A stretch of 64,000 nt of DNA. Origin: Aeropyrum camini SY1 = JCM 12091. GTDB lineage: Archaea > Thermoproteota > Thermoprotei_A > Sulfolobales > Acidilobaceae. The translations under genes were made by a program, and so were the position numbers. This document shows positions 1 to 64,000 of this stretch, one piece after another. Where the stretch lies: assembly GCF_000591035.1 (NCBI RefSeq), contig NC_022521.1:496001-560000 (forward strand). The letters are read 5' to 3'. The number at the start of each line of letters is the position of its first letter. Within the stretch, counting starts at the first letter, position 1. The notes below the pieces were generated by a model. The model made no database searches. It saw only the letters and a program-made list of their open reading frames with translations, and had not been told where the DNA came from.

Positions 1-2
1 AG

Positions 3-518
3 GCTGAGGGGGAGAAGCTGCTGGTGTCGAGCTCGGGGAGGCTGGGAGGGAGGTTCTCCATAGTGAGGCCCGGCCTTGTAGTGGGCTCCCACGCCTACCA
101 TAGGGAGTGGAGTATACTCTTCACCCTGGCCCGGCTCGGGCTCTATCCACGCCTCGACTACACAGTCAACTACGTCTCCTCCCGGGTCCTGGGGGGGGTG
201 TATAGGAGGGCTGTCTCAGGGGGTTTCGACGGGAAGTGGGTTCACGCAGTCTCCCACCACGCCCCCTACTATAGGGGGGCCGAGCTGTTATGCACCGCCC
301 TGCGGGGGGGCGCTTGTAGAGGGCTCCCGTTGAAGCCGCTCTTCTCCATGGCTGGCAGGCTCGCCCCGCCCTCGACGGCCCTAGCAGCCTCGTGGGAGGG
401 TGTGAGCAGCGGCTACATCTTCAAGTCTAGGCACGGCGTGCCCCTCGACGGAAGCATAGAGGAGACGTTCTCCGGCCTTATCGAGTGGTTAGCAGGCGGG
501 GGCTGGCCCGCCTCCTAG
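3..518 (+). CDS. C-terminal part of an unrecognised protein (truncated at window edge)
   Basis: The reading frame is open from the left edge, so the true start lies outside the window; an internal GTG at 24 is not a convincing start because the frame continues upstream. About 170 residues are visible. They contain a His-rich stretch (AVSHHAPYYRGAEL) and a second cluster near the visible N-terminus (GSHAYHREW), which could bind metal, but I do not recognise a family. The last 30 bases overlap the 3' end of the convergent phosphatase gene. The codon usage looks native. Confidence 0.6.
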   Translation, partial: AEGEKLLVSSSGRLGGRFSIVRPGLVVGSHAYHREWSILFTLARLGLYPRLDYTVNYVSSRVLGGVYRRAVSGGFDGKWVHAVSHHAPYYRGAELLCTALRGGACRGLPLKPLFSMAGRLAPPSTALAASWEGVSSGYIFKSRHGVPLDGSIEETFSGLIEWLAGGGWPAS

Positions 519-1199
519 CACCCTCTGTATTATCTCCAGCGTCCCCCGGGCTCCGGGGCTCCTGGCCACCAGCTTGGCGACCCGCTTAGCCTGCTCCGAC
601 GCATCACCCGGGGCCCCCGAGTAGCCGGCCCTGGCCAGGACCTCGACGTCGTTCTCCCCGTCGCCCACCGCGAGGACCTCGCTCCAGCCTGCTCCTATCC
701 TCTCCAGGACCTCGCCAACCCCGCGCGCCTTACCACCCCCGGGGGGTTGTATGTGGAGGGCGTAGCCTGACCATATCGCCCTGTACCCCTCTCTCTCGAC
801 AATGTCCGAAGCCTTCTCGACAACGCTGGGCTCCCTTCTCACGGGTATGAGGCTGTACTCATGATACCTATACTCGTTCTGCCAGCTAGGCCTGAACCCG
901 AGCTCCATAACTCTCCTAACCAGACTCTCCGGGGGCCTGCCGGAGCATATGTGAACCCTCTCCCCGCCAACCAGTGCCACGCAGCCGTTCTCCGCCACGA
1001 CAGGCCCCTCAAGTCCTAGGTAGACGCCGAGGCCGACGGCCACCGGGAGGCTGTTACCCGTCATCAGTATCGTGGTAACCCGCAGCGCGTTGAGAAGCCT
1101 CGCCACGGCAATGCTACACACATCCAGCCTGGCGGCCCCCCTCCTCTCTGTGAGAGTCCCATCTATATCCAGGGCCGCCACCCTAATGCTCCCAGCCAC
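489..1199 (-). CDS. Phosphoglycolate phosphatase, HAD superfamily (archaeal type)
   Basis: The product should dephosphorylate 2-phosphoglycolate in the cytoplasm. The HAD motif I (ALDIDGTLT) lies about ten residues from the chosen N-terminus. Motif II is TGNSLP, and motif IV is GDGENDVEVLARAG near the C-terminus, followed by a GAPGDAS segment. The TGNSLPVA and VAENG signature pair is typical of archaeal phosphoglycolate phosphatases of about 225-235 residues. A GTG at 1238 would give 249 residues. I prefer the GTG at 1199 (236 residues) because a TATA-like element at about 1238-1247 would place the transcript start near 1216. A related HAD phosphatase of unknown substrate cannot be excluded. 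Confidence 0.8.
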   Translation of the reverse strand: MAGSIRVAALDIDGTLTERRGAARLDVCSIAVARLLNALRVTTILMTGNSLPVAVGLGVYLGLEGPVVAENGCVALVGGERVHICSGRPPESLVRRVMELGFRPSWQNEYRYHEYSLIPVRREPSVVEKASDIVEREGYRAIWSGYALHIQPPGGGKARGVGEVLERIGAGWSEVLAVGDGENDVEVLARAGYSGAPGDASEQAKRVAKLVARSPGARGTLEIIQRVLGGGPAPAC

Positions 1200-1307
1200 C
1201 CCCTGCAACACGCCACCCCCAACGCTCCACGACACCAAAGTATAGCCGGGCCGAGGAGGTAATAGAAGCTGTAGGGAGGTCGAGGAAGGCGGTTAAGCTA
1301 TTTCCCC

Positions 1308-1335
1308 CCACCCCCCATGTGGGAAGGGGGGGTGG
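1308..1335 (+). promoter_or_regulatory. Hairpin covering the ribosome binding site of the aminopropyltransferase gene
   Basis: CCACCCCCC (1308-1316) is perfectly complementary to GGGGGGTGG (1327-1335), giving nine G-C-rich pairs with a ten-base loop. The 3' arm is the only purine-rich Shine-Dalgarno-like sequence ahead of the TTG start at 1342, so the hairpin would hide the ribosome binding site. The pairing is seen directly; any regulatory role is inference. Confidence 0.5.
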
Positions 1336-1341
1336 CTCTGG

Positions 1342-2286
1342 TTGGCTGGCGGTGGGGAGAAGAGTGTGTTTTTGAAGTGGAGCTGGTTCCTGGAGTGGCT
1401 CACCCCGGATAGGGCTACGCTGAAGCATGTTGAGGAGGTTTTATTCCAGGGTAGGAGCAGGTTCCAGGAGATAGCTGTTATAAGGGTTAGCGGGGAGGGT
1501 AAGGTGCTTGTCCTCGACGGCAAGACCCAGTCTAGCGAGTCCGACGAGTACATATACCATGAGGCCCTTGTCCACCCCGCGATGATCCTGCACGGCGGCC
1601 CCAGGAAGGTTCTGATACTGGGGGGTGGGGAGGGGGCTACCCTGCGCGAGGTCCTCAAGCACAGGAGCGTGGAGAAGGCAGTAATGGTTGATATAGACGA
1701 GACGGTTGTAAACGTTGCCAGGGAGTATCTGGGCGAGTGGCACAGGGGGGCTTTCGACGATCCTCGTGCGGAGGTTGTGATTGACGACGCCTGGAACTAT
1801 GTGGCTCGCAGGGCGGAGACGGGGTTCGACGTCGTGATAGCAGACCTGGTCGACCCCCTGGAGGCGGGGCCGGCTACGAGGCTGTACTCGGAGGAGTATT
1901 ATAGGATGGTGAAGGAGGTCATGGGGCCTGGGGGCGTGTTCGTCACCCAGGCCGTCAGCATCTCACACCTCACAGAGTACCACGCGATAATAAGGAACAC
2001 GGTTGCCAGGGTTTTCAAGCATGTTGAGAGCTACGGCGTCTACATACCGAGCTTCGACAGCATGTGGGGCTTCGTAGTGGCGAGCGACGAGAAGGATCCC
2101 GGAGCCCTTGGGGACAGGGGGTTCTTCGAGGCGAGACTCTCATCGCAGCTACAAGGGGCTGAGCTCAGGTTCCTGGACTACGGATCCATGCTGCACATGC
2201 TTAACATACCAAAGGTATACAGGGAGGCTATAGCGAGGGAGAGGAGGTATGCGACGCTCGAGAACCAGGTGTTCCTCCCCGCATAG
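1342..2286 (+). CDS. speE: Aminopropyltransferase (spermidine synthase family)
   Basis: The enzyme transfers an aminopropyl group from decarboxylated S-adenosylmethionine to a polyamine acceptor. The SAM-binding loop LILGGGEGATLREVL is near residue 90 and the acidic strand end VDIDETVV follows. The catalytic region contains DLVDPLEAGPATRLYS. The length of 314 residues is normal for the family. The start is TTG, following a GGGGGGTGG element. The sequence does not reveal whether the acceptor is putrescine, agmatine or longer polyamines; hyperthermophilic archaea often use agmatine or make long-chain polyamines. The sugar isomerase gene starts four bases after the stop codon, so the two are probably cotranscribed. 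Confidence 0.9.
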   Translation: MAGGGEKSVFLKWSWFLEWLTPDRATLKHVEEVLFQGRSRFQEIAVIRVSGEGKVLVLDGKTQSSESDEYIYHEALVHPAMILHGGPRKVLILGGGEGATLREVLKHRSVEKAVMVDIDETVVNVAREYLGEWHRGAFDDPRAEVVIDDAWNYVARRAETGFDVVIADLVDPLEAGPATRLYSEEYYRMVKEVMGPGGVFVTQAVSISHLTEYHAIIRNTVARVFKHVESYGVYIPSFDSMWGFVVASDEKDPGALGDRGFFEARLSSQLQGAELRFLDYGSMLHMLNIPKVYREAIARERRYATLENQVFLPA

Positions 2287-2289
2287 CTG

Positions 2290-3309
2290 GTGAGAGTCTG
2301 GGGTGGATTAGGGTTGGAGGACCTCTACCTCTCTTGGCCCAGATGGTTTTCGGAGGCGCTGGCCAGGTACGGCGGCCTTGAGGGGGCTCTTGAGGGGCTC
2401 GAGGAGATATACTACTGCGGCATGGGCGGGAGCGGCGCTGCGGGAGACTATGTAGAGGCGCTGCTGAGCCTCCATAACCCCAAGGGGCCGGAGTTTAGGG
2501 TTGTCAAGGACTTCAAACCCCCCCGACCCCCACGCCACAGGGGATACGGCCTAGTCCTAGCCAGCTACTCTGGAAACACCGTGGAGACTCTGGAGTGCGG
2601 ATCCCTCCTCCACCGAGACGCGGGCATGGTTGCGGCGATAACCTCGGGAGGGCGCCTGCTAGACATGGCTAGGGACATGGGCTGGCTGGTAGCCCGCCTA
2701 CCCCCGGGGATACTCCCACGCGTCTCATTTCCTTGGATGCTGGCGGCTGTTATCGCTATGCTCTCCAAGTCTCTGGGCGTGGATCTACAGTCTCTGGGAA
2801 GGCTGGCTGGCAGCATAGACATAAAGAGCCTTGAGACGGAGGCCGAGGGGCTGGCCCGCTCCCTATCTGGCCACAGGATAGCAACTATCGTTACATGCGG
2901 CCCCGGCACCCCACTGGGAGTCAGGCTTAAGAACGAGCTTGCCGAGAACGCTAAGATGCCCTCCAGGCTGGAGATCTATCCCGAGTCGTCGCACAACGAC
3001 ATAGTGGCCCTAGAGGCTTCTGAAGGACTCTACGCCGCTGTGCTCATAAGGGTCGACCAGGGGGGCAGCCGGTGTTCTGAGGTCCTCGACGTCGTCGATA
3101 GCATTTACAGGGAGTACGGTGTGGAAACCGCGAGTATACGAGCAGGCACCGGGGGAGGAGCTGGCGGTACTGTTGTAGAGTACCTTTCAAAAACACTCGT
3201 CTTCGGCCTAGCCAGCGTCAGGCTCGCCGCCTTGAGGGGCTTCAGCCCCGAGGAGACGCCTCCCATAGAAAAGTATAAGAGCAGGATAAAGGATGTTCTA
3301 CGCATCTGA
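2290..3309 (+). CDS. Bifunctional phosphoglucose/phosphomannose isomerase
   Basis: The protein interconverts glucose-6-P or mannose-6-P with fructose-6-P. It belongs to the crenarchaeal PGI/PMI branch of the SIS-domain isomerases. Visible motifs are the first SIS glycine loop CGMGGSGAAGDY (about residue 40), the substrate loop SYSGNTVETL (about residue 95), and PESSHNDIVA (about residue 235) with the expected catalytic Glu and His. The PMI function may also feed mannose phosphates toward the mannosylglycerate genes at 41.7-43.7 kb. The start is a GTG four bases after the preceding stop; later starts are possible because known enzymes are about 325 residues. Confidence 0.9.
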   Translation: MRVWGGLGLEDLYLSWPRWFSEALARYGGLEGALEGLEEIYYCGMGGSGAAGDYVEALLSLHNPKGPEFRVVKDFKPPRPPRHRGYGLVLASYSGNTVETLECGSLLHRDAGMVAAITSGGRLLDMARDMGWLVARLPPGILPRVSFPWMLAAVIAMLSKSLGVDLQSLGRLAGSIDIKSLETEAEGLARSLSGHRIATIVTCGPGTPLGVRLKNELAENAKMPSRLEIYPESSHNDIVALEASEGLYAAVLIRVDQGGSRCSEVLDVVDSIYREYGVETASIRAGTGGGAGGTVVEYLSKTLVFGLASVRLAALRGFSPEETPPIEKYKSRIKDVLRI

Positions 3310-3360
3310 AAACCAAGGTTGCTAGGATAAACCTCTTACCCGGGACACTATAATAATCTA

Positions 3361-4548
3361 GTGGAGAGGGCAGAAGCGGGGTTAACAGGCGGGTTGTCTA
3401 GGACCGTGTCTGGAGGGGAGCAGAGGGCTGTTGAGACTGGTGAGAGGGCTCGCCGAGCTCTGGTGCTCGTCGTCGATCTGGACGACGATGTGGGTGAGAC
3501 CCTCGGGGAGAGCGTTTTAGTAGGGTACAACAGAGTTCTAGAGGCTGCGGTTAGGTTCGCTATGGAGAGGCCTGACGACGCCGACGCAAACACCATGTTC
3601 GCCGGCCTTAGACTCTACAGGAAGCTTAAGGAGAACTATGGTGATGTGGAGATAGCTGTCGTGGGGGGGAGCAGGAGGCTGGGGGTCGAGGCTCAGAGGA
3701 GGCTCAGGGAGAGGGTAGAGGGTATAGTGTCCGAGCTGGGCCCCAACGTCGACATCTACATAGTGGGTGACGGCGGTGAGGAGGCGGTGGCCAGCCACAT
3801 ACTCAGGGATGTGGGGAGGGTGGCCGGTATAGAGAGTGTTATAGTCTCGCAGCACCTAGGCATAGAGTCAAACTACATGTTGATAGCAAGGTATTTGAGG
3901 AAGGCCGTCACAGACCCCCACTACTCCACCCTCGTCCTGGGCGTGCCGGGCCTGGTTATAAGTGTGGCTGCACTCCTAATGCTGGCCGGCTTCTTCTCCC
4001 TGGCCCTCAAGATCTCCCTCCTCATAGTCGGGCTTGCCATGGTCATATACGGTTTCAAGCTCGACGACACGGTGAGGACCTCGCTCCAAAGCTTCGTCGA
4101 GGAGCTGAGAGAGGCGCCCCATATAAGGCTCGGGGGTCTAGCGGTGATGACCCTCCTCCTCCTGCTCGGCGTCTCGCTGGCGTACATAAGCTATGTGAGC
4201 GAGGGTGCTACCTCAGCTATAGTATCGTTCCTAACATACACCATACCCCTCGCGATGGCGGGCGTCATGATGTACATTATAATATCACGCATAATAGTGG
4301 GGGCCACGGAAGGTAGGGTGGATATCTCGAAGAACATAGCCATGCTAAGCATGCTGGGCTTCACAGCCCTCGCATTCTACGACCTAGGCTCCTCCCTACG
4401 GCTCGTGCTAGAGTCGGGCCAGCCGGTGATATCCAACATTATAGACGCCGTAGGCAGCTCCCGCTTCATACAATACATAATAGTTGGGACAGGGCTGGCC
4501 AGCCTGACGGAGCTCATATCAAGAGCCCTCAAGGACGCCAGGGAGTAG
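3361..4548 (+). CDS. DUF373 family membrane protein
   Basis: The N-terminal half (about 200 residues) is soluble and contains VLVVDLDDDVGE, the acidic signature of the archaeal DUF373 family. It is followed by roughly six hydrophobic segments, the first being LVLGVPGLVISVAALLMLAG and then a run through ISRIIVG to the C-terminus. The function of the family is unknown. The start is GTG with no strong ribosome binding site; AT-rich sequence just upstream (ACTATAATAATC) suggests a short or absent leader. The gene sits between the isomerase and SRP19. Confidence 0.8.
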   Translation: MERAEAGLTGGLSRTVSGGEQRAVETGERARRALVLVVDLDDDVGETLGESVLVGYNRVLEAAVRFAMERPDDADANTMFAGLRLYRKLKENYGDVEIAVVGGSRRLGVEAQRRLRERVEGIVSELGPNVDIYIVGDGGEEAVASHILRDVGRVAGIESVIVSQHLGIESNYMLIARYLRKAVTDPHYSTLVLGVPGLVISVAALLMLAGFFSLALKISLLIVGLAMVIYGFKLDDTVRTSLQSFVEELREAPHIRLGGLAVMTLLLLLGVSLAYISYVSEGATSAIVSFLTYTIPLAMAGVMMYIIISRIIVGATEGRVDISKNIAMLSMLGFTALAFYDLGSSLRLVLESGQPVISNIIDAVGSSRFIQYIIVGTGLASLTELISRALKDARE

Positions 4549-4627
4549 CGGCTTAATGACACCCCAGGGTAAAACCCACATATGGCCTACAGAGCCTTGT
4601 AGCCCAGCGGGAAAGGGGGTGTCTAAA

Positions 4628-4975
4628 ATGGTTTTCCGGCGTGGAAAAGACGGGGGCGACGACCCCGGCGGCGGCTCTGGGAAGAGGATAATCCTGTGGC
4701 CAGCGTACTTCGACTCGACGCTCCCACGGCGTCTTGGCCGACGTGTACCGCGTGACATGGGTGTGCCTTCGCCGAGGCCCGAGGACGTTGCGGAGGCCGC
4801 AAGGAGAGCGGGGTTCGAGGCTGTTGTAGAAGAGTCTAGCTATCCGAGGCTCTGGTGGAGGGTGAGGCGGAGGATCGTCGTCCTGGCCCCCGAGGGCGTT
4901 AGTAAGAGCGGAGTAATAAAGGCGGTGGCCACAGAGCTCAGGAAAATAGGCCCGGGCAAGAGGAGACGCGGCTAG
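4628..4975 (+). CDS. srp19: Signal recognition particle 19 kDa protein
   Basis: SRP19 binds helices 6 and 8 of the 7S RNA and prepares it for SRP54. The signature RIILWPAYFDSTLPRRLGRR lies near the N-terminus, followed by the Arg-rich RLWWRVRRR strand and the basic tail. I chose the ATG at 4628 (115 residues), preceded by a GGGGGTG ribosome binding site. The frame is open to an ATG at 4556, but the added residues do not resemble SRP19. No SRP RNA gene was found in the window. Confidence 0.9.
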   Translation: MVFRRGKDGGDDPGGGSGKRIILWPAYFDSTLPRRLGRRVPRDMGVPSPRPEDVAEAARRAGFEAVVEESSYPRLWWRVRRRIVVLAPEGVSKSGVIKAVATELRKIGPGKRRRG

Positions 4976-5127
4976 GCTACCAGCCGGAGGGCGTCTGTAG
5001 TCCGCGGTAATCTCTTCACAACAGCTCAGGTGGGGGCAAGTATCGTCATCCGCCCGTGGATCATGCTTTAAGCCTCGAAGGGTAAAACTATTGGGCCTCA
5101 AGAGCGTAGGATGGGATTATAGGGGTG

Positions 5128-5186
5128 TGGTGATGATTTACTCCCGGACCGAGCACTGCTGTGAGGACTACTTACCCGGCTGAAGT
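5128..5186 (+). ncRNA. Candidate box C/D guide RNA
   Basis: A C box GTGATGA (5130-5136) and a D box CTGA (5180-5183) are separated by 43 bases, the usual archaeal geometry of about 55-60 nt in total. Between them lie a weaker D'-like CCGA (5149-5152) and a C'-like TGTGAGG (5160-5166). The element lies in the gap between SRP19 and the next gene and includes no credible reading frame. Guide targets were not determined. Because C' and D' are degenerate, this is a probable but unproven call. Confidence 0.5.
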
Positions 5187-5192
5187 CGCGGG

Positions 5193-5564
5193 GTGTGTTG
5201 TGGGTTGGTCTCACACACGTGCGGGGGAGCCTGTAGGTCTGTGGCCTCCATGCTTAAAGGCATGGGGTTTACGGTGTTCGTCTCCAGCGAGAGCTATGCC
5301 ACCCTCACGGGGGGTGTAGCTAGGAGGGAGGTGGTGAGGGGTATAAGAGCAGCCCCCCAGCCAGCCAAGGTTTCCGTCTACCTGAGTAGCGACGGCTCTA
5401 TTGGGAAGGTGCACATATTCGTCAGGGGCTCTATAGGGGGCTCCCGTCTCGAGGCTCTGGAGGATGCTGGAGCCTCGGTGGACGAGGTGGACGGCGACAC
5501 TATAATAACTGTGAAGAGGCTGAGGCCGGAGGACCTCGGTGGTATACTTGCCATTGTGTTTTGA
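5193..5564 (+). CDS. Unrecognised small protein with N-terminal cysteines
   Basis: The 123-residue frame begins with a cluster of cysteines (MCCGLVSHTCGGAC) and continues as an alpha/beta-looking sequence ending in an acidic, Val-rich segment (ASVDEVDGDTIITVKRL). I do not recognise a family. The last 26 bases overlap the next gene in another frame, the pattern of translational coupling. The start is uncertain: the cysteine-rich segment begins with an ATG-like alternative codon near the end of the candidate C/D RNA, and a downstream start at residue 20 (ATG at 5250) would remove it. Confidence 0.55.
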   Translation: MCCGLVSHTCGGACRSVASMLKGMGFTVFVSSESYATLTGGVARREVVRGIRAAPQPAKVSVYLSSDGSIGKVHIFVRGSIGGSRLEALEDAGASVDEVDGDTIITVKRLRPEDLGGILAIVF

Positions 5565-6732
5565 CGGCTTGCTGGCCCCCCGGGGGGGCGAGGTCCTCCG
5601 GCGCAGCGGCCCACAGATCTACTCAACACCCGGCTCGGCCCCCCTGCTTATCGACCTGAAGGGGCCGAAGCCCCCTTGCGGCGTGAAGCTGGCGTGCGGC
5701 CCCTACGAGTACGGCGAGGGGCTGGCGGCGGAGTACGTGGGAGAGCCCCCCAGCTCCTTTGTAGGGAGCTACACCCGGCTAGAGCCCCCTGAGGGCTTGG
5801 AGAGCTTTGAGGCGGGGCGGGACGGATTCTTAGAAAACGCGGTTTTCAACCCATTCTCCTGGAGAACCGTCACTCCAGTACCCGCGGGCTTGTCTGGATG
5901 CGTAGAGACGGAGTTCGGCCCGTATAGCCCCCCAACCTTGCAGCCAGCCTCCTCCAGCGAGGCCTCTCTGAGGTGCGCCAGGTCTAGTCTAGGCATTGGG
6001 AGGTCGGTGGAGGTTGGCGGCGCGCTGTTGACTATCAACCGCGCGTTCCGGATAGGCTCTCTAACCCTGGGCAGCTCCGGAGAGGCCGCCCTCATAGCCG
6101 CTGGCGATAGCATAGTAATAATACCTCATGGTGATAGCGCTGGGGTCTCCCTCCGAACACCTGTAGCGTCGTACAAGGCCGGCATGCTCTACGGCCTAGC
6201 TTTTGAGAAGCCCGTTCCAGGCGGGGAGTACGTCGGCAACGTCCTCAACATCTCAGGCCCCGGGCTCGAAGTCTCCATAGCCTCCCCTGGGGGGGCGAGG
6301 GTGAGCCTAGGGCCCGGGCGGCTCGAGGTCCATTCTAGGGGCGTCTTCGCAATAGTGGGGGGAGGTGTTGAGATGGGCGTCAAGGCTCTGATGGAGCTGC
6401 TCTACAGCTACAGGCTGCTTGAGAGGGCCCCAGCCAGTATAGGGAACTTCTACTCGGTCAAGAGCTTCGCCTACCTAACCAGAGTGGACGGCCAGGTGGT
6501 TGAGCTTAAGGCCGCCGCAGTCGGGGGGATCGGTAGTGGCACAGTCTATCTAAACCCCCCCTTCAAGAGTAAGTTGGTGCAGGTTGAGACGCTGCTAGGG
6601 GCCACCGAGATGCCGGGGGGGCCGAGGATAAGCTTACCAGTTGCCGAATGCGGCTGCATGAAGGCGAAGATCTACGCGGGCGGGGGATTGCTGCTAAGGA
6701 TGATAGAGAAGAAGGGCCGAAACACTGGTTAA
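5539..6732 (+). CDS. Unrecognised 397-residue protein, probably beta-rich
   Basis: The frame overlaps the preceding gene by 26 bases. The protein is rich in Gly, Ser and Pro and in alternating hydrophobic residues (for example SIVIIPHGDSAGVSLRTP and GGARVSLGPGRLEVHSRG), suggesting a beta-sandwich. It has no membrane segment or signal peptide. A CGCMK motif occurs near the C-terminus. The start is GTG, with several in-frame TTG codons close behind. I do not recognise a family; the fold resembles neither of the neighbouring proteins. Codon usage is native and the length indicates a real gene. Confidence 0.65.
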   Translation: MVYLPLCFDGLLAPRGGEVLRRSGPQIYSTPGSAPLLIDLKGPKPPCGVKLACGPYEYGEGLAAEYVGEPPSSFVGSYTRLEPPEGLESFEAGRDGFLENAVFNPFSWRTVTPVPAGLSGCVETEFGPYSPPTLQPASSSEASLRCARSSLGIGRSVEVGGALLTINRAFRIGSLTLGSSGEAALIAAGDSIVIIPHGDSAGVSLRTPVASYKAGMLYGLAFEKPVPGGEYVGNVLNISGPGLEVSIASPGGARVSLGPGRLEVHSRGVFAIVGGGVEMGVKALMELLYSYRLLERAPASIGNFYSVKSFAYLTRVDGQVVELKAAAVGGIGSGTVYLNPPFKSKLVQVETLLGATEMPGGPRISLPVAECGCMKAKIYAGGGLLLRMIEKKGRNTG

Positions 6733-6799
6733 CATTAGCGTTGCAAACGTCTTCCCAGAGCTAGGCGGGCTATTGCATGATATTTTTAGCTATAACTAA

Positions 6800-6823
6800 C
6801 GCCTCCTGACGGGCGAGGAGGCG
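6800..6823. terminator. Hairpin between convergent genes
   Basis: CGCCTCC (6800-6806) pairs perfectly with GGAGGCG (6817-6823) around a ten-base loop, between the stop codons of two convergent genes. There is no clear T-tract, so a terminator role is only likely from position. A direct repeat GTGTGTAGGG occurs twice downstream. Confidence 0.35.
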
Positions 6824-6900
6824 GGTAGGGGGGACTGCTCAGCTGCATAAAGCGGGTGTGTAGGGCTATATATGTGTGTGTAGGGTGTAAAGGGCGTGTT

Positions 6901-7632
6901 CTATAGTTCCTCCGCTTCCCCAGCCCTTATAGGGCCTCTAACAGTCAGTCTCCCCTCAGCCGCGCTCTTCACATACTCTAGGAAGTCCTCCTCATATGGT
7001 ACGCCGACGAACACTAGGTAGCCGTTGATAGCTATGCTGGGCACGCTCATAACACCATACTTGTCGGCTATATCGGGGTTCTCGTAGGCCTCGACAGCCT
7101 CAGATAGTATGACGGGGTTGCCCTGCTTCCACGCCTCATATGCGAACATGTGGGCGAGGAGCACTGCATAGGGGCAGTAGGGGCAGCTCGGCGTTATAAT
7201 GGTTTCTATATGAACCCTCCCCTTAAGGCCTTTCAAAGCCTCCTTAGTAGTGTCTTCAAGCCCAGACTCGTCCTCGCTGATCCTCATTATAACCTCCACC
7301 AGAGCCCTTATCTCCTCGCCGGCAGGTATGCCCGTCCACCTGACCTCGCCCCCCAGGAAGGCTACAGTCGGCACCCTCTCAACCTTGAACTCAGAGAACT
7401 TTTCCCCATCACTCTCCTTATAGTAGATGTTAAGCTTCAGCAGCTTCTCACCATCCCTCGTAGGGGCTTCCTCCTCGAAAGCCTTCAAGAGGCGGAGCGT
7501 GTCGTCGCAGGTCTCGCAGCCTCCCTTAGATAGGAAAAGGTGAACCTCTACGGGGTTCACCATCTCTGCAAGAGTCTCCCTCAGCTCCCGCCTGAAGTCT
7601 TCCGACAGATCGAGCACGTAATACCTAGCCAT
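6901..7632 (-). CDS. pdo: Protein disulfide oxidoreductase (two-thioredoxin-fold PDO)
   Basis: This intracellular enzyme forms, reduces or isomerises disulfide bonds in hyperthermophile proteins, which are unusually disulfide-rich. It contains two thioredoxin folds. The N-terminal one has the active site CETC (residues 39-42) and the cis-proline motif VPTVAF; the C-terminal one has CPYC (150-153) and VPSIAIN. The length of 243 residues is about that of characterised archaeal PDOs. The start ATG at 7632 follows a GGAGG-like site. The upstream region to the divergent regulator gene carries TATA-like elements in both directions. Confidence 0.93.
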   Translation of the reverse strand: MARYYVLDLSEDFRRELRETLAEMVNPVEVHLFLSKGGCETCDDTLRLLKAFEEEAPTRDGEKLLKLNIYYKESDGEKFSEFKVERVPTVAFLGGEVRWTGIPAGEEIRALVEVIMRISEDESGLEDTTKEALKGLKGRVHIETIITPSCPYCPYAVLLAHMFAYEAWKQGNPVILSEAVEAYENPDIADKYGVMSVPSIAINGYLVFVGVPYEEDFLEYVKSAAEGRLTVRGPIRAGEAEEL

Positions 7633-7803
7633 CTCCCATCTTCCTCCTCAAAGTTTTACAACCAAGTCCTAATCAAGCCATACTTATACCTAAAGAACTT
7701 ATCTTTTGATATAGTAAAAATCCCTGTCTCCCAAAGTGGAAAGAGCCTGTGTGGCGATAGGAGGATCTAGCGGAGAACGAGAGACCTAGTATATAGGCAA
7801 GAA

Positions 7804-7810
7804 TTTATAA
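7804..7810 (+). promoter_or_regulatory. TATA box of the HTH regulator gene
   Basis: TTTATAA lies 72-78 bases ahead of the ATG at 7882. This predicts transcription from about 7830 and a leader of roughly 50 bases. Confidence 0.4.
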
Positions 7811-7881
7811 TGACTCTGGGACCTCTCTTAAACATGGGTTAAAGCTAGGGGTATTGGTATTCCTAGGCGGGATGGTGAGGT

Positions 7882-8283
7882 ATGCAGCAGAGAATAGAGC
7901 TTCCATGCGAGTACGCGGCGAAGAACATATTCCCATCGATACGCGCGAGCATAGCCAAGATCCTCGTTGAAGAGTATAAGATGAGTAAATACAGTGTGGC
8001 TAAAATGCTAGGGGCCACGCCAGCCGCAGTGTCCTACTATATATCCGGCAAGAGGGGGGAGAAGTTCGTTGACAAGATAATCAGGGACAAGGAGGTCTAT
8101 GAAATAGTGCGGGAGGCGGCCTCCCTCCTCGTGGAGGCACACGAGAAGAATGAGGAGCAGGGGAGCGATAAAGAATTAATGGGGAAGCTCCAAGTTTTAA
8201 TGTGCAAGGCATGCAGCAGGCTCAACATGCTGGCCCAGAAGTATGGATGCCCCGCCTTGATTTTTACGAATAGTATGGGGTAG
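7882..8283 (+). CDS. HTH transcriptional regulator (XRE-like, COG2522 type)
   Basis: Residues 20-60 form a helix-turn-helix (SKYSVAKMLGATPAAVSYYI) followed by GKRG. The C-terminal part contains a CKAC motif and a further Cys (KYGCPALIF), which could bind metal or form a disulfide. The protein resembles the small archaeal regulators of COG2522. Target genes are unknown. The gene is divergent from the disulfide oxidoreductase, so it might control that gene, but this is only positional inference. The ATG is preceded by GGTGAGGT. Confidence 0.75.
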   Translation: MQQRIELPCEYAAKNIFPSIRASIAKILVEEYKMSKYSVAKMLGATPAAVSYYISGKRGEKFVDKIIRDKEVYEIVREAASLLVEAHEKNEEQGSDKELMGKLQVLMCKACSRLNMLAQKYGCPALIFTNSMG

Positions 8284-8400
8284 AGAAGGCGGTTAGCAAA
8301 GCATCTAATCTACACACTCTATAATATAGCCTTGCAAGGGAGCCTAATGGAATCCTAGGCTATGTTCATGCAATAATGATTACCTATGGGGCTGGCGCGT

Positions 8401-9345
8401 CTATCCTGGGCGAGCAGCGTATTCCCAGTGGTCAGGCTCTAGGGTTACTATACATCTATCCAAAAGCTCCTCTGGGTCATCCAGGGCTATGTATTCTAGC
8501 TTGCATTTCATGAATGCAGCCTGACTGTTGAAGTAGGGGGCGCCTAGTCTAGAAAACAGTGTTAAAACGGCTCCACCGTGGTTTAGCTTGTAGCCTCTCA
8601 TGGCGGGCTCGTGGCCCCTGACTATACGTTTCACCTTCAACGCTCTTGTAACATGCCTCGTCACCGGCGGCCCCCATAGGCTGCCTACCCCGCGCGGGTT
8701 TGGAGCCCTAAGTATGTCGAGTTCGGCCGGGTCGTTCCATAGTATCTCAGCTACCACCTCTGGATCCCCGTTGGAGCCGAGGTAGAGTGCCGGGTCGCTG
8801 GATGCTTTCTCCAGATTGATAGTAGGCGGGCCGCCGTGTACCATGAGAACGGTATCCTCGACAAGCACCGCGTGGGGCAGGCTGTCGAAAAGTCTCCGCG
8901 ACAGCCTGTAAAGCTCCCGGCCATGGTCTCCGTATAACCTGTGAAGTGCTAGGGGGTAGTCGTGCGGCATAGGCTCTAGCCCTTGGGGCGGCTCGTGATT
9001 GCCCCTGAGCATGATAACTTGTCCTGGGAACGTCTCTGTGAGTTTGCAGAGCCTGTAGAGCGTTAGAACTTGGCCCTCCGGCGTGCCCCGGTCTATGTAG
9101 TCGCCTAGGAGGAACATATACCCCCCGCCTTCTAGTGTTTTCAGCGAGTGTTCCACTATAGTGTTGAATGTATTGTAGTCGCCGTGTATATCCCCTACTA
9201 CCACAACCTCCTCCCCGCTGTTGAGCCTAGCCAGTATAACACCCCCCGATTTCTCGAAGTATCCTCCTTTTAAAGGTGGCTCCCTGGAGTATGAAGATAG
9301 GCTTTCTAGGCAGCGTGCATACTCCTCAACGCCTGGCAGGCTCAA
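8401..9345 (-). CDS. PPP-family serine/threonine protein phosphatase
   Basis: All metal-binding signatures of the PPP family are present in order: GDIHGDYNTF (about residue 53), GDYIDRG (about residue 80), RGNHEPP (about residue 115) and MVHGGPP (about residue 170). A later His (RGHEP) completes the set. It should be a cytoplasmic Mn-dependent protein phosphatase. The length of 314 residues is normal for archaeal PP1-like enzymes. The gene is transcribed divergently from the regulator at 9479 across a 133-base region with a TATA-like element on each strand. Confidence 0.9.
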   Translation of the reverse strand: MSLPGVEEYARCLESLSSYSREPPLKGGYFEKSGGVILARLNSGEEVVVVGDIHGDYNTFNTIVEHSLKTLEGGGYMFLLGDYIDRGTPEGQVLTLYRLCKLTETFPGQVIMLRGNHEPPQGLEPMPHDYPLALHRLYGDHGRELYRLSRRLFDSLPHAVLVEDTVLMVHGGPPTINLEKASSDPALYLGSNGDPEVVAEILWNDPAELDILRAPNPRGVGSLWGPPVTRHVTRALKVKRIVRGHEPAMRGYKLNHGGAVLTLFSRLGAPYFNSQAAFMKCKLEYIALDDPEELLDRCIVTLEPDHWEYAARPG

Positions 9346-9370
9346 ACTTCTGCCCCCAGTAGAGTCTCCT

Positions 9371-9413
9371 CTAGTCTATTTAAATATTCCTGGATAACGA
9401 ATCATTAATATAT
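9371..9413. promoter_or_regulatory. Divergent promoter region
   Basis: On the minus strand a TTTAAATA-type box (about 9377-9386) lies 32-41 bases ahead of the phosphatase start. On the plus strand TTAATATAT (9405-9413) precedes the regulator gene. The two promoters are about 25 bases apart, so binding of one factor could affect both. Confidence 0.4.
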
Positions 9414-9478
9414 GGAAGCAGATGGGATAGATTGTGTTGGCGGGTTAGAGAGCTAAGCTCCAAGCCGGGGGGCAGCTG

Positions 9479-10462
9479 ATGGTGCAGGGTCTTCCAGGGG
9501 ATTTCGAGGACTATCTTTACAGGGTTATAGCGACACTCTACAGGTACGCTGAGAGACTCGTGGTCATAGACTACCCCAGCAGCCCGACGAGGCGTAGTAT
9601 AGATTTGATAGCCAGCCTCCCCGGCTCCAGGGTTGTACTTGTTAAGGCGATATACGATGCGTCGCTTATATCTAAGAAGGAGGTGGAGGAGCTGTCGGCG
9701 GTCGCCAACAGCCTAGGCGTGTCGGCCGTAATAATTGCTGAGAAGATGGCCGGCGAAGAACTGCTGACCAGTGTTGTCTACGACAGGTACGGGGTAAATA
9801 TGGTAAACCTGGAGACTTTCGAGAACTTTATATCGGGTAGGGAGGAGGTCTATGTAACCAGGTACAAGGACATCTATACCGTAAGCATAAGCAGCGAAAA
9901 ACTCAGGGAGAAGAGGCTGGAGAAAGGACTAAGCCTGGGCCACCTGGCATACATTCTCAAGACTTCCAGGAAGAGTATATACGAGTATGAGAGGGGTGTT
10001 ATGGCCCCTTCCGTAGAGAAGGCGGAGAAGCTTGTTGACATACTTGGAGAGGAAATACTGGAGCCCATAGATATTCTCGTCAGCCCCAGGAAGCCCGTGT
10101 CGAAGAGGGACTTTGATAGGCCAGAGGAGGCTATAGTTGGCGAAAAGCTGCTTGAGCTGGGCTTCAGAGTCTCCCACGCTAAGAGGACTGTGGTTGACCT
10201 GGTAGCGGGCAGGAGCAGGGACGAGGGTGTGGGGAGCAGGATTATGATAGTAGTGAAGCGGAGCCGGGAGGGCAGGGAGAGGATGATAAGCAGGATAATG
10301 AAGGGGGCTAAGATGGGGAACATACTCTCCAGCAGCCTCTACGCCGTGGTGACGGACGAGGAGAAGAGACTTGTGAAGGATCTTGACCACGCAAACGCTA
10401 TAGTGAAGGATGTGAAAGAGTTCTTGAATGAAGTTAGTAAGGGGAGAATAGAAGAGGACTAG
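9479..10462 (+). CDS. HTH-type transcriptional regulator (COG1395-like)
   Basis: The protein has an N-terminal alpha/beta domain of about 130 residues that resembles a nuclease-like fold. A helix-turn-helix follows at about residues 145-175 (LEKGLSLGHLAYILKTSRKS, then EYERG), and a second alpha/beta C-terminal domain ends the protein. This arrangement matches the archaeal COG1395 regulators of about 320 residues. Ligand and targets are unknown. The start ATG at 9479 follows a strong GGGGGG element. Confidence 0.78.
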   Translation: MVQGLPGDFEDYLYRVIATLYRYAERLVVIDYPSSPTRRSIDLIASLPGSRVVLVKAIYDASLISKKEVEELSAVANSLGVSAVIIAEKMAGEELLTSVVYDRYGVNMVNLETFENFISGREEVYVTRYKDIYTVSISSEKLREKRLEKGLSLGHLAYILKTSRKSIYEYERGVMAPSVEKAEKLVDILGEEILEPIDILVSPRKPVSKRDFDRPEEAIVGEKLLELGFRVSHAKRTVVDLVAGRSRDEGVGSRIMIVVKRSREGRERMISRIMKGAKMGNILSSSLYAVVTDEEKRLVKDLDHANAIVKDVKEFLNEVSKGRIEED

Positions 10463-10924
10463 AGGCGGTGCCGTAGATCGGCAATACAGGGAGGCTCTCA
10501 ACCGCTTCCTCTAACACGTATCAATCTGTATCTTTGCGTGTCGTTGTGACACAGTTTTCCTCGGTTCCCGCCTCGCACACACCACCTCTTTTCACTGGGG
10601 CATGGGGTCATGGGGGGCGGTGGAGCCCAGCGGCACGGGACTCCCATCTAGGCTATCCCCGCCGGGGCTTGGAGCACGGCTCCCATCGCCCCGCGGGACC
10701 TCCTTCAAGACAATGCTAGGCAGAGATGCATATAAACTCTACCTGAGCCATAAAAAAGAGATAGCCCGACAGAGAAAACTATAATCTAATGTTTCTGTGC
10801 CCCCAGATCTTAAACCTCCTTAGAGAGGCCTACCGGCTGCTCGCCTGCCAAACCTTCTACAGACCTGGCAAGACTGTTTTATGCTTCATGCGTTTCCACG
10901 CCAGATCTTGGTTGGAGGGGCTGT
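10463..10924. other. 462-base intergenic region with a structured RNA candidate
   Basis: No gene with support is seen here; short open frames at 10534-10784 lack codon character and homology. The region holds the long hairpin described separately (10604-10703). Downstream is a TATA-like CATATAAAC at about 10730, and then an A-rich stretch before the THEP1 gene. Confidence 0.5.
10604..10703 (+). ncRNA. Candidate structured RNA (long GC-rich stem)
   Basis: The arms 10614-10627 and 10678-10692 form a 14-pair stem with one bulge and one G-U pair. It is extended outward by GGGGTC pairing with GACCTC (about 10604-10609 with 10697-10702). The apical region contains a further CCCCGCCGGGG hairpin. 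An ACA lies just past the stem (CAAGACAATG). The structure does not show the signatures of SRP RNA, RNase P RNA or tRNA. The strand is assigned by the ACA position and is uncertain. Confidence 0.4.
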
Positions 10925-11578
10925 GTGGCATTGCAGTCAAGAGGGGAGTTTAACCGGGTTTTGGGCTGCGTCAAGTCGAGGAGGTCTCTTCATATTACCG
11001 GGCCGCCTGGCTCTGGTAAGAGTACATTTGTTGAGAGGCTTGCTGAGGCTTTGCGGGGCAGGGGGTGCAGGCTAGGGGGTTTTACTGCTCCGGAGGTGAG
11101 GAGAGGGGGCAGGCGTGTCGCGTTTAAGATAGTTGACATAGCCAGCGGGGAGGAGGCTTATCTGGCTGTAGCCGACGAGAGGCTTGTAGCGCCTGGGGGG
11201 AGGCGTGCTAGGCATGGGAGGTATGTTGTACTAGTTGAAGAGGCATGGAGGGTAATGTATAGCTCCCTCCGCGCTGCCCTTGCTTCTGCTGACGTCATAG
11301 TTGTCGACGAGGTGGGTCCTATGGAGCTAGCGGTGCCCGGGTTTAGGGAGGCGCTTGTCGAGGTCCTCAGGTCGGGGAAGCCGGTGGTAACAGTCTTCCA
11401 CAGGAGGCTCAGGAGTCTAGACCCTGGATTGTATAAGCTGTTAGAGAGGGGCTGTATAGTCTGGTTAGACGAGGGGAATAGAGGATACCTAACCGGGTTG
11501 GCGGGTGAGATTGCTGATGCACTCTCCAGCGAGGCTTGCAGCGACTCTGGAGGGCAAGGCTATAGTATATATGCCTAG
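10925..11578 (+). CDS. Nucleoside-triphosphatase (THEP1 family)
   Basis: THEP1 proteins are small P-loop NTPases that hydrolyse several nucleoside triphosphates slowly; the cellular role is unclear. The Walker A motif GPPGSGKST is at about residue 26 and the Walker B region [12 protein letters not shown] at about residue 119. A VFHRR motif follows, as in the family. The start is GTG. The C-terminus overlaps the start of the Trm1 gene by 62 bases, so the two genes are probably cotranscribed and translationally linked. Confidence 0.85.
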
Positions 11579-12731
11579 CCCGGAGTCCGCTATAGTCTCC
11601 GGCAGGCTAGAGCCAGCGTGGCTTGAGGTCTTCTATAACCCGGCAATGGAGTTTAACAGGGATGTGAGCATCATAGTAGCCATTGCCCTGAGATCGCTAG
11701 GACTTATGACTAGGTCGGGGGTGGCGTTAGACGCCCACTCAGGCGTTGGCGTGAGAGGTGTAAGGTACGCTCTGGAGGCCGGTTTGGGGCATGTTATAAT
11801 GAATGATATAAACCCTAAGGCAGCTAGGCTCTCAGCTCTCAACGCAAGAGCGAACGGCCTGGAGCCAGGCTCCTACACAATCTTCAACAGAGACTCCAAC
11901 AGCCTGATGTTCCACCTCTCTAGGGAGAGGCCCACACCAGTGTCGCTGATAGATATAGACCCCTACGGGTCTCCAGCGCCCTTCCTAGACGCAGCCCTAG
12001 CCCTCTCGGGTAAAGGCAGCGTGGTGGCGGTGACCGCTACTGATCTAGCCGTGCTTGAGGGCCGAAAGGCGAGGGCCGCTGTTAGGAGGTACATGCTCAG
12101 GGGCGTGTCAAAAACGCCTCTTTCCAAGGAGACGGGGCTAAGGGTTCTTCTAGGATATTTGGCTAGGGTCGCTGCATCACACGACAAAGCTGTGAAGCCT
12201 CTGGTCGCATACTATGCAGACCACTACTACCGGGTGTATGTCTCTGTGGAGCGCGGTGCAAAGCGGTCTGACGCCATGCTGGAGGAGAGTATTGGAAAAG
12301 TAGTCTACTGCTCCGAGGCTGGCGTGGCTATTGCAGTGCCTCATAGCAGCGATCCCCGGGAGGTGTGCGGCGGGCAGTATATAGTTGCGGGAGAGCCTGC
12401 GTGGATTGGGAGCTTGGGCGACAAGTCATTTATAGAGGCAATGCTCGATATAGCGGGAAAGTCGGGGTGGCTCGGAACGCGTGCAAGAGTGGAGAGGCTC
12501 CTAGAAATTCTGCTGGGAGAAACACCGCTCTCCCGAGGGAATATATACGTGTCGCTGACCAGCCTAGCGTCTAAAGCCAGGGTAAACACGCCAAAGAAGA
12601 GCTTGGTAATAGAGTTTCTGAGGGAGAGAGGATATAGGGCAGCTGCCACTCATTTCTCTGGCGAGGGGGTGAGGACTGATGCCCCCTGGGAGGAAGTGCG
12701 AGAGGCTGTTGTGAAACTCAGCTCAAGGTAG
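11517..12731 (+). CDS. trm1: tRNA (guanine(26)-N2)-dimethyltransferase Trm1
   Basis: Trm1 methylates G26 of tRNA using S-adenosylmethionine. The SAM site is seen as [16 protein letters not shown], followed by [15 protein letters not shown]. The catalytic signature [19 protein letters not shown] is intact, and ALEGxKA-like sequence follows. A C-terminal winged-helix-like extension is present. The ATG at 11517 is preceded by GGTGAG at a spacing of seven, so I prefer it to the GTG at 11505. The length of 404 residues is near the archaeal average of about 380. Confidence 0.92.
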
Positions 12732-12741
12732 ATTGGGCAGC

Positions 12742-13107
12742 CTACTTGCCGTGGACCCACTCGTCTATAAGGCGGCAGCTCTCGGGGCTGTAGAAGCCTC
12801 CCTCGCCACACTCGTCTATATATGGGCATACAACACATGGTATATCGAGTATCGACCCTATGTCCACAATAATGTTTAGCTGCTTCCTATCTGTGGGCTC
12901 TGCTGGGTAGAGCCTATACGTTTTCCTACCGTTTATGACAACCTGCTCCCTACGGATTATACCCTTCCTTGCTAGACGAAGGACTATCCGCGAGCCTTCA
13001 CGGCTATCTAGGCCAAGGAGCTTCCAGAGCTCGCTCTGCAATATACCTTCCGTCTGTTTTATAAGCTCTAGGGCGCGCTTCTCGTAAACCTCGACGTTTC
13101 TAACCAT
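12742..13107 (-). CDS. Transcription factor E beta (RPC34/hRPC39-like, Fe-S)
   Basis: The N-terminal 75 residues form a winged helix (LQSELWKLLGLDSREGSRIV, then RRE and a TYRLYP wing). The C-terminus has four cysteines in the order CxxC-x5-C-x8-C (CVVCPYIDEC then SPESC), the pattern of the cubane Fe-S cluster in archaeal TFE-beta. With TFE-alpha this protein would stabilise the RNA polymerase clamp during initiation. The length of 121 residues agrees. The stop lies 11 bases from the stop of the convergent Trm1 gene. The TFE-alpha gene is not in the window. Confidence 0.82.
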   Translation of the reverse strand: MVRNVEVYEKRALELIKQTEGILQSELWKLLGLDSREGSRIVLRLARKGIIRREQVVINGRKTYRLYPAEPTDRKQLNIIVDIGSILDIPCVVCPYIDECGEGGFYSPESCRLIDEWVHGK

Positions 13108-13407
13108 TATCTGTTAAGCACCTCGCCTATGCGCTCTGGAGATCCTTGACTCACCATTACTAGATTAATTTAAAACGTGAAACTCTATAAATCTTAGTTC
13201 CCACATAATTCCTGAGATTCTCGTGGAGTGGGAGGGATAGGGAGCGGCGCTTATCTCTAGATGATATTTCCTTTTTGCAATGCGAACTAGATGAACGGTC
13301 TAGATAGGTTTATAGCATTCAAAACACTCTTTAGACGTTCTTTCGGCCTGACTAGCCAACTGTTTAATTACTTTACATTAATTTTAAGGTCTACTGGGGC
13401 TGTTGAG

Positions 13408-15297
13408 TTGAAGGCTTGGGAGATAGCCAGGAAGCCTAAGGTTGTAGTGTACCCCAACGACCCGGTAACGTATGTTAGGGCTAGGATGAGGAGTGAGGAG
13501 GAGCCGATAGCTGTAGTGGTTGAGAGCGAAAAGAGCGAGAAGGTAGCCGGGTATATCACGTGGAACGAGGTTATACAGGTGACAAGCCACTACTCACACC
13601 TGCGTGCTAAGGATGTTGCACTCGACCACCCTGTGGCCTACAGGGACGAAGATATAGCCGATATCTATAGGAGGATGGTTGAGGAGAGGGTCTACGCACT
13701 GCCCATCCTAGAGTCTAAGGAGAACCCTAGGCTTGTCGGTGTCGTGACCATAGCGGATATAGTAAGGGCTCTTAGAAGGGCTGGCTTCAAGCCTGTAGCC
13801 GAGACTGTAGCCGAGGTTATGACTGTTGAGGATTTAGATCGCTATCTGGTAGAGCCTGGAGAGAGGGTTGACAGGGTTTGGAGCGATCTAGTGTATAGGA
13901 GGATGCCGGGTAAGGTTGTCGTGAGGAGTAGGGAGGATCCTGTTCCATGGGGAGTTGTGACCCCCCGCGAGTTTGTGTCAACCAGCAGATGGTTCTTCCA
14001 TAGGGAGAGCGAGCGCGGGTTGAAGACTGTGGCAAAGGTTAGGAGGATAATGTTGAGAGGTGTGCCTGTGGCCACGCCTGAAACCCCCATAGAATATGTT
14101 GCTGACGTTATGGCCGAACACGAGTATACAGTACTGCCGGTGATAGATGAGAAGGAGGGCCGCGTCTTAGGCGTGGTCACTATATTCGACGTGGCGAGGG
14201 CCTACATCGAGGGCGCCAAGCCGGGCAGGGCAAAGCCTGTAGCCAAGCCTGTCGTACCGATAGAGGTCAAGCCTGAGGAGAGGATAGCATACGTTAGCAC
14301 GGAGAAGGTTCTGCAGCAAGTAATGGTTGAGAGGCCGCAGCCAGTTGAGATAGCTGGGGTCACCGCTGCAGACATAGCGAGAAGCGAGCTACCAGCGATA
14401 ACAGTGAACGATAGCATCGAGCACGCCAGGAGGGTAATGCTCAGGTACAGGTCTAACTACGTACTTGTGGTAGACGAGGATGGTAACATAAAGGGAGTTG
14501 TGTCTAAGTGGAGCATGCTTAAGGCCATTGGCCTGAGAGGCCCGCTTTGGAGGAGGAGGGTTTACGACAAGTTCTTCATAGATTTCGTGATGGACACCAA
14601 TGTGGAGAGAGTAAAGCCCGACGCGAGTATAGAGGAGGTAGCCCTGAAAATGGTCTCCTCGAGAAGCGAAGTAGCCATTGTGGAGGACGAGGACGGCAGG
14701 CCTATAGGCTTCATAACAAAAGACGACCTAGTAGAGGCGTATAGGAGGCTGATGATAGGGCGGTCGAAGGTAGAGAACATTATGACGCCTGGCCGCATCG
14801 GAATAGTGCATCCGCACCATAGCCTGTACCACGCTGTAAACAAGATGCACAACTTCTACCTCGACGCCCTGGCAGTATACGACGGCAGAGAAGTTATAGG
14901 CGTGGTGTCCGCTAACAGGCTCCCCTTCGTTGCATATGAAGACGCTATGGGTAGGAAGTCTAGGAGGCTAATCTGGGTGAGAAAGCTTGTCAGGGGGTCC
15001 GCCAGGCGGGGGAGGTACGTTAAGGTACTGCCTCTCATAGTACTCGATGTTACTACAGAGCTCAGGGGCGTGTATGTAAGGCCTGACGACGATGCTGTAA
15101 AGGCTATAGAGATTATGGAAAAGTACAATGTAGACGGTGTGCCCGTCGTCGACAGGGATGGGCGCGTACTAGGGGTGGTCACAAAGACGGACGTTGTTAG
15201 AGAGCTAGCGAGAACGGCCAGGGTCAGGATCGAGAGGGGTCTGCCAACACGTGTTGAAAAGGGGGGAGAAGAGGCTGAAGCGGCCGAAGCAGGCTAA
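13408..15297 (+). CDS. Protein made only of eight CBS domains
   Basis: I count eight consecutive CBS-like repeats of about 60-75 residues, each ending in a xxGVVTxxD-type strand-turn: GYITWNEV, GVVTIADI, GVVTPREF, GVVTIFDV, GVVSKWSM, GFITKDDL, GVVSANRL and GVVTKTDV. No catalytic or membrane domain is attached. CBS pairs usually bind adenine nucleotides or SAM. An in-frame ATG at 13291 would add 39 residues of atypical sequence and cover an AT-rich TATA-like stretch (about 13360-13390), so the TTG at 13408 is preferred; the true start is uncertain. Confidence 0.82.
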   Translation: MKAWEIARKPKVVVYPNDPVTYVRARMRSEEEPIAVVVESEKSEKVAGYITWNEVIQVTSHYSHLRAKDVALDHPVAYRDEDIADIYRRMVEERVYALPILESKENPRLVGVVTIADIVRALRRAGFKPVAETVAEVMTVEDLDRYLVEPGERVDRVWSDLVYRRMPGKVVVRSREDPVPWGVVTPREFVSTSRWFFHRESERGLKTVAKVRRIMLRGVPVATPETPIEYVADVMAEHEYTVLPVIDEKEGRVLGVVTIFDVARAYIEGAKPGRAKPVAKPVVPIEVKPEERIAYVSTEKVLQQVMVERPQPVEIAGVTAADIARSELPAITVNDSIEHARRVMLRYRSNYVLVVDEDGNIKGVVSKWSMLKAIGLRGPLWRRRVYDKFFIDFVMDTNVERVKPDASIEEVALKMVSSRSEVAIVEDEDGRPIGFITKDDLVEAYRRLMIGRSKVENIMTPGRIGIVHPHHSLYHAVNKMHNFYLDALAVYDGREVIGVVSANRLPFVAYEDAMGRKSRRLIWVRKLVRGSARRGRYVKVLPLIVLDVTTELRGVYVRPDDDAVKAIEIMEKYNVDGVPVVDRDGRVLGVVTKTDVVRELARTARVRIERGLPTRVEKGGEEAEAAEAG

Positions 15298-15301
15298 AAC
15301 T

Positions 15302-15343
15302 CCCCCGCCTCCCGCCTTCGGGGGTTTCAGGATTTAATTTTTT
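15302..15343 (+). terminator. Hairpin with T-tract after the CBS gene
   Basis: CCCCC (15302-15306) pairs with GGGGG (15320-15324), extended by AAA/TTT across a two-base bulge. A TTTAATTTTTT tract follows at 15333-15343. It starts five bases after the stop codon, so a terminator is the natural reading. Confidence 0.6.
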
Positions 15344-15450
15344 CCCGTGGGAAACTGGTGTTATAGCTTCTATAAACCGCGGCCCTGTAATACGATAGAA
15401 TGCTGCAAGGACGTTGGCCTAGAGTAGGCAACCGCCCGGAGGGTTTGGAT

Positions 15451-15858
15451 ATGGCGGACCGCGGAAAGCAGCGTCGTAGAACTAGAGGGGGTACGGGGAG
15501 AAGGCGTGTAGAATATAGGAGAGTGCCTCTAGGCGTTGTGAGGGCTATAGTGAGGACGGGGCATATAGTGGTAGAGCCTAGCGAGAGGGTGAGGAGAGAC
15601 CCGCCCCGTGGTAGGTTTCAAGTGGTTTTGGCTGGAGACGGTGAGGTGGGCTACGTCTCAGACGTCATAGGCCCTGTAAACTCCCCTTATATAGTGGTCA
15701 GGGCTAGAAATAGGGAGGTTATTGAGAAGCTCGGCCCGGGAGTGGAGCTTGTGATGCTTGTTCCCATTAAGAAACGGCCGATGAAAGGAGGTCCTCGCCC
15801 TCCAAGACGGGGTTCAAAGAGGGGTAGAGGTTTCAAGAAGGGAAAGGCGGGGAAGTAG
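15451..15858 (+). CDS. gar1: H/ACA ribonucleoprotein protein Gar1
   Basis: Gar1 is a core protein of H/ACA RNPs, which pseudouridylate rRNA. The central beta-barrel is visible (GVVRAIVRTGHIVVEP and GYVSDVIGPVNSPYIVVR), flanked by a basic N-terminus and an Arg/Gly/Lys-rich tail (RRGSKRGRGFKKGKAG). The ATG at 15451 is preceded by GGAGGGT at the right spacing; an in-frame ATG at 15400 has none. A TATA element (TCTATAAA, about 15368-15375) lies upstream. The gene precedes a TFB gene, an order common in archaea. Confidence 0.93.
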   Translation: MADRGKQRRRTRGGTGRRRVEYRRVPLGVVRAIVRTGHIVVEPSERVRRDPPRGRFQVVLAGDGEVGYVSDVIGPVNSPYIVVRARNREVIEKLGPGVELVMLVPIKKRPMKGGPRPPRRGSKRGRGFKKGKAGK

Positions 15859-15971
15859 GAGGGATACAATCCCCCTTCCCAACACCTAGCTACTGGGCTA
15901 CAGCGCCGAGTCCTCCGGGCGGTGTGCCTCGTGCATGAGGGCTTGGCATCTCTCCACCTGGGGTGGTTAAA

Positions 15972-16883
15972 ATGCATGGTTCGTGCGAAAACGTCATAGT
16001 AACTCCCGAGGGCGAGTGGGTTTGTCTCGATACTGGGGAGGTTTTGAAGGAAAATAGTTTTGCCGAGTATATGGTGGTGCCTAGGCATTCTTCAACACCC
16101 GAGACAGCGACTCCCGTATCGTTCAAGACGCACGATATGAACATAGGTGCTAGGATGAGCGACTATAGCTCCGCCAGGAACCCCTTGAAGAGGGGGCTGA
16201 GGACCTCGAAGTATGCTACGAGCAGCATATCAAGGTCGGAGGTTCCGACTATAACCGCACTTCAAAAACTGAAGGAGCTGGTGGAGATACTTAAGATCCC
16301 GGCTAGCGTGCACGAGACTGCCGCCCTCATTCTAAGAAGCTATCTCGACTCGGTCTCCAGGAGGCCGGGGAGGGTTGAGCAGTATGTAGCGGCATCCATA
16401 GCCAAGGCGGTAGAGATACATGGAATACCTATTAGCATCGGCGAGGTGGCGAAGGCTGCGGGCGTCGAGATAGAGAGTGTTCAGAAAGCCATACTCCAGA
16501 TGTCGGAGACGGAAGTGGTTAAGAATCTTGTTAGGAAGTCTATAGTTAAGGCTCGCTTCCGGGGCTCCTCCACCAAGATGAGGAGGATAGAGGAATTTAT
16601 AAACAGGCTAGTCTCTAACCTGGGCTTAGACCCCGAGGTTAAGAGGATAGCTCTCGAATTTGTTAGAGTCTCGCTTAAAGCGGGTAGCGGGGCCAACATT
16701 AAAACTTTCCACGGTAAAAAATCTGCTGCACTGGCAGCCGCTGCCGTCTACCTTGCAGCCAGGCTGCTCAACTACGACGTCAGCCAGAAGAAGATAGCTA
16801 GCATGCTGGAGCTCAAAGAATCCAACATAAGGAAACACTATAGGTTTTTGATAGATAATGTCGCGATAATAGTCTATGTATAG
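15972..16883 (+). CDS. tfb: Transcription initiation factor B (divergent TFB)
   Basis: The protein has the two cyclin repeats of TFB (about residues 95-190 and 195-303; LPxSVHETAAL-like and HGKKSAALAAAAVYLAARLL). The N-terminal zinc ribbon is degenerate. The usual CxxC knuckles are replaced by HGSC (residues 2-5) and VCLDTG (around residue 18), leaving His, Cys and Cys but Thr at the fourth position. The ATG at 15972 is preferred to the GTG at 15963. It binds TBP and BRE DNA. The altered ribbon may weaken or change contact with RNA polymerase. Confidence 0.88.
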   Translation: MHGSCENVIVTPEGEWVCLDTGEVLKENSFAEYMVVPRHSSTPETATPVSFKTHDMNIGARMSDYSSARNPLKRGLRTSKYATSSISRSEVPTITALQKLKELVEILKIPASVHETAALILRSYLDSVSRRPGRVEQYVAASIAKAVEIHGIPISIGEVAKAAGVEIESVQKAILQMSETEVVKNLVRKSIVKARFRGSSTKMRRIEEFINRLVSNLGLDPEVKRIALEFVRVSLKAGSGANIKTFHGKKSAALAAAAVYLAARLLNYDVSQKKIASMLELKESNIRKHYRFLIDNVAIIVYV

Positions 16884-17207
16884 AGATTTTTTGTTGGTAT
16901 AAATGTGTCTTCTTAATATTTTACATTCCGATTAAACTTATATATAAAAGACACCGAGTATAACGCTCTTCCAGTATCAACAGGCCTACGGCTTTAGAGT
17001 AGGTTCTTTCTCCTGCAAGTCCTGAGAGAAATCAGATGCTATACCGGGCGTATTCCGCTCACAGCCTATATACACTGTAGAAACACCAGCTCTATCCTAG
17101 AGAGGCGGTAGGGACGAGTTGCTACTGTCATGCACTCGCATGCCCCCCGGTTTCGCCTGTTTTATGTCTTCCATCCAGCCACCCTACCATGGTGAAGGTG
17201 GGAGGCT
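16884..17207. other. 324-base intergenic region with a strong promoter and no open frame
   Basis: A near-ideal TATA box (CTTATATATAAAAG, 16937-16950) is present about 265 bases before the next gene. The following 150 bases have no credible reading frame but several short inverted repeats, such as CCTAC/GTAGG and TTTCTC/GAGAAA. The space between that element and the XTPase start is long for this organism, where leaders are usually short. Confidence 0.5.
16968..17070 (+). ncRNA. Candidate small RNA downstream of an orphan TATA box
   Basis: The TATA box centred at about 16943 predicts a start near 16968-16972. The region contains two hairpins, CCTAC/GTAGG and TTTCTC/GAGAAA (about 17008-17034). 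A short GCG/CGC stem follows, and then an ACA (CTCACAG). The boundaries are guesses. It could instead be a long leader of the XTPase mRNA. Confidence 0.3.
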
Positions 17208-17801
17208 ATGGAAGTTGCTGTTGCTGTAGGCACTGGTAACCCGGTTAAGTATCGTGCTGTGAAGAGAGCTTTCTCTAGGTTTTACAATGCTAGTGTGGTG
17301 ATGGTTAGAGTTGAAAGTGGTGTGGGGCCGCAGCCTTCGGGCGTTGCAGGGGTTGTGGGCGGCGCGCTAGCTAGGGCGGTTAGAGCGGCCGCTAAGGCAG
17401 GCTCCCATTTTGGAGTAGGTGTAGAGGCGGGGCCTATAGAATTCCCCTCCTCCGGTGGATATGTTGAAACCCAGGTGGCCGCCGTCGTCGATAGAGATTG
17501 CCGCGTTACAATAGGCATTAGCCCGTCCTTCGAGGTGGAGGAGAGGGTGCTGGATTTAATGTTGAAGGGTGTTGAGATGGAGAGGGCTGTTAATATTGAG
17601 CGGCGTGGGGGTCTGGGGGAGACGGTGGGGTTTGTTGGTGTCGCAACACGGGGCGCTATAACGAGGCAGGAGCTGACCGAGCATGCCGTCATAATGGCCT
17701 TAATACCCAGGCTAATGGGCTATGAGAGGATAGCTACCGTGGAGGAGATAGCTTCCCAGGCTGGAGCAAAGGTGGAATGCAACAGTCTTGGAGCTATATA
17801 A
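17208..17801 (+). CDS. Non-canonical purine NTP phosphatase (YjjX/DUF84, ITPase/XTPase)
   Basis: The family hydrolyses ITP and XTP, keeping deaminated purines out of nucleic acids. The N-terminal signature VAVGTGNPVKYRAVKRAF is intact. GPQPSG follows, then the acidic GVEAGPIE segment and the C-terminal LTRGxITR-like region (TRGAITRQELTEHAVIMAL). The length of 197 residues is close to the family value of about 175-185. The ATG at 17208 is preceded by GGTGGGAGG. S8e starts 42 bases after the stop. Confidence 0.88.
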   Translation: MEVAVAVGTGNPVKYRAVKRAFSRFYNASVVMVRVESGVGPQPSGVAGVVGGALARAVRAAAKAGSHFGVGVEAGPIEFPSSGGYVETQVAAVVDRDCRVTIGISPSFEVEERVLDLMLKGVEMERAVNIERRGGLGETVGFVGVATRGAITRQELTEHAVIMALIPRLMGYERIATVEEIASQAGAKVECNSLGAI

Positions 17802-17842
17802 GGCTCCTTTACGAGTTCACCCAATAGCAGGGTGAATAGCAG

Positions 17843-18247
17843 GTGGGTATCTATCAGTGGCGTGACAGGAAGAAGCCTTCAGGAGGTAAGAGACGCTACT
17901 ACTATAAAGTGAAGCGGAAATATGCTGCTGGCAGGCCTCCAACACACACCACCTTATCGGCAGCTGAAGAAGAGAGAAAGCTCCTTAGAGTAAGGGGTGG
18001 TAACTATAAGATTAGGGCCAAAAGAGTCGCCTTCGCCGTAGTATCAAACCCAAAGACCGGAGAGGCGAAGAAAGCAAGGATACTCAGGATAGTAGAGACT
18101 CCTGCGCACAGGGAATACGCCCGCAGGGGTATAATAGTGAAGGGAGCAGTAATAGACACGACACTAGGTAAAGCCGTGGTAACCAGTAGGCCAGGCCAGG
18201 ATGGTGTTGTCAACGCAGTTCTGCTGGAAGAATCCAAGAAACAGTAG
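17843..18247 (+). CDS. rps8e: Small ribosomal subunit protein S8e
   Basis: The N-terminus GIYQWRDRKKPSGGKRR and the internal RIVETPAHREYARRGIIVKG match archaeal S8e. The length of 134 residues is typical. The start is GTG, preceded by AGCAGGTGG-like sequence. It is probably cotranscribed with the XTPase gene. The 245 bases after the stop contain no gene I can support. Confidence 0.95.
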   Translation: MGIYQWRDRKKPSGGKRRYYYKVKRKYAAGRPPTHTTLSAAEEERKLLRVRGGNYKIRAKRVAFAVVSNPKTGEAKKARILRIVETPAHREYARRGIIVKGAVIDTTLGKAVVTSRPGQDGVVNAVLLEESKKQ

Positions 18248-18492
18248 AGCCGCTGAAGCAGGCGGAAAGAAGGAACTGTGAGAGAAGCTTGTTAGTATCA
18301 TCACGAAACTGGAAACAACGTTTAAACTATCTCATAACTCTCAATTTCTCCCTGTTACGCATTATACATGAGCCAAGAACAACAGTCCAGTCCTTAGACT
18401 CCTAGCCTCTAACCTAACCTACTGAGAAACAGATTTTTCCAAGGCTCGGTGAAGAGTGTTGACCTCGGTTTAAGACAGTTCCTCCTTGCGTG

Positions 18493-19386
18493 CTACTCGT
18501 AGAAGCCGTAGATGAGCTTCAGCTCCTCTAGGGTTAGAGGTTCGCCGCGCTCTAGCTTCTTCTTAACCTCGTCTCTCCTCTTTTCTACCTCGCTGAGCTC
18601 CATGCCTCTAGCCATGGCTATTCTAATATCTTTTAGCCTGGTCATGACCTCCCTGTACTTTGAGTACAGGTTGTCTATATCCTTTGACAGCTCATCTATC
18701 CTCGTGCTCCTCTTGTCTATCTCGTCGCTAAGCTTCTTTATCCTCTCATTATACTCTTCTATCTTGCTGCTGAGCGTCGCCAGCTCCTCCTTAACAGAGC
18801 CCGCCTGCTGCCTCAGCTCTTCTATCCTTCTGTTAAGGTCTTTAAGCTTGATAACAAGCGCTTTAACCTCGGCCTGTAGCTCCATAACTGAGAGGGCCTG
18901 CTCCTTAGCCTTCCTAACCCTCTCTATAAGCTCCTCTAGCCTGGAAATCTCCTCTACAAGCCTCTTCTCCTCCTCAGGCCTTAAAACCCTGGTCATCTGC
19001 ATCATCTCAAGCTCCTGCAGCCTCTTCTGCAGCCTCTTGAGGCTTATTTTAGCCAGCCTACCTCCCTCCTTCTCGAGGAGATTCCTAAGAACCCTAAGCT
19101 GATCCCTCTTTATCACTAGCTCGTCCCTAGCCTTCTTCCTCTCCTCCTTAAGCTGGGCAAGTTCATCAAGAATCTTCTTCCTCTCCTCCCTGAGGCTGCG
19201 GAGCCTCTCGACATACTCCCTCTTCTCTCTCGAAGCCCTCCTCCTCTCCTCCCTCAGAGCTTTCACTTCATTTATGAGCTTTCTCCTCTCCTCCTTGAGC
19301 TTCACAATCTCTTCTTTCAACTCTTCAATAGTCTTGAGTAGCTCCTCTTCTTCCTTTTTAAACTCGGCTATACTCTTACCTTGCAC
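18493..19386 (-). CDS. Archaeal coiled-coil protein (COG1340-like)
   Basis: The whole 297-residue protein is predicted coiled coil: heptads of Leu/Ile with Glu, Lys and Arg (for example EEELLKTIEELKEEIVKLKE) run from residue 8 to about 250. The C-terminus has a distinct short motif, LTLEELKLIYGFYE, expected to be globular or a binding tail. This pattern matches the widespread but uncharacterised archaeal COG1340 family. The start is GTG at 19386 with an AGGTGAT site. A stable hairpin lies in the putative leader just upstream. Confidence 0.8.
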   Translation of the reverse strand: MQGKSIAEFKKEEEELLKTIEELKEEIVKLKEERRKLINEVKALREERRRASREKREYVERLRSLREERKKILDELAQLKEERKKARDELVIKRDQLRVLRNLLEKEGGRLAKISLKRLQKRLQELEMMQMTRVLRPEEEKRLVEEISRLEELIERVRKAKEQALSVMELQAEVKALVIKLKDLNRRIEELRQQAGSVKEELATLSSKIEEYNERIKKLSDEIDKRSTRIDELSKDIDNLYSKYREVMTRLKDIRIAMARGMELSEVEKRRDEVKKKLERGEPLTLEELKLIYGFYE

Positions 19387-19420
19387 TAACGCATCACCTG
19401 GCCTTGAGATCCAATACTTG

Positions 19421-19452
19421 GAACACCTGGGCCAGGTTTAGGCCCGGTGTTC
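19421..19452 (-). promoter_or_regulatory. Hairpin in the putative leader of the coiled-coil gene
   Basis: GAACACC (19421-19427) pairs with GGTGTTC (19446-19452), and GGGCC (19429-19433) pairs with GGCCC (19441-19445), giving twelve pairs with one bulged base and a seven-base loop. A TATA-like element on the minus strand (about 19470-19484, TTTTAACC) would start the transcript right at the hairpin. Confidence 0.45.
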
Positions 19453-19569
19453 ACTAACCTAGGTTCCAATGGTTAAAAGCTTAATTTCAGTCATGTAAGC
19501 CTTCAGGCTGAGCTGGGACAATACACCAGACTTTGGTGCAGGAGGTGGTGTTGCTCTTTAACGCCATGT

Positions 19570-20358
19570 TTACTGGCCTGTGATATCGTATATCTTGTAG
19601 TCGTCACCGCCAGCCAGTATCTGCTGGGTTTTAGCGGCGAGGAGAGAAATGGATTCTGGCTCGAGAACCGAGGTCTGTAGAATCTCTCCTATGAACCCTG
19701 TCGTTTCTATGGCTCTGGCGAGCTCCTCGGCAAGAATCTTACCAGCGCCCTCGTAAGTCCTGTCCTTCTCCAGTAGAAACTCGAGAAAACCAGGCTCTCC
19801 CAGTCTGGGTATCACTTCCTCTCGCACCTCTGGCAACAGCATGTCTGCTTTTGACACTGCGTTAACCTGGGGGAGCCCTAGCCTCACGGCGACACTGCTG
19901 GCGAGAAGCAGAGCTGAGACCAAGCTTATTGCGTTGTCAACGAATATCGAGTCGATGAGGAAAACGTTAACAGCGTTCGAATCTCCAAGTATACCTTTAA
20001 GAACTAGGGGGCCGCCTATCCTGTAGGCAAAGAGTTCAAGCTGGCCGGGAGTATCCACTATAATATAGTCTGGGGCATAATAGTCCAGCTCCTCCCTAAT
20101 ATCCACGACATGGTTTATTAGTGAGTCGACAGCTGCTACAAGGGCTCCATTAGGGCCGAGACCCTTATCCATGAACTCTGCAATCGATACATACTCCCTA
20201 GCGTCCACAGAAGGATCGTAGGGCAGCTTTTCGGCTGCGGGATCGAGGTTAAGAGTGGCAACGCTAGCGCCGAGGGAAGTCAGCTTCTCCGATAGAGCGC
20301 CTACTAAGCTACTTTTCCCGGCTCCGGCAGTGCCAGTAACAATTATATAGCCTATCAC
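19570..20358 (-). CDS. GPN-loop GTPase
   Basis: GPN GTPases are dimeric and in eukaryotes help RNA polymerase assembly; the archaeal role is not settled. G1 is GTAGAGKSSL (residue 8 on). The diagnostic GPN loop is present (LGPNGALVAA, about residue 70), G3 is DTPGQLELF, and the base-specifying motif is VSKAD. The length of 262 residues matches archaeal members. The ATG follows TATA-like sequence on the minus strand. Confidence 0.92.
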   Translation of the reverse strand: MIGYIIVTGTAGAGKSSLVGALSEKLTSLGASVATLNLDPAAEKLPYDPSVDAREYVSIAEFMDKGLGPNGALVAAVDSLINHVVDIREELDYYAPDYIIVDTPGQLELFAYRIGGPLVLKGILGDSNAVNVFLIDSIFVDNAISLVSALLLASSVAVRLGLPQVNAVSKADMLLPEVREEVIPRLGEPGFLEFLLEKDRTYEGAGKILAEELARAIETTGFIGEILQTSVLEPESISLLAAKTQQILAGGDDYKIYDITGQ

Positions 20359-20540
20359 GCTACCCTCTACACCTTTAAACAGTTTATTATCAGTCGGAGC
20401 CTATTACCTGAATCGAAAGCCTCATACATCCTCTAGCTATAGAGAGGCCTGGGAGGCTTCCAGGTGATACGGGCAATTTCACCGGGAATAATCCCCTGGG
20501 ATTCACATGCACGTATATGATAAGGCCGGGAGTGACCCGC

Positions 20541-20595
20541 CCCGTGCACATCTATCCCCGAGCTCCGGGGTCTATTCGCACGGGACCGGGGTACA
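20541..20595 (+). ncRNA. Candidate H/ACA-like guide RNA hairpin
   Basis: CCCGTGC (20541-20547) pairs with GCACGGG (20578-20584), and CCCCG (20556-20560) pairs with CGGGG (20566-20570). Between them is an internal loop of eight and seven bases, like a pseudouridylation pocket. An ACA at 20593-20595 lies 15 bases past the pocket, the canonical distance. No clear kink-turn is visible, so the call is tentative. Confidence 0.35.
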
Positions 20596-21024
20596 CTCAA
20601 TAAAAATCATCTAGCTCCCGGCGAATTTAAACGCAACGACCAGTGCTCGTCTAACCCAGTGCATTTAATAGGGGGAGAGGGAGGACTAGGTCGATAATGG
20701 GAGCACAAGATATTAGCCTGTACGCTCTATCTTCATAAACATACCTATGGGAGCTGGCCACGCGATGACCATGCGTTCCAGCACTGACTCAGCCCGGGGA
20801 GTGTGATGTCAACTTCCGCCCCTGGGGAGCGTGGTGTTATTAGAGCGTGCTCTCCACAGTGTCGAGACTTTGTCAGAATAGCCCGTTGGAAGAGGGATGA
20901 AGAGCCAACACCTAGAGTGAAGGGCCCTCTACATAAGGGCTCCGATGTACGATTCCCTGCGGCTAGACCGTATTTAACACGGTTGTTGGGTCATGCGGTA
21001 CAAGCTTAGAGAATATCTTAAACG

Positions 21025-21055
21025 GGGCCTCTAGGGGTGAGGTTCTAGAGGACCC
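21025..21055 (+). promoter_or_regulatory. Hairpin upstream of the oxidase operon
   Basis: CCTCTAG (21028-21034) pairs with CTAGAGG (21045-21051), extended by GGG/CCC across one bulged base, with a ten-base loop. It may end upstream transcription or be part of an unannotated RNA. Confidence 0.35.
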
Positions 21056-21068
21056 TGCTAATACCCTG

Positions 21069-21085
21069 CTGTACAGATTGTACAG
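21069..21085. promoter_or_regulatory. Perfect inverted repeat before the oxidase promoter
   Basis: CTGTACA and TGTACAG flank a three-base spacer (GAT). The dyad lies about 30 bases ahead of the TATA box of the oxidase genes, a plausible activator or repressor site. Confidence 0.4.
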
Positions 21086-21116
21086 TTTGGAAAACTCTGT
21101 GTCAATACGAATGTTA

Positions 21117-21124
21117 TTTTAAAT
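21117..21124 (+). promoter_or_regulatory. TATA box of the oxidase operon (leaderless)
   Basis: TTTTAAAT is centred 26 bases before the TTG start at 21147. This predicts that transcription begins at the start codon itself. Confidence 0.45.
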
Positions 21125-21146
21125 TGTAAAATACTGTCTCTGAGAC

Positions 21147-21932
21147 TTGAGGCTTACAGTAGGGTATGAACCAAGTATTAAGGATGTCGGATTAAATTGG
21201 GGCAGGGGGAGGACTCAGGAGTTGCCTGTGGATATTATCCCTACCGAGGCTATATGGTGGAGGCTATTCCTACTCTTCACGGTAGTAGGTGTACTAGCTG
21301 CAGGCACTGTCACAGTGTTCTTCATCTACACACTCTTCAAGTATAGGAGCAGTGGTCAGACCACTGGTGGAGGAGAGAGCGCAGCGGGGAGGATATATAG
21401 GATTATGGTTGAGAGCCCGGTTTCCGGTAAGTCTAAGTACCTTCTCTTCGTGACCGGATTAATAGTTATGGGCCTCATAGTAACCACAATAGACGAGACA
21501 CTGTATCTCGAGAAGAGTCCTCCGGTTGAGGATGCCCTTGTGGTAATGGTTGTGGGGTTCCAGTTTGGATGGCAGTTTGAGTATTCGGTTGACGGTGAAA
21601 CTGTAACTACTATAAACTACCTGGTTGTCCCCTCTGACACGCTTGTAGAGTTTAGGGTTACGAGCCGAGACGTGTTCCATGCGTTCGGCATACCCGAGTT
21701 CAAAAACAAGATCGACGCCATCCCCGGAATTCTGAATAGTATGTGGATTAAAACTCCTGATGAGCCGGGTAAAGTTTATAATGCTTACTGCTATGAGCTG
21801 TGTGGTATAGGCCATAGCCTTATGGTTGGCAAGGTTATTGTGGTTGACAAGACCAAGTTCTATAATGCTTATAACTCTGGTCCTGATGTGTTTAGAGAGT
21901 ATGTGAATAGTGTAATATCGAATTACAAGTAG
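21147..21932 (+). CDS. Cytochrome c oxidase subunit II (CuA)
   Basis: This subunit receives electrons through the binuclear CuA centre and passes them to subunit I. Two membrane segments are seen near residues 32-60 and 90-112. The extracytoplasmic cupredoxin domain follows. The CuA ligands are all visible: His in VFHAFG, then the CYELCGIGHSLM motif with both Cys, Glu, His and Met. The length of 261 residues is normal. The start is TTG, apparently leaderless. The stop is ten bases before the fused I+III gene. Confidence 0.92.
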   Translation: MRLTVGYEPSIKDVGLNWGRGRTQELPVDIIPTEAIWWRLFLLFTVVGVLAAGTVTVFFIYTLFKYRSSGQTTGGGESAAGRIYRIMVESPVSGKSKYLLFVTGLIVMGLIVTTIDETLYLEKSPPVEDALVVMVVGFQFGWQFEYSVDGETVTTINYLVVPSDTLVEFRVTSRDVFHAFGIPEFKNKIDAIPGILNSMWIKTPDEPGKVYNAYCYELCGIGHSLMVGKVIVVDKTKFYNAYNSGPDVFREYVNSVISNYK

Positions 21933-21942
21933 GGGGTGATGT

Positions 21943-24390
21943 GTGTTGTCTAGGTTAAGGGGTTTCCTGGCCTGGATATATAAGTGGCTCACTACTACAG
22001 ACCACAAGGATATAGGGCTCCTCTACCTTGTGACAAGCATAGCATTCCTCCTAATAGCCGGAAGCCTAGCCCTCCTGTTTAGAGTTCAGCTAGCCATCCC
22101 AAAGTCGAACTTCCTAACAGGCGACGCCTATTATGAGGCTGTAACGGTCCACGGTTTGATAATGCTTCTCTGGTTCGCATCACCCTTTGCCTTCGGGCTC
22201 GCCAACTTCATAGTGCCGCTGCAAATTGGTGCTAGGGATCTGGCGTTCCCGAGGCTCAACGCTCTAAGCTACTGGCTCTACCTTCTCAGCGGCCTCGTAA
22301 TCCTAGCCAGCTTCTTCACAGAGTCTGGAGCACCTAACGTGGGCTGGACGCTCTACGCCCCACTAACCGCCAGGATATACACGCCGGGTATAGGGCTGGA
22401 CCTAGCCGCCCTGGCTATATTCCTGTTCTCTTTAAGCGTTACTCTAGGTACGATTAACTTCCTTGTAACGATAGCCACTATGCGGGCTCCGGGTGTAACG
22501 TGGTTTAAGATGCCGATGTTCACATGGTCGATACTCTTCACCATAATACTGATGCTATGGGCTTTCCCGCCGCTCATGGTGGGAGGAGCTATACTCCTTC
22601 TTGACAGGAACCTAGGGACAGAGTTCTTCCTCAACCCTGCTGGAGGCGCCCTGCTATGGGACCACCTATTCTGGTTCTTCGGCCACCCAGAGGTGTATAT
22701 ACTGCTGTTCCCTGCTCTAGGCGCCATGGCTGATGTGATATCTACCTTCAGCGGTAGACCTATATATGCTAAGAGGTACATTCTCACAGCCTTCCTCATA
22801 GCCACCATAATAAGCTTCGTAGTGTGGATGCACCACATGTTCATAACTGGTACAAACATCTACACTAGACTGTTCTACAGCATAACCACAATACTGATAT
22901 CGATACCCTTCGAGATGGCGGTGATGTCGTTCATATTCACACTCTACAAGGGCAGGCTGATTTACACCGTTCCCATGCTCTTCGCCGTCGGGGCTCTGCT
23001 GAACTTCATAATAGGCGGTTCTACCGGGGTTTACCTGGGATCCATAGCAATAGACAGAGGCTTCAGAGGCACATACTGGGTGGTAGCACACTTCCACTAC
23101 ATACTAGTTGGGACGGTAACCCTAGGCTTGATAGCGGGTCTCTACTACTGGTGGCCGAAGATAACAGGTAGGAGCTACAGCGAGAGGCTGGGCAAGATAC
23201 ACTTCGCTCTGGCAATGCTCGGAGTCGCCCTCACCTTCCTCCCGCAGTTCGCCCTCATGGACATGCCGAGGAGGTACTTCACATACGACGTCCCAGAGTG
23301 GATTCCTCTGAACCAGCTATCGACGGTGGGTGCATTCATATTCGGCACCTCAATGGCTGTAGGCCTGGCCAACTTCCTCTACTCGCTCGTCAAAGGCAGA
23401 GTCGCAATGCCGAACCCGTGGAATGCGTGGACGCTAGAGTGGTTCACCGGCTCCCCACCGCCAAAGCACAACTTCGACGGCGTCCCCGTTGTCAGGAGAG
23501 ACAACACGGTTGTATTCGTCAGCGAGGAAGCCTTGTCCAAGTATGGCAAGGACGCTATAGTAAATGGTAGCGTAGACGTCTCCAGCGTGCCACTCAGCGG
23601 CGCCCAGGCCCACCACAGCCACGGAGCGTCGCACCACGGCACTATAGACCCCCTCGTGCTGGCCGCAGGTTTAACTCTAACTCTGTTTGGGCTCTTCGTG
23701 GGCAAGATATTAACATACCTGGGCGCCATAGTGTTCCTAGTATCACTCGCTAGGTGGCTATGGAAGGATGTTAAGAACATGTTTGTCGAGGAGCTGCCGG
23801 GCTATGTAGAGCACTGGCCGTTCCCGAAGGATAAGATAAGGAGTGCTATGTGGGTGTTCATAGCCAGCGAGGTAGCTACGTTCGGCAGCATATTCAGTGC
23901 ATACTTCTTCATCCGGTTCAACCCGGTTGGAAAGGTGTTGACCGAGGCGTGGCCGCCAGGATATATGGTCCATGACGTCAACGTAGGCCTCATAAACACT
24001 ATAATACTGTTCACGGGAACAATGCTCTTCACCCTAACATACCTCGGGGTAAAGAGAGACAGCTACATGATAACCCTCACCGGCCTGCTGGGCACCCTCT
24101 TCATGGCGGTCTTCTTCCTCACGGTGAAGTACTTCGAGTGGAAGGAACTTCTGATGGAGGGGCTGGGCCTCAACGCTGGCATCCACCTCCAGGCCTACTA
24201 CGTGACCACAGGAGCACACGCACTACACGTTATACTGGGGGTGCTAGCCACCACCTACCTTCTAGTTAAACTGTTCAACGGGAACCTTAGGGGTAGGCAA
24301 GCGCTATCCGAGGTGCTGGCGATAGGCATATACTGGGGTATAGTGGAGATAGTATGGACACTAGTGTTCCCGCTCTACTATCTAGTGTGA
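21943..24390 (+). CDS. Cytochrome c oxidase subunit I+III fusion
   Basis: The N-terminal 560 residues are the heme-copper subunit I: VHGLIMLLW gives the low-spin heme His, GHPEVYILLFPALG carries the CuB His and the cross-linked Tyr, WMHHMF gives two CuB His, and VAHFHYILVG gives the two heme His. After a His-rich linker (HHSHGASHH), residues from about 610 to 815 form the seven-helix subunit III type domain. This fusion is known from aerobic hyperthermophiles and Thermus. The complex reduces oxygen and pumps protons. The start GTG/TTG lies ten bases after subunit II. Confidence 0.93.
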   Translation: MLSRLRGFLAWIYKWLTTTDHKDIGLLYLVTSIAFLLIAGSLALLFRVQLAIPKSNFLTGDAYYEAVTVHGLIMLLWFASPFAFGLANFIVPLQIGARDLAFPRLNALSYWLYLLSGLVILASFFTESGAPNVGWTLYAPLTARIYTPGIGLDLAALAIFLFSLSVTLGTINFLVTIATMRAPGVTWFKMPMFTWSILFTIILMLWAFPPLMVGGAILLLDRNLGTEFFLNPAGGALLWDHLFWFFGHPEVYILLFPALGAMADVISTFSGRPIYAKRYILTAFLIATIISFVVWMHHMFITGTNIYTRLFYSITTILISIPFEMAVMSFIFTLYKGRLIYTVPMLFAVGALLNFIIGGSTGVYLGSIAIDRGFRGTYWVVAHFHYILVGTVTLGLIAGLYYWWPKITGRSYSERLGKIHFALAMLGVALTFLPQFALMDMPRRYFTYDVPEWIPLNQLSTVGAFIFGTSMAVGLANFLYSLVKGRVAMPNPWNAWTLEWFTGSPPPKHNFDGVPVVRRDNTVVFVSEEALSKYGKDAIVNGSVDVSSVPLSGAQAHHSHGASHHGTIDPLVLAAGLTLTLFGLFVGKILTYLGAIVFLVSLARWLWKDVKNMFVEELPGYVEHWPFPKDKIRSAMWVFIASEVATFGSIFSAYFFIRFNPVGKVLTEAWPPGYMVHDVNVGLINTIILFTGTMLFTLTYLGVKRDSYMITLTGLLGTLFMAVFFLTVKYFEWKELLMEGLGLNAGIHLQAYYVTTGAHALHVILGVLATTYLLVKLFNGNLRGRQALSEVLAIGIYWGIVEIVWTLVFPLYYLV

Positions 24391-24405
24391 GGGGGTGTAT
24401 GTAGA

Positions 24406-24714
24406 GTGGCTTCCAGCAGTTTCGAGGACCTCGTCAAGGAGGCGTCTAAATACCTAGGGGTGTGGGCTGTACTGGTTGGTAGCGCGGTTGCAGAGGTATA
24501 TCTGGTAATGGAGGGTATAGCCAGGAATCCCTTCGTGTTCGTGCTAGCTGTAGCGCTCTTCCAGTCGGCGCTAATAGCCCTGTTCTTCCAGCACCTGAGG
24601 GAGGAGCCCATAATAATAAGAGGGATAACAGTATCCGGTGCAGTGTTGATAGCGATACTAATAATCTCGGCAGTAACGAGTGTCCTAACGTGCACGCCAT
24701 ACTTCCCAGGCTAG
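24406..24714 (+). CDS. Oxidase subunit IV-like small membrane protein
   Basis: The 102-residue protein has three hydrophobic segments (for example GVWAVLVGSAVAEVYLVMEG and VFVLAVALFQSALIALFFQH), the layout of the prokaryotic COX IV family. The FFQHLREE stretch after the second helix also resembles that family. The GTG start lies 15 bases after the fused subunit, preceded by a GGGGGTG site. It is probably a structural or assembly subunit of the same oxidase. Confidence 0.75.
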   Translation: MASSSFEDLVKEASKYLGVWAVLVGSAVAEVYLVMEGIARNPFVFVLAVALFQSALIALFFQHLREEPIIIRGITVSGAVLIAILIISAVTSVLTCTPYFPG

Positions 24715-24732
24715 ATCCTGGGGGTGTGGCAC

Positions 24733-24843
24733 ATGGTCTCCAGGTATGCGCTGGGCACTATAGCGGCTGGCGTGCTGTTAACAGGCCTAATAATACTTCT
24801 TATCATAGCACGACTTTTCCAACTGATACCCCCCATATTTTAA
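24733..24843 (+). CDS. 36-residue single-span membrane protein in the oxidase operon
   Basis: An ATG frame of 36 residues begins 18 bases after the subunit IV-like stop and is preceded by GGGGGTG at good spacing. After MVSRYALG comes one long hydrophobic helix (IAAGVLLTGLIILLIIARLF), ending QLIPPIF. It looks like the very small accessory subunits found in some heme-copper oxidases, but I cannot assign it to a known family. The good ribosome binding site and operon position support its being real. Confidence 0.6.
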   Translation: MVSRYALGTIAAGVLLTGLIILLIIARLFQLIPPIF

Positions 24844-24961
24844 AGATTTTTTAGAAGGCTCAATAACATGCATTGCAAAGGGGCTTAACCTATAGGTTAT
24901 TATATTAGGGAGCCGATTCTTCTAGATCTAGATCCGGATCGTATAGTCTGGGTGTGAACGA

Positions 24962-25654
24962 TTGGGGTCCAGCGAGCTGAGGTCGCTTATAGATGCTATA
25001 GGCTCTTTCAAGTGGGCTGTGCTAGTCTCACTTCTTGTTGTAGTATCCGGCTTGTCCATTGGCCTATATACAGCCGTGACTGGTCTGTACCCGAAGGCCG
25101 ATGTAGGTAGCGGGGAGTACGCTACTGTATATAGCGTGGGTCAGCGCCTCTTCCCCGTCACCATACCTAGCACCCAGGGTACGGTTTCCGTACCTATAGA
25201 GGGGAAGGTAAACATTATAGTGCCTCAGTACGTTAGATGCCCAGACGTATGCCACTACGAGACTCTGATAATGAAGTCTCTCATGATAAAGCTTTCCCAG
25301 GAAAACTCTATTGATAACGTCGTCTTTGTAACTGTAGAGGTTGACCCGTGGAGGGGCACCCTAGAGGAGGCGGAGGCATATATCAGGGAGGCGACAGCAT
25401 CGCTCGGCTTCAACCCGCCGTGGATATGGGTTGGAGGGGACAGGGAGGCGTTAGAAACTATTTACAAGCAGCTCGGGATAAGCGTTCAGTTGGACAGCAG
25501 CTCGGGCCTCGTAGTACATACAGCCGGGTTCTACATAGTCGACCCTAACGGGGTCCTACTCTACTACGTCAAGGTTGAAGATGAGGGTTGGAAAAACCCA
25601 GGTGAGGTTGCAAGTGTTCTAGACCAGGTGGTTAACGAGGCCTTGTCTAGGTAG
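24962..25654 (+). CDS. sco: Sco/SenC-type copper chaperone
   Basis: Sco proteins deliver copper to the CuA centre of subunit II. An N-terminal membrane anchor (residues 15-38) is followed by a thioredoxin-like domain facing outside. The copper ligands are visible: CPDVC (CxxxC) near residue 100, and the distant His in LVVHTAGFYIVDPNG. The VFVTVEVDPWRGT segment fits the family consensus. The gene starts with TTG 118 bases after the oxidase genes and clearly serves them. Its last bases overlap the convergent TrmY-like gene. Confidence 0.9.
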   Translation: MGSSELRSLIDAIGSFKWAVLVSLLVVVSGLSIGLYTAVTGLYPKADVGSGEYATVYSVGQRLFPVTIPSTQGTVSVPIEGKVNIIVPQYVRCPDVCHYETLIMKSLMIKLSQENSIDNVVFVTVEVDPWRGTLEEAEAYIREATASLGFNPPWIWVGGDREALETIYKQLGISVQLDSSSGLVVHTAGFYIVDPNGVLLYYVKVEDEGWKNPGEVASVLDQVVNEALSR

Positions 25655-26210
25655 GGGATGAATGGGCGCGGAGGGCAGAGAGTAGTAGGAAGACGTGATC
25701 TGTATGTAGGCTCAAAGGACCTACTGAGACCCTTATGAATCCTCCTAAACTACGCTCAAGACGCTCCAGCAGTTCCCGAGGCGGGTCAACATGCGATCCC
25801 GCTATGAAGGCTGGGGTGGAGCTGCATACCTCATCTAAGTGCAACGATACATCTCTACCCCTCTCGGAAAGCAGTATACGGGGTTTAAACTTCTTCAACG
25901 TAAATATCAAGGCTTCAACACCGCCATCTTCAACGATGAAGCATGAAGGCCTACCGCGTAAAGCTCTCGAGGCTTCAACCATGAATGAACGCTCACTCCT
26001 AACCCTATCTCTACAGGACGCGGGGGCTATCAGAAGCCTGGGGGAGAGAGCCCCACTCATGAGGAGTGCCGCTAGGACCGCATTCGACTCCAGAACCGCA
26101 AGATAAGCCCTGGCCACAACATCTAACCTACCGCTAGGCCCCGCGTAGCCTCTGATGGGGTAGATTCCGTCGGCCCGAGCTGTGGGTGATATCACCACGT
26201 ATAGGCTCAC
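25647..26210 (-). CDS. trmY: tRNA (pseudouridine(54)-N1)-methyltransferase TrmY
   Basis: TrmY is a SPOUT methyltransferase making m1-pseudouridine at position 54 of archaeal tRNAs. Visible signatures are PSGRLDVVARAYLAVL near residue 25, FIAGSHVDPP near residue 133, and SVGPLSLHTDHVFLLLSAL at the C-terminus, which form the knotted SAM site. The length of 187 residues is close to the usual 195. The gene is convergent with sco and overlaps it by eight bases. Confidence 0.8.
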   Translation of the reverse strand: MSLYVVISPTARADGIYPIRGYAGPSGRLDVVARAYLAVLESNAVLAALLMSGALSPRLLIAPASCRDRVRSERSFMVEASRALRGRPSCFIVEDGGVEALIFTLKKFKPRILLSERGRDVSLHLDEVCSSTPAFIAGSHVDPPRELLERLERSLGGFIRVSVGPLSLHTDHVFLLLSALRAHSSPT

Positions 26211-26278
26211 AACTCTTTACCATAGTCTATAGCGTTCTATAAGTCGTAACATTTTATATTTTGGTTGGTGTAGGTGGG

Positions 26279-26959
26279 ATGACAGTTTCGAGAGAAATCA
26301 AGGCGGGAGTGATGACACTGCTGATACTAGCGTTTCTGGCTGTACTAGCTCTAGTGTCACGCTGGATTTGGGTTAGCGTTTTAGGTTTCCACCCCGGCCC
26401 TCTGCACCCGGCTCTCGCCGTTGTGGGCGGCTTCATAGTCGGTTTGGGAGTAGCTGAGCTGCTATACACCTACATATACTTCAGCCCCATCCTCATGCTC
26501 TCCAACACTATGGACGATATTCTCGATATAGTGGCTGGCATGTTTATGGGCAGGCCTCCGTGGAGGCCCACAGCGCCTGGAGGATGCAAGGATTATCGCA
26601 TAGTAGCTGAGGGTCCTTACAGGTGCGTACGTCACCCAGTCTATACGGCCGCTTTAACAGCCTTCCTTGGCGCGACTCTGGTTAAACACTACTTCCTACT
26701 AGCATCGATACTATTGTCAATAGCATATATACTACTGAGTGCTGCTGAGGAGGCGAGGCTAAATGCGAAAACCTGCGGCAGATATAAGGAGATTATGGCT
26801 GGCAAGCCTAGCATCAGCCCCCTAGGCCTTCTGCGCTGCATGCTAAGGGATATAGCTGGCGTGGGAAACGCCTCTTCTCAACATTCACCTACAGGCTCCC
26901 TAACCTCACCCCTCCCACGCGATATGCGGCGCCACGCAGCCATACCTGTGGGGATGTAG
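26279..26959 (+). CDS. Isoprenylcysteine methyltransferase-like membrane protein
   Basis: The protein has about five hydrophobic segments and the conserved SAM-binding region of the ICMT/PEMT-like family: GPYRCVRHPVYTAAL, then the pair SAAEEARLNAKTCGRYKEI near residue 180. The substrate cannot be told from sequence; members methylate lipids, quinones or small thiols. A TATA element (TTTTATAT, about 26252-26259) lies 20-27 bases before the ATG at 26279, suggesting a leaderless transcript; a TTG at 26261 is the alternative start. The C-terminal 80 bases overlap the convergent FAD oxidoreductase. Confidence 0.7.
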   Translation: MTVSREIKAGVMTLLILAFLAVLALVSRWIWVSVLGFHPGPLHPALAVVGGFIVGLGVAELLYTYIYFSPILMLSNTMDDILDIVAGMFMGRPPWRPTAPGGCKDYRIVAEGPYRCVRHPVYTAALTAFLGATLVKHYFLLASILLSIAYILLSAAEEARLNAKTCGRYKEIMAGKPSISPLGLLRCMLRDIAGVGNASSQHSPTGSLTSPLPRDMRRHAAIPVGM

Positions 26960-27999
26960 TCTCTAGAGCCTGTAGCTATCGACTCTAAAACCAGCCGTGC
27001 CAGGGAGGGGGCTAGTGTAACACCCACACCGTCTAGCCCCACCAGCAGGTGAATCCTGCTGCAGCTGGGGAGCCCTCCTAGAACAGGGAAGCTGTCTCTA
27101 CCTACAGCGCAGGGAGCTGATACCGGGGCAACTAGCTCCGCATCACCAAGCCCCTCCAGCCTTCTCATCGACCTGCCTAACACGGCTTCCAGGACCTCTC
27201 CGTCGTACCTGTACCCTTCATTGGGGCTCTCTATCTCTGCACAGCATCCATCACCTAAAATACCGTCGCCAGAAGTGTGTATAGACATGTAGAAGTCGAG
27301 TACGTCATCTACAACGGCGAGAGGGCCGCCGCCAGCCCTGATAATCAGTGCTTCACACCTGTAAATGCGGAGCATGGAAGCTACGGTTTCAAGCCCCCTA
27401 ATGAACCCCGTCCAAGGCCCCGCAGCAACTATGATGGCATCGAACTCCCTGTAGCCCCCTCTCCTCAGACGTAACGAGCCGCACCCCACATATTCTACTC
27501 TATCCTCCACAATATCCACGCCGGGAGAGGAAGAAACAAGGCTATACAGCGTTCCAGTGTCAACGAGCATAGTCCTTAGTATATGCATCTCCTCCCCAGG
27601 AGAGAGGTCAACTCTATACCTACCAAGCCCGACGGTGTCCTCCCCAGCTACACTATGCTCCACCAGCCCCGCGGCAGAGAGAAGCTTCTCAAGCCTTCTA
27701 CAAGAGCCCCGCCGATGAACCCATAGTAGCCGGGACTCGACGCCCAAGCCGAGGCTGCTCAAAATAGATAATGCCTCTAGTGCAAACGGGGCCAAGGAAA
27801 CATCGACAGTCGGGTCTATAATACCAGCCGATAGCCGGGTAGCCGTGGGTGAGGCTAGATCAGCCTCGAAAACAGTGGCATCGTAACCGTATCTAGATGC
27901 CCACAAGGCCGCCATGAGGCCGGACACGCCTCCACCGATAACTGCAACCCTCTTCCTAGCCACAGCAGGGAACCCCGTTAACCAGTCTCGCGCGAGCAT
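26878..27999 (-). CDS. FAD-dependent oxidoreductase (D-amino-acid oxidase fold)
   Basis: The N-terminus carries the dinucleotide-binding motif VAVIGGGVSGLMAALWASRYG and an acidic strand end (VFEAD). SAGIID and the C-terminal LLVGLDGVGVTLAPSLARLV segment match the DAO superfamily (glycine, sarcosine and D-amino acid oxidases). The length of 373 residues is normal. The true substrate cannot be told. The ATG at 27999 is preferred to the TTG at 28002. The 3' end overlaps the convergent membrane methyltransferase by 82 bases. Confidence 0.8.
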   Translation of the reverse strand: MLARDWLTGFPAVARKRVAVIGGGVSGLMAALWASRYGYDATVFEADLASPTATRLSAGIIDPTVDVSLAPFALEALSILSSLGLGVESRLLWVHRRGSCRRLEKLLSAAGLVEHSVAGEDTVGLGRYRVDLSPGEEMHILRTMLVDTGTLYSLVSSSPGVDIVEDRVEYVGCGSLRLRRGGYREFDAIIVAAGPWTGFIRGLETVASMLRIYRCEALIIRAGGGPLAVVDDVLDFYMSIHTSGDGILGDGCCAEIESPNEGYRYDGEVLEAVLGRSMRRLEGLGDAELVAPVSAPCAVGRDSFPVLGGLPSCSRIHLLVGLDGVGVTLAPSLARLVLESIATGSRDYIPTGMAAWRRISRGRGEVREPVGEC

Positions 28000-28104
28000 C
28001 AATAGCCGCTGGTTCCCGGGAAGAGTGGGTAGGGCTCAACTTAATTTGGGTTTGAACTCATCCACTAATTTTAGGTGTAGTGTAGCTTCTGGGTGGCCCT
28101 ACCT

Positions 28105-28911
28105 ATGGCTAGAGCAATCGTGACTAACGACGACGGCGTCCACAGCAGGTCTCTGAGGGCGCTGGCCCAGAGTCTGGCTTCTCTAGGTTGGGAGGTGGTC
28201 GTGGCTGCACCGCTCGGCAACTGGAGCGGCTACTCGAAAAGCATAGGAAGGTTTAGGGGGAGCAAGGTTTACCGTTTCGAGTCTGGGGGGCTAAAGTACC
28301 TAACGGGCGACATGCCTCCTGCTGCCCTTGTCGGTGTCGCCATAGACATAGCAGGTTTTGAGCCGGATATAGTAGTCTCGGGCATAAACTACGGTCCAAA
28401 CCTTGGCGTGTACGACTTCTTCTCCAGCGGCACGATAGGCGGGGCTCTAGAGGCGGCTCTGAAAGGGTTTAACTCCGTCTCTCTAAGCTCAGCCTGCAGG
28501 GATGGGGATAGTAGCTGTATAATGGAGGCAGTAGCGGTATCACTCCCTGTCGTAGAGGCTGCGGGGGAGATTCTAAACTATAGTGGTGCGAGCCTTATGG
28601 TATTGAACATACCCCGGAGCCCCAGAGGCTTTAGGCTGGCCAGGCCGTGCGGGAGGATTCCCAGGTTCTCGGGCGGTATAGGGGATGAGGGCTCGCTACA
28701 TGTCGAGAAGTTCGACCATTCACGGCTGTTCAGCGGGGAGAGCAGTCCCTGCGACGGCCGTCTCTTTTCCATGGGCTACATACCGGTGTCGCTGTACAGA
28801 ATCAACAGCGGCTGGGTTCAACCTCTCGAGGATAGTGGGGATGGAGTTGCGAAGCTTGTAGAGGACCTCTTAAACTCTAAAGTCTCCCCACCTGCGGGGC
28901 AACAGTTTTAG
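28105..28911 (+). CDS. surE: 5'-nucleotidase SurE
   Basis: SurE is a metal-dependent phosphatase acting on nucleoside 5' and 3' monophosphates. The N-terminal motif IVTNDDGVHS supplies the metal-binding Asp pair. It is followed by PLGNWSGYSKSIG and the SGINYGPNLG Asn motif, then GTIGGALEA. The length of 268 residues matches. The ATG at 28105 begins right before the first strand as in other SurE proteins; a GTG at 28093 is possible. The stop is inside the end of the convergent DHPS-related gene (42-base overlap). Confidence 0.92.
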   Translation: MARAIVTNDDGVHSRSLRALAQSLASLGWEVVVAAPLGNWSGYSKSIGRFRGSKVYRFESGGLKYLTGDMPPAALVGVAIDIAGFEPDIVVSGINYGPNLGVYDFFSSGTIGGALEAALKGFNSVSLSSACRDGDSSCIMEAVAVSLPVVEAAGEILNYSGASLMVLNIPRSPRGFRLARPCGRIPRFSGGIGDEGSLHVEKFDHSRLFSGESSPCDGRLFSMGYIPVSLYRINSGWVQPLEDSGDGVAKLVEDLLNSKVSPPAGQQF

Positions 28912-30099
28912 AGCATTGCATCCCGATGGAGGCCTGTATCCCGGGGCCTTCTCCTTAGACTCTAGCAGAGCGAAACCGAGATCCTTAGGGGGAGAGCCTG
29001 TTGCCAGAGTGTACGAGACCATGTAGGAGGCTATCCTAGCCTCGGCTGTGGCGCCCCGAGACTTTGCACTCTCCTCGCTGACTAGTATCGCGCTCGCCCC
29101 GCTCTCCGCCGAGGCTAGTGTGAGTATGGGTATGGTTCCGGTGGTGTCTGCGTCAACCATCTCGTACACATTATTAACTCCAACCATAGCTGGACACTCC
29201 ATACCACGCCTACGGGCTATCTTCAGGGCAGCTAGGCTCTCGAAGGGATGGGGCGAGGCTCCGGGCCTCAGCAGCACAGGGTCTACTATGGGGTTTAGAC
29301 CCTCCTTAACGCCCCATTTGCAGGCTCTCAATATATCTTCTGCCATCGAGAGCACGTCACGGCTGCCATACCGGGGTAGAACAGTGGTAAAGCGGCTGTC
29401 AACCTCGGGAAGCTCTCCCCCCTCCCAGACGCTCATGTATAGGGCGGGCTTCTGAGAGCCTGTGAGGAGGCCGGGCTTCTGGAAACCGTGGGAGGGGGGG
29501 TCGACGCCAAACTCTATGCTGAGTTCCCTGGATACGGTTGTATAAACATTGGCCAGAGCCTCCTGGGCCTCGGCTGAGGCCGCACCAACTACCACTAAGT
29601 CAGCTCCGGCTGCAACCCTGTATAGGATCTCGAGAAGCGCCTCGAAAGCGTTCGGATAATTGTCTACATAGACTTCTGAGAGAACGAACACCGGAGGCGG
29701 GGAAAAGGGTGGCTTGAAGCCGCTTATCCCTGAGGCAACGTTGCGCAATACCTCGGCAACGACATAAACAAACTTTTCTCCCAGTACCTTCTCTGCAGGC
29801 GATACCGGGCTGAGGTCTCTGGGGTCAACGATTCTTAGGACCTTGGGCAACGGCTTGAGGGAGTATGTTCCCTTTACAACCCTCCCGCCGTACTCTCTAA
29901 AATCGCCTGGCACGCCACCTGGTATAATGACAATAGCCTTTGGATACCTCTCCAGTATCCTCACTAGCGAATCCCTGGTTGGAGGCGCTACAACGGTTAC
30001 TACACTGTAGCCCAGGCCTTCTATCTCGTCCACCACAAGCTGGACATCCTCTACAGTATTTTGGAGGAGGAGGACTATGTCTACGTCGTTGCCGTCCAA
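28870..30099 (-). CDS. Dihydropteroate synthase-related protein
   Basis: The protein resembles the archaeal DHPS-related family (TIGR00284 type), in which a C-terminal TIM barrel of the pterin-binding type is preceded by a domain of about 140 residues. Relevant segments are LNPIVDPVLLRPGASPHPFE and AMVGVNNVYEMVDADTTG. Strict DHPS active-site features are not all seen, so a role in pterin biosynthesis is possible but unproven; archaea often use tetrahydropterin variants. The start is TTG with a weak ribosome binding site. The gene is convergent with surE. Confidence 0.75.
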   Translation of the reverse strand: MDGNDVDIVLLLQNTVEDVQLVVDEIEGLGYSVVTVVAPPTRDSLVRILERYPKAIVIIPGGVPGDFREYGGRVVKGTYSLKPLPKVLRIVDPRDLSPVSPAEKVLGEKFVYVVAEVLRNVASGISGFKPPFSPPPVFVLSEVYVDNYPNAFEALLEILYRVAAGADLVVVGAASAEAQEALANVYTTVSRELSIEFGVDPPSHGFQKPGLLTGSQKPALYMSVWEGGELPEVDSRFTTVLPRYGSRDVLSMAEDILRACKWGVKEGLNPIVDPVLLRPGASPHPFESLAALKIARRRGMECPAMVGVNNVYEMVDADTTGTIPILTLASAESGASAILVSEESAKSRGATAEARIASYMVSYTLATGSPPKDLGFALLESKEKAPGYRPPSGCNALKLLPRRWGDFRV

Positions 30100-30164
30100 A
30101 CTGTCTCACACCGGGAACAAAGGTAGCCCCCTATGGCGCTTATCGCTTAAACAAAGCCTGCCCC

Positions 30165-31259
30165 TTATCTAGCCCTCACGCCTCTCCTCCAGAGGCCAGG
30201 GCCCCCTTGGCCGTATCTGGGGGGAGGATGGGTTAACGTAGCCGGGGTAATGCTGGGGTGCTGGCTATAGCTCTGGGGTTGTTGAGGCTGGTAGTATGTT
30301 CCATAAGCCATGGCGGGGGGATACGCTGTTGCTTGGTGCACACTTTGGAGCGGTGGAGCAGGCATGGTGCTTGCGAAGGTCTGGTGGTACTCCCTTTCGA
30401 CGTCCTCATACGTCATGTGGAGGTAGAGTTGGGTGACCTTTATGTCACTATGGCCAAGCAGCTTCTGGAGGGCGGCGAGGCTCATACCCCTCCTCAGCGC
30501 CTCCGTCGCGAAAGTATGCCTCAATATATGGGGCCTCACCTTGCGGGGGTCGAGGCCGGCCCTCCTAGCCAGGCTTTTGAGCCTCTTGTAGACGGCTTGG
30601 TACGAGATATCGATTATCCTGGAGTCCGGGGGGAGCGGGTTTGAGGCTAGGTGTTCCTCAAGCAGCATCCTAGACAGCGGGCCTAGGAACACCACCCTCT
30701 CCTTCCCATACTTACCTACCACCCTCACCACGCCCCTGCCCAGGTCTATGTCTGAAACTCTAATCGACAGCAGCTCCGACACTCTAAGCCCCGTTTCAGC
30801 AAGCATGGCCACTATAAGCGCGTCGATAATATCTCTCGACGCCGAAAGCAGCGCTTCAACCTCCCTCCACGTTAGGCTGCCGCTAAACCTCCTTTCCCCC
30901 CTGCTGAAAGGCCTCATAACTCCTTCAACTCCGGCCCATCTTAGGAACCGCCTAACCATTATGCTGTAATAGTGGGCAGTCGTCCTCGATATAGCACCCC
31001 TCCTAACCCTATCGCTCACGCTGGACAACCATTCAACATACGTCATATGGGTCACATCCTTCACCCTATCTCGTCCAAAGCCTTTGAGGAAATCCTTAAG
31101 CGCCGCCCTATACACCTTCAGCGTCTTGCTACTCCACCCAGTGCTCTCAAGCATTGTTAGGAATAGCCTAGCAGCGTCCTCCAGGGTATACTCTCCAATA
31201 TCGCTAGGCGGAGGCGGAAGAGACTCTGCTGAGCTGGCTCTCGCCACAGCTACCCCCAT
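30165..31259 (-). CDS. xerA: Tyrosine recombinase XerA with extended C-terminus
   Basis: XerA resolves chromosome dimers at dif. The core has a SAM-like N-terminal domain and the catalytic residues: Arg in TGLRVSELLS, Lys in VGKYGKE, HILRHTFA, LLGHSDIKVTQLYLH and the Tyr that follows. After the catalytic Tyr there is an unusual tail of about 75 residues rich in Pro, Gln and Tyr (YGTYYQPQQPQSYSQH). Typical archaeal XerA is about 285 residues; this one is 364. The ATG start at 31259 is supported by composition. Confidence 0.85.
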   Translation of the reverse strand: MGVAVARASSAESLPPPPSDIGEYTLEDAARLFLTMLESTGWSSKTLKVYRAALKDFLKGFGRDRVKDVTHMTYVEWLSSVSDRVRRGAISRTTAHYYSIMVRRFLRWAGVEGVMRPFSRGERRFSGSLTWREVEALLSASRDIIDALIVAMLAETGLRVSELLSIRVSDIDLGRGVVRVVGKYGKERVVFLGPLSRMLLEEHLASNPLPPDSRIIDISYQAVYKRLKSLARRAGLDPRKVRPHILRHTFATEALRRGMSLAALQKLLGHSDIKVTQLYLHMTYEDVEREYHQTFASTMPAPPLQSVHQATAYPPAMAYGTYYQPQQPQSYSQHPSITPATLTHPPPRYGQGGPGLWRRGVRAR

Positions 31260-31418
31260 AAACAGTTTTGAGGCGTGGAAAAGGAGACCTGTGATAGCCA
31301 GTATTTGCCGGGTTATACCATAGCCCAGCCTAGGATCTAGATCCGGCTAAAATCCACCTTGATAAGTATTCCCTGTATAAGGTCTATAATTTGGACACCG
31401 GTTAAAGGGTGGTTTCCA

Positions 31419-33041
31419 ATGGCGTTATGGAGGATTGAGAAGCCTAAGAACGAGCCCTTCCTAGAGTTCAGGCCAGGGACCAAGGAGAGGGAGCTTCTTA
31501 AGAAGAAGCTGGAGGAGGTTAAGAGCAGGACTGTTGAGATACCACTGATAATAGGTGGGAAGGAGGTTAAAACGGGTGAGACGGTCGAGATACGCGCGCC
31601 CCACGACAAGGATACTGTTCTAGCTGTAGCCCATTTAGCGGGCGAGGAGGAGATTAGGGACGCCATTGAGAAGGCGCTAGACGCCTGGACAAAGTGGTCT
31701 GAGATGGAGTGGTACCACAGGACCTCAGTCTTCCTCAAGGCTGCGGACCTGCTAGCTGGGCCATATAGGCTCGAGGCCGACGCCGTTATAATGCTCAACC
31801 ACTCTAAGACCCCGTGGGAGGCCGAGATAGACCTGGCGGAGCTGGTTGACTTTTGGAGGTTCGGCGCCTACTATGCAAGGTTCATTTTCGAGCAGCAGCC
31901 TGAGCAGGCTCCGGGAGAGCTGAACAGGGTCGAGTGGCGACCCCTGGAGGGGTTTGTGTTCGCCGTCCCGCCCTTCAACTTCTTCAGCATAGGAGGCAAC
32001 CTGCCTACAGCACCAGCACTAGTCGGCAACGTGTCTATATGGAAGCCCTCTAGATGGGTGATATACTCTAACTACATAATTATGAAGATACTAATGGAGG
32101 CTGGTCTGCCGCCGGGCGTGGTCAACTTCGTCCCATTCAACACTAAGTACTCGAGCATAGTTCTCTCACACCCCGACTTCGCTGGCCTACACTTCACAGG
32201 AAGCTACTCCACCTTCGTCAGGCTATGGAAGATGATCGCCCAGAACCTGGACAAGTATAGGAACTTCCCCAGGATAGTGGGCGAGACCGGAGGGAAAGAC
32301 TTTATAGTAGTCCACCCGAGCGCGGACATAACCGAGGCTGTAGTGGCGACAATCAGGGGGGCCTTCGAGTACCAGGGTCAGAAGTGCAGCGCCGCCTCCC
32401 GACTGTTCGTCCCCAAGAGCATGTGGCCCAAGTTCTGGGAGGTTATGAAAGCCGAGCTAGACAAGGTTAAGGTAGGTCCTGTTGACGACTTCACAGTATT
32501 CATGGGGGCGATAATAAGCGAGGAACAGTATAGAAAGATAGTATCCTACATAGAGTATGCCAAGCAGCATCCGGAGGAGTACCAGATAATATATGGGGGC
32601 AAGTACGACGACAGCAAGGGCTACTTCATATGGCCCACAGTAGTTCTTACCAACAACCCGAAGGGCAAGCTGATGACTGAGGAGATCTTCGGCCCCGTCC
32701 TCACAGTCTATGTTTATGACGATGACAAGTACGATGAGATACTTTGGGTGGTCGACAAGGCCGCACCCTACGGGCTTACGGGCTCCGTTTTCGCCAAGGA
32801 CAGGGAGGCAATACTAAAGGCTGAGAAGGCGCTTAGATACGCTGCAGGCAACTTCTACATAAACGACAAGCCCACTGGCTCAATAGTAGCTAGGCAGCCG
32901 TTCGGAGGCGCAAGATGGTCCGGCACTAACGACAAGGCCGGGTGGTTCACAAACCTCCTCAGGTGGCTGAACCCAAGGTCGATAAAGGAGACTTTGATAC
33001 CGCCGAAGGACTGGAGAAGACCCTATATGGGGGAGGACTAG
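31419..33041 (+). CDS. 1-Pyrroline-5-carboxylate dehydrogenase
   Basis: The enzyme oxidises pyrroline-5-carboxylate (glutamate semialdehyde) to glutamate with NAD(P). It belongs to the aldehyde dehydrogenase superfamily. The NAD site residues appear in the LHFTGSYSTFVRLW region, the catalytic Glu in VGETGGKDF, the catalytic Cys in YQGQKCSAASR, and EEIFGPVLTVYVY follows. The length of 540 residues fits the P5CDH branch. The ATG at 31419 is preceded by GGGTGG; an upstream in-frame start at 31359 would add nonconserved sequence. No proline dehydrogenase gene is nearby. Confidence 0.87.
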   Translation: MALWRIEKPKNEPFLEFRPGTKERELLKKKLEEVKSRTVEIPLIIGGKEVKTGETVEIRAPHDKDTVLAVAHLAGEEEIRDAIEKALDAWTKWSEMEWYHRTSVFLKAADLLAGPYRLEADAVIMLNHSKTPWEAEIDLAELVDFWRFGAYYARFIFEQQPEQAPGELNRVEWRPLEGFVFAVPPFNFFSIGGNLPTAPALVGNVSIWKPSRWVIYSNYIIMKILMEAGLPPGVVNFVPFNTKYSSIVLSHPDFAGLHFTGSYSTFVRLWKMIAQNLDKYRNFPRIVGETGGKDFIVVHPSADITEAVVATIRGAFEYQGQKCSAASRLFVPKSMWPKFWEVMKAELDKVKVGPVDDFTVFMGAIISEEQYRKIVSYIEYAKQHPEEYQIIYGGKYDDSKGYFIWPTVVLTNNPKGKLMTEEIFGPVLTVYVYDDDKYDEILWVVDKAAPYGLTGSVFAKDREAILKAEKALRYAAGNFYINDKPTGSIVARQPFGGARWSGTNDKAGWFTNLLRWLNPRSIKETLIPPKDWRRPYMGED

Positions 33042-33226
33042 AGCAGCGTTTCAGCGATCACCTAAATGAGGCGGAACCGGCTGAATCTCCCCATTATTAT
33101 TATAATTATTATCTTTTTACCCTTAAACCCATTCTACATTCGCGAGCACCTGGACGGGTCTTTCTGGATCTAGAGCGATAAACCCTTATGGGAGTTGGTG
33201 AAAGCCCTTTCCTTGGGGGTTAGTCT
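33042..33226. promoter_or_regulatory. Intergenic region with AT-rich tract and ThrRS promoter
   Basis: An AT-rich run of ATTATTATTATAATT type occurs at about 33094-33115, unusual for this G+C-rich chromosome, and a T-tract follows (TCTTTTTACCC). It may serve as the terminator of the dehydrogenase gene. A TATA-like GATAAACCC lies 50 bases before ThrRS. Confidence 0.35.
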
Positions 33227-34642
33227 TTGGCTGGCGGTCAAGACAAAACTCACATAGACTACGCTTACGAGCTCGATATTACCGTTAAGCCTGACTCAAG
33301 GGTTCCAGTGTTTAACAGGGAGTTCGCCACATTCACAGGGGCAGGGGTGCCTCTCTTCAGCCTTGGAGGCGGCCCCGCGCGCTATGCTCTGGCCGAGGTC
33401 CTTGCGAAGTTCCACGCTAGAAGGGGGTATTACGTTGTTGAGACTCCAATAATAGCTAGCACGGAGCTGTTCAAAGTATCCGGCCACATAGAGTTCTACA
33501 GGAAGAACATGTACCTGTTCGACATCGAGGGCCACGAGTTCGCGGTCAAGCCGATGAACTGCCCTTATCACATACTGCTATTCCTCAACGAGGTCGCCAA
33601 GCACAGGTCTAAGCTTCCTCTGCCCTTCAAGGTGTTCGAGTTCGGGAGGGTTCACAGGTATGAGCCCAGCGGCAGTATATACGGGTTGCTGAGGGTTAGG
33701 GGGTTTACTCAGGATGACGCCCACATAATAGTGCCGGGGGGTATGGTTATCGACGTTGTATATAATGTATTCGAGGAGATGAAGCTTGTTCTTGAGAAGC
33801 TGTTCAAACTCGGCGTCTCCCCCGAGACATTCAAGGTCAGGCTGAGCATGTCGGATAAGAGCCTTATAGGGAAGGAGTTCATGGGTTCCAGGGAAGAGTG
33901 GGAGGGGGCTGAGGAGGCTCTGAGGGAGGCTGCTGGCAGGATAAACGAGAAATACGGGATAGAGGTTGTTGAGCTTGAGGGGGAGGCAGCATTCTACGGG
34001 CCCAAGCTTGACTTCATAATGATTTTAGAGGAGTCTGGAGTCAGCAAGGAGTGGCAGATGGGTACAATACAGTTCGACTTCAACCTGCCCAGGAGGTTCA
34101 GGCTCTATGAGGTCGTTAGAGAGGAGTTCGGTATAGAGGAGGTCTACATAATCCATAGGGCCCTCCTAGGCTCCATAGAGAGGTTTCTAGGAGTCTACCT
34201 GGAGCACAGGAAGGGTAGGATGCCATTTACACTAGCACCCATACAATTCGCCGTCATAGCAGTTAAGACTGGGGATGAGGTTGACAGGGAGATAGATGAT
34301 TTGGCTAGGGGTATAGCTGCAGGGCTCCTCGAGAGGGGCTTCAGGGTTGCACTCAAGGAATCTTCTAAAACAGGTCTTTCGAGCGACGTAAGGCACATAG
34401 AGTCTACTGCTAAGCCTGCAGCCAACGTTTTCATAGGCGCTAAGGAGGTCGGCGAGCGAGTTCTCGACGTCAGGGTGTTCGACCTGGAGGCTATGAAGAG
34501 GAGGAGGCATGTGATACCATATAGCGATGTGGGGGATGCTGTAGACAAGCTGGCGAGAGTTGCAGAGGAGCTTGAGGAGCCGGTAAGGTCGCTCGCCGGC
34601 CAGACACCCAGGATACCGGCTGACTTCAGCTTCATGCTATAG
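33227..34642 (+). CDS. thrS: Threonyl-tRNA synthetase lacking the editing domain
   Basis: Class II synthetase charging tRNA-Thr. The N-terminus begins nearly at the catalytic domain; the TGS and editing domains are absent. Motif 2 is seen as FGRVHRYEPSGSIYGLLRVR and motif 3 as LGSIERFLG. The zinc ligands are Cys in MNCPYHILLF, His in DDAHI and His in IIHRALLG. The C-terminal anticodon-binding domain is about 105 residues. This matches the crenarchaeal catalytic ThrRS that relies on a separate editing protein; that partner gene is not in the window. The start is TTG. Confidence 0.93.
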   Translation: MAGGQDKTHIDYAYELDITVKPDSRVPVFNREFATFTGAGVPLFSLGGGPARYALAEVLAKFHARRGYYVVETPIIASTELFKVSGHIEFYRKNMYLFDIEGHEFAVKPMNCPYHILLFLNEVAKHRSKLPLPFKVFEFGRVHRYEPSGSIYGLLRVRGFTQDDAHIIVPGGMVIDVVYNVFEEMKLVLEKLFKLGVSPETFKVRLSMSDKSLIGKEFMGSREEWEGAEEALREAAGRINEKYGIEVVELEGEAAFYGPKLDFIMILEESGVSKEWQMGTIQFDFNLPRRFRLYEVVREEFGIEEVYIIHRALLGSIERFLGVYLEHRKGRMPFTLAPIQFAVIAVKTGDEVDREIDDLARGIAAGLLERGFRVALKESSKTGLSSDVRHIESTAKPAANVFIGAKEVGERVLDVRVFDLEAMKRRRHVIPYSDVGDAVDKLARVAEELEEPVRSLAGQTPRIPADFSFML

Positions 34643-34666
34643 CATAGTTGTGAGGGTGCTGAACGG

Positions 34667-35677
34667 TTGATAAGCGGCTGGCGGGGAGTATCTGTTGTTT
34701 ACGACAGGTGCGTAGAGCTGGGGAGGGAGATCAAGAGGCTTGTCGAACCGATGGAGGTCGACGATTTCCAAAATCCCGAGTACTACCCGCCCGCCAGCGC
34801 ATCTAGGGAAGTGGTTGCCACGTACTTTCTCGTTATGGTTGCTATGGACCACAGGCTGAGCAGGCCTGGAAAACCCTATGAGGCTTTTGTCGACGGCAAG
34901 CTATACCACGGCGCCGACCTCCTGTATAGGCTAGGCTCCAAGAAGCTCCAGGAGGATCCAGACTTCTTCACCGCTGAAAGGCTCTCGAGAGCCACCGTCG
35001 ACGATGTGAGGAGCTGGCTGTCAGTAGGCGGGGCCTCCCCGCCCGACCCGGAGGTTAGGGCGAAGCTTCTAAGGGATCTAGGTAGGAAACTGCAGCTGCT
35101 ATACCAGGGGAGTGCATGGGGGATCATAGTAGAGTCTAAGGGCTACCTGAGGAGGGGTGTTGGGGAGGGTTTTGTCGACAGGTTGAAGGTGTTTACTGCT
35201 TACCAGGATCCTGTTGAGAAGAAGGCTTTTCTGCTGGCCAAGTTTCTGGAACGGCGCGGTGTCGTACGGTTCGCAGATCCCCATAACAAGGAGCTTCCTG
35301 TAGACAACCACCTGGTTAGACTAGCCATCAGGACGGGGATAGTTTCCGCTACAGAGGACCTGCTGGAGGCAGTGAGGAGGCAGAAGGAGGTTGACCCTCT
35401 CGACGATGTAGCCCTAAGACTAGCCGCTAGAAGGGCGTGGAGGGTAGTTGCCCAGCACGGGGGTATAGACCCCTTTATACTGGATGACTTCCTGTGGGCC
35501 TTCGGGAGACTCTGCTGCACCCGCGACACCCCCACCTGTAGGGCGGGCTGCAGCGACCGATGCCGCGGCATGAGCTGGTGCAACGGCGGATGCCCGCTAT
35601 CGGGCGTCTGTAAGGCCTATAGTGATGACAGGTTAATGGTTCCTGAACATAGATTCCTATTGACCTGGTGGTATTAA
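34667..35677 (+). CDS. Unassigned helical protein with cysteine-rich C-terminus
   Basis: The protein is largely helical. The segment VDNHLVRLAIRTGIV (about residues 210-225) resembles part of a helix-hairpin-helix DNA glycosylase core. The last 70 residues contain nine Cys arranged as CC, C, C, C, C, C and C (CCTRDTPTCRAGCSDRC and WCNGGCPLSGVC), which could hold an Fe-S cluster or zinc. I cannot assign a function; a glycosylase or nucleotide-processing role is speculative. The start is TTG 24 bases after ThrRS; the stop is just before the next gene. Confidence 0.6.
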   Translation: MISGWRGVSVVYDRCVELGREIKRLVEPMEVDDFQNPEYYPPASASREVVATYFLVMVAMDHRLSRPGKPYEAFVDGKLYHGADLLYRLGSKKLQEDPDFFTAERLSRATVDDVRSWLSVGGASPPDPEVRAKLLRDLGRKLQLLYQGSAWGIIVESKGYLRRGVGEGFVDRLKVFTAYQDPVEKKAFLLAKFLERRGVVRFADPHNKELPVDNHLVRLAIRTGIVSATEDLLEAVRRQKEVDPLDDVALRLAARRAWRVVAQHGGIDPFILDDFLWAFGRLCCTRDTPTCRAGCSDRCRGMSWCNGGCPLSGVCKAYSDDRLMVPEHRFLLTWWY

Positions 35678-35690
35678 GAGGAGAGCGGTG

Positions 35691-36767
35691 ATGGAAGGCC
35701 TGCTTGGTGAAGTTTTGAGGGAGTCTGGCGGGGGCTGTGCGGTATACAGTTTTATAGCGGGGCCTGTAGCCCTAGGCCACGGCGGTCTGGCGGCGAGAAA
35801 GTTCTCGCTGAAGTTCTCGCAGCACAAGCCCCACGGCAGCAATGCGGAAAGGGTTATGGTGTCCGTGGGGGTCCTACTGTCTAGGACTGTTAAGACCCCG
35901 TTGAAGTGGAAGCTCGTGGTCGACGGTTCAACACTGTCCCGCGAGATCAAGCCACAGGTGGTTGTCGACCTGGAGGAGGCTAGGTATGCTAAGATGGTGA
36001 TAGACGCCACCCCACTCTTGGCGTCGAAATTCAGCGAGAGGAGTGTGCACAGCCTCTTCACATATTACGACGGGGCACAGCCTATAACGCTAGCCGACGT
36101 ATTCATGCTCACCATCTACAGACCCCCCGCCGACGCTCGCTATAGCTACAGCTTCAAGGCAACCTACCACACTGGAGCTGCAGCCCTGGAGCCGGGAGAC
36201 GTAGTTAAGGTCTACTCCAGCCTTGGGAGGGCTCAGGATGAAGCGTGGAGGCTTGCTGTGACGGGAGTGCAGGTTCCAAGCCCCCGGCTCAGAGTGTCGC
36301 TAGTGGCGGGGGGTAGCAGGAGGGACTATGCATCCGGCCCGGGCTATAGGAGGTTAAGGGTGGAGATACCCTATAGGGGCAGCGAGGTGCCTGTAGCCGT
36401 TGTCAACGAGCCGGTTGACACGCCCGTTTACCCAAGGCTAAGCATCGTGGGTGATATACTGGTGTACGAGTCTAGAGTGGAAGGGCTGAGGGTGGACGTC
36501 GGCGAGGTGTCTCTTGAGGACTCTGGAGGCCAGACTATAGTAAACGCCGCTATACACAACGAGGGGTCTATCGAGCTAAGGAGGATAACAGTATATGTGC
36601 TGCCGAACCCTAGGCACAAGGTATCTATAGATAGCCTAAAGCCCGGGGAGTCTAAGAGGGTAAGGCTCCTGCAGGCCCCCGGCGATAAGCCGCCGGAGTG
36701 GATAGCCGTAGAAGCAAGCGCCGGCGGCGTCCCATTCTATCGAGAGTACAGTATAAAACGCCCATAG
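35691..36767 (+). CDS. Unrecognised protein, beta-rich C-terminus
   Basis: The 358-residue protein has no membrane segment. The N-terminal third contains SFIAGPVALGHGGLAARKFS; the C-terminal 110 residues look like an immunoglobulin-type or CARDB-like sandwich (VNAAIHNEGSIELRRITVYV, then LKPGESKRVRL). I do not recognise the family. The ATG at 35691 follows GGAGAGCG. It begins 13 bases after the previous stop, so the two genes are probably in one operon. Confidence 0.6.
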   Translation: MEGLLGEVLRESGGGCAVYSFIAGPVALGHGGLAARKFSLKFSQHKPHGSNAERVMVSVGVLLSRTVKTPLKWKLVVDGSTLSREIKPQVVVDLEEARYAKMVIDATPLLASKFSERSVHSLFTYYDGAQPITLADVFMLTIYRPPADARYSYSFKATYHTGAAALEPGDVVKVYSSLGRAQDEAWRLAVTGVQVPSPRLRVSLVAGGSRRDYASGPGYRRLRVEIPYRGSEVPVAVVNEPVDTPVYPRLSIVGDILVYESRVEGLRVDVGEVSLEDSGGQTIVNAAIHNEGSIELRRITVYVLPNPRHKVSIDSLKPGESKRVRLLQAPGDKPPEWIAVEASAGGVPFYREYSIKRP

Positions 36768-36778
36768 CCGCGGCGAGG

Positions 36779-37069
36779 CTAAGCCAGGAGCTCGCGGGGA
36801 ACACCTCTCCTCCTAACATAGTCTCTCAGGGGGGCCGAGAGGTTGTAGCAGCCCACACCCTCCTCTAGGAGGCCCAGCTCCACAAGCCTTGATATAACCT
36901 CCTCAGGCTCCTCCACACCCTGGTGCTTAAGCTCCTCTACAGCTTTGATCTCCCCTACAGATATATTCTCGAAGAAGTATTTCAGCACCCGCCTCTCAAC
37001 AGCCCCCAGCGATTCAACAAGGGAAAGTAGCTTGTCTACACTCTCCCCCACAGCAGGCCCCACCCCCAT
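36779..37069 (-). CDS. Small winged-helix-like protein
   Basis: The 96-residue protein has the pattern of a winged helix: [20 protein letters not shown], then [19 protein letters not shown] and a short [11 protein letters not shown] wing. The upstream DNA is shared with the divergent trm5 gene (41 bases), so an autoregulatory or local repressor role is possible. The start codon ATG at 37069 is close to that gene. No family assignment is made. Confidence 0.6.
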
Positions 37070-37110
37070 TTAATACCCTATAGCCTCCCGCGGGGTATTT
37101 ACCTGGTATA

Positions 37111-37989
37111 ATGGAAGGGGAAGCCTTGGCGCTGTTGAAACATATAGCAGAGGAGGTGCTAGGCAGGGACAAGGCTGTGCTGCTCTGGAAGAGGATAGAC
37201 GTTATCGGCGATATAGCGGTTATCAAGAAGCCCATGCATGGTGAGGTGAGCATAGAGGATTTGAGGCTGGTAGCAGGGGAGCTTCTCAAGAGGCTACCGC
37301 ATGTTAGGAGTGTGTGGCTCGCTCTAGGCCCCGTGGGTGGGGTGTACAAGGTCAGGCAGAATCTAGTGCATCTAGCGGGTGAGAGGAGGACCTCGACAGT
37401 TTACCGGGAACACGGTGCCGTATTCCTCGTGGATATATCGAAGGTTTTCATAACCCCCAGGCTTAGCTACGAGCACCTACGGGTAGCTAGGCTTGTGAAG
37501 CCTGGGGAAACCGTTGTCAACATGTTCGCCGGGGTAGGTATCTTCTCTATAATCATAGCGCTCAAATCCAGGCCTAGTAAGGTTTACAGCATTGATATCA
37601 ACCCGGAAGCACACAGGTTAATGGTAGAGAATATCAGACTCAACAGAGTGGAGAGAGTTGTCGAGCCTCTGCTAGGCGATTCTGCGAGGGTGGTTAGCGA
37701 GAGTCTAAGGGGAGTCGCAGATAGGATTTTAATGCCCCTACCCGACCTAGCCCTAGATTACATAAAATATGCTTTAGAAGCCCTCGGGGGAAGAGGCTGG
37801 CTCCACGTCTACCTACATGTAGACTATGAAAAGGGGAAGGGACACTTAAGAAGGGCATGCGAGCTGGTGAAAAGCAGGGTAGAGGAGAGGGGGTGGAGGC
37901 TTATCAAGTCCAATGCCAGGGTAGTGAGGAGCGTAGGACCTAAGCTTCTCCAGGTCGTTGTCGACGCCGAGGTGGAGAGGTATGGGTAG
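37111..37989 (+). CDS. trm5: tRNA (guanine(37)-N1)-methyltransferase (Trm5 family)
   Basis: Trm5 makes m1G37 of tRNA-Phe, the first step of wyosine synthesis. The Rossmann-type SAM site is NMFAGVGIFSIIIA followed by YSIDINPEAHRLMVENI. The DRILMPLPDLALDYIKYAL segment resembles the NPP-equivalent and the following helix of Trm5. At 292 residues it is a short form. It could be Taw2, a close relative, but Trm5 is favoured by the IMPLP-like motif. The stop overlaps the Taw3 start, and both serve the same modification. Confidence 0.82.
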   Translation: MEGEALALLKHIAEEVLGRDKAVLLWKRIDVIGDIAVIKKPMHGEVSIEDLRLVAGELLKRLPHVRSVWLALGPVGGVYKVRQNLVHLAGERRTSTVYREHGAVFLVDISKVFITPRLSYEHLRVARLVKPGETVVNMFAGVGIFSIIIALKSRPSKVYSIDINPEAHRLMVENIRLNRVERVVEPLLGDSARVVSESLRGVADRILMPLPDLALDYIKYALEALGGRGWLHVYLHVDYEKGKGHLRRACELVKSRVEERGWRLIKSNARVVRSVGPKLLQVVVDAEVERYG

Positions 37990-38548
37990 CGTAGAAGAGG
38001 TTCTACTGGAGGAGAGGCTCATAGGCTACCTAGACCCGGGAGCGGAGGAGGTTTTAAAGAGGATAAACAGGCCTCCCAGAATAGCAACGACAAGCAGCTG
38101 CACAGGACGCATAACACTAGTCGATGGCGAGTCACACTGGCTCAGGGACGGTGCGAGGATAGCATACAAGACCCATAACTCCATATCGCGTGGGGAGGTT
38201 GAAAGGGTTCTAAAGAGGGGCTTCAAGAACTTGTGGCTTAAGGTGACGGGCCCCATACTACACCTTAGGGTTGAGGGGTGGGAGTGCGCGAAGTCCTTGC
38301 TTGAAGCCGCCAGGAAAAACGGGTTTAAGCATAGCGGGATCATAAGCATAGGCGAAGACCGAACGCTCGTGGTTGAGGTGATGAGCAGCCAGGGCATGTC
38401 TGTACCCATAGTACTGAAGGGGATAAGAATAGTTGAAGGTCCTTCCCTGGACATACTCTTGGAGAAGGCCAACAATATACTAGTTCAGTCTAGAATCGGG
38501 TTAGAAAGGTTTTCGAGAGAAGTCGAGCTACTTAGAGAGTGCTTTTAA
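37982..38548 (+). CDS. taw3: tRNA wybutosine-synthesising protein Taw3/TYW3
   Basis: TYW3 methylates the tricyclic base at position 37 of tRNA-Phe in the wyosine pathway. The signature IATTSSCTGRI is present near residue 32, followed by HWLRDGARIAYKTH. The C-terminal FSREVELLRE matches the family. The ATG at 37982 overlaps the end of the Trm5 gene, so they are translationally coupled; an upstream GTG at 37958 is less likely. The length of 188 residues is typical. Confidence 0.88.
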   Translation: MGSVEEVLLEERLIGYLDPGAEEVLKRINRPPRIATTSSCTGRITLVDGESHWLRDGARIAYKTHNSISRGEVERVLKRGFKNLWLKVTGPILHLRVEGWECAKSLLEAARKNGFKHSGIISIGEDRTLVVEVMSSQGMSVPIVLKGIRIVEGPSLDILLEKANNILVQSRIGLERFSREVELLRECF

Positions 38549-38871
38549 AACTTTCCTTAATGATGCAAAACTATAAATCACAGATTTATACTTAAGATCG
38601 GAGAGCGGATCGTGAACGCAGGGAGACAGCTCAATGGCCCCCGAGCACCACTGCTCAGAAAAAGGCAAGAACAGTAAGAACGGGGAGAACGATTTTTATT
38701 TCGACTGTAGCATCTTCTAGCCACCTCTAGCCACCCATAGCACAGGCAACTCTAACCTCGCCAGCGGGAACGGTTCCACTGCATTAATAGATTAATCAAC
38801 CCACGGGCTCAAAAACTCTAAAACCTATAAGACCCCGCCCTGTTAAGATTTGATACCACTGGAGGCTCTTT
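38549..38871. other. 323-base intergenic region before tRNA-Val
   Basis: No gene is supported. A direct repeat TCTAGCCACC occurs twice at about 38715-38735. AT-rich patches at 38560-38600 and 38700 could be promoters. The element CCTATAAG at about 38824 is the likely promoter of the tRNA gene. Confidence 0.4.
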
Positions 38872-38949
38872 GGGCCCGTCGTCTAGCCTGGTTAGGACGC
38901 CGCCCTTACACGGCGGAGGTCCGGGGTTCAAATCCCCGCGGGCCCACCA
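38872..38949 (+). tRNA. tRNA-Val (anticodon TAC)
   Basis: A full cloverleaf folds: acceptor GGGCCCG (38872-38878) with CGGGCCC (38939-38945), anticodon stem CCGCC/GGCGG around the loop CTTACAC, and T-arm CGGGGTTCAAATCCCCG. The anticodon is TAC (Val, codon GTA). Discriminator A and CCA (38947-38949) are encoded in the DNA. No intron is seen. Confidence 0.96.
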
Positions 38950-38960
38950 CTCTGGCTGTT

Positions 38961-40718
38961 TTATTTGATTTCGGGCAAAGGCTGTTGGACTATTTTGTCC
39001 GCCGAGAACGCGTTATCGACTATAAGCTTTGCTAGATCGGGATTGTCAATTATATAGCTGTACCTGAGGTTTACAAGCCTCTCTAACCCTTCCCTGTAAA
39101 CCCTTACTGAGACAATCAGCTGGTCTAGCGATTTATGTCTCCGAATAGCCTCCAAAAGCCTGTTAAACACTCGTTCGTATCCCCCTCTTATTGTTCTTGG
39201 GTTTTTTCCGGCTTTCAACACGACTGTTGCCTCCAGGCTAGTGTTCGGGGTTAGGTAGTCCTTGTGTACCCTGTAGAAGGCTTGTATGTCCGATCTAGGC
39301 CCGTAGACTTTTCCGAAGGGCGTGTATATGTATACTGCGTAGCCGTGTCGAACCAGCCATTTGAGGGAGTCTTCTACCCTCTTTAGAGGAAGATCGACTG
39401 CCCTCGCTACCAAGTCTGGGGGGAGTGGGGTGTCCTCTATAACCTCTAGAATCCTCCTGTGCCTGCTCATCTCCATTAGATACCTGACTACGTCGGGGCT
39501 GATACCCATTCTAACGCCGTGCCGCTCTGCTAGGACTATGCCGTCGATTAAGCTGTCAATGTCGACAGTGTCTGGTGTTGCTATAAACACTGCGGTCTTT
39601 ATACGACGCCTAGGACCAGCTCTCAGCAGCCTGCCCAGACGCTGTATAAAGCGTAGGGGGCTGGCTGTGTTACTCCATACAATAAGGAGGTCCACCTCTG
39701 GGAGATCTATACCCTCCTCTCCAGCGCTGGTCGCTACTATAAGTCTCGTTTCCTCCCTCCTGGCTTTTGCGAGGACGGCGGCTGGATCTACATGCCTCCT
39801 TCCAAGCATGAGAACGGGATTATACTCCCGCGTCTCGGCCGCTATTATTCTGGCTATAGCTATCCTGTCTACGAAGACGACAGCCTTGGAGAAGCCTTCG
39901 TGATCACTGAGAACACGTCTCAAGGCAGGGAGCTTGTGTGCAGGCCTCACATACCTGCTGAATATCAGGGGCAACAGGTTTTCCAGCGCCATACGCATCC
40001 TATCACTTCTAGAGACAGTCTCCCTCAAAGCCTCTGCACCGTCCCTCACGAACCATCGAATCGCATTGCCGACAATTACCTTCTTCAAACCCGTGCTCTC
40101 GCTCCAAATCCTCTCCAAACTCGTGTACAGCCTAGACTCGTGGGCGTTCAAGGGGGCTTCGTAGACTTCCCCAGCCCACTCCGGTATGAACTTCCTTATC
40201 CTCGGGTCCTCCCAGCTCCAGCATCTTGCCTCTCCAATATACTCCTCGAGCATTCTCCTCCTGGAGGGGGGTATGAACGCAGTGAGCCCTAGCCTCCAGA
40301 AGGGCTTGTACCTCTTCGCAACCTCGACATAGGGGTCTTGACCTGTTGTGTGGTGGCACTCATCGACTACTATAGCATCGGGCTCTCCGAACTCTCTGAA
40401 ACCCTCAGAGACCACTATCTCCGGTGTGGCAACGACAACCCTCTTCCTCCACCTAGCCCTCCTAACACCCCTACTAATGCTCCCATGCACGGCGGCAGCA
40501 TCTATCCCAAAGCTTCGGAGCACCCTCGATGTCTGCTCGACTAAGAACCTGGTGGGCTCTAAGACGAGGACCCGCCTGGCCCTACCCTTGGAGAGAAGTG
40601 TTTTTATCCACAGGGCAGCAATAACCGTCTTTCCTGTGCCTGTGGGCATGCATACTATAGCCCTACCCTTTCTTAGGGCCCATTTTGCTGCCTCAACCTG
40701 GTACTCGCGGGGCTTCAA
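38961..40718 (-). CDS. SF2 DNA/RNA helicase (DECH type, Hef/XPB-like)
   Basis: The helicase has motif I PTGTGKTVIAA (residue 25), motif II VDECHHTTG and motif VI FIQRLGRLLRAG. Between the two RecA domains is an insertion of about 110 residues (RLYTSLERIWSESTGLKK region) resembling the thumb-like insert of Hef/Mph1 enzymes. A C-terminal winged-helix-like region follows. There is no nuclease domain. It probably acts at damaged DNA or stalled forks. The start is TTG with a GGAGAG site. Confidence 0.8.
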   Translation of the reverse strand: MKPREYQVEAAKWALRKGRAIVCMPTGTGKTVIAALWIKTLLSKGRARRVLVLEPTRFLVEQTSRVLRSFGIDAAAVHGSISRGVRRARWRKRVVVATPEIVVSEGFREFGEPDAIVVDECHHTTGQDPYVEVAKRYKPFWRLGLTAFIPPSRRRMLEEYIGEARCWSWEDPRIRKFIPEWAGEVYEAPLNAHESRLYTSLERIWSESTGLKKVIVGNAIRWFVRDGAEALRETVSRSDRMRMALENLLPLIFSRYVRPAHKLPALRRVLSDHEGFSKAVVFVDRIAIARIIAAETREYNPVLMLGRRHVDPAAVLAKARREETRLIVATSAGEEGIDLPEVDLLIVWSNTASPLRFIQRLGRLLRAGPRRRIKTAVFIATPDTVDIDSLIDGIVLAERHGVRMGISPDVVRYLMEMSRHRRILEVIEDTPLPPDLVARAVDLPLKRVEDSLKWLVRHGYAVYIYTPFGKVYGPRSDIQAFYRVHKDYLTPNTSLEATVVLKAGKNPRTIRGGYERVFNRLLEAIRRHKSLDQLIVSVRVYREGLERLVNLRYSYIIDNPDLAKLIVDNAFSADKIVQQPLPEIK

Positions 40719-40757
40719 CCCTGGTCTCTCCAGCTAAACCCAAGCTGCTGGGTTTAT

Positions 40758-41651
40758 TCATAGGTGTTTCACGGCCTCGGCCATGATTGCGGCGTAGAGG
40801 GACAGTGTGTCGTGGTACTTGGTGGAGGGGGGTCCTGTGTATATTACGTGCATCCTCAGAGGAAGGTTCTTGTGTCTAACCTCCTTCACCATAAACTTCG
40901 CCAGAGCTCGGGCAAGAGGCTCTAGACTCGGATATCCCTTGCCGAGGGGAACCCTCTTCTTTAGGATCCTCGAGCCCAGAGCGAAGCCTATGACTTGGCT
41001 GAATCTAAGCGAGAGGTACTTGCTGGAGAGGCTGAGGGTCTTGGCTAGCACATGGCTCCAGAACTCCTCGCTAGTCTCGGCGTTGGCCCTCTCAAAATAT
41101 CCGGTCTCGTAGACCTTCTTCTCATACATCCAAACGTTCTCCAGCTGGACAGAGACTATAAGCCTCTCCTCGCCGATCTCCTCCCTCATGGCCCTTATCT
41201 CGTCCCAGTCGCCAAGCATCCTGGGGGTGTACGGCACCTCAACGCTTATCACCATATTCTCGTCGGCCTCGGAGGCAAGCTTCTTGAGGAAGTCGATAGC
41301 ATATTCAAGATCCCTCTCGTCCATAAATGCCCTCCAGCCTAGGTGGAGGTTGAATATCTCGGCGCCAGCTATCTTTGCCATTCTAGCGGCAGACAAGAGG
41401 CCTTTCCAGCTCCTCTCCATGACCTCCTTGTCCGTGGATACTACGTTGTAATACGGTGCGTGGGCGGTCACTGTTGTGAAGGCTGGCCTCGCCATCTCCC
41501 TGTAGCTGGCGAAGTACTCCTCGCTCCTACCCTTCTTGGCAAAGTCGTAGGGCGGTATTTCGGTTAGCTTCATACCGAGCGTGGCGGCTATTTTGAGCTT
41601 GCTAAGGCCGTTATAGGTGCCCCAGTCGAAGAGTATCACGGCATTGAGCAC
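40758..41651 (-). CDS. TIM-barrel protein (xylose isomerase/endonuclease IV-like)
   Basis: The sequence follows the AP-endonuclease-2 TIM-barrel family: TAHAPYYNVVS near residue 60, NLHLGWRAF near residue 100, ISVEVPYTPRMLGDW near residue 140 and MHVIYTGPPS near the C-terminus. These are the strands that carry metal ligands in endonuclease IV and sugar isomerases. The His/Glu set is only partly recognisable, so I cannot choose between an AP endonuclease and a sugar isomerase/epimerase. The start is GTG at 41651. Confidence 0.68.
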   Translation of the reverse strand: MLNAVILFDWGTYNGLSKLKIAATLGMKLTEIPPYDFAKKGRSEEYFASYREMARPAFTTVTAHAPYYNVVSTDKEVMERSWKGLLSAARMAKIAGAEIFNLHLGWRAFMDERDLEYAIDFLKKLASEADENMVISVEVPYTPRMLGDWDEIRAMREEIGEERLIVSVQLENVWMYEKKVYETGYFERANAETSEEFWSHVLAKTLSLSSKYLSLRFSQVIGFALGSRILKKRVPLGKGYPSLEPLARALAKFMVKEVRHKNLPLRMHVIYTGPPSTKYHDTLSLYAAIMAEAVKHL

Positions 41652-41704
41652 CCATTCTTTTATTTAGGAATTAGATGGTGTTATAGTTAAGTTTCTCGCT
41701 ATGG

Positions 41705-42550
41705 CTAGAGCGAGGGTGTTTTGTAGAGTGTCTTCAACGTTTCTACAAGCCTTCTCCAAGCCCTAGGAGGCTTGTCGGGTATAACCAGGTAGATGGGCCT
41801 GGCAAGCCTGCTCCAATCCCTGTTATAGTCCACTCTAAACGAGGGATCTCCCCTCTCGATAATTGGTATGTCATGGCTGCTGTCCCCGGCGGTCACTACC
41901 CTCCGGGAACACGGCCTCAGCAGGGGCTCTTGGAGTGCGGCGTCTACAGCCCTCCCCTTACCCCTGTGAGCCGCTATCTGCACCGTCCTCGGCGCCCTGT
42001 GAACATAGGTTAGCTCCCTATGTTGAAGGGCTTTGCTGAAAATAGCATCCAGACACTCCTGGCTTCCGCTCCAGATAACCTCCAGGTACTCCCGCCGTGC
42101 CGCCAGGACAGCCCTCCCCAGGGGCAAGCCGGTTATCAGCCGGGCCTCCCAAGCGTTGGCCCTCGACAGTCTCACCGTCCTGCAGGTCCTGGCTAGGGAG
42201 TCGAGTATTGCGTCTATACTGGTGAGCGGCCTGCCCAACTCTGTATACTCGAGGCCTACGTCTCTGTTAAACCCCGTGGGCCTGCTGAGGCTTCCCGGAG
42301 GACCATAGAATGCTCCGCCAGACTCGACTAGGGCCAGCCTCTCACCGCGAGGAACGCCTATAGAGTCCCAGAGCTCTATTATCTCGTATATACTTTTAGA
42401 TGTGACAGGGACAATCCTATAGCCCAGCTCCAGCGCCTCAAGATAAGCATCCCCAGCCTCCCCCGCCTCCCCTCTAGGATCTACTAAAGTGTTATCAAGA
42501 TCCGTGAAGATAACGCCTGAGCAGGGCCTCGCCTTCAAGCCTAGCCCCAC
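41705..42550 (-). CDS. mpgP: Mannosyl-3-phosphoglycerate phosphatase
   Basis: This HAD phosphatase converts mannosyl-3-phosphoglycerate to the compatible solute mannosylglycerate. Motif I FTDLDNTLVDP is near residue 16, motif II PVTSKSIYEI near residue 50, and motif IV AGDSSHDIPIIE near residue 224. The VESGGAFYGPPG segment is typical of the MpgP branch. The length of 281 residues matches. The start GTG is 18 bases after the MpgS stop, in the same direction: a two-gene operon. Confidence 0.87.
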   Translation of the reverse strand: MGLGLKARPCSGVIFTDLDNTLVDPRGEAGEAGDAYLEALELGYRIVPVTSKSIYEIIELWDSIGVPRGERLALVESGGAFYGPPGSLSRPTGFNRDVGLEYTELGRPLTSIDAILDSLARTCRTVRLSRANAWEARLITGLPLGRAVLAARREYLEVIWSGSQECLDAIFSKALQHRELTYVHRAPRTVQIAAHRGKGRAVDAALQEPLLRPCSRRVVTAGDSSHDIPIIERGDPSFRVDYNRDWSRLARPIYLVIPDKPPRAWRRLVETLKTLYKTPSL

Positions 42551-42568
42551 TCTATGATAGTGGAAGGG

Positions 42569-43732
42569 CTAGACGGCGAAGTAGTAGCTGTCGTTACTCT
42601 CCGCTATGAAGGAGGCGAAGACCTTCCTCGGATCTGTCCCTGCAGGTTTATATACAGAGGGTTTCGGAGGCTCCTCCCTGAGTCCCAGGCTCTTAAGCTG
42701 GGCGAGTATCCTGCTTCTCACTTCCTCGCCTGCAAGTGTGGAGTGGAATATGGTCCCGAGGCTTACAGCCGTCATCTCAGCAATGTGCTCATCACCCCTC
42801 TCGGCATGTATATGGGGATTCAGGGGGGAGACCTGCCTGACCTCGATATAGTCCGGCGCTATAGGGCATTTGCCTTGCCGCAGGCCCAGGTAGCAGTTCT
42901 CCAGCATCCAGACCAGCTGGTACGTCTCCACCGCGAAGCCGCTCCCCCAATCCATCTCCATACCCAGCTTCACGGTGAGAGCCTGCTCGCCGGAGTTGCC
43001 CGTCTTGACGATATCAGTCTCTATCCTCTTGTGGATGGAGAGAGTGTAGTTGAGAACGCTGTTAGTTATAGTAGAAACCCTACCCCTCTTCCTCAGGTAC
43101 ATGTCGCTGGCGGCCAGCTTCCCCTTGTAGGGCCAGACTATCCTTACCATGGAATAGCTGCTTGTGGCTCTTGAGAGGGAGGAGTAGTATATCCACGAAT
43201 ATTCTAGGGCCGAGCCGGGGACGTAGTTGTCGCTGTCCACATAGCCAACGAAATCGGCGCCGAGCGCCGCAGCGACTATAAATCCTAGGAGCATGCCCTC
43301 CCCCTTTCCCTTCCTGACCCTACCGCTGGCGCCGATCATACTCTCGAGGGGGGTGCCGGAGAGGGCCTCGCCCCAAGCCGGGTCGAACTGGTAGACTATC
43401 GCTATATCCCGGTGCAGGCTCCTGCTTATCAGGCGGGCTAGCTCCACCTCATTGGAAAACCTGTCCACAGGCTCTCGGGTCGAGGCGGAGACGACAACCA
43501 CCGGCGACTCTGTTGGTATGGAGCGGAGCACGTTCTCAAGGGTGAGAAGATCCTCATCCTTCACAGGCACCACTATAACGGTCTTAGCAGCAGCGTCCTC
43601 AAGCTCGCCCCTATCAACATAGACAAGGTTAGACGGCTTAGACTTGGGCCGCCCGTCAAGTGATAACACACGGCTGACGTCGTATATCCTCACTGCACCG
43701 AACACTTCAAACTTCGCTGGGAGGCTCAGCAT
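42569..43732 (-). CDS. mpgS: Mannosyl-3-phosphoglycerate synthase (GT55)
   Basis: The enzyme joins GDP-mannose and 3-phosphoglycerate, the first step toward mannosylglycerate, a thermal and osmotic protectant. The GT-A fold is visible: VIVVPVKDEDLLTLENVLRS, then GMLLGFIVAAALGADFVGYV with the metal-binding DSDNY. The C-terminal NPHIHAERGDEHIAEM fits MpgS. The ATG at 43732 gives the same N-terminus (MLSLPAKFEVFGAV) as known synthases; a GTG at 43753 is the alternative. The isomerase at 2.3 kb could supply mannose-6-phosphate. Confidence 0.9.
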   Translation of the reverse strand: MLSLPAKFEVFGAVRIYDVSRVLSLDGRPKSKPSNLVYVDRGELEDAAAKTVIVVPVKDEDLLTLENVLRSIPTESPVVVVSASTREPVDRFSNEVELARLISRSLHRDIAIVYQFDPAWGEALSGTPLESMIGASGRVRKGKGEGMLLGFIVAAALGADFVGYVDSDNYVPGSALEYSWIYYSSLSRATSSYSMVRIVWPYKGKLAASDMYLRKRGRVSTITNSVLNYTLSIHKRIETDIVKTGNSGEQALTVKLGMEMDWGSGFAVETYQLVWMLENCYLGLRQGKCPIAPDYIEVRQVSPLNPHIHAERGDEHIAEMTAVSLGTIFHSTLAGEEVRSRILAQLKSLGLREEPPKPSVYKPAGTDPRKVFASFIAESNDSYYFAV

Positions 43733-43994
43733 CAACCCCCGAAACCACCCCACAGGCTAACTAGACCCCCGGGAGACCGCTCACGCTGGCGCCTAGGAGA
43801 TAAAGGCTTCCCGGGGCTAGGGCTACGGAGCCAGCTAATCCCCTATCTAAATGGGTGTCCTGAGGGTTCTTAAAGAAAATTGAGGCTGCCGAGGCTTTTT
43901 ATCGGTAGGCATAAGACCCGGGGCCCCGCTTTGAGGAAAGACAGAATATAGCCTGCACAACCCTATAATCCCCAGGGATAGAACTGGTAGCAGT

Positions 43995-44073
43995 GGGCCC
44001 GTAGCTCAGCCAGGACCAGAGCGCCGGCCTGCGGAGCCGGAGGTCCCGGGTTCAAATCCCGGCGGGCCCGCCA
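43995..44073 (+). tRNA. tRNA-Arg (anticodon GCG)
   Basis: A complete cloverleaf is present: acceptor GGGCCCG (43995-44001) with CGGGCCC (44063-44069), anticodon loop CTGCGGA between CCGGC and GCCGG, and T-arm CCGGGTTCAAATCCCGG. The anticodon is GCG (Arg, codon CGC). Discriminator G at 44070 and encoded CCA at 44071-44073 follow. The TATA-like CCTATAATCC lies about 25 bases upstream. Its 3' half is repeated at 46.8 kb. Confidence 0.95.
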
Positions 44074-44131
44074 CAAAATCATCCACTAAATCATTAATCT
44101 GTGTTGACAGGAAGAGTCTTAAGCTAACATT

Positions 44132-45215
44132 CTATTGCTCTATTGATTTCTTTATCTTGTGGTATATGCATTCGCCTCCGCAGCATGAAACCGTTAGCTC
44201 TGCAACCTCTTCTAGATCCATGGCTTTGAGGGCATCTAAAACTATACTGATAAGCCATTTCCTATACCCTATACAATGCGTATTCTTCTGAGAGTTCGGG
44301 TTTTATGCCGAGGATCTCTTCTGGGGTCTTGTGCCAGAAGGGTTCTATCCCGGATTCTTTTTCTGCCTCTAGTATCGCCTCCTCTAAAAGTTGTATGTAT
44401 TTTCCTATCTTGTGGTGCTTCTTTCTTTCTTCTCCAAGCTTATCTATAACCCTTAGTCCGATAGGAATCTAGAAATCTTTTCCATTTTTTCCATTGAGGG
44501 TCTTCCTTGTTTGCTTCGTTTATCATGGCTGTTAGCTCTGAGAGGGTTATGTAGGGGTTTCTCATTTGGTCTGCGTAGGCTCGGAGGTATTTGTCCTGGT
44601 ATTTTTCTTGAGGGGAGGATTTGGGCTATTTCTTTGGAGTATTTCCAGCTTGCCTTTAGGATGTACTGGCATATCTTGTCCCTGTCTTTTACGCCATGTT
44701 TTAGGGCTTCGTTTAGAAGGATGGCTGTGAGCATCCACGGTGGTTTCATCGTGTTGTCTGGCCTGAATAGTTAGTGGTATTCTTTTATGTTTTGCATGAG
44801 TTTTTATGTGAGGGTCGTCTATTTCCTTTTCTCTTTGTAGGAGCTCTTGGTAGGCCCTGTCGTACTCCGCCAATAGCTGCTTGTATGCCTCGTCTATTGT
44901 CGTGTCTACTATGTATATGTACCGGTCTATCTGCTCCTTTGTGAGTTGGGGCGGTGCGGTTTCCTGTAGGTGCTGCTTCTTCTTCCTTATGTTTCTGAGG
45001 AGGAGCCTGATGAGGATGCTGGCTCCGAGGCCTATCATCTCCCTGCTCACGGCCTTTATCGCCCTATTGTTATGTTTTGGATTGTGAGGGTGTCTGTTGT
45101 GTGGGTTTTTGAGGGACGCTATCCTGTAGCTTGCCAGTGGCTGTCTTTCGAGTAGCGCTTCCCCCATGATCTGTGGTTCTATGGGTTTCTCTTCTTTTCC
45201 GGGCGTTTCCTCCAT
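44132..45215 (-). pseudogene. Frameshifted gene(s) of the decayed element
   Basis: Three or more overlapping frames read as one protein if single-base shifts are allowed. The reading starts at an ATG at 45215 (METPGKEEK-like) and includes LTKEQIDRYIYIVDTTIDEA. It changes frame near 44770-44790, continues with PWMLTAILLNEALKHGVKDR, changes frame in a run of five A (plus strand 44602-44606), and goes on with LRAYADQMRNPYITLSELT. A further frame change at about 44262-44273 leads to a C-terminus with CCGGEC and stop at 44132. I do not recognise the family. Confidence 0.5.
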
Positions 45216-45457
45216 TTCTCGGAGTATCTTCGTATCTTCTCTATTCTTTCTTCTTCCTTCCTTTTCTCGGGTATGAACAAGGAGTCTGCGGTCGTCCCCA
45301 CCGGATAATATCTAAACGTGAGGTACCATATCGGATGATATGGTTCGTATCCTGAGTGCTCTCTACCCTTTTCTATGGCTTGTACGAGCACGTATAGGTT
45401 GAATGTGTGGTTTATGTAGCTTACGTCTTCCGGAACCCTTCTACTTATAATTTTCAT
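45179..45457 (-). CDS. Uncharacterised 92-residue protein of the element (possibly fragment)
   Basis: The ATG at 45457 overlaps the end of the upstream frameshifted gene in the ATGA pattern. The protein has a mixed first half (FNLYVLVQAIEKGREHSGYE) and a strongly basic, charged C-terminus (EKRKEEERIEKIRRYSEK). It overlaps the next frame by 37 bases, and it may itself be a fragment of a longer ancestral gene. No family is recognised. Confidence 0.4.
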   Translation of the reverse strand: MKIISRRVPEDVSYINHTFNLYVLVQAIEKGREHSGYEPYHPIWYLTFRYYPVGTTADSLFIPEKRKEEERIEKIRRYSEKWRKRPEKKRNP

Positions 45458-45888
45458 CAGGATATAGGCTGTATAGGTCGTGCTCGCTTATTCCTTCGAA
45501 CTCTCTTGCGAGCCTCTTCGTGAGCTTGTAGGTTTGGGCAAATGTGTATGCGGTGAATTCGAAGGGCTCTCTGCGCTTCCCTCTTCTTATTGCGTCTGCT
45601 ATTATTATTGTTGGTATCTTGTATACGTTTTGAAGCGTGTTCTTTCTGCGTATTCCCCCTGTTTCTGTTAGTATTGCCTCTACCGTTTTCCTTAAAAAGG
45701 GGTCTTTTACCTCTGGTAGTTTTGCCTTGAGGTATTCTACTGCGTTTGCGTAGTCCTTTCTATGTCCCTCTGCATCTCGTATAGTCTCTCGAGCTTCTTC
45801 TTGAGAGGGAGATACTTAAACTTCTCCCCCTCTCTTCCTCCTTTTTCTTGTCCCGCCTCGTAATATACCAGAATATATCCCAGGCCAA
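45441..45888 (-). pseudogene. Frameshifted gene of the element, two single-base losses
   Basis: A GGAGGT ribosome binding site precedes a TTG start at 45888. The reading begins MAWDIFWYITRRDKKKEEE, shifts in a run of five G (about 45826-45830), and continues KFKYLPLKKKLERLYEMQRD. It shifts again in an AAA run (about 45757-45759) and ends with YANAVEYLKAKLPEVKDPF and a C-terminus at 45441. The span is 448 bases, and restoring one G and one A gives exactly 150 codons. The family is not recognised. Confidence 0.6.
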
Positions 45889-45925
45889 TCTAACCTTAAC
45901 CTCCTACAGTTTCTGTAATTAAATC

Positions 45926-46405
45926 TTACTTTAACTTCTTTAAGGCCTCATTTATGATATTATCCGATATTCTGAACCCGTGTTCTTTAAGTTCTCTTAG
46001 CGCTTGAATTAGCTTGTCCTTATCTATAAGTCCTTTATTATAGGCTAGTCGTAAGAGGCCTATAGTTCCAATGACCTTTAGGTTCATGGATTTTGCCTTG
46101 GATCTTGCGATTCTATCGTCTAGGGCTATCATACAGCCATGCTCAACTGCCACTGCTATTGCCTCTGACTCACCTATACCTAGAGGGTCGTGAAGTGCCT
46201 CCACCAATGCCCTATCCTGTGGAGCCAAAACCTTTACTTTACCTTGATTTATAAGGATTTCTAGCTCCTTTGAGCCAGGCCTACCACGGCCTTTAGCGAC
46301 GACCTCCCCGTAAACTGCATGAGGCACAATTATCTCAATGTTAAGAACCGATATTATATCAGTCATATTTAACTTTGCAAGCGCTATTATAACGCTGGAA
46401 TTCAT
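45926..46405 (-). CDS. PIN-like toxin (DUF3368)
   Basis: The sequence follows the DUF3368 family of PIN-like nucleases: MNSSVIIALAKL with the first acidic-site Asn/Ser region, then VPHAVYGEVVAKG, GIGESEAIAVA, and the catalytic-type ALDDRIARSKAKS. Such proteins are RNase toxins partnered by UPF0175 antitoxins, which is what lies just upstream. The ATG at 46405 is conservative; a TTG at 46435 overlapping the antitoxin stop would give the ten further residues usual in the family. The gene is intact, unlike its neighbours. Confidence 0.8.
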   Translation of the reverse strand: MNSSVIIALAKLNMTDIISVLNIEIIVPHAVYGEVVAKGRGRPGSKELEILINQGKVKVLAPQDRALVEALHDPLGIGESEAIAVAVEHGCMIALDDRIARSKAKSMNLKVIGTIGLLRLAYNKGLIDKDKLIQALRELKEHGFRISDNIINEALKKLK

Positions 46406-46427
46406 TACTAGGCAGCGGCTCGGCAGG

Positions 46428-46667
46428 CTACTCAATCCCCAGCTCCTCACGAAGCTCCTCATCACTATAAGGATAAGCTTGTATCCTCCTCCTACGAAGC
46501 TCTACTAGGAAGTCATATAGACTCATTCCAGCCAACTCAGCCGCGCGTTCCACACTAACAATGCCACGGAGAAACAGGTCGACAGCATAAGCTAGTTTAA
46601 CCTCCCTCTCAATATCACCAACATAATGGGAGGGCACCTTAACCTTAACCACTACCTCACGAGACAA
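46428..46667 (-). CDS. UPF0175 antitoxin
   Basis: The 79-residue protein contains a short helix-turn-helix-like region, SVERAAELAGMSLYDFLVEL, followed by RRIQAYPYSDEELREELG, the hallmark of UPF0175 antitoxins. It precedes the DUF3368 toxin with coupled or overlapping translation. It should neutralise the toxin and repress the shared promoter. The ATG is at 46667. Confidence 0.85.
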   Translation of the reverse strand: MSREVVVKVKVPSHYVGDIEREVKLAYAVDLFLRGIVSVERAAELAGMSLYDFLVELRRRRIQAYPYSDEELREELGIE

Positions 46668-46777
46668 CCTCTCTCCCTGCCTTAATTACAATACTCAGCA
46701 ACTCTTATGTTCTTACAGCATGGGATAACCTGTCCCACACGTTATCCTGGGTGATATGAATGAATAGTTTAGAGAAC

Positions 46778-46805
46778 GTCCCAAGTTATCATCAAAGCTT
46801 GGGAC
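46778..46805. repeat. Inverted repeat near the end of the element
   Basis: GTCCCAAG (46778-46785) and CTTGGGAC (46798-46805) are perfect inverted repeats with a 12-base loop, 18 bases from the displaced tRNA fragment. A second pair, GGATAAC and GTTATCC, lies at about 46724-46747. They may be recombinase sites or a terminator. Confidence 0.45.
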
Positions 46806-46822
46806 ATTTGTATTTAAGTGCT

Positions 46823-46861
46823 GGCCTGCGGAGCCGGGGGGTCCCGGGTTCAAATCCCGGC
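46823..46861 (+). repeat. Displaced 3' half of tRNA-Arg (att-like direct repeat)
   Basis: GGCCTGCGGAGCCGG is identical to the anticodon arm of the intact tRNA-Arg, and GGTCCCGGGTTCAAATCCCG matches its T-arm. The two copies differ by one substitution and one insertion in the variable region and diverge after CCCGGC. No 5' half is found upstream, so it is not a functional tRNA. Confidence 0.7.
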
Positions 46862-46870
46862 CCAGGCCCA

Positions 46871-47384
46871 CAAACTCCTGGATTATCTAATGGGTATGAC
46901 AAGGAATGGAGCGTCTGTCGCTAAAGGGGGAAGAGACATATTGTTGTGTTGTCGATGGTGTTAGGGATGCAAGACTGATAATAATAGTGATAATAATTAA
47001 TGATATTGAGACTGGACACCGGACATACTATCAGAACTCCCTTTTAGTTTAGTTAGCCTAATCCTAATTCATGGAAAATTGTGTTTATGACTGGGGTTAT
47101 ATGAGGTACATAATTTGTATGCCGTTGCGTATTTCCTGGAAAATAAAATATTTACTGTATATATCCTAGAATAAACTGTATAAGTTACACGTAATTAATA
47201 GATTCTTGCTGAGGTTATAACGTTGATCGTAAAAGAGATATTTTACATTAGATATTTCAATATTTCAATTATTTTACGATTTCAATTATTTTACGCAGTC
47301 TGGTCTTGTTCTCTAGGGTTAAAAACGGTCTAATATTGAGGTCTAGCAGGTAAGTTCATGGTTTATGGCAGGAGATGAGCTATA
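46871..47384. other. 514-base AT-rich non-coding region
   Basis: No gene is supported. The sequence is far richer in A+T than its surroundings and includes several homopolymeric A/T stretches and the 17-bp tandem repeat at 47263-47295. It lies just outside the tRNA-derived repeat and may belong to the element or be an origin-like or regulatory region of the membrane protein gene that follows. No recognisable origin recognition box was seen. Confidence 0.45.
47263..47295. repeat. 17-bp tandem repeat, two copies
   Basis: The unit TTTCAATTATTTTACGA occurs at 47263-47279 and again, without its final base, at 47280-47295. A partial third copy (ATATTTCAA) precedes it. The repeat lies 90 bases before the ATG of the following gene. 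It could bind a regulator. Confidence 0.6.
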
Positions 47385-47873
47385 ATGGCTGACTTAGCTA
47401 ACATAATTTTGGGATGGTTACACATTCTTGCTGTTGTTATATGGATAGGAGGCTCTATAGTTCTGGACGTGATTCTGAGGCCAGGCTCTATTAGGAGTAT
47501 GGGGCTGACGCAGGAGCAGGCTGCAAGGCTGGGGCAAGCCATTTCCAGAAGGTTTAGCCCCATGGTGTGGATATCCGTGGGCATAATTGCTGTTACGGGG
47601 GTTCTGAGGGCCGCTAGGATTGGTGTTCTAAGCTTTGAGGGCCTCACAAGCTCGACATACGGCCTTATACTCTCGGTGAAGCTCGTGCTTTTCCTTTTAA
47701 TGATGATAGTGGGAGTCATGATAGGTAGGACCGGGCTCAGGTTAGCGAGATTGGATGAGCCCGAGGAGTCTCTTAAGGCCCAGACCAGGATAAGGAAGCT
47801 ATCGGAGATAAACATAGTGCTGGGAATAGCTGTTGTACTATTGGCTGTTATCCTCAGGTACGGCGGGTTATAG
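47385..47873 (+). CDS. CopD-like four-helix membrane protein
   Basis: The 162-residue protein has four membrane segments: ILGWLHILAVVIWIGGSIVL, WISVGIIAVTGVL, LILSVKLVLFLLMMIVGVM and NIVLGIAVVLLAVIL. The HILAVVIWIGG signature with its His, and the RFSPMVWIS segment, match the CopD family of copper-resistance or heme-related proteins. The function here is unknown; copper handling for the oxidase at 21 kb is a possibility. The ATG is preceded by GGAGATGAG. Confidence 0.72.
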   Translation: MADLANIILGWLHILAVVIWIGGSIVLDVILRPGSIRSMGLTQEQAARLGQAISRRFSPMVWISVGIIAVTGVLRAARIGVLSFEGLTSSTYGLILSVKLVLFLLMMIVGVMIGRTGLRLARLDEPEESLKAQTRIRKLSEINIVLGIAVVLLAVILRYGGL

Positions 47874-48110
47874 GCTAGCGCGCGCGGCGGCTATCTTGTT
47901 AGAACTTGTTGATAGTTGCCGCGTGTTATTTAATTGTTGTTAATGACCTTGACCTGTGTGTTTGCCAGCATGTTCTTCTTTCCTAGGCGGCGGGGGAGTA
48001 GACTTAGGCTTTGGTTGCCGCCCTATTCCGTAGCCCGGCCCCCAGATTATACACGCATTTATAGGGTATATAGGTATTTAGCCTCGTTTATAGGCGGGGG
48101 AGGTCTGGGT

Positions 48111-48785
48111 TTGGGTGTTGCCGTGGATGATGTCTGGAAATCTTATAGGCTAGGACGCGTGAGCACCCCTATTTTAAAGGGAGTCTCGTTCTCGGTCTCC
48201 GAGGGGGAGTTCGTCGGCATTCTCGGGCCGTCGGGAAGTGGGAAGAGCACTCTAGTGATGTTGCTGGCTGGTATAGACACCCCCGATAGGGGCAGGATTG
48301 TGGTGGACGGGGTGGAGGTGTCCTCCCTCCCCCCTGGCGCCAGGTCCTCGTGGAGGCGGAGTAACGTGGGCATTGTGTTCCAGTTCTTCCACCTCATACC
48401 CACGTTAACAGCTTTGGAGAACGTGCTTCTCGGTATGGAGATAGCTGGGGTTAGGAGAGATAGGGATAGGGCAATGGATCTCTTGAAGTTTGTGGGTCTC
48501 GAGGATAAGGCAGATAGGTTTCCAGCGGAGCTTAGTGGGGGTGAACAGCAGAGGGTTGCGATAGCCCGGGCTCTAGCTCATAATCCCAAGCTGTTGCTGG
48601 CGGACGAGCCGACGGCGAACCTCGACTACGAGAATAAGATTAGGGTGGTGAGGCTCCTCCGCATGGCGACAAAGAGAGGTGCCACCGTGATATTCGCCAC
48701 ACACGATCCCCACCTCGTGGAGGAGGCCGATAGGATAGTGGAGATTAGGGACGGCCGGGTGACAGGTGTTGAGGCTAGCGTTTAA
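48111..48785 (+). CDS. ABC transporter ATP-binding protein (MacB/LolD type)
   Basis: The ATPase has Walker A GPSGSGKSTL, the Q-loop VFQFFHL, the ABC signature LSGGEQQR, Walker B LLLADEPTA, and the switch His in FATHDPH. The length of 224 residues fits the LolD/MacB branch. The TTG at 48111 has a GGAGGT site six bases upstream, so I prefer it to upstream codons of the open frame that starts at 47934. A TATA-like TATATAGG sits about 45 bases before. The stop lies within the start of the permease gene, so they are coupled. Confidence 0.9.
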   Translation: MGVAVDDVWKSYRLGRVSTPILKGVSFSVSEGEFVGILGPSGSGKSTLVMLLAGIDTPDRGRIVVDGVEVSSLPPGARSSWRRSNVGIVFQFFHLIPTLTALENVLLGMEIAGVRRDRDRAMDLLKFVGLEDKADRFPAELSGGEQQRVAIARALAHNPKLLLADEPTANLDYENKIRVVRLLRMATKRGATVIFATHDPHLVEEADRIVEIRDGRVTGVEASV

Positions 48786-51150
48786 GGCTGGGTTAAGGCA
48801 GGGCTTCAGGGGGAGGCTGGAGACTCTAACTCTGGTGGCAGTTATACTGTTGGCCGTGGGCCTCTACGGCGTTTTCATAGTCTCTGCGGACAACATGAGC
48901 AGGCACGTGTACCTCCAGATGAGGGATAGGATAGGAGATGTAATGGTGGCCGGCGTCTTCACTGAGGAGCACAGGGATGTAGCGGCTGGTATTGACGGTG
49001 TTGAGAGCGTGGATCTCGCTAAAGTCATACCGTTAGCCGTGATAGAAACCGTGGAAGGAGAGCAGTATACCGTCGCCGTCGCCGACATCCAGTATTTTAA
49101 CAGGCTGGCGGTAAAAGATGTGGAGGGTAGGATGCCAGAATCGCCTGGCGAAGCCGTACTATACTGGGCACTCGGGGGTATGGGGAGGGCTGGGCTAGAA
49201 GACCTTATGGGTGAGGAGCTGTTGCTCAGGCTATACAGCATCGAGGGTAAACCCCTCGAGTTGAGAGTTAGAATTGTCGGTATTGCCAGGGGTTTCGAGT
49301 GGATAGGGGGGAGGCAGACCGCTCTGATAGTCGGCGAGCGTGACATAGACAATGCTGTTAACGGGTTCTATACAATGATGGCCGTCAAAGTCCCAAACCC
49401 GGAGGCGGTGGATCTAGACGAGCTGGCCGACGAGATCAGGCAAAGGCTAGAGGCTTCGGGAGCCATCGTTTCGTTCACCTGGGTTAACAAGCCGGAGGAA
49501 AACCCTGTGAAAGCTTTGCTGGAGGGGGCTATGAGCGTGTTTACAACGCCTGCGTCGCTGCTCTTCCTGCTTATCCCCCTGCTCCCGGCCGCCGCGGGCT
49601 CGGCTATGATAGTTAGGGATTCTAGGATGATAGCCGTTATGAGGGCCATGGGGGCTGGGCTGCCCGAGATTGCCTCCTACTATGCCGCTCCATGGCTGTT
49701 TAGGGGTTTCCTCGGTCTAGCACTCGGCCTGTCCTTCGTCTACGCCGCCTCAGCGCCACTATATACACGTCTCTTCGTGGGCGACTCTGAGATAGCCACG
49801 GTTTTGTACAATGCCTATGGTTTCGAAGTGGAGCCTAGCCTCCTAGCGAAGCTAGCCCTTGTAGGCGCCGGCGGCGTTGTAGCTGGTGCCCTAGCCCCGC
49901 TGCTGCTGGCGCTCAGGGTTGACGTCGTGCGGGCTATACAGTCCTCCTCACTACCCCTCCTGATAACCCCTCCCAAGATACACGTGCCGGGCCCCCTAGT
50001 AATCGTAGAAGCCTTCAGAGACATACTATCTAGGCCTTTCAAGCTGGCCGCACTGGCACTAGCCCTGGGGATACTAGCGGGGATACCTGTGGCGACCTCA
50101 GCCCTCTCCAACTCGCTTGACGATGTGAAAAACCTCTACTCCAACGTTATGCCCCCCGATGTTTTTGTAGAGGTTCAGTCTCTCGCCCTAGGAACCCCAC
50201 CACAGCCTGCAGCCCAGGTTTTATCAGGCATACTCAGGGGGCTAGAGGGCGTTAAGGCCTACACTGTATTCGACTCGGCAAGCTATGTTAACGCACTCGG
50301 CATCAAAGAGTTCACGCAGCTGGTAGCTGTTGTCGATGGAGACCCCGGTGTCGCCTTCCCCCTAGCGGAGGGGCGGTATCCAGAGAAGCCTGGTGAGGCT
50401 GTTGTATCAGAGGCTCTATCAGGCCTGCTGGATGTGGGGGTGGGTGATAGAATAGCCCTCAAGCTGGAAGGAGGTGAGGTGGAGCTTGTGGTAGTGGGGG
50501 TTTCGAAGGCCAGGCTCAACAACGGATTCTACCTGGTTGTAGCATCCGGCTATTTTGGGGAGGCCACGGGCAGGGAGCCGGGGGTGCATTCCGCAACAGC
50601 CCATATAGACCTGTCTGACGGTGTCGATCCTGAAGACTTCCTGGCAAGGGTTGAAGAAGAGGTCTCCTCAAAAGGCTTCCTAACTGTCGTGTTCAAGGCG
50701 TCGAGGGCTGATATTGTGAATGCCATTGATAGTGTCTCTATACTGTACAAGGCCATAATGAGCGGCATTGGGCTCCTTGCGGCGGCGGGTGTGGCCATAA
50801 CGATAGGATCCATATTTGCAGTAGACGCGTCGTCGAGGGCTAGGGAGATCGCGGGGCTCCTAGCCATGGGAGCCAGGTTTAGAAGGATAGCAGCATCAAC
50901 AACAATCCAAACACTACTATCAATAATAGCGTCTCTCCCACTAGCATACGCCTCGGGCTACACCATAGCCAGGGTTATATCTGAGAGGGCAGCCCTGGCG
51001 GTGGGGTATCTACCCCCACGCATAGAGGCTGGGGACATCTTGACAGCCGGAACCATAGTGCTACCACTTCTTGTAGGGGCGGTATCTGCTCTAGCCTCAT
51101 TAATACTGTTCCTCCGCAGGCTGAGGATTATAGAGCTGCTTAGAGAATAG
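48766..51150 (+). CDS. MacB/FtsX-type ABC transporter permease
   Basis: The 794-residue protein has an N-terminal membrane helix, a large extracytoplasmic domain and then a group of helices (SLLFLLIPLLPAAAGSAMIV region). A second extracytoplasmic domain and a final group of helices follow (AAAGVAITIGSIFAVDASSR onward). This duplicated FtsX-type layout, together with the ATPase gene, suggests an exporter or lipoprotein-type mechanotransmission permease. The substrate is unknown. The start is GTG, overlapping the ATPase gene by 20 bases. Confidence 0.85.
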   Translation: MLRLAFKAGLRQGFRGRLETLTLVAVILLAVGLYGVFIVSADNMSRHVYLQMRDRIGDVMVAGVFTEEHRDVAAGIDGVESVDLAKVIPLAVIETVEGEQYTVAVADIQYFNRLAVKDVEGRMPESPGEAVLYWALGGMGRAGLEDLMGEELLLRLYSIEGKPLELRVRIVGIARGFEWIGGRQTALIVGERDIDNAVNGFYTMMAVKVPNPEAVDLDELADEIRQRLEASGAIVSFTWVNKPEENPVKALLEGAMSVFTTPASLLFLLIPLLPAAAGSAMIVRDSRMIAVMRAMGAGLPEIASYYAAPWLFRGFLGLALGLSFVYAASAPLYTRLFVGDSEIATVLYNAYGFEVEPSLLAKLALVGAGGVVAGALAPLLLALRVDVVRAIQSSSLPLLITPPKIHVPGPLVIVEAFRDILSRPFKLAALALALGILAGIPVATSALSNSLDDVKNLYSNVMPPDVFVEVQSLALGTPPQPAAQVLSGILRGLEGVKAYTVFDSASYVNALGIKEFTQLVAVVDGDPGVAFPLAEGRYPEKPGEAVVSEALSGLLDVGVGDRIALKLEGGEVELVVVGVSKARLNNGFYLVVASGYFGEATGREPGVHSATAHIDLSDGVDPEDFLARVEEEVSSKGFLTVVFKASRADIVNAIDSVSILYKAIMSGIGLLAAAGVAITIGSIFAVDASSRAREIAGLLAMGARFRRIAASTTIQTLLSIIASLPLAYASGYTIARVISERAALAVGYLPPRIEAGDILTAGTIVLPLLVGAVSALASLILFLRRLRIIELLRE

Positions 51151-51324
51151 GTACCACACGTTACTGAAGGGGAGCCCTGGGTGGTTGTTGTATTGTGAAT
51201 GGATGCATTTGGAGACGCCGCCCACTCTACCTCCGGCGATAGGCGAGGACCGGTGCAGCCGCCTTTTCTATTTACCTCTCACACACTGTATCTAGACTAG
51301 GGGTAGTGGGGTTTTAGTACAGCT

Positions 51325-52392
51325 ATGGACGCTGTAAGCCCCAGCGAGGCTCGGGTGATTCTACAGAGGTATGGGGCTGATAGAGTACTGCTCATAGGCC
51401 CTCCGGGTGTTGGTAAGAGCACTGTTGTTAGGGAGTATGCCGAGGAGACCGCCTCGAGGGAGGGGCTTGAGTTCGTCGACCTCTCCGAAGTGCAGAGCCT
51501 TGAGGACCTCGAGGCAGGGAGGTTTTACGCCTTCCTCCATATATATGCCCCCCTTGTTAGGGCTGAGGACCTCGCTTTCATAGCCCGTAGGGGAGAGGGC
51601 TACGACTGGGCTCTACCTTCAAAACTAGCCTACCTGACAAGGCCTGGGGTGAGAGGCCTTGTTTTCATAGACGAGATAACCAACGTCTCCCTGCCGGAGG
51701 TGCAGACCATACTCTTCAGCACGGTTCTGGACAAGAGGATAGCCTACTATAAGCTGTCAAGCGGTGTCGAGGTAGCGGCCGCAGGCAACTCGCCACGCGA
51801 CAGCCCCGTGGCACAATGGCCTCCACCCCCGTTGCTAGACAGGTTCAGACTCCTACTGAGGGTTAAGCCCCCAGACCCGGGGGAGTGGGTCTCCTGGATG
51901 AACTCCGTTGGAAGGCCGTGGGATAGAAGGGTCGCGGCTGTGCTCAAAGCCAGGCCAAACCTAATCTACCGGCCGCCCGAGGATGAGGAGGACAAGTTCC
52001 CCACCCCCCGGTCCTGGAGCCAGCTGGCGTGGGAGCTCGCCAAAACGGATGCCCACGGCGACGAGGCGTTCAGGATAGCTGCTATGACGGTGGGACGCCG
52101 GGCTGCTGAGGAGGCTAGGCAGTTCCTGCAGCCAGACCCCCGGTCTCTGGACATCTCAATGTTCTCCAGGCTTGGCGAGAGGGAGAGGCTCACCCTGCTG
52201 GCCGTCGAGGCGGGAAGGCTGGCTTCGTCAGGCATGGAGGAGGTGTGCAGGGCTCTGGAGAGGATAGGCTCCTACGGAGCACACTATGCAGTGTGGCTGC
52301 TCATGCTGTCGGGTGTGGATACAGTGGAGGTGGCCAGCTCCTGCAGATATGTGGAGGGCCTGCTCAGCAAGCTCTCAAACTACCTGGGGTGA
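51325..52392 (+). CDS. MoxR-family AAA+ ATPase
   Basis: MoxR ATPases act with VWA proteins as chaperones for metal insertion or complex maturation. Walker A is LIGPPGVGKSTVV (residue 25 on), Walker B is GLVFIDEITNVS, and the sensor region is AAGNSPRDSP. The rest is helical. The length of 355 residues is typical. The stop overlaps the next gene in GTGA fashion, and a VWA protein follows, which is the classic pairing. Confidence 0.85.
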   Translation: MDAVSPSEARVILQRYGADRVLLIGPPGVGKSTVVREYAEETASREGLEFVDLSEVQSLEDLEAGRFYAFLHIYAPLVRAEDLAFIARRGEGYDWALPSKLAYLTRPGVRGLVFIDEITNVSLPEVQTILFSTVLDKRIAYYKLSSGVEVAAAGNSPRDSPVAQWPPPPLLDRFRLLLRVKPPDPGEWVSWMNSVGRPWDRRVAAVLKARPNLIYRPPEDEEDKFPTPRSWSQLAWELAKTDAHGDEAFRIAAMTVGRRAAEEARQFLQPDPRSLDISMFSRLGERERLTLLAVEAGRLASSGMEEVCRALERIGSYGAHYAVWLLMLSGVDTVEVASSCRYVEGLLSKLSNYLG

Positions 52393-52628
52393 GAGTTTTG
52401 TACGCTGAGGCACTCTGCCTGGGGAGGCTGAGGATAGCCTACTTCAAAGGCCCTCTAGCAGTGGTTCTAGTGGGCTCTCTAACGCTGCCCCTACCCTCCC
52501 TTCTCTGCCGCCCCCGAAGGAGGGTTGTCCGTAGAGGCTACAGCCTGAGGTTCCACAGGATTCTAGAGCTGGCGTTGAGGGCGAGGGAGTCTTGGAGGGC
52601 TGTGGTGAGAGAATATCGTGGGCGATAG
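52389..52628 (+). CDS. Small membrane-associated protein between MoxR and VWA genes
   Basis: A GTG start at 52389 overlaps the stop of the MoxR gene (GTGA), and the frame runs 79 residues. It contains one hydrophobic segment, GPLAVVLVGSLTLPLPSLLC, followed by the strongly basic RPRRRVVRRG and an amphipathic helix. It overlaps the VWA gene by 37 bases in another frame. I recognise no family. The tight coupling on both sides supports a real gene. Confidence 0.6.
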   Translation: MRVLYAEALCLGRLRIAYFKGPLAVVLVGSLTLPLPSLLCRPRRRVVRRGYSLRFHRILELALRARESWRAVVREYRGR

Positions 52629-53695
52629 CCGCCGCCCTGCTAGCCGCCCCCGAAGCTATGCTGCACGTCGAGATTGAGGGCTGCGGCGATGCAACCTATG
52701 TAAGACCCCGCCGTCTCACCCTAGCCCGATCTCTCGCCGCCGTTAAGCCCAGCTACATGCTATCTCATCTTGTATCGTCGGCGGCCAGGGCCTGGGCCCT
52801 GGGAGATATACAGGGCCTACCCGGCCCTCTGGAGCTTAAGCTGGCCGCGATGGAAGCCTGGAGCTATGCCGTGGCAAGGCGTGCAGGCGTTAGGCCCGAT
52901 ATGGGAATTATTGGGAGAACGCTACTATTACTAATACTACTAGGCAATAACCCGCACAACCCGGCCGAGGCTTTCAACCTTCTCGATAGGCTTAGACATG
53001 AGGCCACGCCAAGAGGGGCCGCTGTAAAGCTTCTGATGTGGCTGCTGGGGAGGACGGAGAGGAGGATAGCTGCTGTCCAGGAGGGAGAGGCAGAGGCTAA
53101 GGGCTACGTGGGAGACTCCAGCCGGAAGAGGGTTAACGCAGCCCGCATACACAGGGCTTTAACCCAGGCGGCAGCGAGGAGGTCGCTCTCCAGGGGGTGG
53201 CAGCGTCCTCCTAAGAGGCTGGCGTTGCTGGGAGACGATGTCATACTGCCGGGCGGGTCATGGGGGCCTGTGGGCAAGCACGTGGTACTCCTAGACGTCA
53301 GCGCCAGCATGGAGGGAAAGCTGGGTATAGCTGTGGAGGCTGCGGCACACGCCCTCAGCTACCCGGCTAGAACACGCGTCCTAGCCCTTTTCGACACCGA
53401 CGTGCGGAAAGAGATTGTTAACCCTCCGCCGGGTGCTTTGAAACATGGCGAGGACCTCGCGCCAGCCGGGGGGACGGGTCTGTCGAAGCCCCTCTCACGC
53501 TACACACCATGCAAGGCAGACCTGGTGACCGTGATAAGCGACTGGGGGGTGGTGGAGGACGATCTCAGGGAGAGTATGGCGTTGATGCGTAAGCACACTG
53601 CTTGTGGCGGCGGCCTCGTTCTGGTAGGCGTATCACCGCACACAAAGGCGCCTAGGGGCCGGTGGATAGCCCTAGACCTTGCGATACGGGGATGA
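52592..53695 (+). CDS. VWA domain protein (CoxE/MoxR partner)
   Basis: The C-terminal 160 residues form a von Willebrand A domain with a full metal-ion-dependent adhesion site: VVLLDVSASMEG, then AGGTGLSKPL and VISDWGVVED. The N-terminal 200 residues are helical. This protein type works with a MoxR ATPase, the gene for which lies just upstream. The substrate is unknown; the oxidase is 28 kb away, while secreted filament-like proteins are next door. The start is probably TTG at 52592; later starts are possible. Confidence 0.8.
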   Translation: MEGCGERISWAIAAALLAAPEAMLHVEIEGCGDATYVRPRRLTLARSLAAVKPSYMLSHLVSSAARAWALGDIQGLPGPLELKLAAMEAWSYAVARRAGVRPDMGIIGRTLLLLILLGNNPHNPAEAFNLLDRLRHEATPRGAAVKLLMWLLGRTERRIAAVQEGEAEAKGYVGDSSRKRVNAARIHRALTQAAARRSLSRGWQRPPKRLALLGDDVILPGGSWGPVGKHVVLLDVSASMEGKLGIAVEAAAHALSYPARTRVLALFDTDVRKEIVNPPPGALKHGEDLAPAGGTGLSKPLSRYTPCKADLVTVISDWGVVEDDLRESMALMRKHTACGGGLVLVGVSPHTKAPRGRWIALDLAIRG

Positions 53696-53712
53696 GGCGG
53701 TGCGCCAGGCAG

Positions 53713-54516
53713 CTACCCGATTTCTGGGGGTAGCTTGAAGGCCGTCGCTAGGTAGTAGTTGCCCTCGAACTCCGCCAGCACAACTAGGTGTATAAAGGGT
53801 GGAGGGGGCAGTATCTCGCCTGTTTGGTCCCAGTCGTCTACAGCCACTACTATCAGAAGCGTTGTAATCGCCTTAGGGTCGAGCTGGATTTCGAGTGCTG
53901 GTATCTGCTTTTGGAGGTTTACTGAGGCGTAGGACAAAGCCAGCTCGCTCAGGCTGGGGGGCCCCATAGACATTAGTATGGAGGAAGGGTTTATCGCTAT
54001 TGCCTGGAGCCCCGCGGTGAGGCTGGGGTTGCCCCTCCAGTCCTGGCAGGGTGGTATCGAGTCTAGGTATATTGTTGATCCGCCTGACCCTATAACGTCT
54101 AGCAGGCCGTCGCCGTTACTATCTTCAATCGAGAAATAGTACGTGTTAACACCGTCGCCCGGCGTATCCTGATCCACAGGTACCAGCGATATATCACCTG
54201 TGGGGACGTAGAGGCCGTTAGACTGCTGTCTGAGGGGGAGTACGGTGACCGTGTATTTTCTCGTAGTGTCGGAGAGGTTCATTATGTCTATGTAGTAGCA
54301 AACTATGGTGGGCGACGCCGAGTCGTCGTAAGCCCAGCCTATTATGTCGGTGTCTATGGAGCTGGCCGTGTCGGAGACTATATTTATCAGCAGCCTCTCC
54401 CTCTGTATCTGGCCAGCCTGGGCCTGGAAGAAGGAGTAGACGCCCAGAGCCAGAGCAATGGTGACGGCCACCAGTATCACCACGGTTATGGGGTTAGCCT
54501 GTCCTCTCCTAGCCAC
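53713..54516 (-). CDS. Secreted prepilin-like protein with class III signal peptide
   Basis: The N-terminus MARRGQANPITVVILVAVTI is a class III (type IV prepilin) signal: a short basic segment, Gln-Ala, and then a hydrophobic helix. It is processed by an archaeal prepilin peptidase. The 230 residues that follow are beta-rich and Asp-rich (TIYLDSIPP and DTPGDGVNTYYF). I chose the GTG at 54516; the frame is open upstream to 54570. It is divergent from a second, much larger protein of the same type. Confidence 0.78.
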   Translation of the reverse strand: MARRGQANPITVVILVAVTIALALGVYSFFQAQAGQIQRERLLINIVSDTASSIDTDIIGWAYDDSASPTIVCYYIDIMNLSDTTRKYTVTVLPLRQQSNGLYVPTGDISLVPVDQDTPGDGVNTYYFSIEDSNGDGLLDVIGSGGSTIYLDSIPPCQDWRGNPSLTAGLQAIAINPSSILMSMGPPSLSELALSYASVNLQKQIPALEIQLDPKAITTLLIVVAVDDWDQTGEILPPPPFIHLVVLAEFEGNYYLATAFKLPPEIG

Positions 54517-54557
54517 CGTCAATATCGTCACACCAGCAAGCCAAAACCCATAATAGT

Positions 54558-54580
54558 GTTTTAAACCCACAATATATTAA
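54558..54580. promoter_or_regulatory. Divergent promoters of the two prepilin-like genes
   Basis: On the minus strand, TTTAAAAC (plus-strand 54558-54565) lies about 45 bases before the GTG at 54516. On the plus strand ATATATTAA (54572-54580) is about 45 bases before the ATG at 54624. Their closeness suggests joint regulation. Confidence 0.45.
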
Positions 54581-54623
54581 TGCGGATGCAGCGGCTATAC
54601 CATAGCCCGCCTTTGTCGTGATA

Positions 54624-56987
54624 ATGGTGCGTAGGTTGTCGTCTAGGAAGTACAGGAGGGCTAGGAGGGGGCAGGCCGAGGTTATAGGAGGCCTGATAAT
54701 AATAACCATACTCCTAGTCTTCCTCCTCCCCCTAGCCCTACAAACGGTAAGCGACGTGGTCAGGATAGGGTCTGAAGCAAAACAGGCGGAGACCAGGGTT
54801 GACATAAGGCTGAAGGAGGAGCTCACCATAAGGGGTACTACACAAGAGGAGATGGGCGACCTGTGGCCCTCCGTATGGATAGAGAACACGGGGACAGTTC
54901 CAGTGACACTCCGCTACCTCTATCTAATAGACAAGACAACGGGGGAGCCGGTGGCAGTGCTAGACATGTCTAATGCAAGGAGCGGCAGCAACAGCTTGAT
55001 AGCAAAAGTAATACTAAATCCCGACGAGAACCTAACGGGGATAGAGCCTCCACCGGGGGAGTATATAACACTATCGCCCGGCGACAGACTCCTGATAGTA
55101 TTCAACTCGGCACACCCCCTCATGGAAGACCCGACAAAACTGAGGGTGAGAGTTCTATCGGCGGAAGGAGTACTACACCCCCGGGGGTCGGGTGCCCAGG
55201 GCCAGGGCGACTTGGTTCCACCCACCAGTGAAACTCAGGAATTTCAGCCTTGGAAAGGCGCGCTAAGCCCCTACGCGGGGTTTAAATTGCTAGGTGGGAA
55301 CGAAATAGTTAGCAACGGAGAGTTAACAGCTTATCAACCACGCATAGAAATCACTAGTCCTATCGAGGTTTCCTACTACCAAACGTTCATATATGACGAT
55401 CCTGACCACCCCGGCATGTACAGGATTTATCTGAGGCCTGCAGAGTCTTTTCTAATAGAGACTAATTATGGCGATTGCTATATATCTAGCGGTAGTGATG
55501 TAAACTTTCTAGGGTTTATGGGTACCTACCATTTCAACACTTACTCCACTTTCTGGGGGGAAGTATCCACGGTCTACATCTACGGCTATGCTGCTGATAT
55601 AGTAGTGAACAATAGTTCTTGCTTCGGGGAGAAAGGCATAAAATCCATTGATCCAGGAGGTAGCTGGGAGATCTCCGACTTCGACGCCAACAATGTTGAG
55701 GAGCTTGTATTCTACTCCTACAAGAACGGACCCAACTACACGCCGCAGAACGTCGACGCCGATAAAGACGGTAGTTCGAGGGAAGACACCCTCATGTGGA
55801 GCTACATAATCTCGAGAGACATCTCAGGCCAGGACTTCATAACGGTTACCCTGAAAATCAACTATTACTGGACTATGATCCATTCTGGTAGCGGGGTAGA
55901 GCCTACCAGGGCTTTAAGGCTGTTTGCAGTGGCTACTTGGGAGTATGATGAGGCGACTGGTACCTGGCATCTAAGGCATTTCAGAGATGTGACGTATGTT
56001 AACGAGAAACCTAGGCAGTTCAAGTTTACAACGGTGTTCCCCCTTGATAGGAGTAAAACGTATCGTGTCGGTATACTGTTCTACGACCATTATAGGGAGC
56101 TTGAGGATGCTGACGGTAACACTGCGTGGATAGACTTCACATACGGGCTGGAGTACATTATTGTCGAGTATGGTAAATACAACCCGCTGTTCAGCACAAC
56201 ACCACCAATTTACATAGTGGCTATACCTGACCCCGCGAAGATCAACAATATAGGTGAGACCGAGTATGCGGCTGAAAACGGTTTAACTTTGGATGATGCA
56301 AAGGTTAAAGCGCAGAGCGAGCTGCTAGGGTTGATTAAGGCGGAGCTAGAGTTCGCCGGCCTGGTAGACTACACTGTTATAGATACTGTTAACAAGCTGT
56401 GCGACCTCCTGTTCACACTACCCCCCCAAGACCCTGCGGCTACCCAGCCCCGGGATGCTATAGTGTTCTGGCTCCAGGGGGACGTTTCGATAAGTGATGT
56501 GAGCGGTGGGTGCGCTGACGATCAGTTCCTGCTTGACAGCGTCACGGATAACAACTGGATATTCGTTCAGGTGTCTGGAGAGCCCTTGTGGGGTAACCTA
56601 GCCTTCTTCGACGGCACAGGATTTAACATGAACTACTACAACACACCCGATATAGCCGAGATTACAGATTGGGGGAAGTCTGCAAGGGCCAGGTTTAAGG
56701 CTTTCAATATAACCTTCGAGGCGGAGTTCCCCTACCTCATAGAGGTGTATAAGGACAGCTGTATAGTGCCGCAGGGGACGTTCTACGAGAACAACAACTA
56801 CTCGTTCCCCCGGTATGGGACTCTAGCCTTCTGGGCCGGGTGCCAGCAAAACACTGGGGTATTCATAGTTAACCCTGCGGACATAGACTGGGCCCTGGAC
56901 GGTGGGGGGCTGAAGCCGGTTAGCGTAGCCGAGGTGACCGTCTACTCTGCGCTTCAAACCTACATGGATGTAATGCCGGGATGGTAA
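54624..56987 (+). CDS. Large secreted prepilin-like protein with class III signal peptide
   Basis: The N-terminus has RRARRGQAEVIGGLIIITI, the class III signal, followed by one hydrophobic helix. The remaining 740 residues are beta-rich with many Tyr, Asn and Asp (TYSTFWGEVSTVYIYGYA and YEYDEATGT-like), suggesting a surface-exposed pilus tip, adhesin or filament protein. The family is unknown. The ATG at 54624 is preferred to the GTG at 54618. Its stop is next to an overlapping small frame of doubtful reality. Confidence 0.75.
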   Translation: MVRRLSSRKYRRARRGQAEVIGGLIIITILLVFLLPLALQTVSDVVRIGSEAKQAETRVDIRLKEELTIRGTTQEEMGDLWPSVWIENTGTVPVTLRYLYLIDKTTGEPVAVLDMSNARSGSNSLIAKVILNPDENLTGIEPPPGEYITLSPGDRLLIVFNSAHPLMEDPTKLRVRVLSAEGVLHPRGSGAQGQGDLVPPTSETQEFQPWKGALSPYAGFKLLGGNEIVSNGELTAYQPRIEITSPIEVSYYQTFIYDDPDHPGMYRIYLRPAESFLIETNYGDCYISSGSDVNFLGFMGTYHFNTYSTFWGEVSTVYIYGYAADIVVNNSSCFGEKGIKSIDPGGSWEISDFDANNVEELVFYSYKNGPNYTPQNVDADKDGSSREDTLMWSYIISRDISGQDFITVTLKINYYWTMIHSGSGVEPTRALRLFAVATWEYDEATGTWHLRHFRDVTYVNEKPRQFKFTTVFPLDRSKTYRVGILFYDHYRELEDADGNTAWIDFTYGLEYIIVEYGKYNPLFSTTPPIYIVAIPDPAKINNIGETEYAAENGLTLDDAKVKAQSELLGLIKAELEFAGLVDYTVIDTVNKLCDLLFTLPPQDPAATQPRDAIVFWLQGDVSISDVSGGCADDQFLLDSVTDNNWIFVQVSGEPLWGNLAFFDGTGFNMNYYNTPDIAEITDWGKSARARFKAFNITFEAEFPYLIEVYKDSCIVPQGTFYENNNYSFPRYGTLAFWAGCQQNTGVFIVNPADIDWALDGGGLKPVSVAEVTVYSALQTYMDVMPGW

Positions 56988-57125
56988 GGCTGTTGGAAGA
57001 ACTTAGGAGGAAATATGCTGTTTCCAACCTACTATTTCCCGCCACCTGCGGGGGCCTATACGCGGCGTTTTTGAGTATTCAAAACGGCGCAAGCCTTAAT
57101 GAATTATATTATGGGGTGGGTGTTC

Positions 57126-57494
57126 GTGAGCACGGGAGGAAGCCTGGAGGTGAGGGTTACAGGTAGGGTTATCTACGTGCCTTTCGAGGACGGGTCTAAA
57201 GCGTTTCTCCGCTACAAGATAGAGGACGGCAAGATCTACCTTATAGAAACCTACACCCCGCCGCAGCATAGGGGTAAGGGTGTTGCCAGGAGGATGGTTG
57301 AGAAGGCTATTGAGATTGCTAGGGAGAGGAGGCTCGAGGTTGTGCCGCTCTGTAGCTACGCTGTCTACTACTTCCTTAAGAACAGGGAGGCGAGGAAGCT
57401 TCTAGCGGAGCCCTACAGGTCTATGAGCGACGAGGACCTCAAGAGGTATTATGAGGAGAGGCTGGCTGCTGAGAGGGCTAAGAACGCTGGTTAG
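57126..57494 (+). CDS. GNAT-family N-acetyltransferase
   Basis: The sequence contains the acetyl-CoA-binding segment TPPQHRGKGVARRMVEKAIE, followed by the strand VVPLCSYAVYYF. It belongs to the small COG2388-like GNAT proteins. The target is unknown. A TATA box (GAATTATATT, 57101-57110) lies about 20 bases before the GTG at 57126, suggesting a near-leaderless message; an upstream ATG at 57111 is the alternative. Confidence 0.78.
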   Translation: MSTGGSLEVRVTGRVIYVPFEDGSKAFLRYKIEDGKIYLIETYTPPQHRGKGVARRMVEKAIEIARERRLEVVPLCSYAVYYFLKNREARKLLAEPYRSMSDEDLKRYYEERLAAERAKNAG

Positions 57495-57562
57495 AAGGGC
57501 GTAGGAGAATATTTGTTTAGAGTCGTGTCTAAAATAGCTGTTCCGGCTTAAATACATATAAT

Positions 57563-58219
57563 CTAGCCTAACCGGGTTTTGCCCTGTAGTATTCTCCTCA
57601 GCCTCTCCTTCTCCCTCGAGCCTAGTGTGAGGGGTATTGCGAGGGGTGACCTGGGCTCGCTAAGGGCGGCGAGGGTTCCATCGTCGTAGTATATGATGGA
57701 GGACCTCAGGACCTCCTCCACAAGCTCCCTGGGGGCCCTGCTGGCCCAGCTCTCGAGGAGGCTCTCGAACCCTATGGACCTCTTGAACTCCTCCTCGCTA
57801 GAGGTCCTCCGGCACACCAGGCACCATAGATCGGGTGTTAGAGCTTTGAAGCCGCACTTAGGGCATCTAGCCCTCGTGGGCGAGCCGTAGGCCTCCCAGA
57901 GCATCCTCAGCTCCTCAACGAGGTCCTCCGCCCCCAGGCGCTCCGCCGCCTCGTATAGGGCTGGGGCCGCCTTCCCCGCTATCTCGGGCGCGTTCTGCAC
58001 TATAAACTCTAGCCTCTCCCTGTCCAGCCTCTCCACGCTCTCCACTAGCCTTGAGGCCAAGGCTTTCAGGAACAGGTGCTTCTGCCCAACTATCTTTCTG
58101 GCTATACCCTCCGCCGTGGGTCTCGAGAGGGTTTGGACAGCCTCGGAGACTATGGGCTCCAGCACATCTCTAACCTCATCACCGCTCAGACCCAAATAGT
58201 CTAGACCCAGGTTGCTCAT
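57563..58219 (-). CDS. Unassigned helical protein with zinc ribbon
   Basis: The 218-residue protein is helical with a central zinc ribbon: RCPKCGFKALTPDLWCLVCRR (two CxxC pairs, about residue 118). A C-terminal SREKERLRRILQGKTR completes it. I do not recognise the family. The ATG at 58219 is the first standard start, but the frame remains open another 140 bases upstream with Arg/Gly-rich sequence, which is odd. Confidence 0.55.
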   Translation of the reverse strand: MSNLGLDYLGLSGDEVRDVLEPIVSEAVQTLSRPTAEGIARKIVGQKHLFLKALASRLVESVERLDRERLEFIVQNAPEIAGKAAPALYEAAERLGAEDLVEELRMLWEAYGSPTRARCPKCGFKALTPDLWCLVCRRTSSEEEFKRSIGFESLLESWASRAPRELVEEVLRSSIIYYDDGTLAALSEPRSPLAIPLTLGSREKERLRRILQGKTRLG

Positions 58220-58455
58220 GACGAGGTGCTCAACACCCCTATAGAGGCTCTCCAGCTGCTCCCGGGAGAGCCCCCTCCTCCTAGCCCTCGAGGACCTCCC
58301 TCTCCCGCCTCCACTAGACCCCCTTGTCTTCCTCCTAGGCAGAGCCGGGGCACCCCAGTTATGCTAATAGTCTGGCCTGTGGTTTAATCTGGCCGTGCGA
58401 AAACGTTAAGTCGAACACACCCCCGATATTGGGGTGTGGAGGGTGTGGGTCCTCG

Positions 58456-59208
58456 GTGAAGACGGTTCTGCTTTACCAGGTGGATAGTTATTTGAGGGAG
58501 TTTGAGGCCAGGGTTGAGCGTGTAGAGGGCGTGAGGGTTGTTTTGGATAGGACAGCCTTCCACCCCGGCCCTCACGGCGGCCTCGACACCGACACAGGCT
58601 ACCTGCTGCACGGGGATAGTAGATACAGGGTTGTGAGGGCGGCAGTCGAGGGTGACGTGGTTGCTCATTATCTAGACCGGGATCCGGCGGGCCTCGAGCC
58701 CGGTAGTATGGTGAGGGGGGTTATAGACTGGGAGAGGAGGTATAGGATGATGAGGCTCCACACGTTCAGCCACATACTAGCGGCGGTGCTCTACGAGAAG
58801 CACGGTGTCCTTGTCACCGGGGGACACATTACACCAGACTATGGGAAGGACGACTTCAGCATAGAGGCTGGGGGGTGGAGGGAGGTTATAGAGGAGGCTT
58901 TCCGCGAGGCCAACGAGATCGCGTCGAGATGTATAGAGGTCAAGGTTTACTGGCTCCCAAGGGAGGAGGCCCTAAAGATACCGGGCATAGTGAAGCTCGC
59001 CAACAAGCTGCCCCCGGAAGTGGAGACACTCAGGGTCGTCGAGATACCCGGGGTTGATGTGCAGGCCGACGGAGGACCTCACGTGAGAAACACTTGCGAG
59101 ATAGGGAGGGTGGTAATAACCAAGCTAGAGAGCAAGGGGAAGAGGAGGAAAAGGGTGTACTACACCCTCGAGGAGGCGCTCAAACCCAGTCCAGAGCCCC
59201 TGGGCTAA
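58456..59208 (+). CDS. alaX: Alanyl-tRNA editing protein AlaX
   Basis: AlaX hydrolyses misacylated Ser-tRNA-Ala or Gly-tRNA-Ala. The HxxxH zinc site is HTFSHIL (about residue 105), and the second site is ADGGPHVRNTCEIG near the C-terminus. The FHPGPHGGLDTDTG segment matches the family. The Cys of the usual CGGTH is replaced by Asp. The GTG at 58456 is preferred; the frame is open to TTG at 58429. The length is about 250 residues, as in AlaX-M. Confidence 0.85.
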   Translation: MKTVLLYQVDSYLREFEARVERVEGVRVVLDRTAFHPGPHGGLDTDTGYLLHGDSRYRVVRAAVEGDVVAHYLDRDPAGLEPGSMVRGVIDWERRYRMMRLHTFSHILAAVLYEKHGVLVTGGHITPDYGKDDFSIEAGGWREVIEEAFREANEIASRCIEVKVYWLPREEALKIPGIVKLANKLPPEVETLRVVEIPGVDVQADGGPHVRNTCEIGRVVITKLESKGKRRKRVYYTLEEALKPSPEPLG

Positions 59209-59304
59209 GGGTATTCAGGGTGTCTGCCCCGTAAGCCCAGGGTGGATAAGCTTAATAAGGATGTCCCACATTAAACACACCATAAAGGGTGAGGGGCGGC
59301 TCTC

Positions 59305-59661
59305 ATGGCAGGGCTCGGGAGGCGGTGGCTCCTCTATAGCGAGGCCAAGAGGGTTCTAGAGGACATAGGGGAGCTGAGGCTTCACAGCCCCAAAACAATA
59401 TATACGGGGGACATGGAGAAGGCGCTGGAGGAGGGCAGCGAGGTCTTCAAGCTAATCGAGAAGGGCGGCGAGAGGGGCTGGTATGCTGTCCGGAGGCCAT
59501 ACTCCGGCGTCAACGTGGAGTTCTACCTGCTGAGCAGGATGTCTGCAGCCCTAAGGCTTAGGATGCTCGAGCTCAACAAGCTATACGTATCGGGCCTCGA
59601 CTACTTCCACAGACGCCTCGACTCCGCGGTCTCCAGGGCATACGCGCTCGTCGAGGAATAG
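59305..59661 (+). CDS. Unrecognised 118-residue helical protein
   Basis: The protein is mostly helical (SEAKRVLEDIGELRLHSPKT, and LSRMSAALRLRMLELNKLYV). It begins with an ATG preceded by GGTGAGGGG. No family is recognised. It is separated by 96 bases from AlaX and 197 bases from the thermosome gene. The composition is native. Confidence 0.6.
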   Translation: MAGLGRRWLLYSEAKRVLEDIGELRLHSPKTIYTGDMEKALEEGSEVFKLIEKGGERGWYAVRRPYSGVNVEFYLLSRMSAALRLRMLELNKLYVSGLDYFHRRLDSAVSRAYALVEE

Positions 59662-59791
59662 CGCCCCCCGCCCTCGGACAACTCCCCGGGATCCTAGGCT
59701 TGTAAGGTGTTTTGGCTCGGGCTAGTTTCGGCCTCTTAGACACCAGGATATCTTGTATTTAAGCTTTTCTTCTCTTCTTCTCAAGTAAACA

Positions 59792-59799
59792 TTTATATA
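59792..59799 (+). promoter_or_regulatory. TATA box of the thermosome gene
   Basis: TTTATATA lies 60-67 bases before the ATG at 59859, with a purine-rich BRE-like AAGTAAAC upstream. The predicted start is near 59822. A pyrimidine-rich stretch of about 19 bases (59763-59781) precedes the promoter. Confidence 0.55.
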
Positions 59800-59858
59800 G
59801 AAGGGAAGTAACGATAGGTACCTGGAACTTATGGTGTCTTGGGTAACGGGTGGTTGAG

Positions 59859-61523
59859 ATGGCTGCGACAGGATATCCTGTGCTAATACTCAAGGAGGGC
59901 ACCCAGAGGACCTACGGTAGGGAGGCTCTCAGGGCTAACATACTCGCCGCCAGGGTCCTAGCTGAGATGCTTAAAAGCAGCCTAGGCCCCAGGGGCCTAG
60001 ACAAGATGCTGGTGGACGCTTTCGGCGACATAACCGTGACCAACGACGGCGCCACTATAGTGAAGGAGATGGAGATACAGCACCCGGCCGCCAAGCTGCT
60101 GGTGGAGGTTGCTAAGGCGCAGGACGCCGAGGTAGGCGACGGCACCACAAGCGTGGTAGTCCTGGCTGGCGCCCTCCTTGAGAAGGCTGAGAAGCTTCTC
60201 GACGAGAACCTGCACCCCACGATAATCATAGAGGGCTACACGAAAGCCATGGAGGAGGCCTTGAGGCTTGTGGACGAGGCAGCGGTTCCCGTCGAGGTTG
60301 AGGATGACAGCGTCCTCAGGAGGATAGCTGAGACGACTCTGGCCAGCAAGTTTGTGGGCAGCGGCCCCGAGAGGGATAAGATTATCAGCATGGTTATCGA
60401 CGCTATAAGGACTGTGGCTGAGAAGAGGCCCGACGGAGGCTACGACATAGACCTGGACTACGTCAAGATTGAGAAGAAGAAGGGCGGTAGCCTGCTAGAC
60501 AGCAAGCTAGTCAGGGGTATAGTGCTCGACAAGGAGGTTGTCCACCCCGCCATGCCTAAGAGGGTAGAGAACGCCAAGATACTGGTCCTAGACGCCCCGC
60601 TCGAGGTCCAGAAGCCCGAGCTAACGACCAAGATAAGGGTGACCGACATAGAGAAGCTTGAGAGCTTCCTAGAGGAGGAGACTAGGATGCTGAGGGATAT
60701 GGTTGAGAAGATCGCCGCTACCGGTGCTAACGTCGTGATCACCCAGAAGGGCATCGACGAGGTGGCCCAGCACTTCCTGGCGAAGAAGGGTATACTGGCT
60801 GTGAGGAGGGTGAAGAGGAGCGACATAGAGAAGGTGGCTAAGGCCACAGGCGCCAAGATTGTGACGAGCCTGAGGGACATGAAGCCCGAGTACCTCGGCT
60901 ACGCCGAGCTGGTTGAGGAGAGGAAGGTCGGAGAGGATAAGATGGTGTTCATAGAGGGCGCCAAGAACCCGAAGAGCGTCACCATACTGCTGAGAGGCGC
61001 TAACGACATGCTGCTCGACGAGGCCGAGAGGAACATAAAGGACGCGCTCCACGGCCTGAGGAACATACTGAGGGAGCCCAAGATAGTGGGCGGCGGGGGC
61101 GCCGTGGAGGTCGAGCTAGCCCTCAAGCTCAAAGAGTTCGCCAGGAGCGTCGGCGGCAAGCAGCAGCTAGCCATTGAAGCCTACGCCGAGGCCCTAGAGA
61201 CGATACCCACAGTGCTGGCAGAGAGCGCCGGCATGGACGCCCTAGAGACCCTCCTCAAGCTGAGGAGCCTCCACAGCCAGGGCTACAAGTTCGCCGGAGT
61301 CAACGTGCTGGAGGGCAAGATAGAGGAGGACATGACCAAGATAAACGTCTACGAGCCTGTGCTAGTCAAGAAGCAGGTGATAAAGAGCGCCAGCGAGGCA
61401 GCCATAAGCATACTGAAGATCGACGACGTCATAGCCGCAGCCCCGCCGAAGAAGAAGGAGAAGAAGGGTAAGGCCGGCGAGGAGGAAGAGGAGGAGGGCG
61501 GCGGCAGCAAATTCGAGTTCTAA
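59859..61523 (+). CDS. thsA: Thermosome subunit (group II chaperonin)
   Basis: Thermosomes are ATP-driven folding chambers of two eight- or nine-membered rings. Nucleotide and hinge signatures are present: [14 protein letters not shown], then [12 protein letters not shown] and [13 protein letters not shown] near the N-terminus. [10 protein letters not shown] is in the C-terminal equatorial domain. The C-terminal tail is highly charged ([18 protein letters not shown]). The ATG at 59859 is preferred to the GTG at 59850. The length of 554 residues is normal. Confidence 0.96.
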
Positions 61524-61740
61524 ACCCCGTTTAACTAGCGTTTTTGGCCCTCCCTCCAAATACTGATCCCATGGTCCTGGATTCCAAACTCTAATTCCAA
61601 CTCTCCATCCACGGTTTTCTGCACCGGGCCAGCCCCTGATCCTCCCGGAAGTTATATCCTCGGAGGCAGGGGTATAGGTTGTTTTAGACGTTTAACGTAT
61701 TAGACGCAGTCACTAACCCTTAGTAACCCGGTGTTGCTGG

Positions 61741-62523
61741 TTGGATCTCGGCATAAGGGGTAAGCTGGCTGTTGTTACTGCTGGTAGCAGCGGATTAGGT
61801 TTCGCCTCCGCCCTCGAGCTGGCTAGGAATGGTGCTAGGCTACTTCTCTTCAGCCGTAGCAGAGAGAAACTCGAGACAGCCGCCTCTAAGATAAAATCCC
61901 TTGTAGAGGATGCCGAGGTAGATATAGTATCGGGGGACATTAGGGAGCCTGGCGATATAGATAGGCTATTCAACAGAGCCCGGGATCTGGGGGGAGCCGA
62001 CATACTGGTCTACAGCACAGGGGGCCCTAGGCCGGGCAGGTTCATGGAGCTTGATGTGGGGGATTGGGACGAGTCTTACCAGCTGTTGGCGAGGAGCGCT
62101 GTGTGGGTGGGCCGTAGGGCTGCGGAGCAGATGGTCGAGAAGGGGTGGGGGAGGATGGTCTACATAGGTAGTGTGACCCTCCTAAGGCCCTGGGCGGATC
62201 TCGCCCTCAGCAATATAATGAGGCTGCCTGTTATAGGCGTGGTTAGAACTCTGGCCCTCGAGCTGGCCCCCCACGGGGTGACTGTGAACGCGGTACTACC
62301 CAGCCTGATACTGACGGACAGGGTAAGGAGCCTCGCGGAGGAAAGGGCCAGGAGGAGCGGAGTTACTGTGGAGGAGGCGCTTAAGGCTATGGCCTCCAGG
62401 ATACCTATGGGGAGGGTCGGCAAGCCGGAGGAGCTTGCAAGTGTCGTGGCGTTTCTAGCCTCGGAGAGGGCCTCTTTCATAACGGGGGCGGTTATACCCG
62501 TCGACGGGGGAGCCCATATATAG
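61741..62523 (+). CDS. Short-chain dehydrogenase/reductase (SDR family)
   Basis: The Rossmann cofactor motif TAGSSGLGFASALELA is near the N-terminus; the fold continues with VSGDIREPGDID and STGGP. The active site usually reads Ser...YxxxK, but here the region GSVTLLRPWADLALSNIMRL lacks an obvious Tyr-Lys pair, so activity is doubtful or the catalytic residues differ. The C-terminus FLASERASFITGAVIPVDGG is typical. The start is TTG. The substrate is unknown. Confidence 0.78.
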   Translation: MDLGIRGKLAVVTAGSSGLGFASALELARNGARLLLFSRSREKLETAASKIKSLVEDAEVDIVSGDIREPGDIDRLFNRARDLGGADILVYSTGGPRPGRFMELDVGDWDESYQLLARSAVWVGRRAAEQMVEKGWGRMVYIGSVTLLRPWADLALSNIMRLPVIGVVRTLALELAPHGVTVNAVLPSLILTDRVRSLAEERARRSGVTVEEALKAMASRIPMGRVGKPEELASVVAFLASERASFITGAVIPVDGGAHI

Positions 62524-62605
62524 CTGGCGTGCCCGCGGGGGTGGCGGCGCCCAAGATTTAACGGCTCCCCGGTAATAAAGAGGGTTTGCGGGGGTACGGG
62601 GTTCC

Positions 62606-62917
62606 ATGGTGGAGAGGTACACTTCATACCCGAAGGTGGTCGATGACGTGGATATAGGGCCGCCGTACTTGACCAAGTATGAGCGGGCCCGGATAATAGG
62701 GGTCAGGGCCTTCCAGCTCAGCATAGGAGCACCGCCCCTAGTAGACCCCGAGAGGGTGGGCTCTCGGAGACCGCTAGACATAGCCCGCTATGAGGTGGAC
62801 AACGGCATACTCCCCGTCTCGATCTACAGGTACCTCCCTGGGGGAGGAGGCCAGTCCCTACCGCTATCCCGTCTTGCGGAGCTGGCTAGGGAGATACTGG
62901 GGGGTGAGTACGTCTAG
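62606..62917 (+). CDS. rpo6: RNA polymerase subunit Rpo6 (RpoK)
   Basis: This is the archaeal equivalent of RPB6/omega and stabilises RNA polymerase. The signature LTKYERARIIGVRAFQLSIG is intact, followed by APPLV and RPLDIARYEVDNGILPVSIY. The length of 103 residues is normal for crenarchaea. The ATG is at 62606, preceded by GGGGG. The M50 protease gene follows. Confidence 0.93.
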   Translation: MVERYTSYPKVVDDVDIGPPYLTKYERARIIGVRAFQLSIGAPPLVDPERVGSRRPLDIARYEVDNGILPVSIYRYLPGGGGQSLPLSRLAELAREILGGEYV

Positions 62918-62988
62918 ACCACTCCAGCCCGGGCCTCGTGGTTGATGCCCGGCTTCAAACGTGTGTTGAGGGTGGTGTAGCGTCCGCC

Positions 62989-64000
62989 TTGATAGACTGT
63001 GTGGAGATAGTCTCCAGGCATTTCGAGATCCTGGAGGTTAAAAGGGGCGGTGGAAGGCTCGCCGTACACCTAGGGCTACCCCTGAGGGGCGGGGATCTAG
63101 AGGATGTTATGGCCTCTCTCTACAAGGATTTAACGGCTTCAGGCTGCTACCCCTACTTCTCTAGGGAGGAGCTGGGGCTCGTACTCTATATACACAGGCC
63201 CGAGGCGGGGGCGAGGAGGAGGGCCCTCGCTCTGGCCCTCGCCGCCGCCACTCTAGCCACAGTCTACATGTCGGGCCTGGCCCTATCGGACCCCTCCAGA
63301 GGCCTTAGCTGGAGCCCCCTGGCCTATCTAGTCGGCCTGCTATTCCCCCTTCTGGTGCACGAGATGGGGCATTGGATCGTTATGAGGCTTAACAGGGTTC
63401 CAGCCAGCCTCCCATACATGATACCCGCCCCCCCGCTACAGCTAGGGTTCCTGGGGACCTTCGGCGCGGTCATAAACATGAGGTGGCTACCCCCGACTCT
63501 AGACTCTCTAACGGTCATGGCTGTCATGGGGCCTCTGGCAGGGTTCGTCGTTGCGGTGCCGCTGGCGGTGGTTGGCCTGCAGCACAGCCTCCTCCTACCG
63601 CCCCAGGAGGCGGCTGCGAGGGGCGACCTCATAGGCATACCGCTGATGCCGCTGGTAATGCTGCTTCTCGGCGGCGCCCTCGGACTCCCCTCTGACAGGG
63701 TCGTCGTTCTAAGCCCCCTAGCGTTCGCAAGCTATGTAGTATTCATAGTCACATTCTTGAACCTGATACCCGTTGGCATGCTCGACGGTGGCCACATCAT
63801 AAGGGGTGTTGTGGGGGAGCGTATGCACCAGGCTATATCCCTCCTCGTCGTCGTAGCCTCGCTACTGGCCTCGGTTTACATGCCCCAGCTATCGCTATTC
63901 GCCCTCCTAGCCCTCCTCATATACATGATGACGGCCGGCCGCCACCCGGGGGCAGCCATAAAGATATCTGTACCGGGCTGGAGGTCTGTGGCTTCCGCGC
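62989..64000 (+). CDS. M50 family (site-2-protease-like) membrane metalloprotease, truncated at window edge
   Basis: The protein has at least six hydrophobic segments. It carries the zinc site HEMGH (at about residue 125) and the distant LDGGH motif (NLIPVGMLDGGHIIRG), the hallmark of site-2-protease-like peptidases. The substrate and cleavage role are unknown; S2P enzymes cut membrane-bound regulators. The frame is open to the right edge, so the C-terminus is missing. The start is uncertain: TTG at 62989 or GTG at 62938. Confidence 0.8.
   Translation, partial: MIDCVEIVSRHFEILEVKRGGGRLAVHLGLPLRGGDLEDVMASLYKDLTASGCYPYFSREELGLVLYIHRPEAGARRRALALALAAATLATVYMSGLALSDPSRGLSWSPLAYLVGLLFPLLVHEMGHWIVMRLNRVPASLPYMIPAPPLQLGFLGTFGAVINMRWLPPTLDSLTVMAVMGPLAGFVVAVPLAVVGLQHSLLLPPQEAAARGDLIGIPLMPLVMLLLGGALGLPSDRVVVLSPLAFASYVVFIVTFLNLIPVGMLDGGHIIRGVVGERMHQAISLLVVVASLLASVYMPQLSLFALLALLIYMMTAGRHPGAAIKISVPGWRSVASA

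Follow-up and report, generated by a model that had tools for sequence, protein, structure and literature searches.

The zinc ribbon of TFB and TFIIB is treated as universal, and in human TFIIB a valine and an arginine of the BRE-reading helix contact the BRE. As described in the accessible text of Blombach and colleagues (PMC2770514), a crenarchaeal TFB paralogue adjoins RPC34/TFE-beta and gar1, and the S. acidocaldarius genes for TFB2 and TFE-beta are saci_1341 and saci_1342, respectively (PMC6335949). Sulfolobus TFB2 was described as cell-cycle induced and low (PMC2246294), the transcripts of TFB2 and TFE-beta were up on starvation (PMC6335949), and the available portions of three papers indicate a cell-cycle or starvation role (PMC2246294, PMC7617429, PMC6335949). 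The available portion of PMC2246294 also asserts that the ribbon is conserved in all. No statement on missing zinc ligands in a Sulfolobus TFB was found in the literature searched, and older subscription papers may hold one.

TFB2 and its neighbourhood are already known, and the gene under study belongs to this type. The window, by which we mean the whole 64,000-nucleotide stretch of DNA that was analysed, comes from a genome of 1,595,994 bases on one contig (G000). Two genes with TFIIB repeats were found in this genome, the window TFB2 and a TFB1 at about G000:C1:1487690-1488667, together with one TBP gene. The features of the window gene and its neighbours are listed in Table 1. A methionine stands at the matching start position in the homologue of G027, which is among the two closest genomes, and an Aeropyrum metagenome-assembled genome of the same genus (G081) encodes a relative with 58 percent identity to the window protein (L174).

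Table 1. Coordinates of the window TFB2, its parts and its conserved neighbours (positions in the window).
Feature	Position	Strand	Remark
TFB2 CDS	15972..16883	+	303 aa from ATG, stop 16883; alternative GTG at 15963
Mini-ribbon, putatively zinc-less, residues 5-22	15984..16037	+	alignments, AF2 strands, no PF08271 match
C5 of mini-ribbon	15984-15986	+	first Cys of knuckle 1
C18 of mini-ribbon	16023-16025	+	first Cys of knuckle 2
T21 of mini-ribbon	16032-16034	+	replaces second Cys of knuckle 2
His2, ligand proposed in the earlier note	15975..15977	+	unconserved beyond nearest genome
Degenerate B-reader, residues 27-57	16050..16142	+	without EWR; retained HD near its end; pLDDT <50 at residues 28-45
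First cyclin (TFIIB) repeat	16242..16508	+	PF00382 23.7 bits, cut-off 23.6, weak
Second cyclin (TFIIB) repeat	16584..16853	+	PF00382 50.7 bits
Altered BRE-reading helix KESNIRKHYRF, residues 282-292	16815..16847	+	replaces TEVTVRNRYKE
gar1	15400..15858	+	lies upstream of TFB2, conserved neighbour
TFE-beta-like gene (MarR/Rpc34-like, four cysteines)	12742..13107	-	conserved neighbourhood
trm1-like tRNA methyltransferase	11505..12731	+	conserved neighbourhood
Ribosomal protein S8e	17843..18247	+	conserved neighbourhood

The assignment to TFB2 follows from the gar1/TFE-beta neighbourhood together with a tree of the cyclin core. Ten families of the order had gar1 in their TFB2 loci, with f6 as the sole exception; TFE-beta, trm1 and S8e were close by in many of these loci, and the grouping of gar1, TFB and TFE-beta was also seen beyond the order (L185, L189, L191 and L192). 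TFB2 is an old second TFB, located downstream of gar1 in almost every family of the order. The tree was built by a quick method, with long branches flagged, from the cyclin core alone of 140 rows (43 TFB1, 90 TFB2 and 7 outgroup rows), and gar1 was not used in it; the TFB2 label rests on gar1 in the locus for 83 of the 90 rows, on hand-setting for two and on family assumption for five. Four truncated rows were left out (L021, L025, L027 and L049), and near relatives were thinned (L007, L016, L061, L064, L117, L126, L150 and L153). All 90 TFB2 rows fell on one side of a branch, with the 43 rows without gar1 outside (SH-aLRT 91), and the window gene grouped with its Aeropyrum-group orthologues (SH-aLRT 98). 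One outgroup TFB row from another order (L149, from G150, f13) fell next to TFB2, which could mean that TFB2 predates the order or that G150 was placed there by long-branch attraction.

Like crenarchaeal TFB2 (SSO0946 / Saci_1341), the window gene encodes a full-length TFB and lies in the gar1 / TFE-beta / Trm1 neighbourhood. Primer sequences from PMC2246294, compared with the loci to anchor SSO0946, gave no match; SSO0946 is therefore linked through the neighbourhood (PMC2770514, PMC6335949) and the tree. The core-tree TFB2 clade includes the TFB2s of f11, the family that holds Metallosphaera javensis (L183). However, the f11 proteins carry [ED]WR, a mostly standard BRE helix and ribbons with three or four cysteines, whereas the window TFB2 has two cysteines, no EWR and the KESNIRKHYRF helix. 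Like the window gene, Sulfolobus TFB3 is a paralogue of TFB whose N-terminal half is changed, but it keeps the zinc ribbon and is without the B-finger and HTH, according to the available part of PMC2246294; the window gene is the reverse. Compared with eukaryotic TFIIB and four-Cys archaeal TFB, core fold and domain order are alike, and the window TFB2 differs by having lost the zinc ligands and the EWR reader.

PF08271, the TFIIB zinc ribbon family, did not match the window TFB2 at E<=0.1, nor at E<=1 in a genome-wide search. Each knuckle of the ribbon has retained its first cysteine and lost its second. An earlier note on this DNA had reported that both CxxC pairs were missing, which was borne out, since the knuckles read C5-E-N-V and C18-L-D-T21. 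Its Cys-x-x-Thr is the second of these motifs. Its His-x-x-Cys was a misreading of the register, as C5 stands at the first cysteine position of knuckle 1 and H2 lacks conservation. Apart from C5 and C18 the window protein has no cysteine, while the close relative L037 has one additional cysteine. The C5 column was cysteine in 21 of 21 aligned TFB2s, C18 was likewise invariant, and all 25 homologues carried both residues. The window TFB2 had a dN/dS of 0.034 overall and 0.033 in the ribbon between the two nearest species, at a dS of about 1.2, and the gene is under purifying selection. The ribbon pattern is therefore more than chance, because C5 and C18 are invariant across the 25 homologues and the ribbon dN/dS is so low. 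The TFB1 value for the two nearest species was 0.002 at saturated dS; the TFB2 value is about 17 times higher, which suggests weaker constraint on TFB2.

AF2 modelling of the window TFB2 with 25 sequences gave a mean pLDDT of 77, with most of the core high. The ribbon strands (residues 8-10, 16-18 and 24-26) were predicted at a modest pLDDT of 63-70, compared with 80-86 in the ribbon of a four-Cys Caldisphaera control, and pLDDT fell below 50 at residues 28-45, 60-70 and 72-83. By fold, the top PDB matches were Pyrococcus TFB, along with chains from pol II initiation complexes. In sequence searches, an Acidilobaceae TFB1 matched 12 PDB sequences (E<=1e-10) and the family profile matched 23 (E<=1e-5); to our knowledge, none of these PDB matches is a crenarchaeal TFB.

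The earlier note had taken the degenerate ribbon as a possible mark of a special gene. This was not supported, as the same two-Cys ribbon was found in the TFB1 of the genome and in most TFB1s of the order. Of the 43 TFB1s in the tree, 40 had two-Cys and three had four-Cys ribbons, the latter all from f6, and 13 of 13 additional TFB1s (f2, f3, f5 and f7) were two-Cys, giving 53 of 56 sampled TFB1s in total. These two-Cys TFB1 ribbons carry CxxT/S/G. The TFB1 of the genome, also two-Cys with CxxT, was not matched by PF08271 either. Loss of ligands is thus clade-wide and no mark of the window gene, and the main TFB of the order normally carries a ribbon with half of the ligands. The note had also raised the case that this ligand set is normal in relatives and belongs to a single, zinc-binding TFB; it is normal in the relatives, but the window TFB2 is not the single TFB. 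The TFB1s of the order resemble the window TFB2 in the two-Cys CxxT ribbon and the shortened knuckle 1, and within the genus they share the loss of EWR, but they are far more conserved.

Among the 90 TFB2 ribbons, 28 were four-Cys, three were three-Cys, 44 were two-Cys and 15 had no recognisable pair, the last figure including L121 (CPVC..CSHGH), which has three cysteines and a possible histidine and keeps both first cysteines. All seven outgroup TFB ribbons were four-Cys. The first cysteine of each knuckle was kept in 84 of 84 two-Cys rows, and where the pair was kept with fewer than four cysteines, threonine stood at the lost second position of knuckle 2 in 37 of 40 TFB1s and 39 of 47 TFB2s. 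On the core tree, at least six changes between four-Cys and fewer were counted within TFB2, with six rows set by hand (L038, L072, L073 and L078-L080). TFB2 ribbons without any cysteine were seen in f5 (L095, L096, L097, L101 and L130) and in f1 g3 (L070, L071 and L081), and the TG of knuckle 2 was mostly retained in them. Above the cut-off, PF08271 matched two proteins of G000, one TFE-alpha-like and the other TFB3-like with 201 aa. Both keep four-Cys ribbons, so the genome does not avoid zinc ribbons in general.

In two relatives the TFB1 ribbon has been copied into TFB2. TFB2 (L105) and TFB1 (L006) of G010 (f10) are identical over 110 nt across ribbon and reader, a gene conversion between the paralogues, in a draft assembly where both genes lie well inside contigs and misassembly is possible; their identity fell from 0.86 in the ribbon through 0.74 in the reader to 0.35 in the core. 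The TFB2 of G062 (f1, one contig) has a TFB1-type ribbon (identity 0.75 vs 0.26 in the core) with an exact run of 29 nt, and its nearest tree neighbour, from G046, has four cysteines. For comparison, 210 TFB2-TFB1 pairs across different genomes gave a median longest run of 11 nt and a maximum of 20 nt. An older case, seen in protein only, was found in G067 (ribbon 0.79, core 0.29; 62/90 nt), and a run of 28 nt in G021 was located in the BRE helix. Copying of the ribbon at the DNA level shows how two paralogues can have the polymerase interface in common even as their cores drift apart in promoter reading. A recent transfer from TFB1 was rejected as the source of the window ribbon; the longest run shared with its own TFB1 was 11 nt, the same as the median of the 210 comparison pairs, and its own TFB1 ranked only 31 of 44 by ribbon identity. 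Ribbon transfer does not directly explain the window gene, because only 11 nt are shared.

Outside the ribbon, the window TFB2 is distinguished by loss of EWR, a family-typical altered BRE helix and a divergent first cyclin repeat. The B-reader had been described as hard to recognise, and indeed the EWR triplet is absent; the two closest rows have VPR or VSR in these columns. The reader tryptophan was present in 38 of 43 TFB1s, the five without it being precisely the five Aeropyrum-group rows, and 13 of 13 extra TFB1s carried EWR or DWR. For TFB2, it was found in none of the four Aeropyrum-group rows vs 69 of the 86 others. EWR is lost from both full-length TFBs of Aeropyrum and, among sampled TFB1s, only there, which offers a natural experiment on the need for the B-reader. 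In the TFB1 of the genome (L084 3691-4668), presumably its general TFB, the reader triplet is DVK and half of the zinc ligands are gone.

The valine and arginine of the TEVTVRNRYKE helix were kept in 43 of 43 TFB1s; the window TFB2 reads KESNIRKHYRF at this place. Arginine was present in 90 of 90 TFB2s and valine in 47 of 90, but in none of the f1 TFB2s. The KESNIRKHYRF-type motif is conserved within the family of the window gene, which suggests a changed target rather than decay. The cyclin repeats had been called intact; both were matched by PF00382 above the 23.6-bit cut-off, but the first, which is divergent, only barely, and the BRE-reading helix is altered, so the description was only partly right. 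With PF00382, the TFB1 of the genome scored 137.7 bits vs 67.8 bits for the window TFB2, and NF001658 (NCBIfam, cut-off 384 bits) was reached neither by the window TFB2 (72.7 bits) nor by the TFB1 (277 bits). The suggestion that this is a specialised TFB was upheld by its identity as a gar1-linked TFB2 in a clade of its own, with divergent reader and BRE helix.

We infer that the window TFB2 is probably an alternative initiation factor, with a core for a subset of promoters and a zinc-free mini-ribbon, perhaps held by a C5-C18 disulfide, and leaning on TFE. The cyclin core would bind TBP and promoter DNA through the changed BRE helix and thereby choose a subset of promoters, while the mini-ribbon, free of zinc, would dock on RNA polymerase. 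C5 and C18, one from each former knuckle, may form a disulfide that replaces the metal. This is our favoured guess, though its chance falls somewhat short of even; it is suggested by C5 and C18 being the sole cysteines and retained together, and by the finding, in the accessible part of one study, that intracellular disulfides are dominant in Crenarchaea (PMC3177088). Such a disulfide would not be needed everywhere, because the TFB2s without a cysteine pair keep the gene. Weak start-site choice and DNA opening would be expected of a TFB2 without EWR, and because EWR is gone the factor is probably dependent on TFE for opening; the TFE-beta gene lies in its neighbourhood.

The same ribbon might instead still bind zinc through altered ligands (H2, C5, C18, T21 or another residue, or cysteines shared by two chains). 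A histidine does stand three residues ahead of C5 in the two closest genomes, and PF08271 matched 20 of the 25 homologues. However, H2 was found only in G000 and G027, the next relative (L037/L174) and the other aligned TFB2s having other residues, and binding through it is disfavoured because it is not conserved. C5 and C18 are spaced by 13, the turn of the knuckle being deleted, whereas 25 of 28 four-Cys TFB2s have a spacing of 18-21. Threonine is an unusual zinc ligand, and we consider retained zinc distinctly unlikely. The polymerase contact could also be supplied in trans if TFB2 acted with the short TFB3-like protein, whose four-Cys ribbon would bind polymerase. The 201-aa protein at G000:C1:354156-354758 (L201 1441-2046) would be available for this, and in the available text of PMC3189178 Sulfolobus TFB3 activates via the DNA-TFB1-TBP complex. 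Of 98 genomes from the order, only 46 had a relative of it (E<=0.001), and some of those matches were ribbons of other proteins; such a partnership seems improbable.

Loss of EWR and reduction of the ribbon while the cyclin core is kept would also fit a negative factor, which holds TBP-promoter complexes, cannot open DNA and competes with TFB1; TFS4, a paralogue of the cleavage factor turned inhibitor, is a precedent in the accessible part of PMC9501531. Against this, the Aeropyrum TFB1 is also without EWR (5/5 rows) and must support transcription, and with the tryptophan in 69 of 90 TFB2s the family overall looks like an initiator, so that we regard a negative role as unlikely. A decaying gene of little function would account for the weak first repeat, the lost reader and a ribbon that is nearly gone in the relatives G119 and G087. 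The dN/dS of 0.034 at a dS of about 1.2 and the retention of orthologues throughout the family speak against decay, which is very improbable. The row L049, an Aeropyrum-group TFB2 left out of the tree, also has a ribbon that is nearly gone.

An alternative initiation factor with a zinc-free ribbon remains the preferred reading. For nearly the whole order, we tentatively propose, as a possibility with a less than even chance, that the metal site of the general TFB ribbon gave way to a disulfide staple with one cysteine per knuckle, that this ribbon spread from TFB1 to TFB2 by conversion in some lineages, and that the Aeropyrum TFBs are in addition without EWR. If this is true, neither full-length TFB of Aeropyrum would bring a standard ribbon or reader to the start of transcription. 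With half of the ligands in the main TFB of most of the order, the docking domain would have to fold and work without metal. Sulfolobus offers both genetics and an in vitro system, so that a zinc-free ribbon is directly testable there.

A viral origin of the window gene was rejected, as the window protein scored 99 bits against phrog_20431 while a Metallosphaera TFB2 (284 bits) and TFB1s scored far better, and tblastn against phage records gave no match. The Metallosphaera TFB2 (L183 5944-6831) was the best match to phrog_20431. Furthermore, tblastn found weak TFB-annotated relatives in rod-shaped viruses of Acidianus, Saccharolobus and Metallosphaera, and viral TFBs may descend from TFB2.

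Follow-up and report, generated by a model that had tools for sequence, protein, structure and literature searches.

A probable pseudogene pair of an undescribed protein family beside a tRNA-Arg gene in Aeropyrum camini

The insert and its flanks

The window analysed here is a 64,000-nucleotide stretch of Aeropyrum camini SY1 (positions 496001-560000 in a genome that forms one contig of 1,595,994 bases). Between a tRNA-Arg(GCG) gene on its near flank and a toxin-antitoxin pair (46667-45926) on its far flank, it carries an insert that is single-copy in the genome and has a GC content of 44% against 54% for the window. Most of the frames in the insert are assigned below to a protein family that we call g2, defined here from its intact relatives in other genomes and searched for with the profile of their family alignment (A1). 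The features are:

43995..44073, plus strand: intact tRNA-Arg(GCG) that borders the insert on its proximal side (ARAGORN; Rfam 66.4 bits)
44074..45925, no strand: the insert, replaced by a 66-nt spacer at the matching tRNA-Arg/toxin-antitoxin site of a second Aeropyrum genome (G004)
44135..45071, minus strand: copy B, a g2 gene with broken frames that aligns collinearly with residues 3-259 of an intact 669-codon ORF
45179..45457, minus strand: 92-codon open frame between copies A and B, with coding-like codon use
45441..45888, minus strand: copy A, a broken, diverged g2-type gene (Shine-Dalgarno sequence 45904-45899, TTG 45888, frame interrupted near 45828 and 45757)
45926..46465, minus strand: toxin gene of DUF3368/PIN type, immediately upstream of copy A (Pfam PF11848, E 8.8e-15; PADLOC PDC-S70, E 1.1e-30)
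46428..46667, minus strand: UPF0175 antitoxin gene (Pfam PF03683, E 1.4e-16)
46817..46861, plus strand: degenerate tRNA-Arg 3' fragment (tRNA positions 26-69) that bounds the toxin-antitoxin cassette distally

In G004, which we take to be probably Aeropyrum pernix (K1), a UPF0175/DUF3368-PIN pair 88% identical to that of A. camini lies only 66 nt from the tRNA-Arg, without the insert. The pair also adjoins a tRNA-Arg or tRNA-Arg fragment in G008 and G012, while in G018 such a gene or fragment bounds it on its other side, and the insert is absent from all three. The simplest reading is that the insert was gained in the A. camini lineage, with loss elsewhere as the alternative. The toxin-antitoxin pair (45926-46667, compared with L018) shows a dS of ~0.2 between the two Aeropyrum species, far below the ~0.94 of a neighbouring gene, which suggests recent transfer or gene conversion.

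The tRNA-Arg loci of both Aeropyrum genomes carry tandem cassettes of ~1-2 kb (43995-46869 in the window; 1449-9191 in L017, 7106-11016 in L065, 6624-8641 in L066 and 7596-8846 in L067). Many of these cassettes comprise a leftward AF2212-like/PIN or similar toxin-antitoxin pair and end at a degenerate copy of tRNA positions ~26-79; between species the sets of cassettes differ, and the flanks are up to 96% identical. From their sequences, the loci look like the outcome of repeated site-specific accretion at tRNA-Arg. On the plus strand, 5' of every tRNA fragment, there is a TATTTA(TA) motif with a palindrome (46780-46816 in the window; fragments at 3283, 5323 and 8092 in L017), which reads GTCCCAAG...CTTGGGAC in the window and GTTGCAT...ATGCAAC elsewhere, an arrangement fitting a putative promoter and operator from which the leftward toxin-antitoxin genes would be expressed. 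Elsewhere in the window, 5126-5185 holds the C/D box small RNA sR7 (44.8 bits).

Frame path and the two g2 copies

The original prediction held that several minus-strand frames could be joined into intact genes by restoring single bases at three homopolymers, and the runs are present as claimed (five G at 45826-45830, three A at 45757-45759 and five A at 44602-44606). The good ribosome binding site proposed for the first restored gene was likewise found (GGAGGT at 45904-45899, 10 nt ahead of the TTG at 45888), and its length of 150 codons, stop included, follows from the 448 nt between this TTG and the TAG at 45441 together with the two proposed single-base changes. A codon model whose training set was confined to intact g1 and g2 genes from other genomes (g1 being the gene that precedes g2) gave a best path over 44135-45900 that runs through all three frames: f0 over 45900-45840, then f2 to ~45755, f1 to ~45450, f2 to ~45215, f1 to ~44800, f2 to ~44610, f0 to ~44490, f1 to ~44290 and f2 to ~44160. 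Near 45450 and 45215 the change of frame may simply mark an ordinary gene overlap. All three predicted switches, at ~45828, 45757 and 44605, are returned by this path, which changes frame again at ~44804, 44450 and 44270. Protein and DNA homology agree with the model at 44602-44606, and an alignment to a protein from G013 also changes frame at ~45760; for the switch at 45828 the support is the codon model alone.

Comparison with relatives shows that the damage goes well beyond these sites. A DNA search of 40 relatives gave a 77% match to the second half of the region, in G004, where the counterpart is one open frame of 669 codons. In a frameshift-aware alignment, window positions 45071-44298 match residues 3-259 of this protein with 180 of 255 codons identical (71%), interrupted by frame breaks at ~44804, 44605 and 44451 and by a TAA at 44773. 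When copy B, the G004 gene and another broken copy (G012, L019) are aligned three ways as DNA, the types of lesion become apparent: a 2-nt deletion at ~44804, a GAA-to-TAA nonsense substitution at 44773, an indel in the A run at 44602-44606 and a 7-nt tandem duplication at ~44270, with a further frame break at ~44450. Restoration by single bases at homopolymers is thus insufficient, and of the runs named in the prediction only the A5 run shows a clear homopolymer indel relative to the relatives. The earlier observation was sound but understated the extent of the damage, and is in that sense partly confirmed.

Copy B matches the g2 profile four times (best E 1.9e-27). Past residue 259, the long C-terminus of the G004 protein is replaced by a short Cys-rich tail (CCGGEC) that is common to the broken G012 copy, from which it follows that the g2 family has alternative C-termini; this tail has one clear relative only, and that relative is broken too. 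The G012 copy was broken independently, at a different lesion site. An open frame of g2 length (about 630-670 codons) is absent from the window, where the frames are broken and the N-terminal part alone is represented. By its sequence, copy B is a predicted pseudogene of the g2 family and not a working member. A ...TIGR stretch ahead of copy B resembles the end of g1, though in the search for a g1 remnant at this position its score lies within those of shuffled controls.

The two halves had been treated as genes unrelated to each other, a view that is not supported, both being assigned to the g2 family. The main frame of copy A (45815-45447) matches the g2 profile at positions 50-145 (E 6.9e-6), a profile comparison with the family by hhalign gives E 1.5e-4, and frameshift-aware scores of 72-87 stand against a shuffled-protein maximum of 47. 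A single-sequence search of 197 genomes of the order found no close relatives of this frame. Copy A is a candidate, more diverged member of the family, and its kinship is weak. A recent tandem duplication as the origin of copies A and B was ruled out, their DNA similarity not being significant. The 92-codon frame between them may continue copy A or be a small gene in its own right; a single-sequence search with it (45487-45182) found no relatives in the 197 genomes.

Decay and its alternatives

We consider it very likely that the region is a pair of pseudogenes from the g2 family which has picked up indels as well as a stop codon and is unlikely to make a full-length product. A set of 25 syntenic window genes (22,452 nt) compared with G004 served as a control for disruptions and contained at most one candidate frame break, as against four in the 937 nt of copy B (Fisher p about 1e-5), a density ~90 times that of these neighbours. 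(The gene at 37111-37989 may carry a frame break close to its 5' end, at 36924-37111, where some 50 N-terminal residues of its homologue in G004 match a different frame.) Between copy B and the intact G004 copy, dS is 0.87 and dN/dS 0.22, and the neighbouring gene at 42569-43753 has a similar dS of 0.94; the gene was therefore constrained for most of the time since the two lineages separated. These values suggest that copy B was inactivated fairly recently.

Sequencing or assembly error, in which the genes would be intact in the organism and the frames broken by homopolymer base-calling, might be suspected from the break within the A5 run and from the fact that the broken sequence comes from one genome and one assembly. 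Such errors do not produce a nonsense substitution, a 2-nt deletion or a 7-nt duplication, however; the neighbouring 22 kb of syntenic genes has at most one candidate break, and the G012 copy is broken as well, at another place. We therefore regard this explanation as very improbable. Even harder to credit is programmed ribosomal frameshifting that links the frames into working proteins. The good Shine-Dalgarno sequence just past the toxin stop and the continuity of coding-like codon use across frames would fit it, but there are at least six breaks and a stop codon to be passed, the two broken copies have no slippage site in common and differ in their lesion sites, and the intact relatives are read in one frame with no shift needed. 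The low rank given to frameshifting in the original prediction thus stands. The kinds of lesion in copy B, dense relative to its neighbours, argue against both explanations. It also appears unlikely that the 92-codon frame and the other fragments function as small genes transcribed together with the toxin-antitoxin pair: this frame is open with coding-like codon use, and a Shine-Dalgarno sequence precedes copy A, but the frame has no relatives in the 197 genomes of the order and lies between clearly broken neighbours. The original prediction had further named stop codons scattered throughout the relatives as a finding that would speak against restorable genes, whereas relatives are intact in several genomes.

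The insert may be what is left of a virus, plasmid or other mobile element that integrated at tRNA-Arg, a suggestion that we hold tentatively. In its favour are the adjoining tRNA gene, the low GC of the insert, the patchy distribution of the g2 family, the absence of the insert from the equivalent site in relatives (such as the 66-nt spacer of G004) and the behaviour of the tRNA-Arg loci of the genus as hotspots with tRNA fragments. Against it, an integrase is absent and no insert frame has a significant Pfam or PHROGs match, the predicted g2 structure has no viral fold match, and a repeat of the tRNA 3' end is found only beyond the toxin-antitoxin pair (46817-46861), with none at the inner border at 45926. 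Nor did relatives emerge from phage and plasmid records searched with the region at the DNA level and with intact g2 at the protein level, or from IMG/VR scans for which g2 itself and alignments of g2 and of g1 served as queries. With no integrase and no flanking repeat of its own, the insert can only tentatively be called a mobile-element remnant. Arrival on a mobile element is compatible with the pseudogene explanation as a possible mode of entry. Remnants of integrated elements at archaeal tRNA genes, as in Sulfolobus islandicus LAL14/1, are reported to be often incomplete or extensively degenerated (PMC3718332). The A. camini insert resembles these in having broken genes by a tRNA gene with toxin-antitoxin genes near, and differs in carrying no integrase fragment or recognisable viral or plasmid gene and in belonging to an undescribed family.

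The g2 family and its HerA-linked neighbourhood

Intact g2 ORFs of 669, 645 and 633 codons are found in other genomes. The profile matches 8 of 197 genomes of the order, counting A. camini and other broken or partial copies, and, in a sample of 300 genomes from the phylum, it found no g2 beyond the family-level group of the host. The prediction that the proteins belong to no recognised family was borne out: intact g1 and g2 and the insert frames have only sub-threshold matches in Pfam, PHROGs, NCBIfam and PADLOC, those in NCBIfam falling nowhere near the curated cut-off, and PDB yielded nothing significant. A single helical-bundle match in the PDB sequence search was judged to be due to chance. 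AlphaFold predicts g2 as nearly all helical (mean pLDDT 54), and Foldseek found nothing for this model at E 0.001 or better in PDB or BFVD; the g1 model (pLDDT 39.8) was unusable. From these searches, g2 appears to be an undescribed protein family with a patchy distribution in the Aeropyrum/Acidilobaceae lineage. Archaeal "dark matter islands" share its narrow spread, its fast change and its location in variable loci, together with mobile and defence genes; no mention of g1 or g2 turned up in the passages on these islands that were compared (PMC4158269).

In the relatives the order is g1 then g2, and the g1 C-terminus is Gly-Gly in all four proteins with readable ends. Beside g1, in divergent orientation, G017, G018 and G054 carry two zinc-ribbon genes and a gene for a HerA-like ATPase; the same neighbourhood, cut by contig edges, is seen in G013 and G041, making five genomes in all. 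(The zinc-ribbon gene is flanked by contig edges in G002, G041 and G050, with the g1 start seen in G041.) The putative module is accordingly made up of two zinc ribbons and a HerA-like ATPase, divergent from g1, which has hydrophobic segments, and g2, in toxin-rich variable loci. The ATPase resembles the HerA family (DUF87, HerA_C; DUF87 E 3.8e-8 and 8.8e-10) and departs from known HerA in its N-terminal zinc ribbons and zinc-ribbon partner genes, and no NurA or known effector was recognised as its partner. The g2 of G018 is only distantly related (E 2e-6 by hhalign, and E 2e-18 by tblastn with the G017 protein). In G018 only, E1-like (ThiF E 1.8e-15), E2-like (E 2.6e-4) and JAB-like (E 4.6e-5) genes stand ahead of g1, the latter two below the curated cut-off, and the E2-like gene is present in 1 of 197 genomes. 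The three lie directly upstream of g1 and g2 at L078 7960-14947, where HEPN and PIN genes adjoin. Unlike prokaryotic ubiquitin-like conjugation operons, of which Bil is one, this set has no identified beta-grasp modifier, and its association with g1 and g2 is not conserved. What it has in common with such operons, type II CBASS among them (PMC10449767), are the E1-, E2- and JAB-like genes, which here stand before a g1 that ends in Gly-Gly.

The A. camini genome gave no profile match to g1, and both it and G004 have only distant HerA matches in place of the module-type ATPase. In A. camini, all that seems to be left are two g2 copies of N-terminal type between the tRNA-Arg gene and the toxin-antitoxin pair. 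We suspect that loss of the partner genes, g1 and the module-type HerA, would have left g2 orphaned and without function, and so open to decay; an orphaned component of the zinc-ribbon/HerA set that decayed is most likely what the region represents. G004 retains an intact g2 with merely a short g1 and without the HerA set, so g2 may also have a use of its own. Because of its gene content, we would guess that the intact set is an ATPase-driven, perhaps membrane-associated device for defence or for transport of DNA or protein. It is conceivable, though we advance it with reserve, that the intact relatives define an undescribed archaeal module which could be a new defence or translocation system, the window holding a relic left after loss of the ATPase.

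A decaying gene pair is by itself common beside tRNA genes, and this pair is ordinary in kind. The relic nevertheless points to a protein family not described before, to a conserved HerA-like ATPase neighbourhood in hyperthermophilic archaea, and to tRNA-Arg loci where toxin-antitoxin cassettes with tRNA fragments at their borders accumulate.
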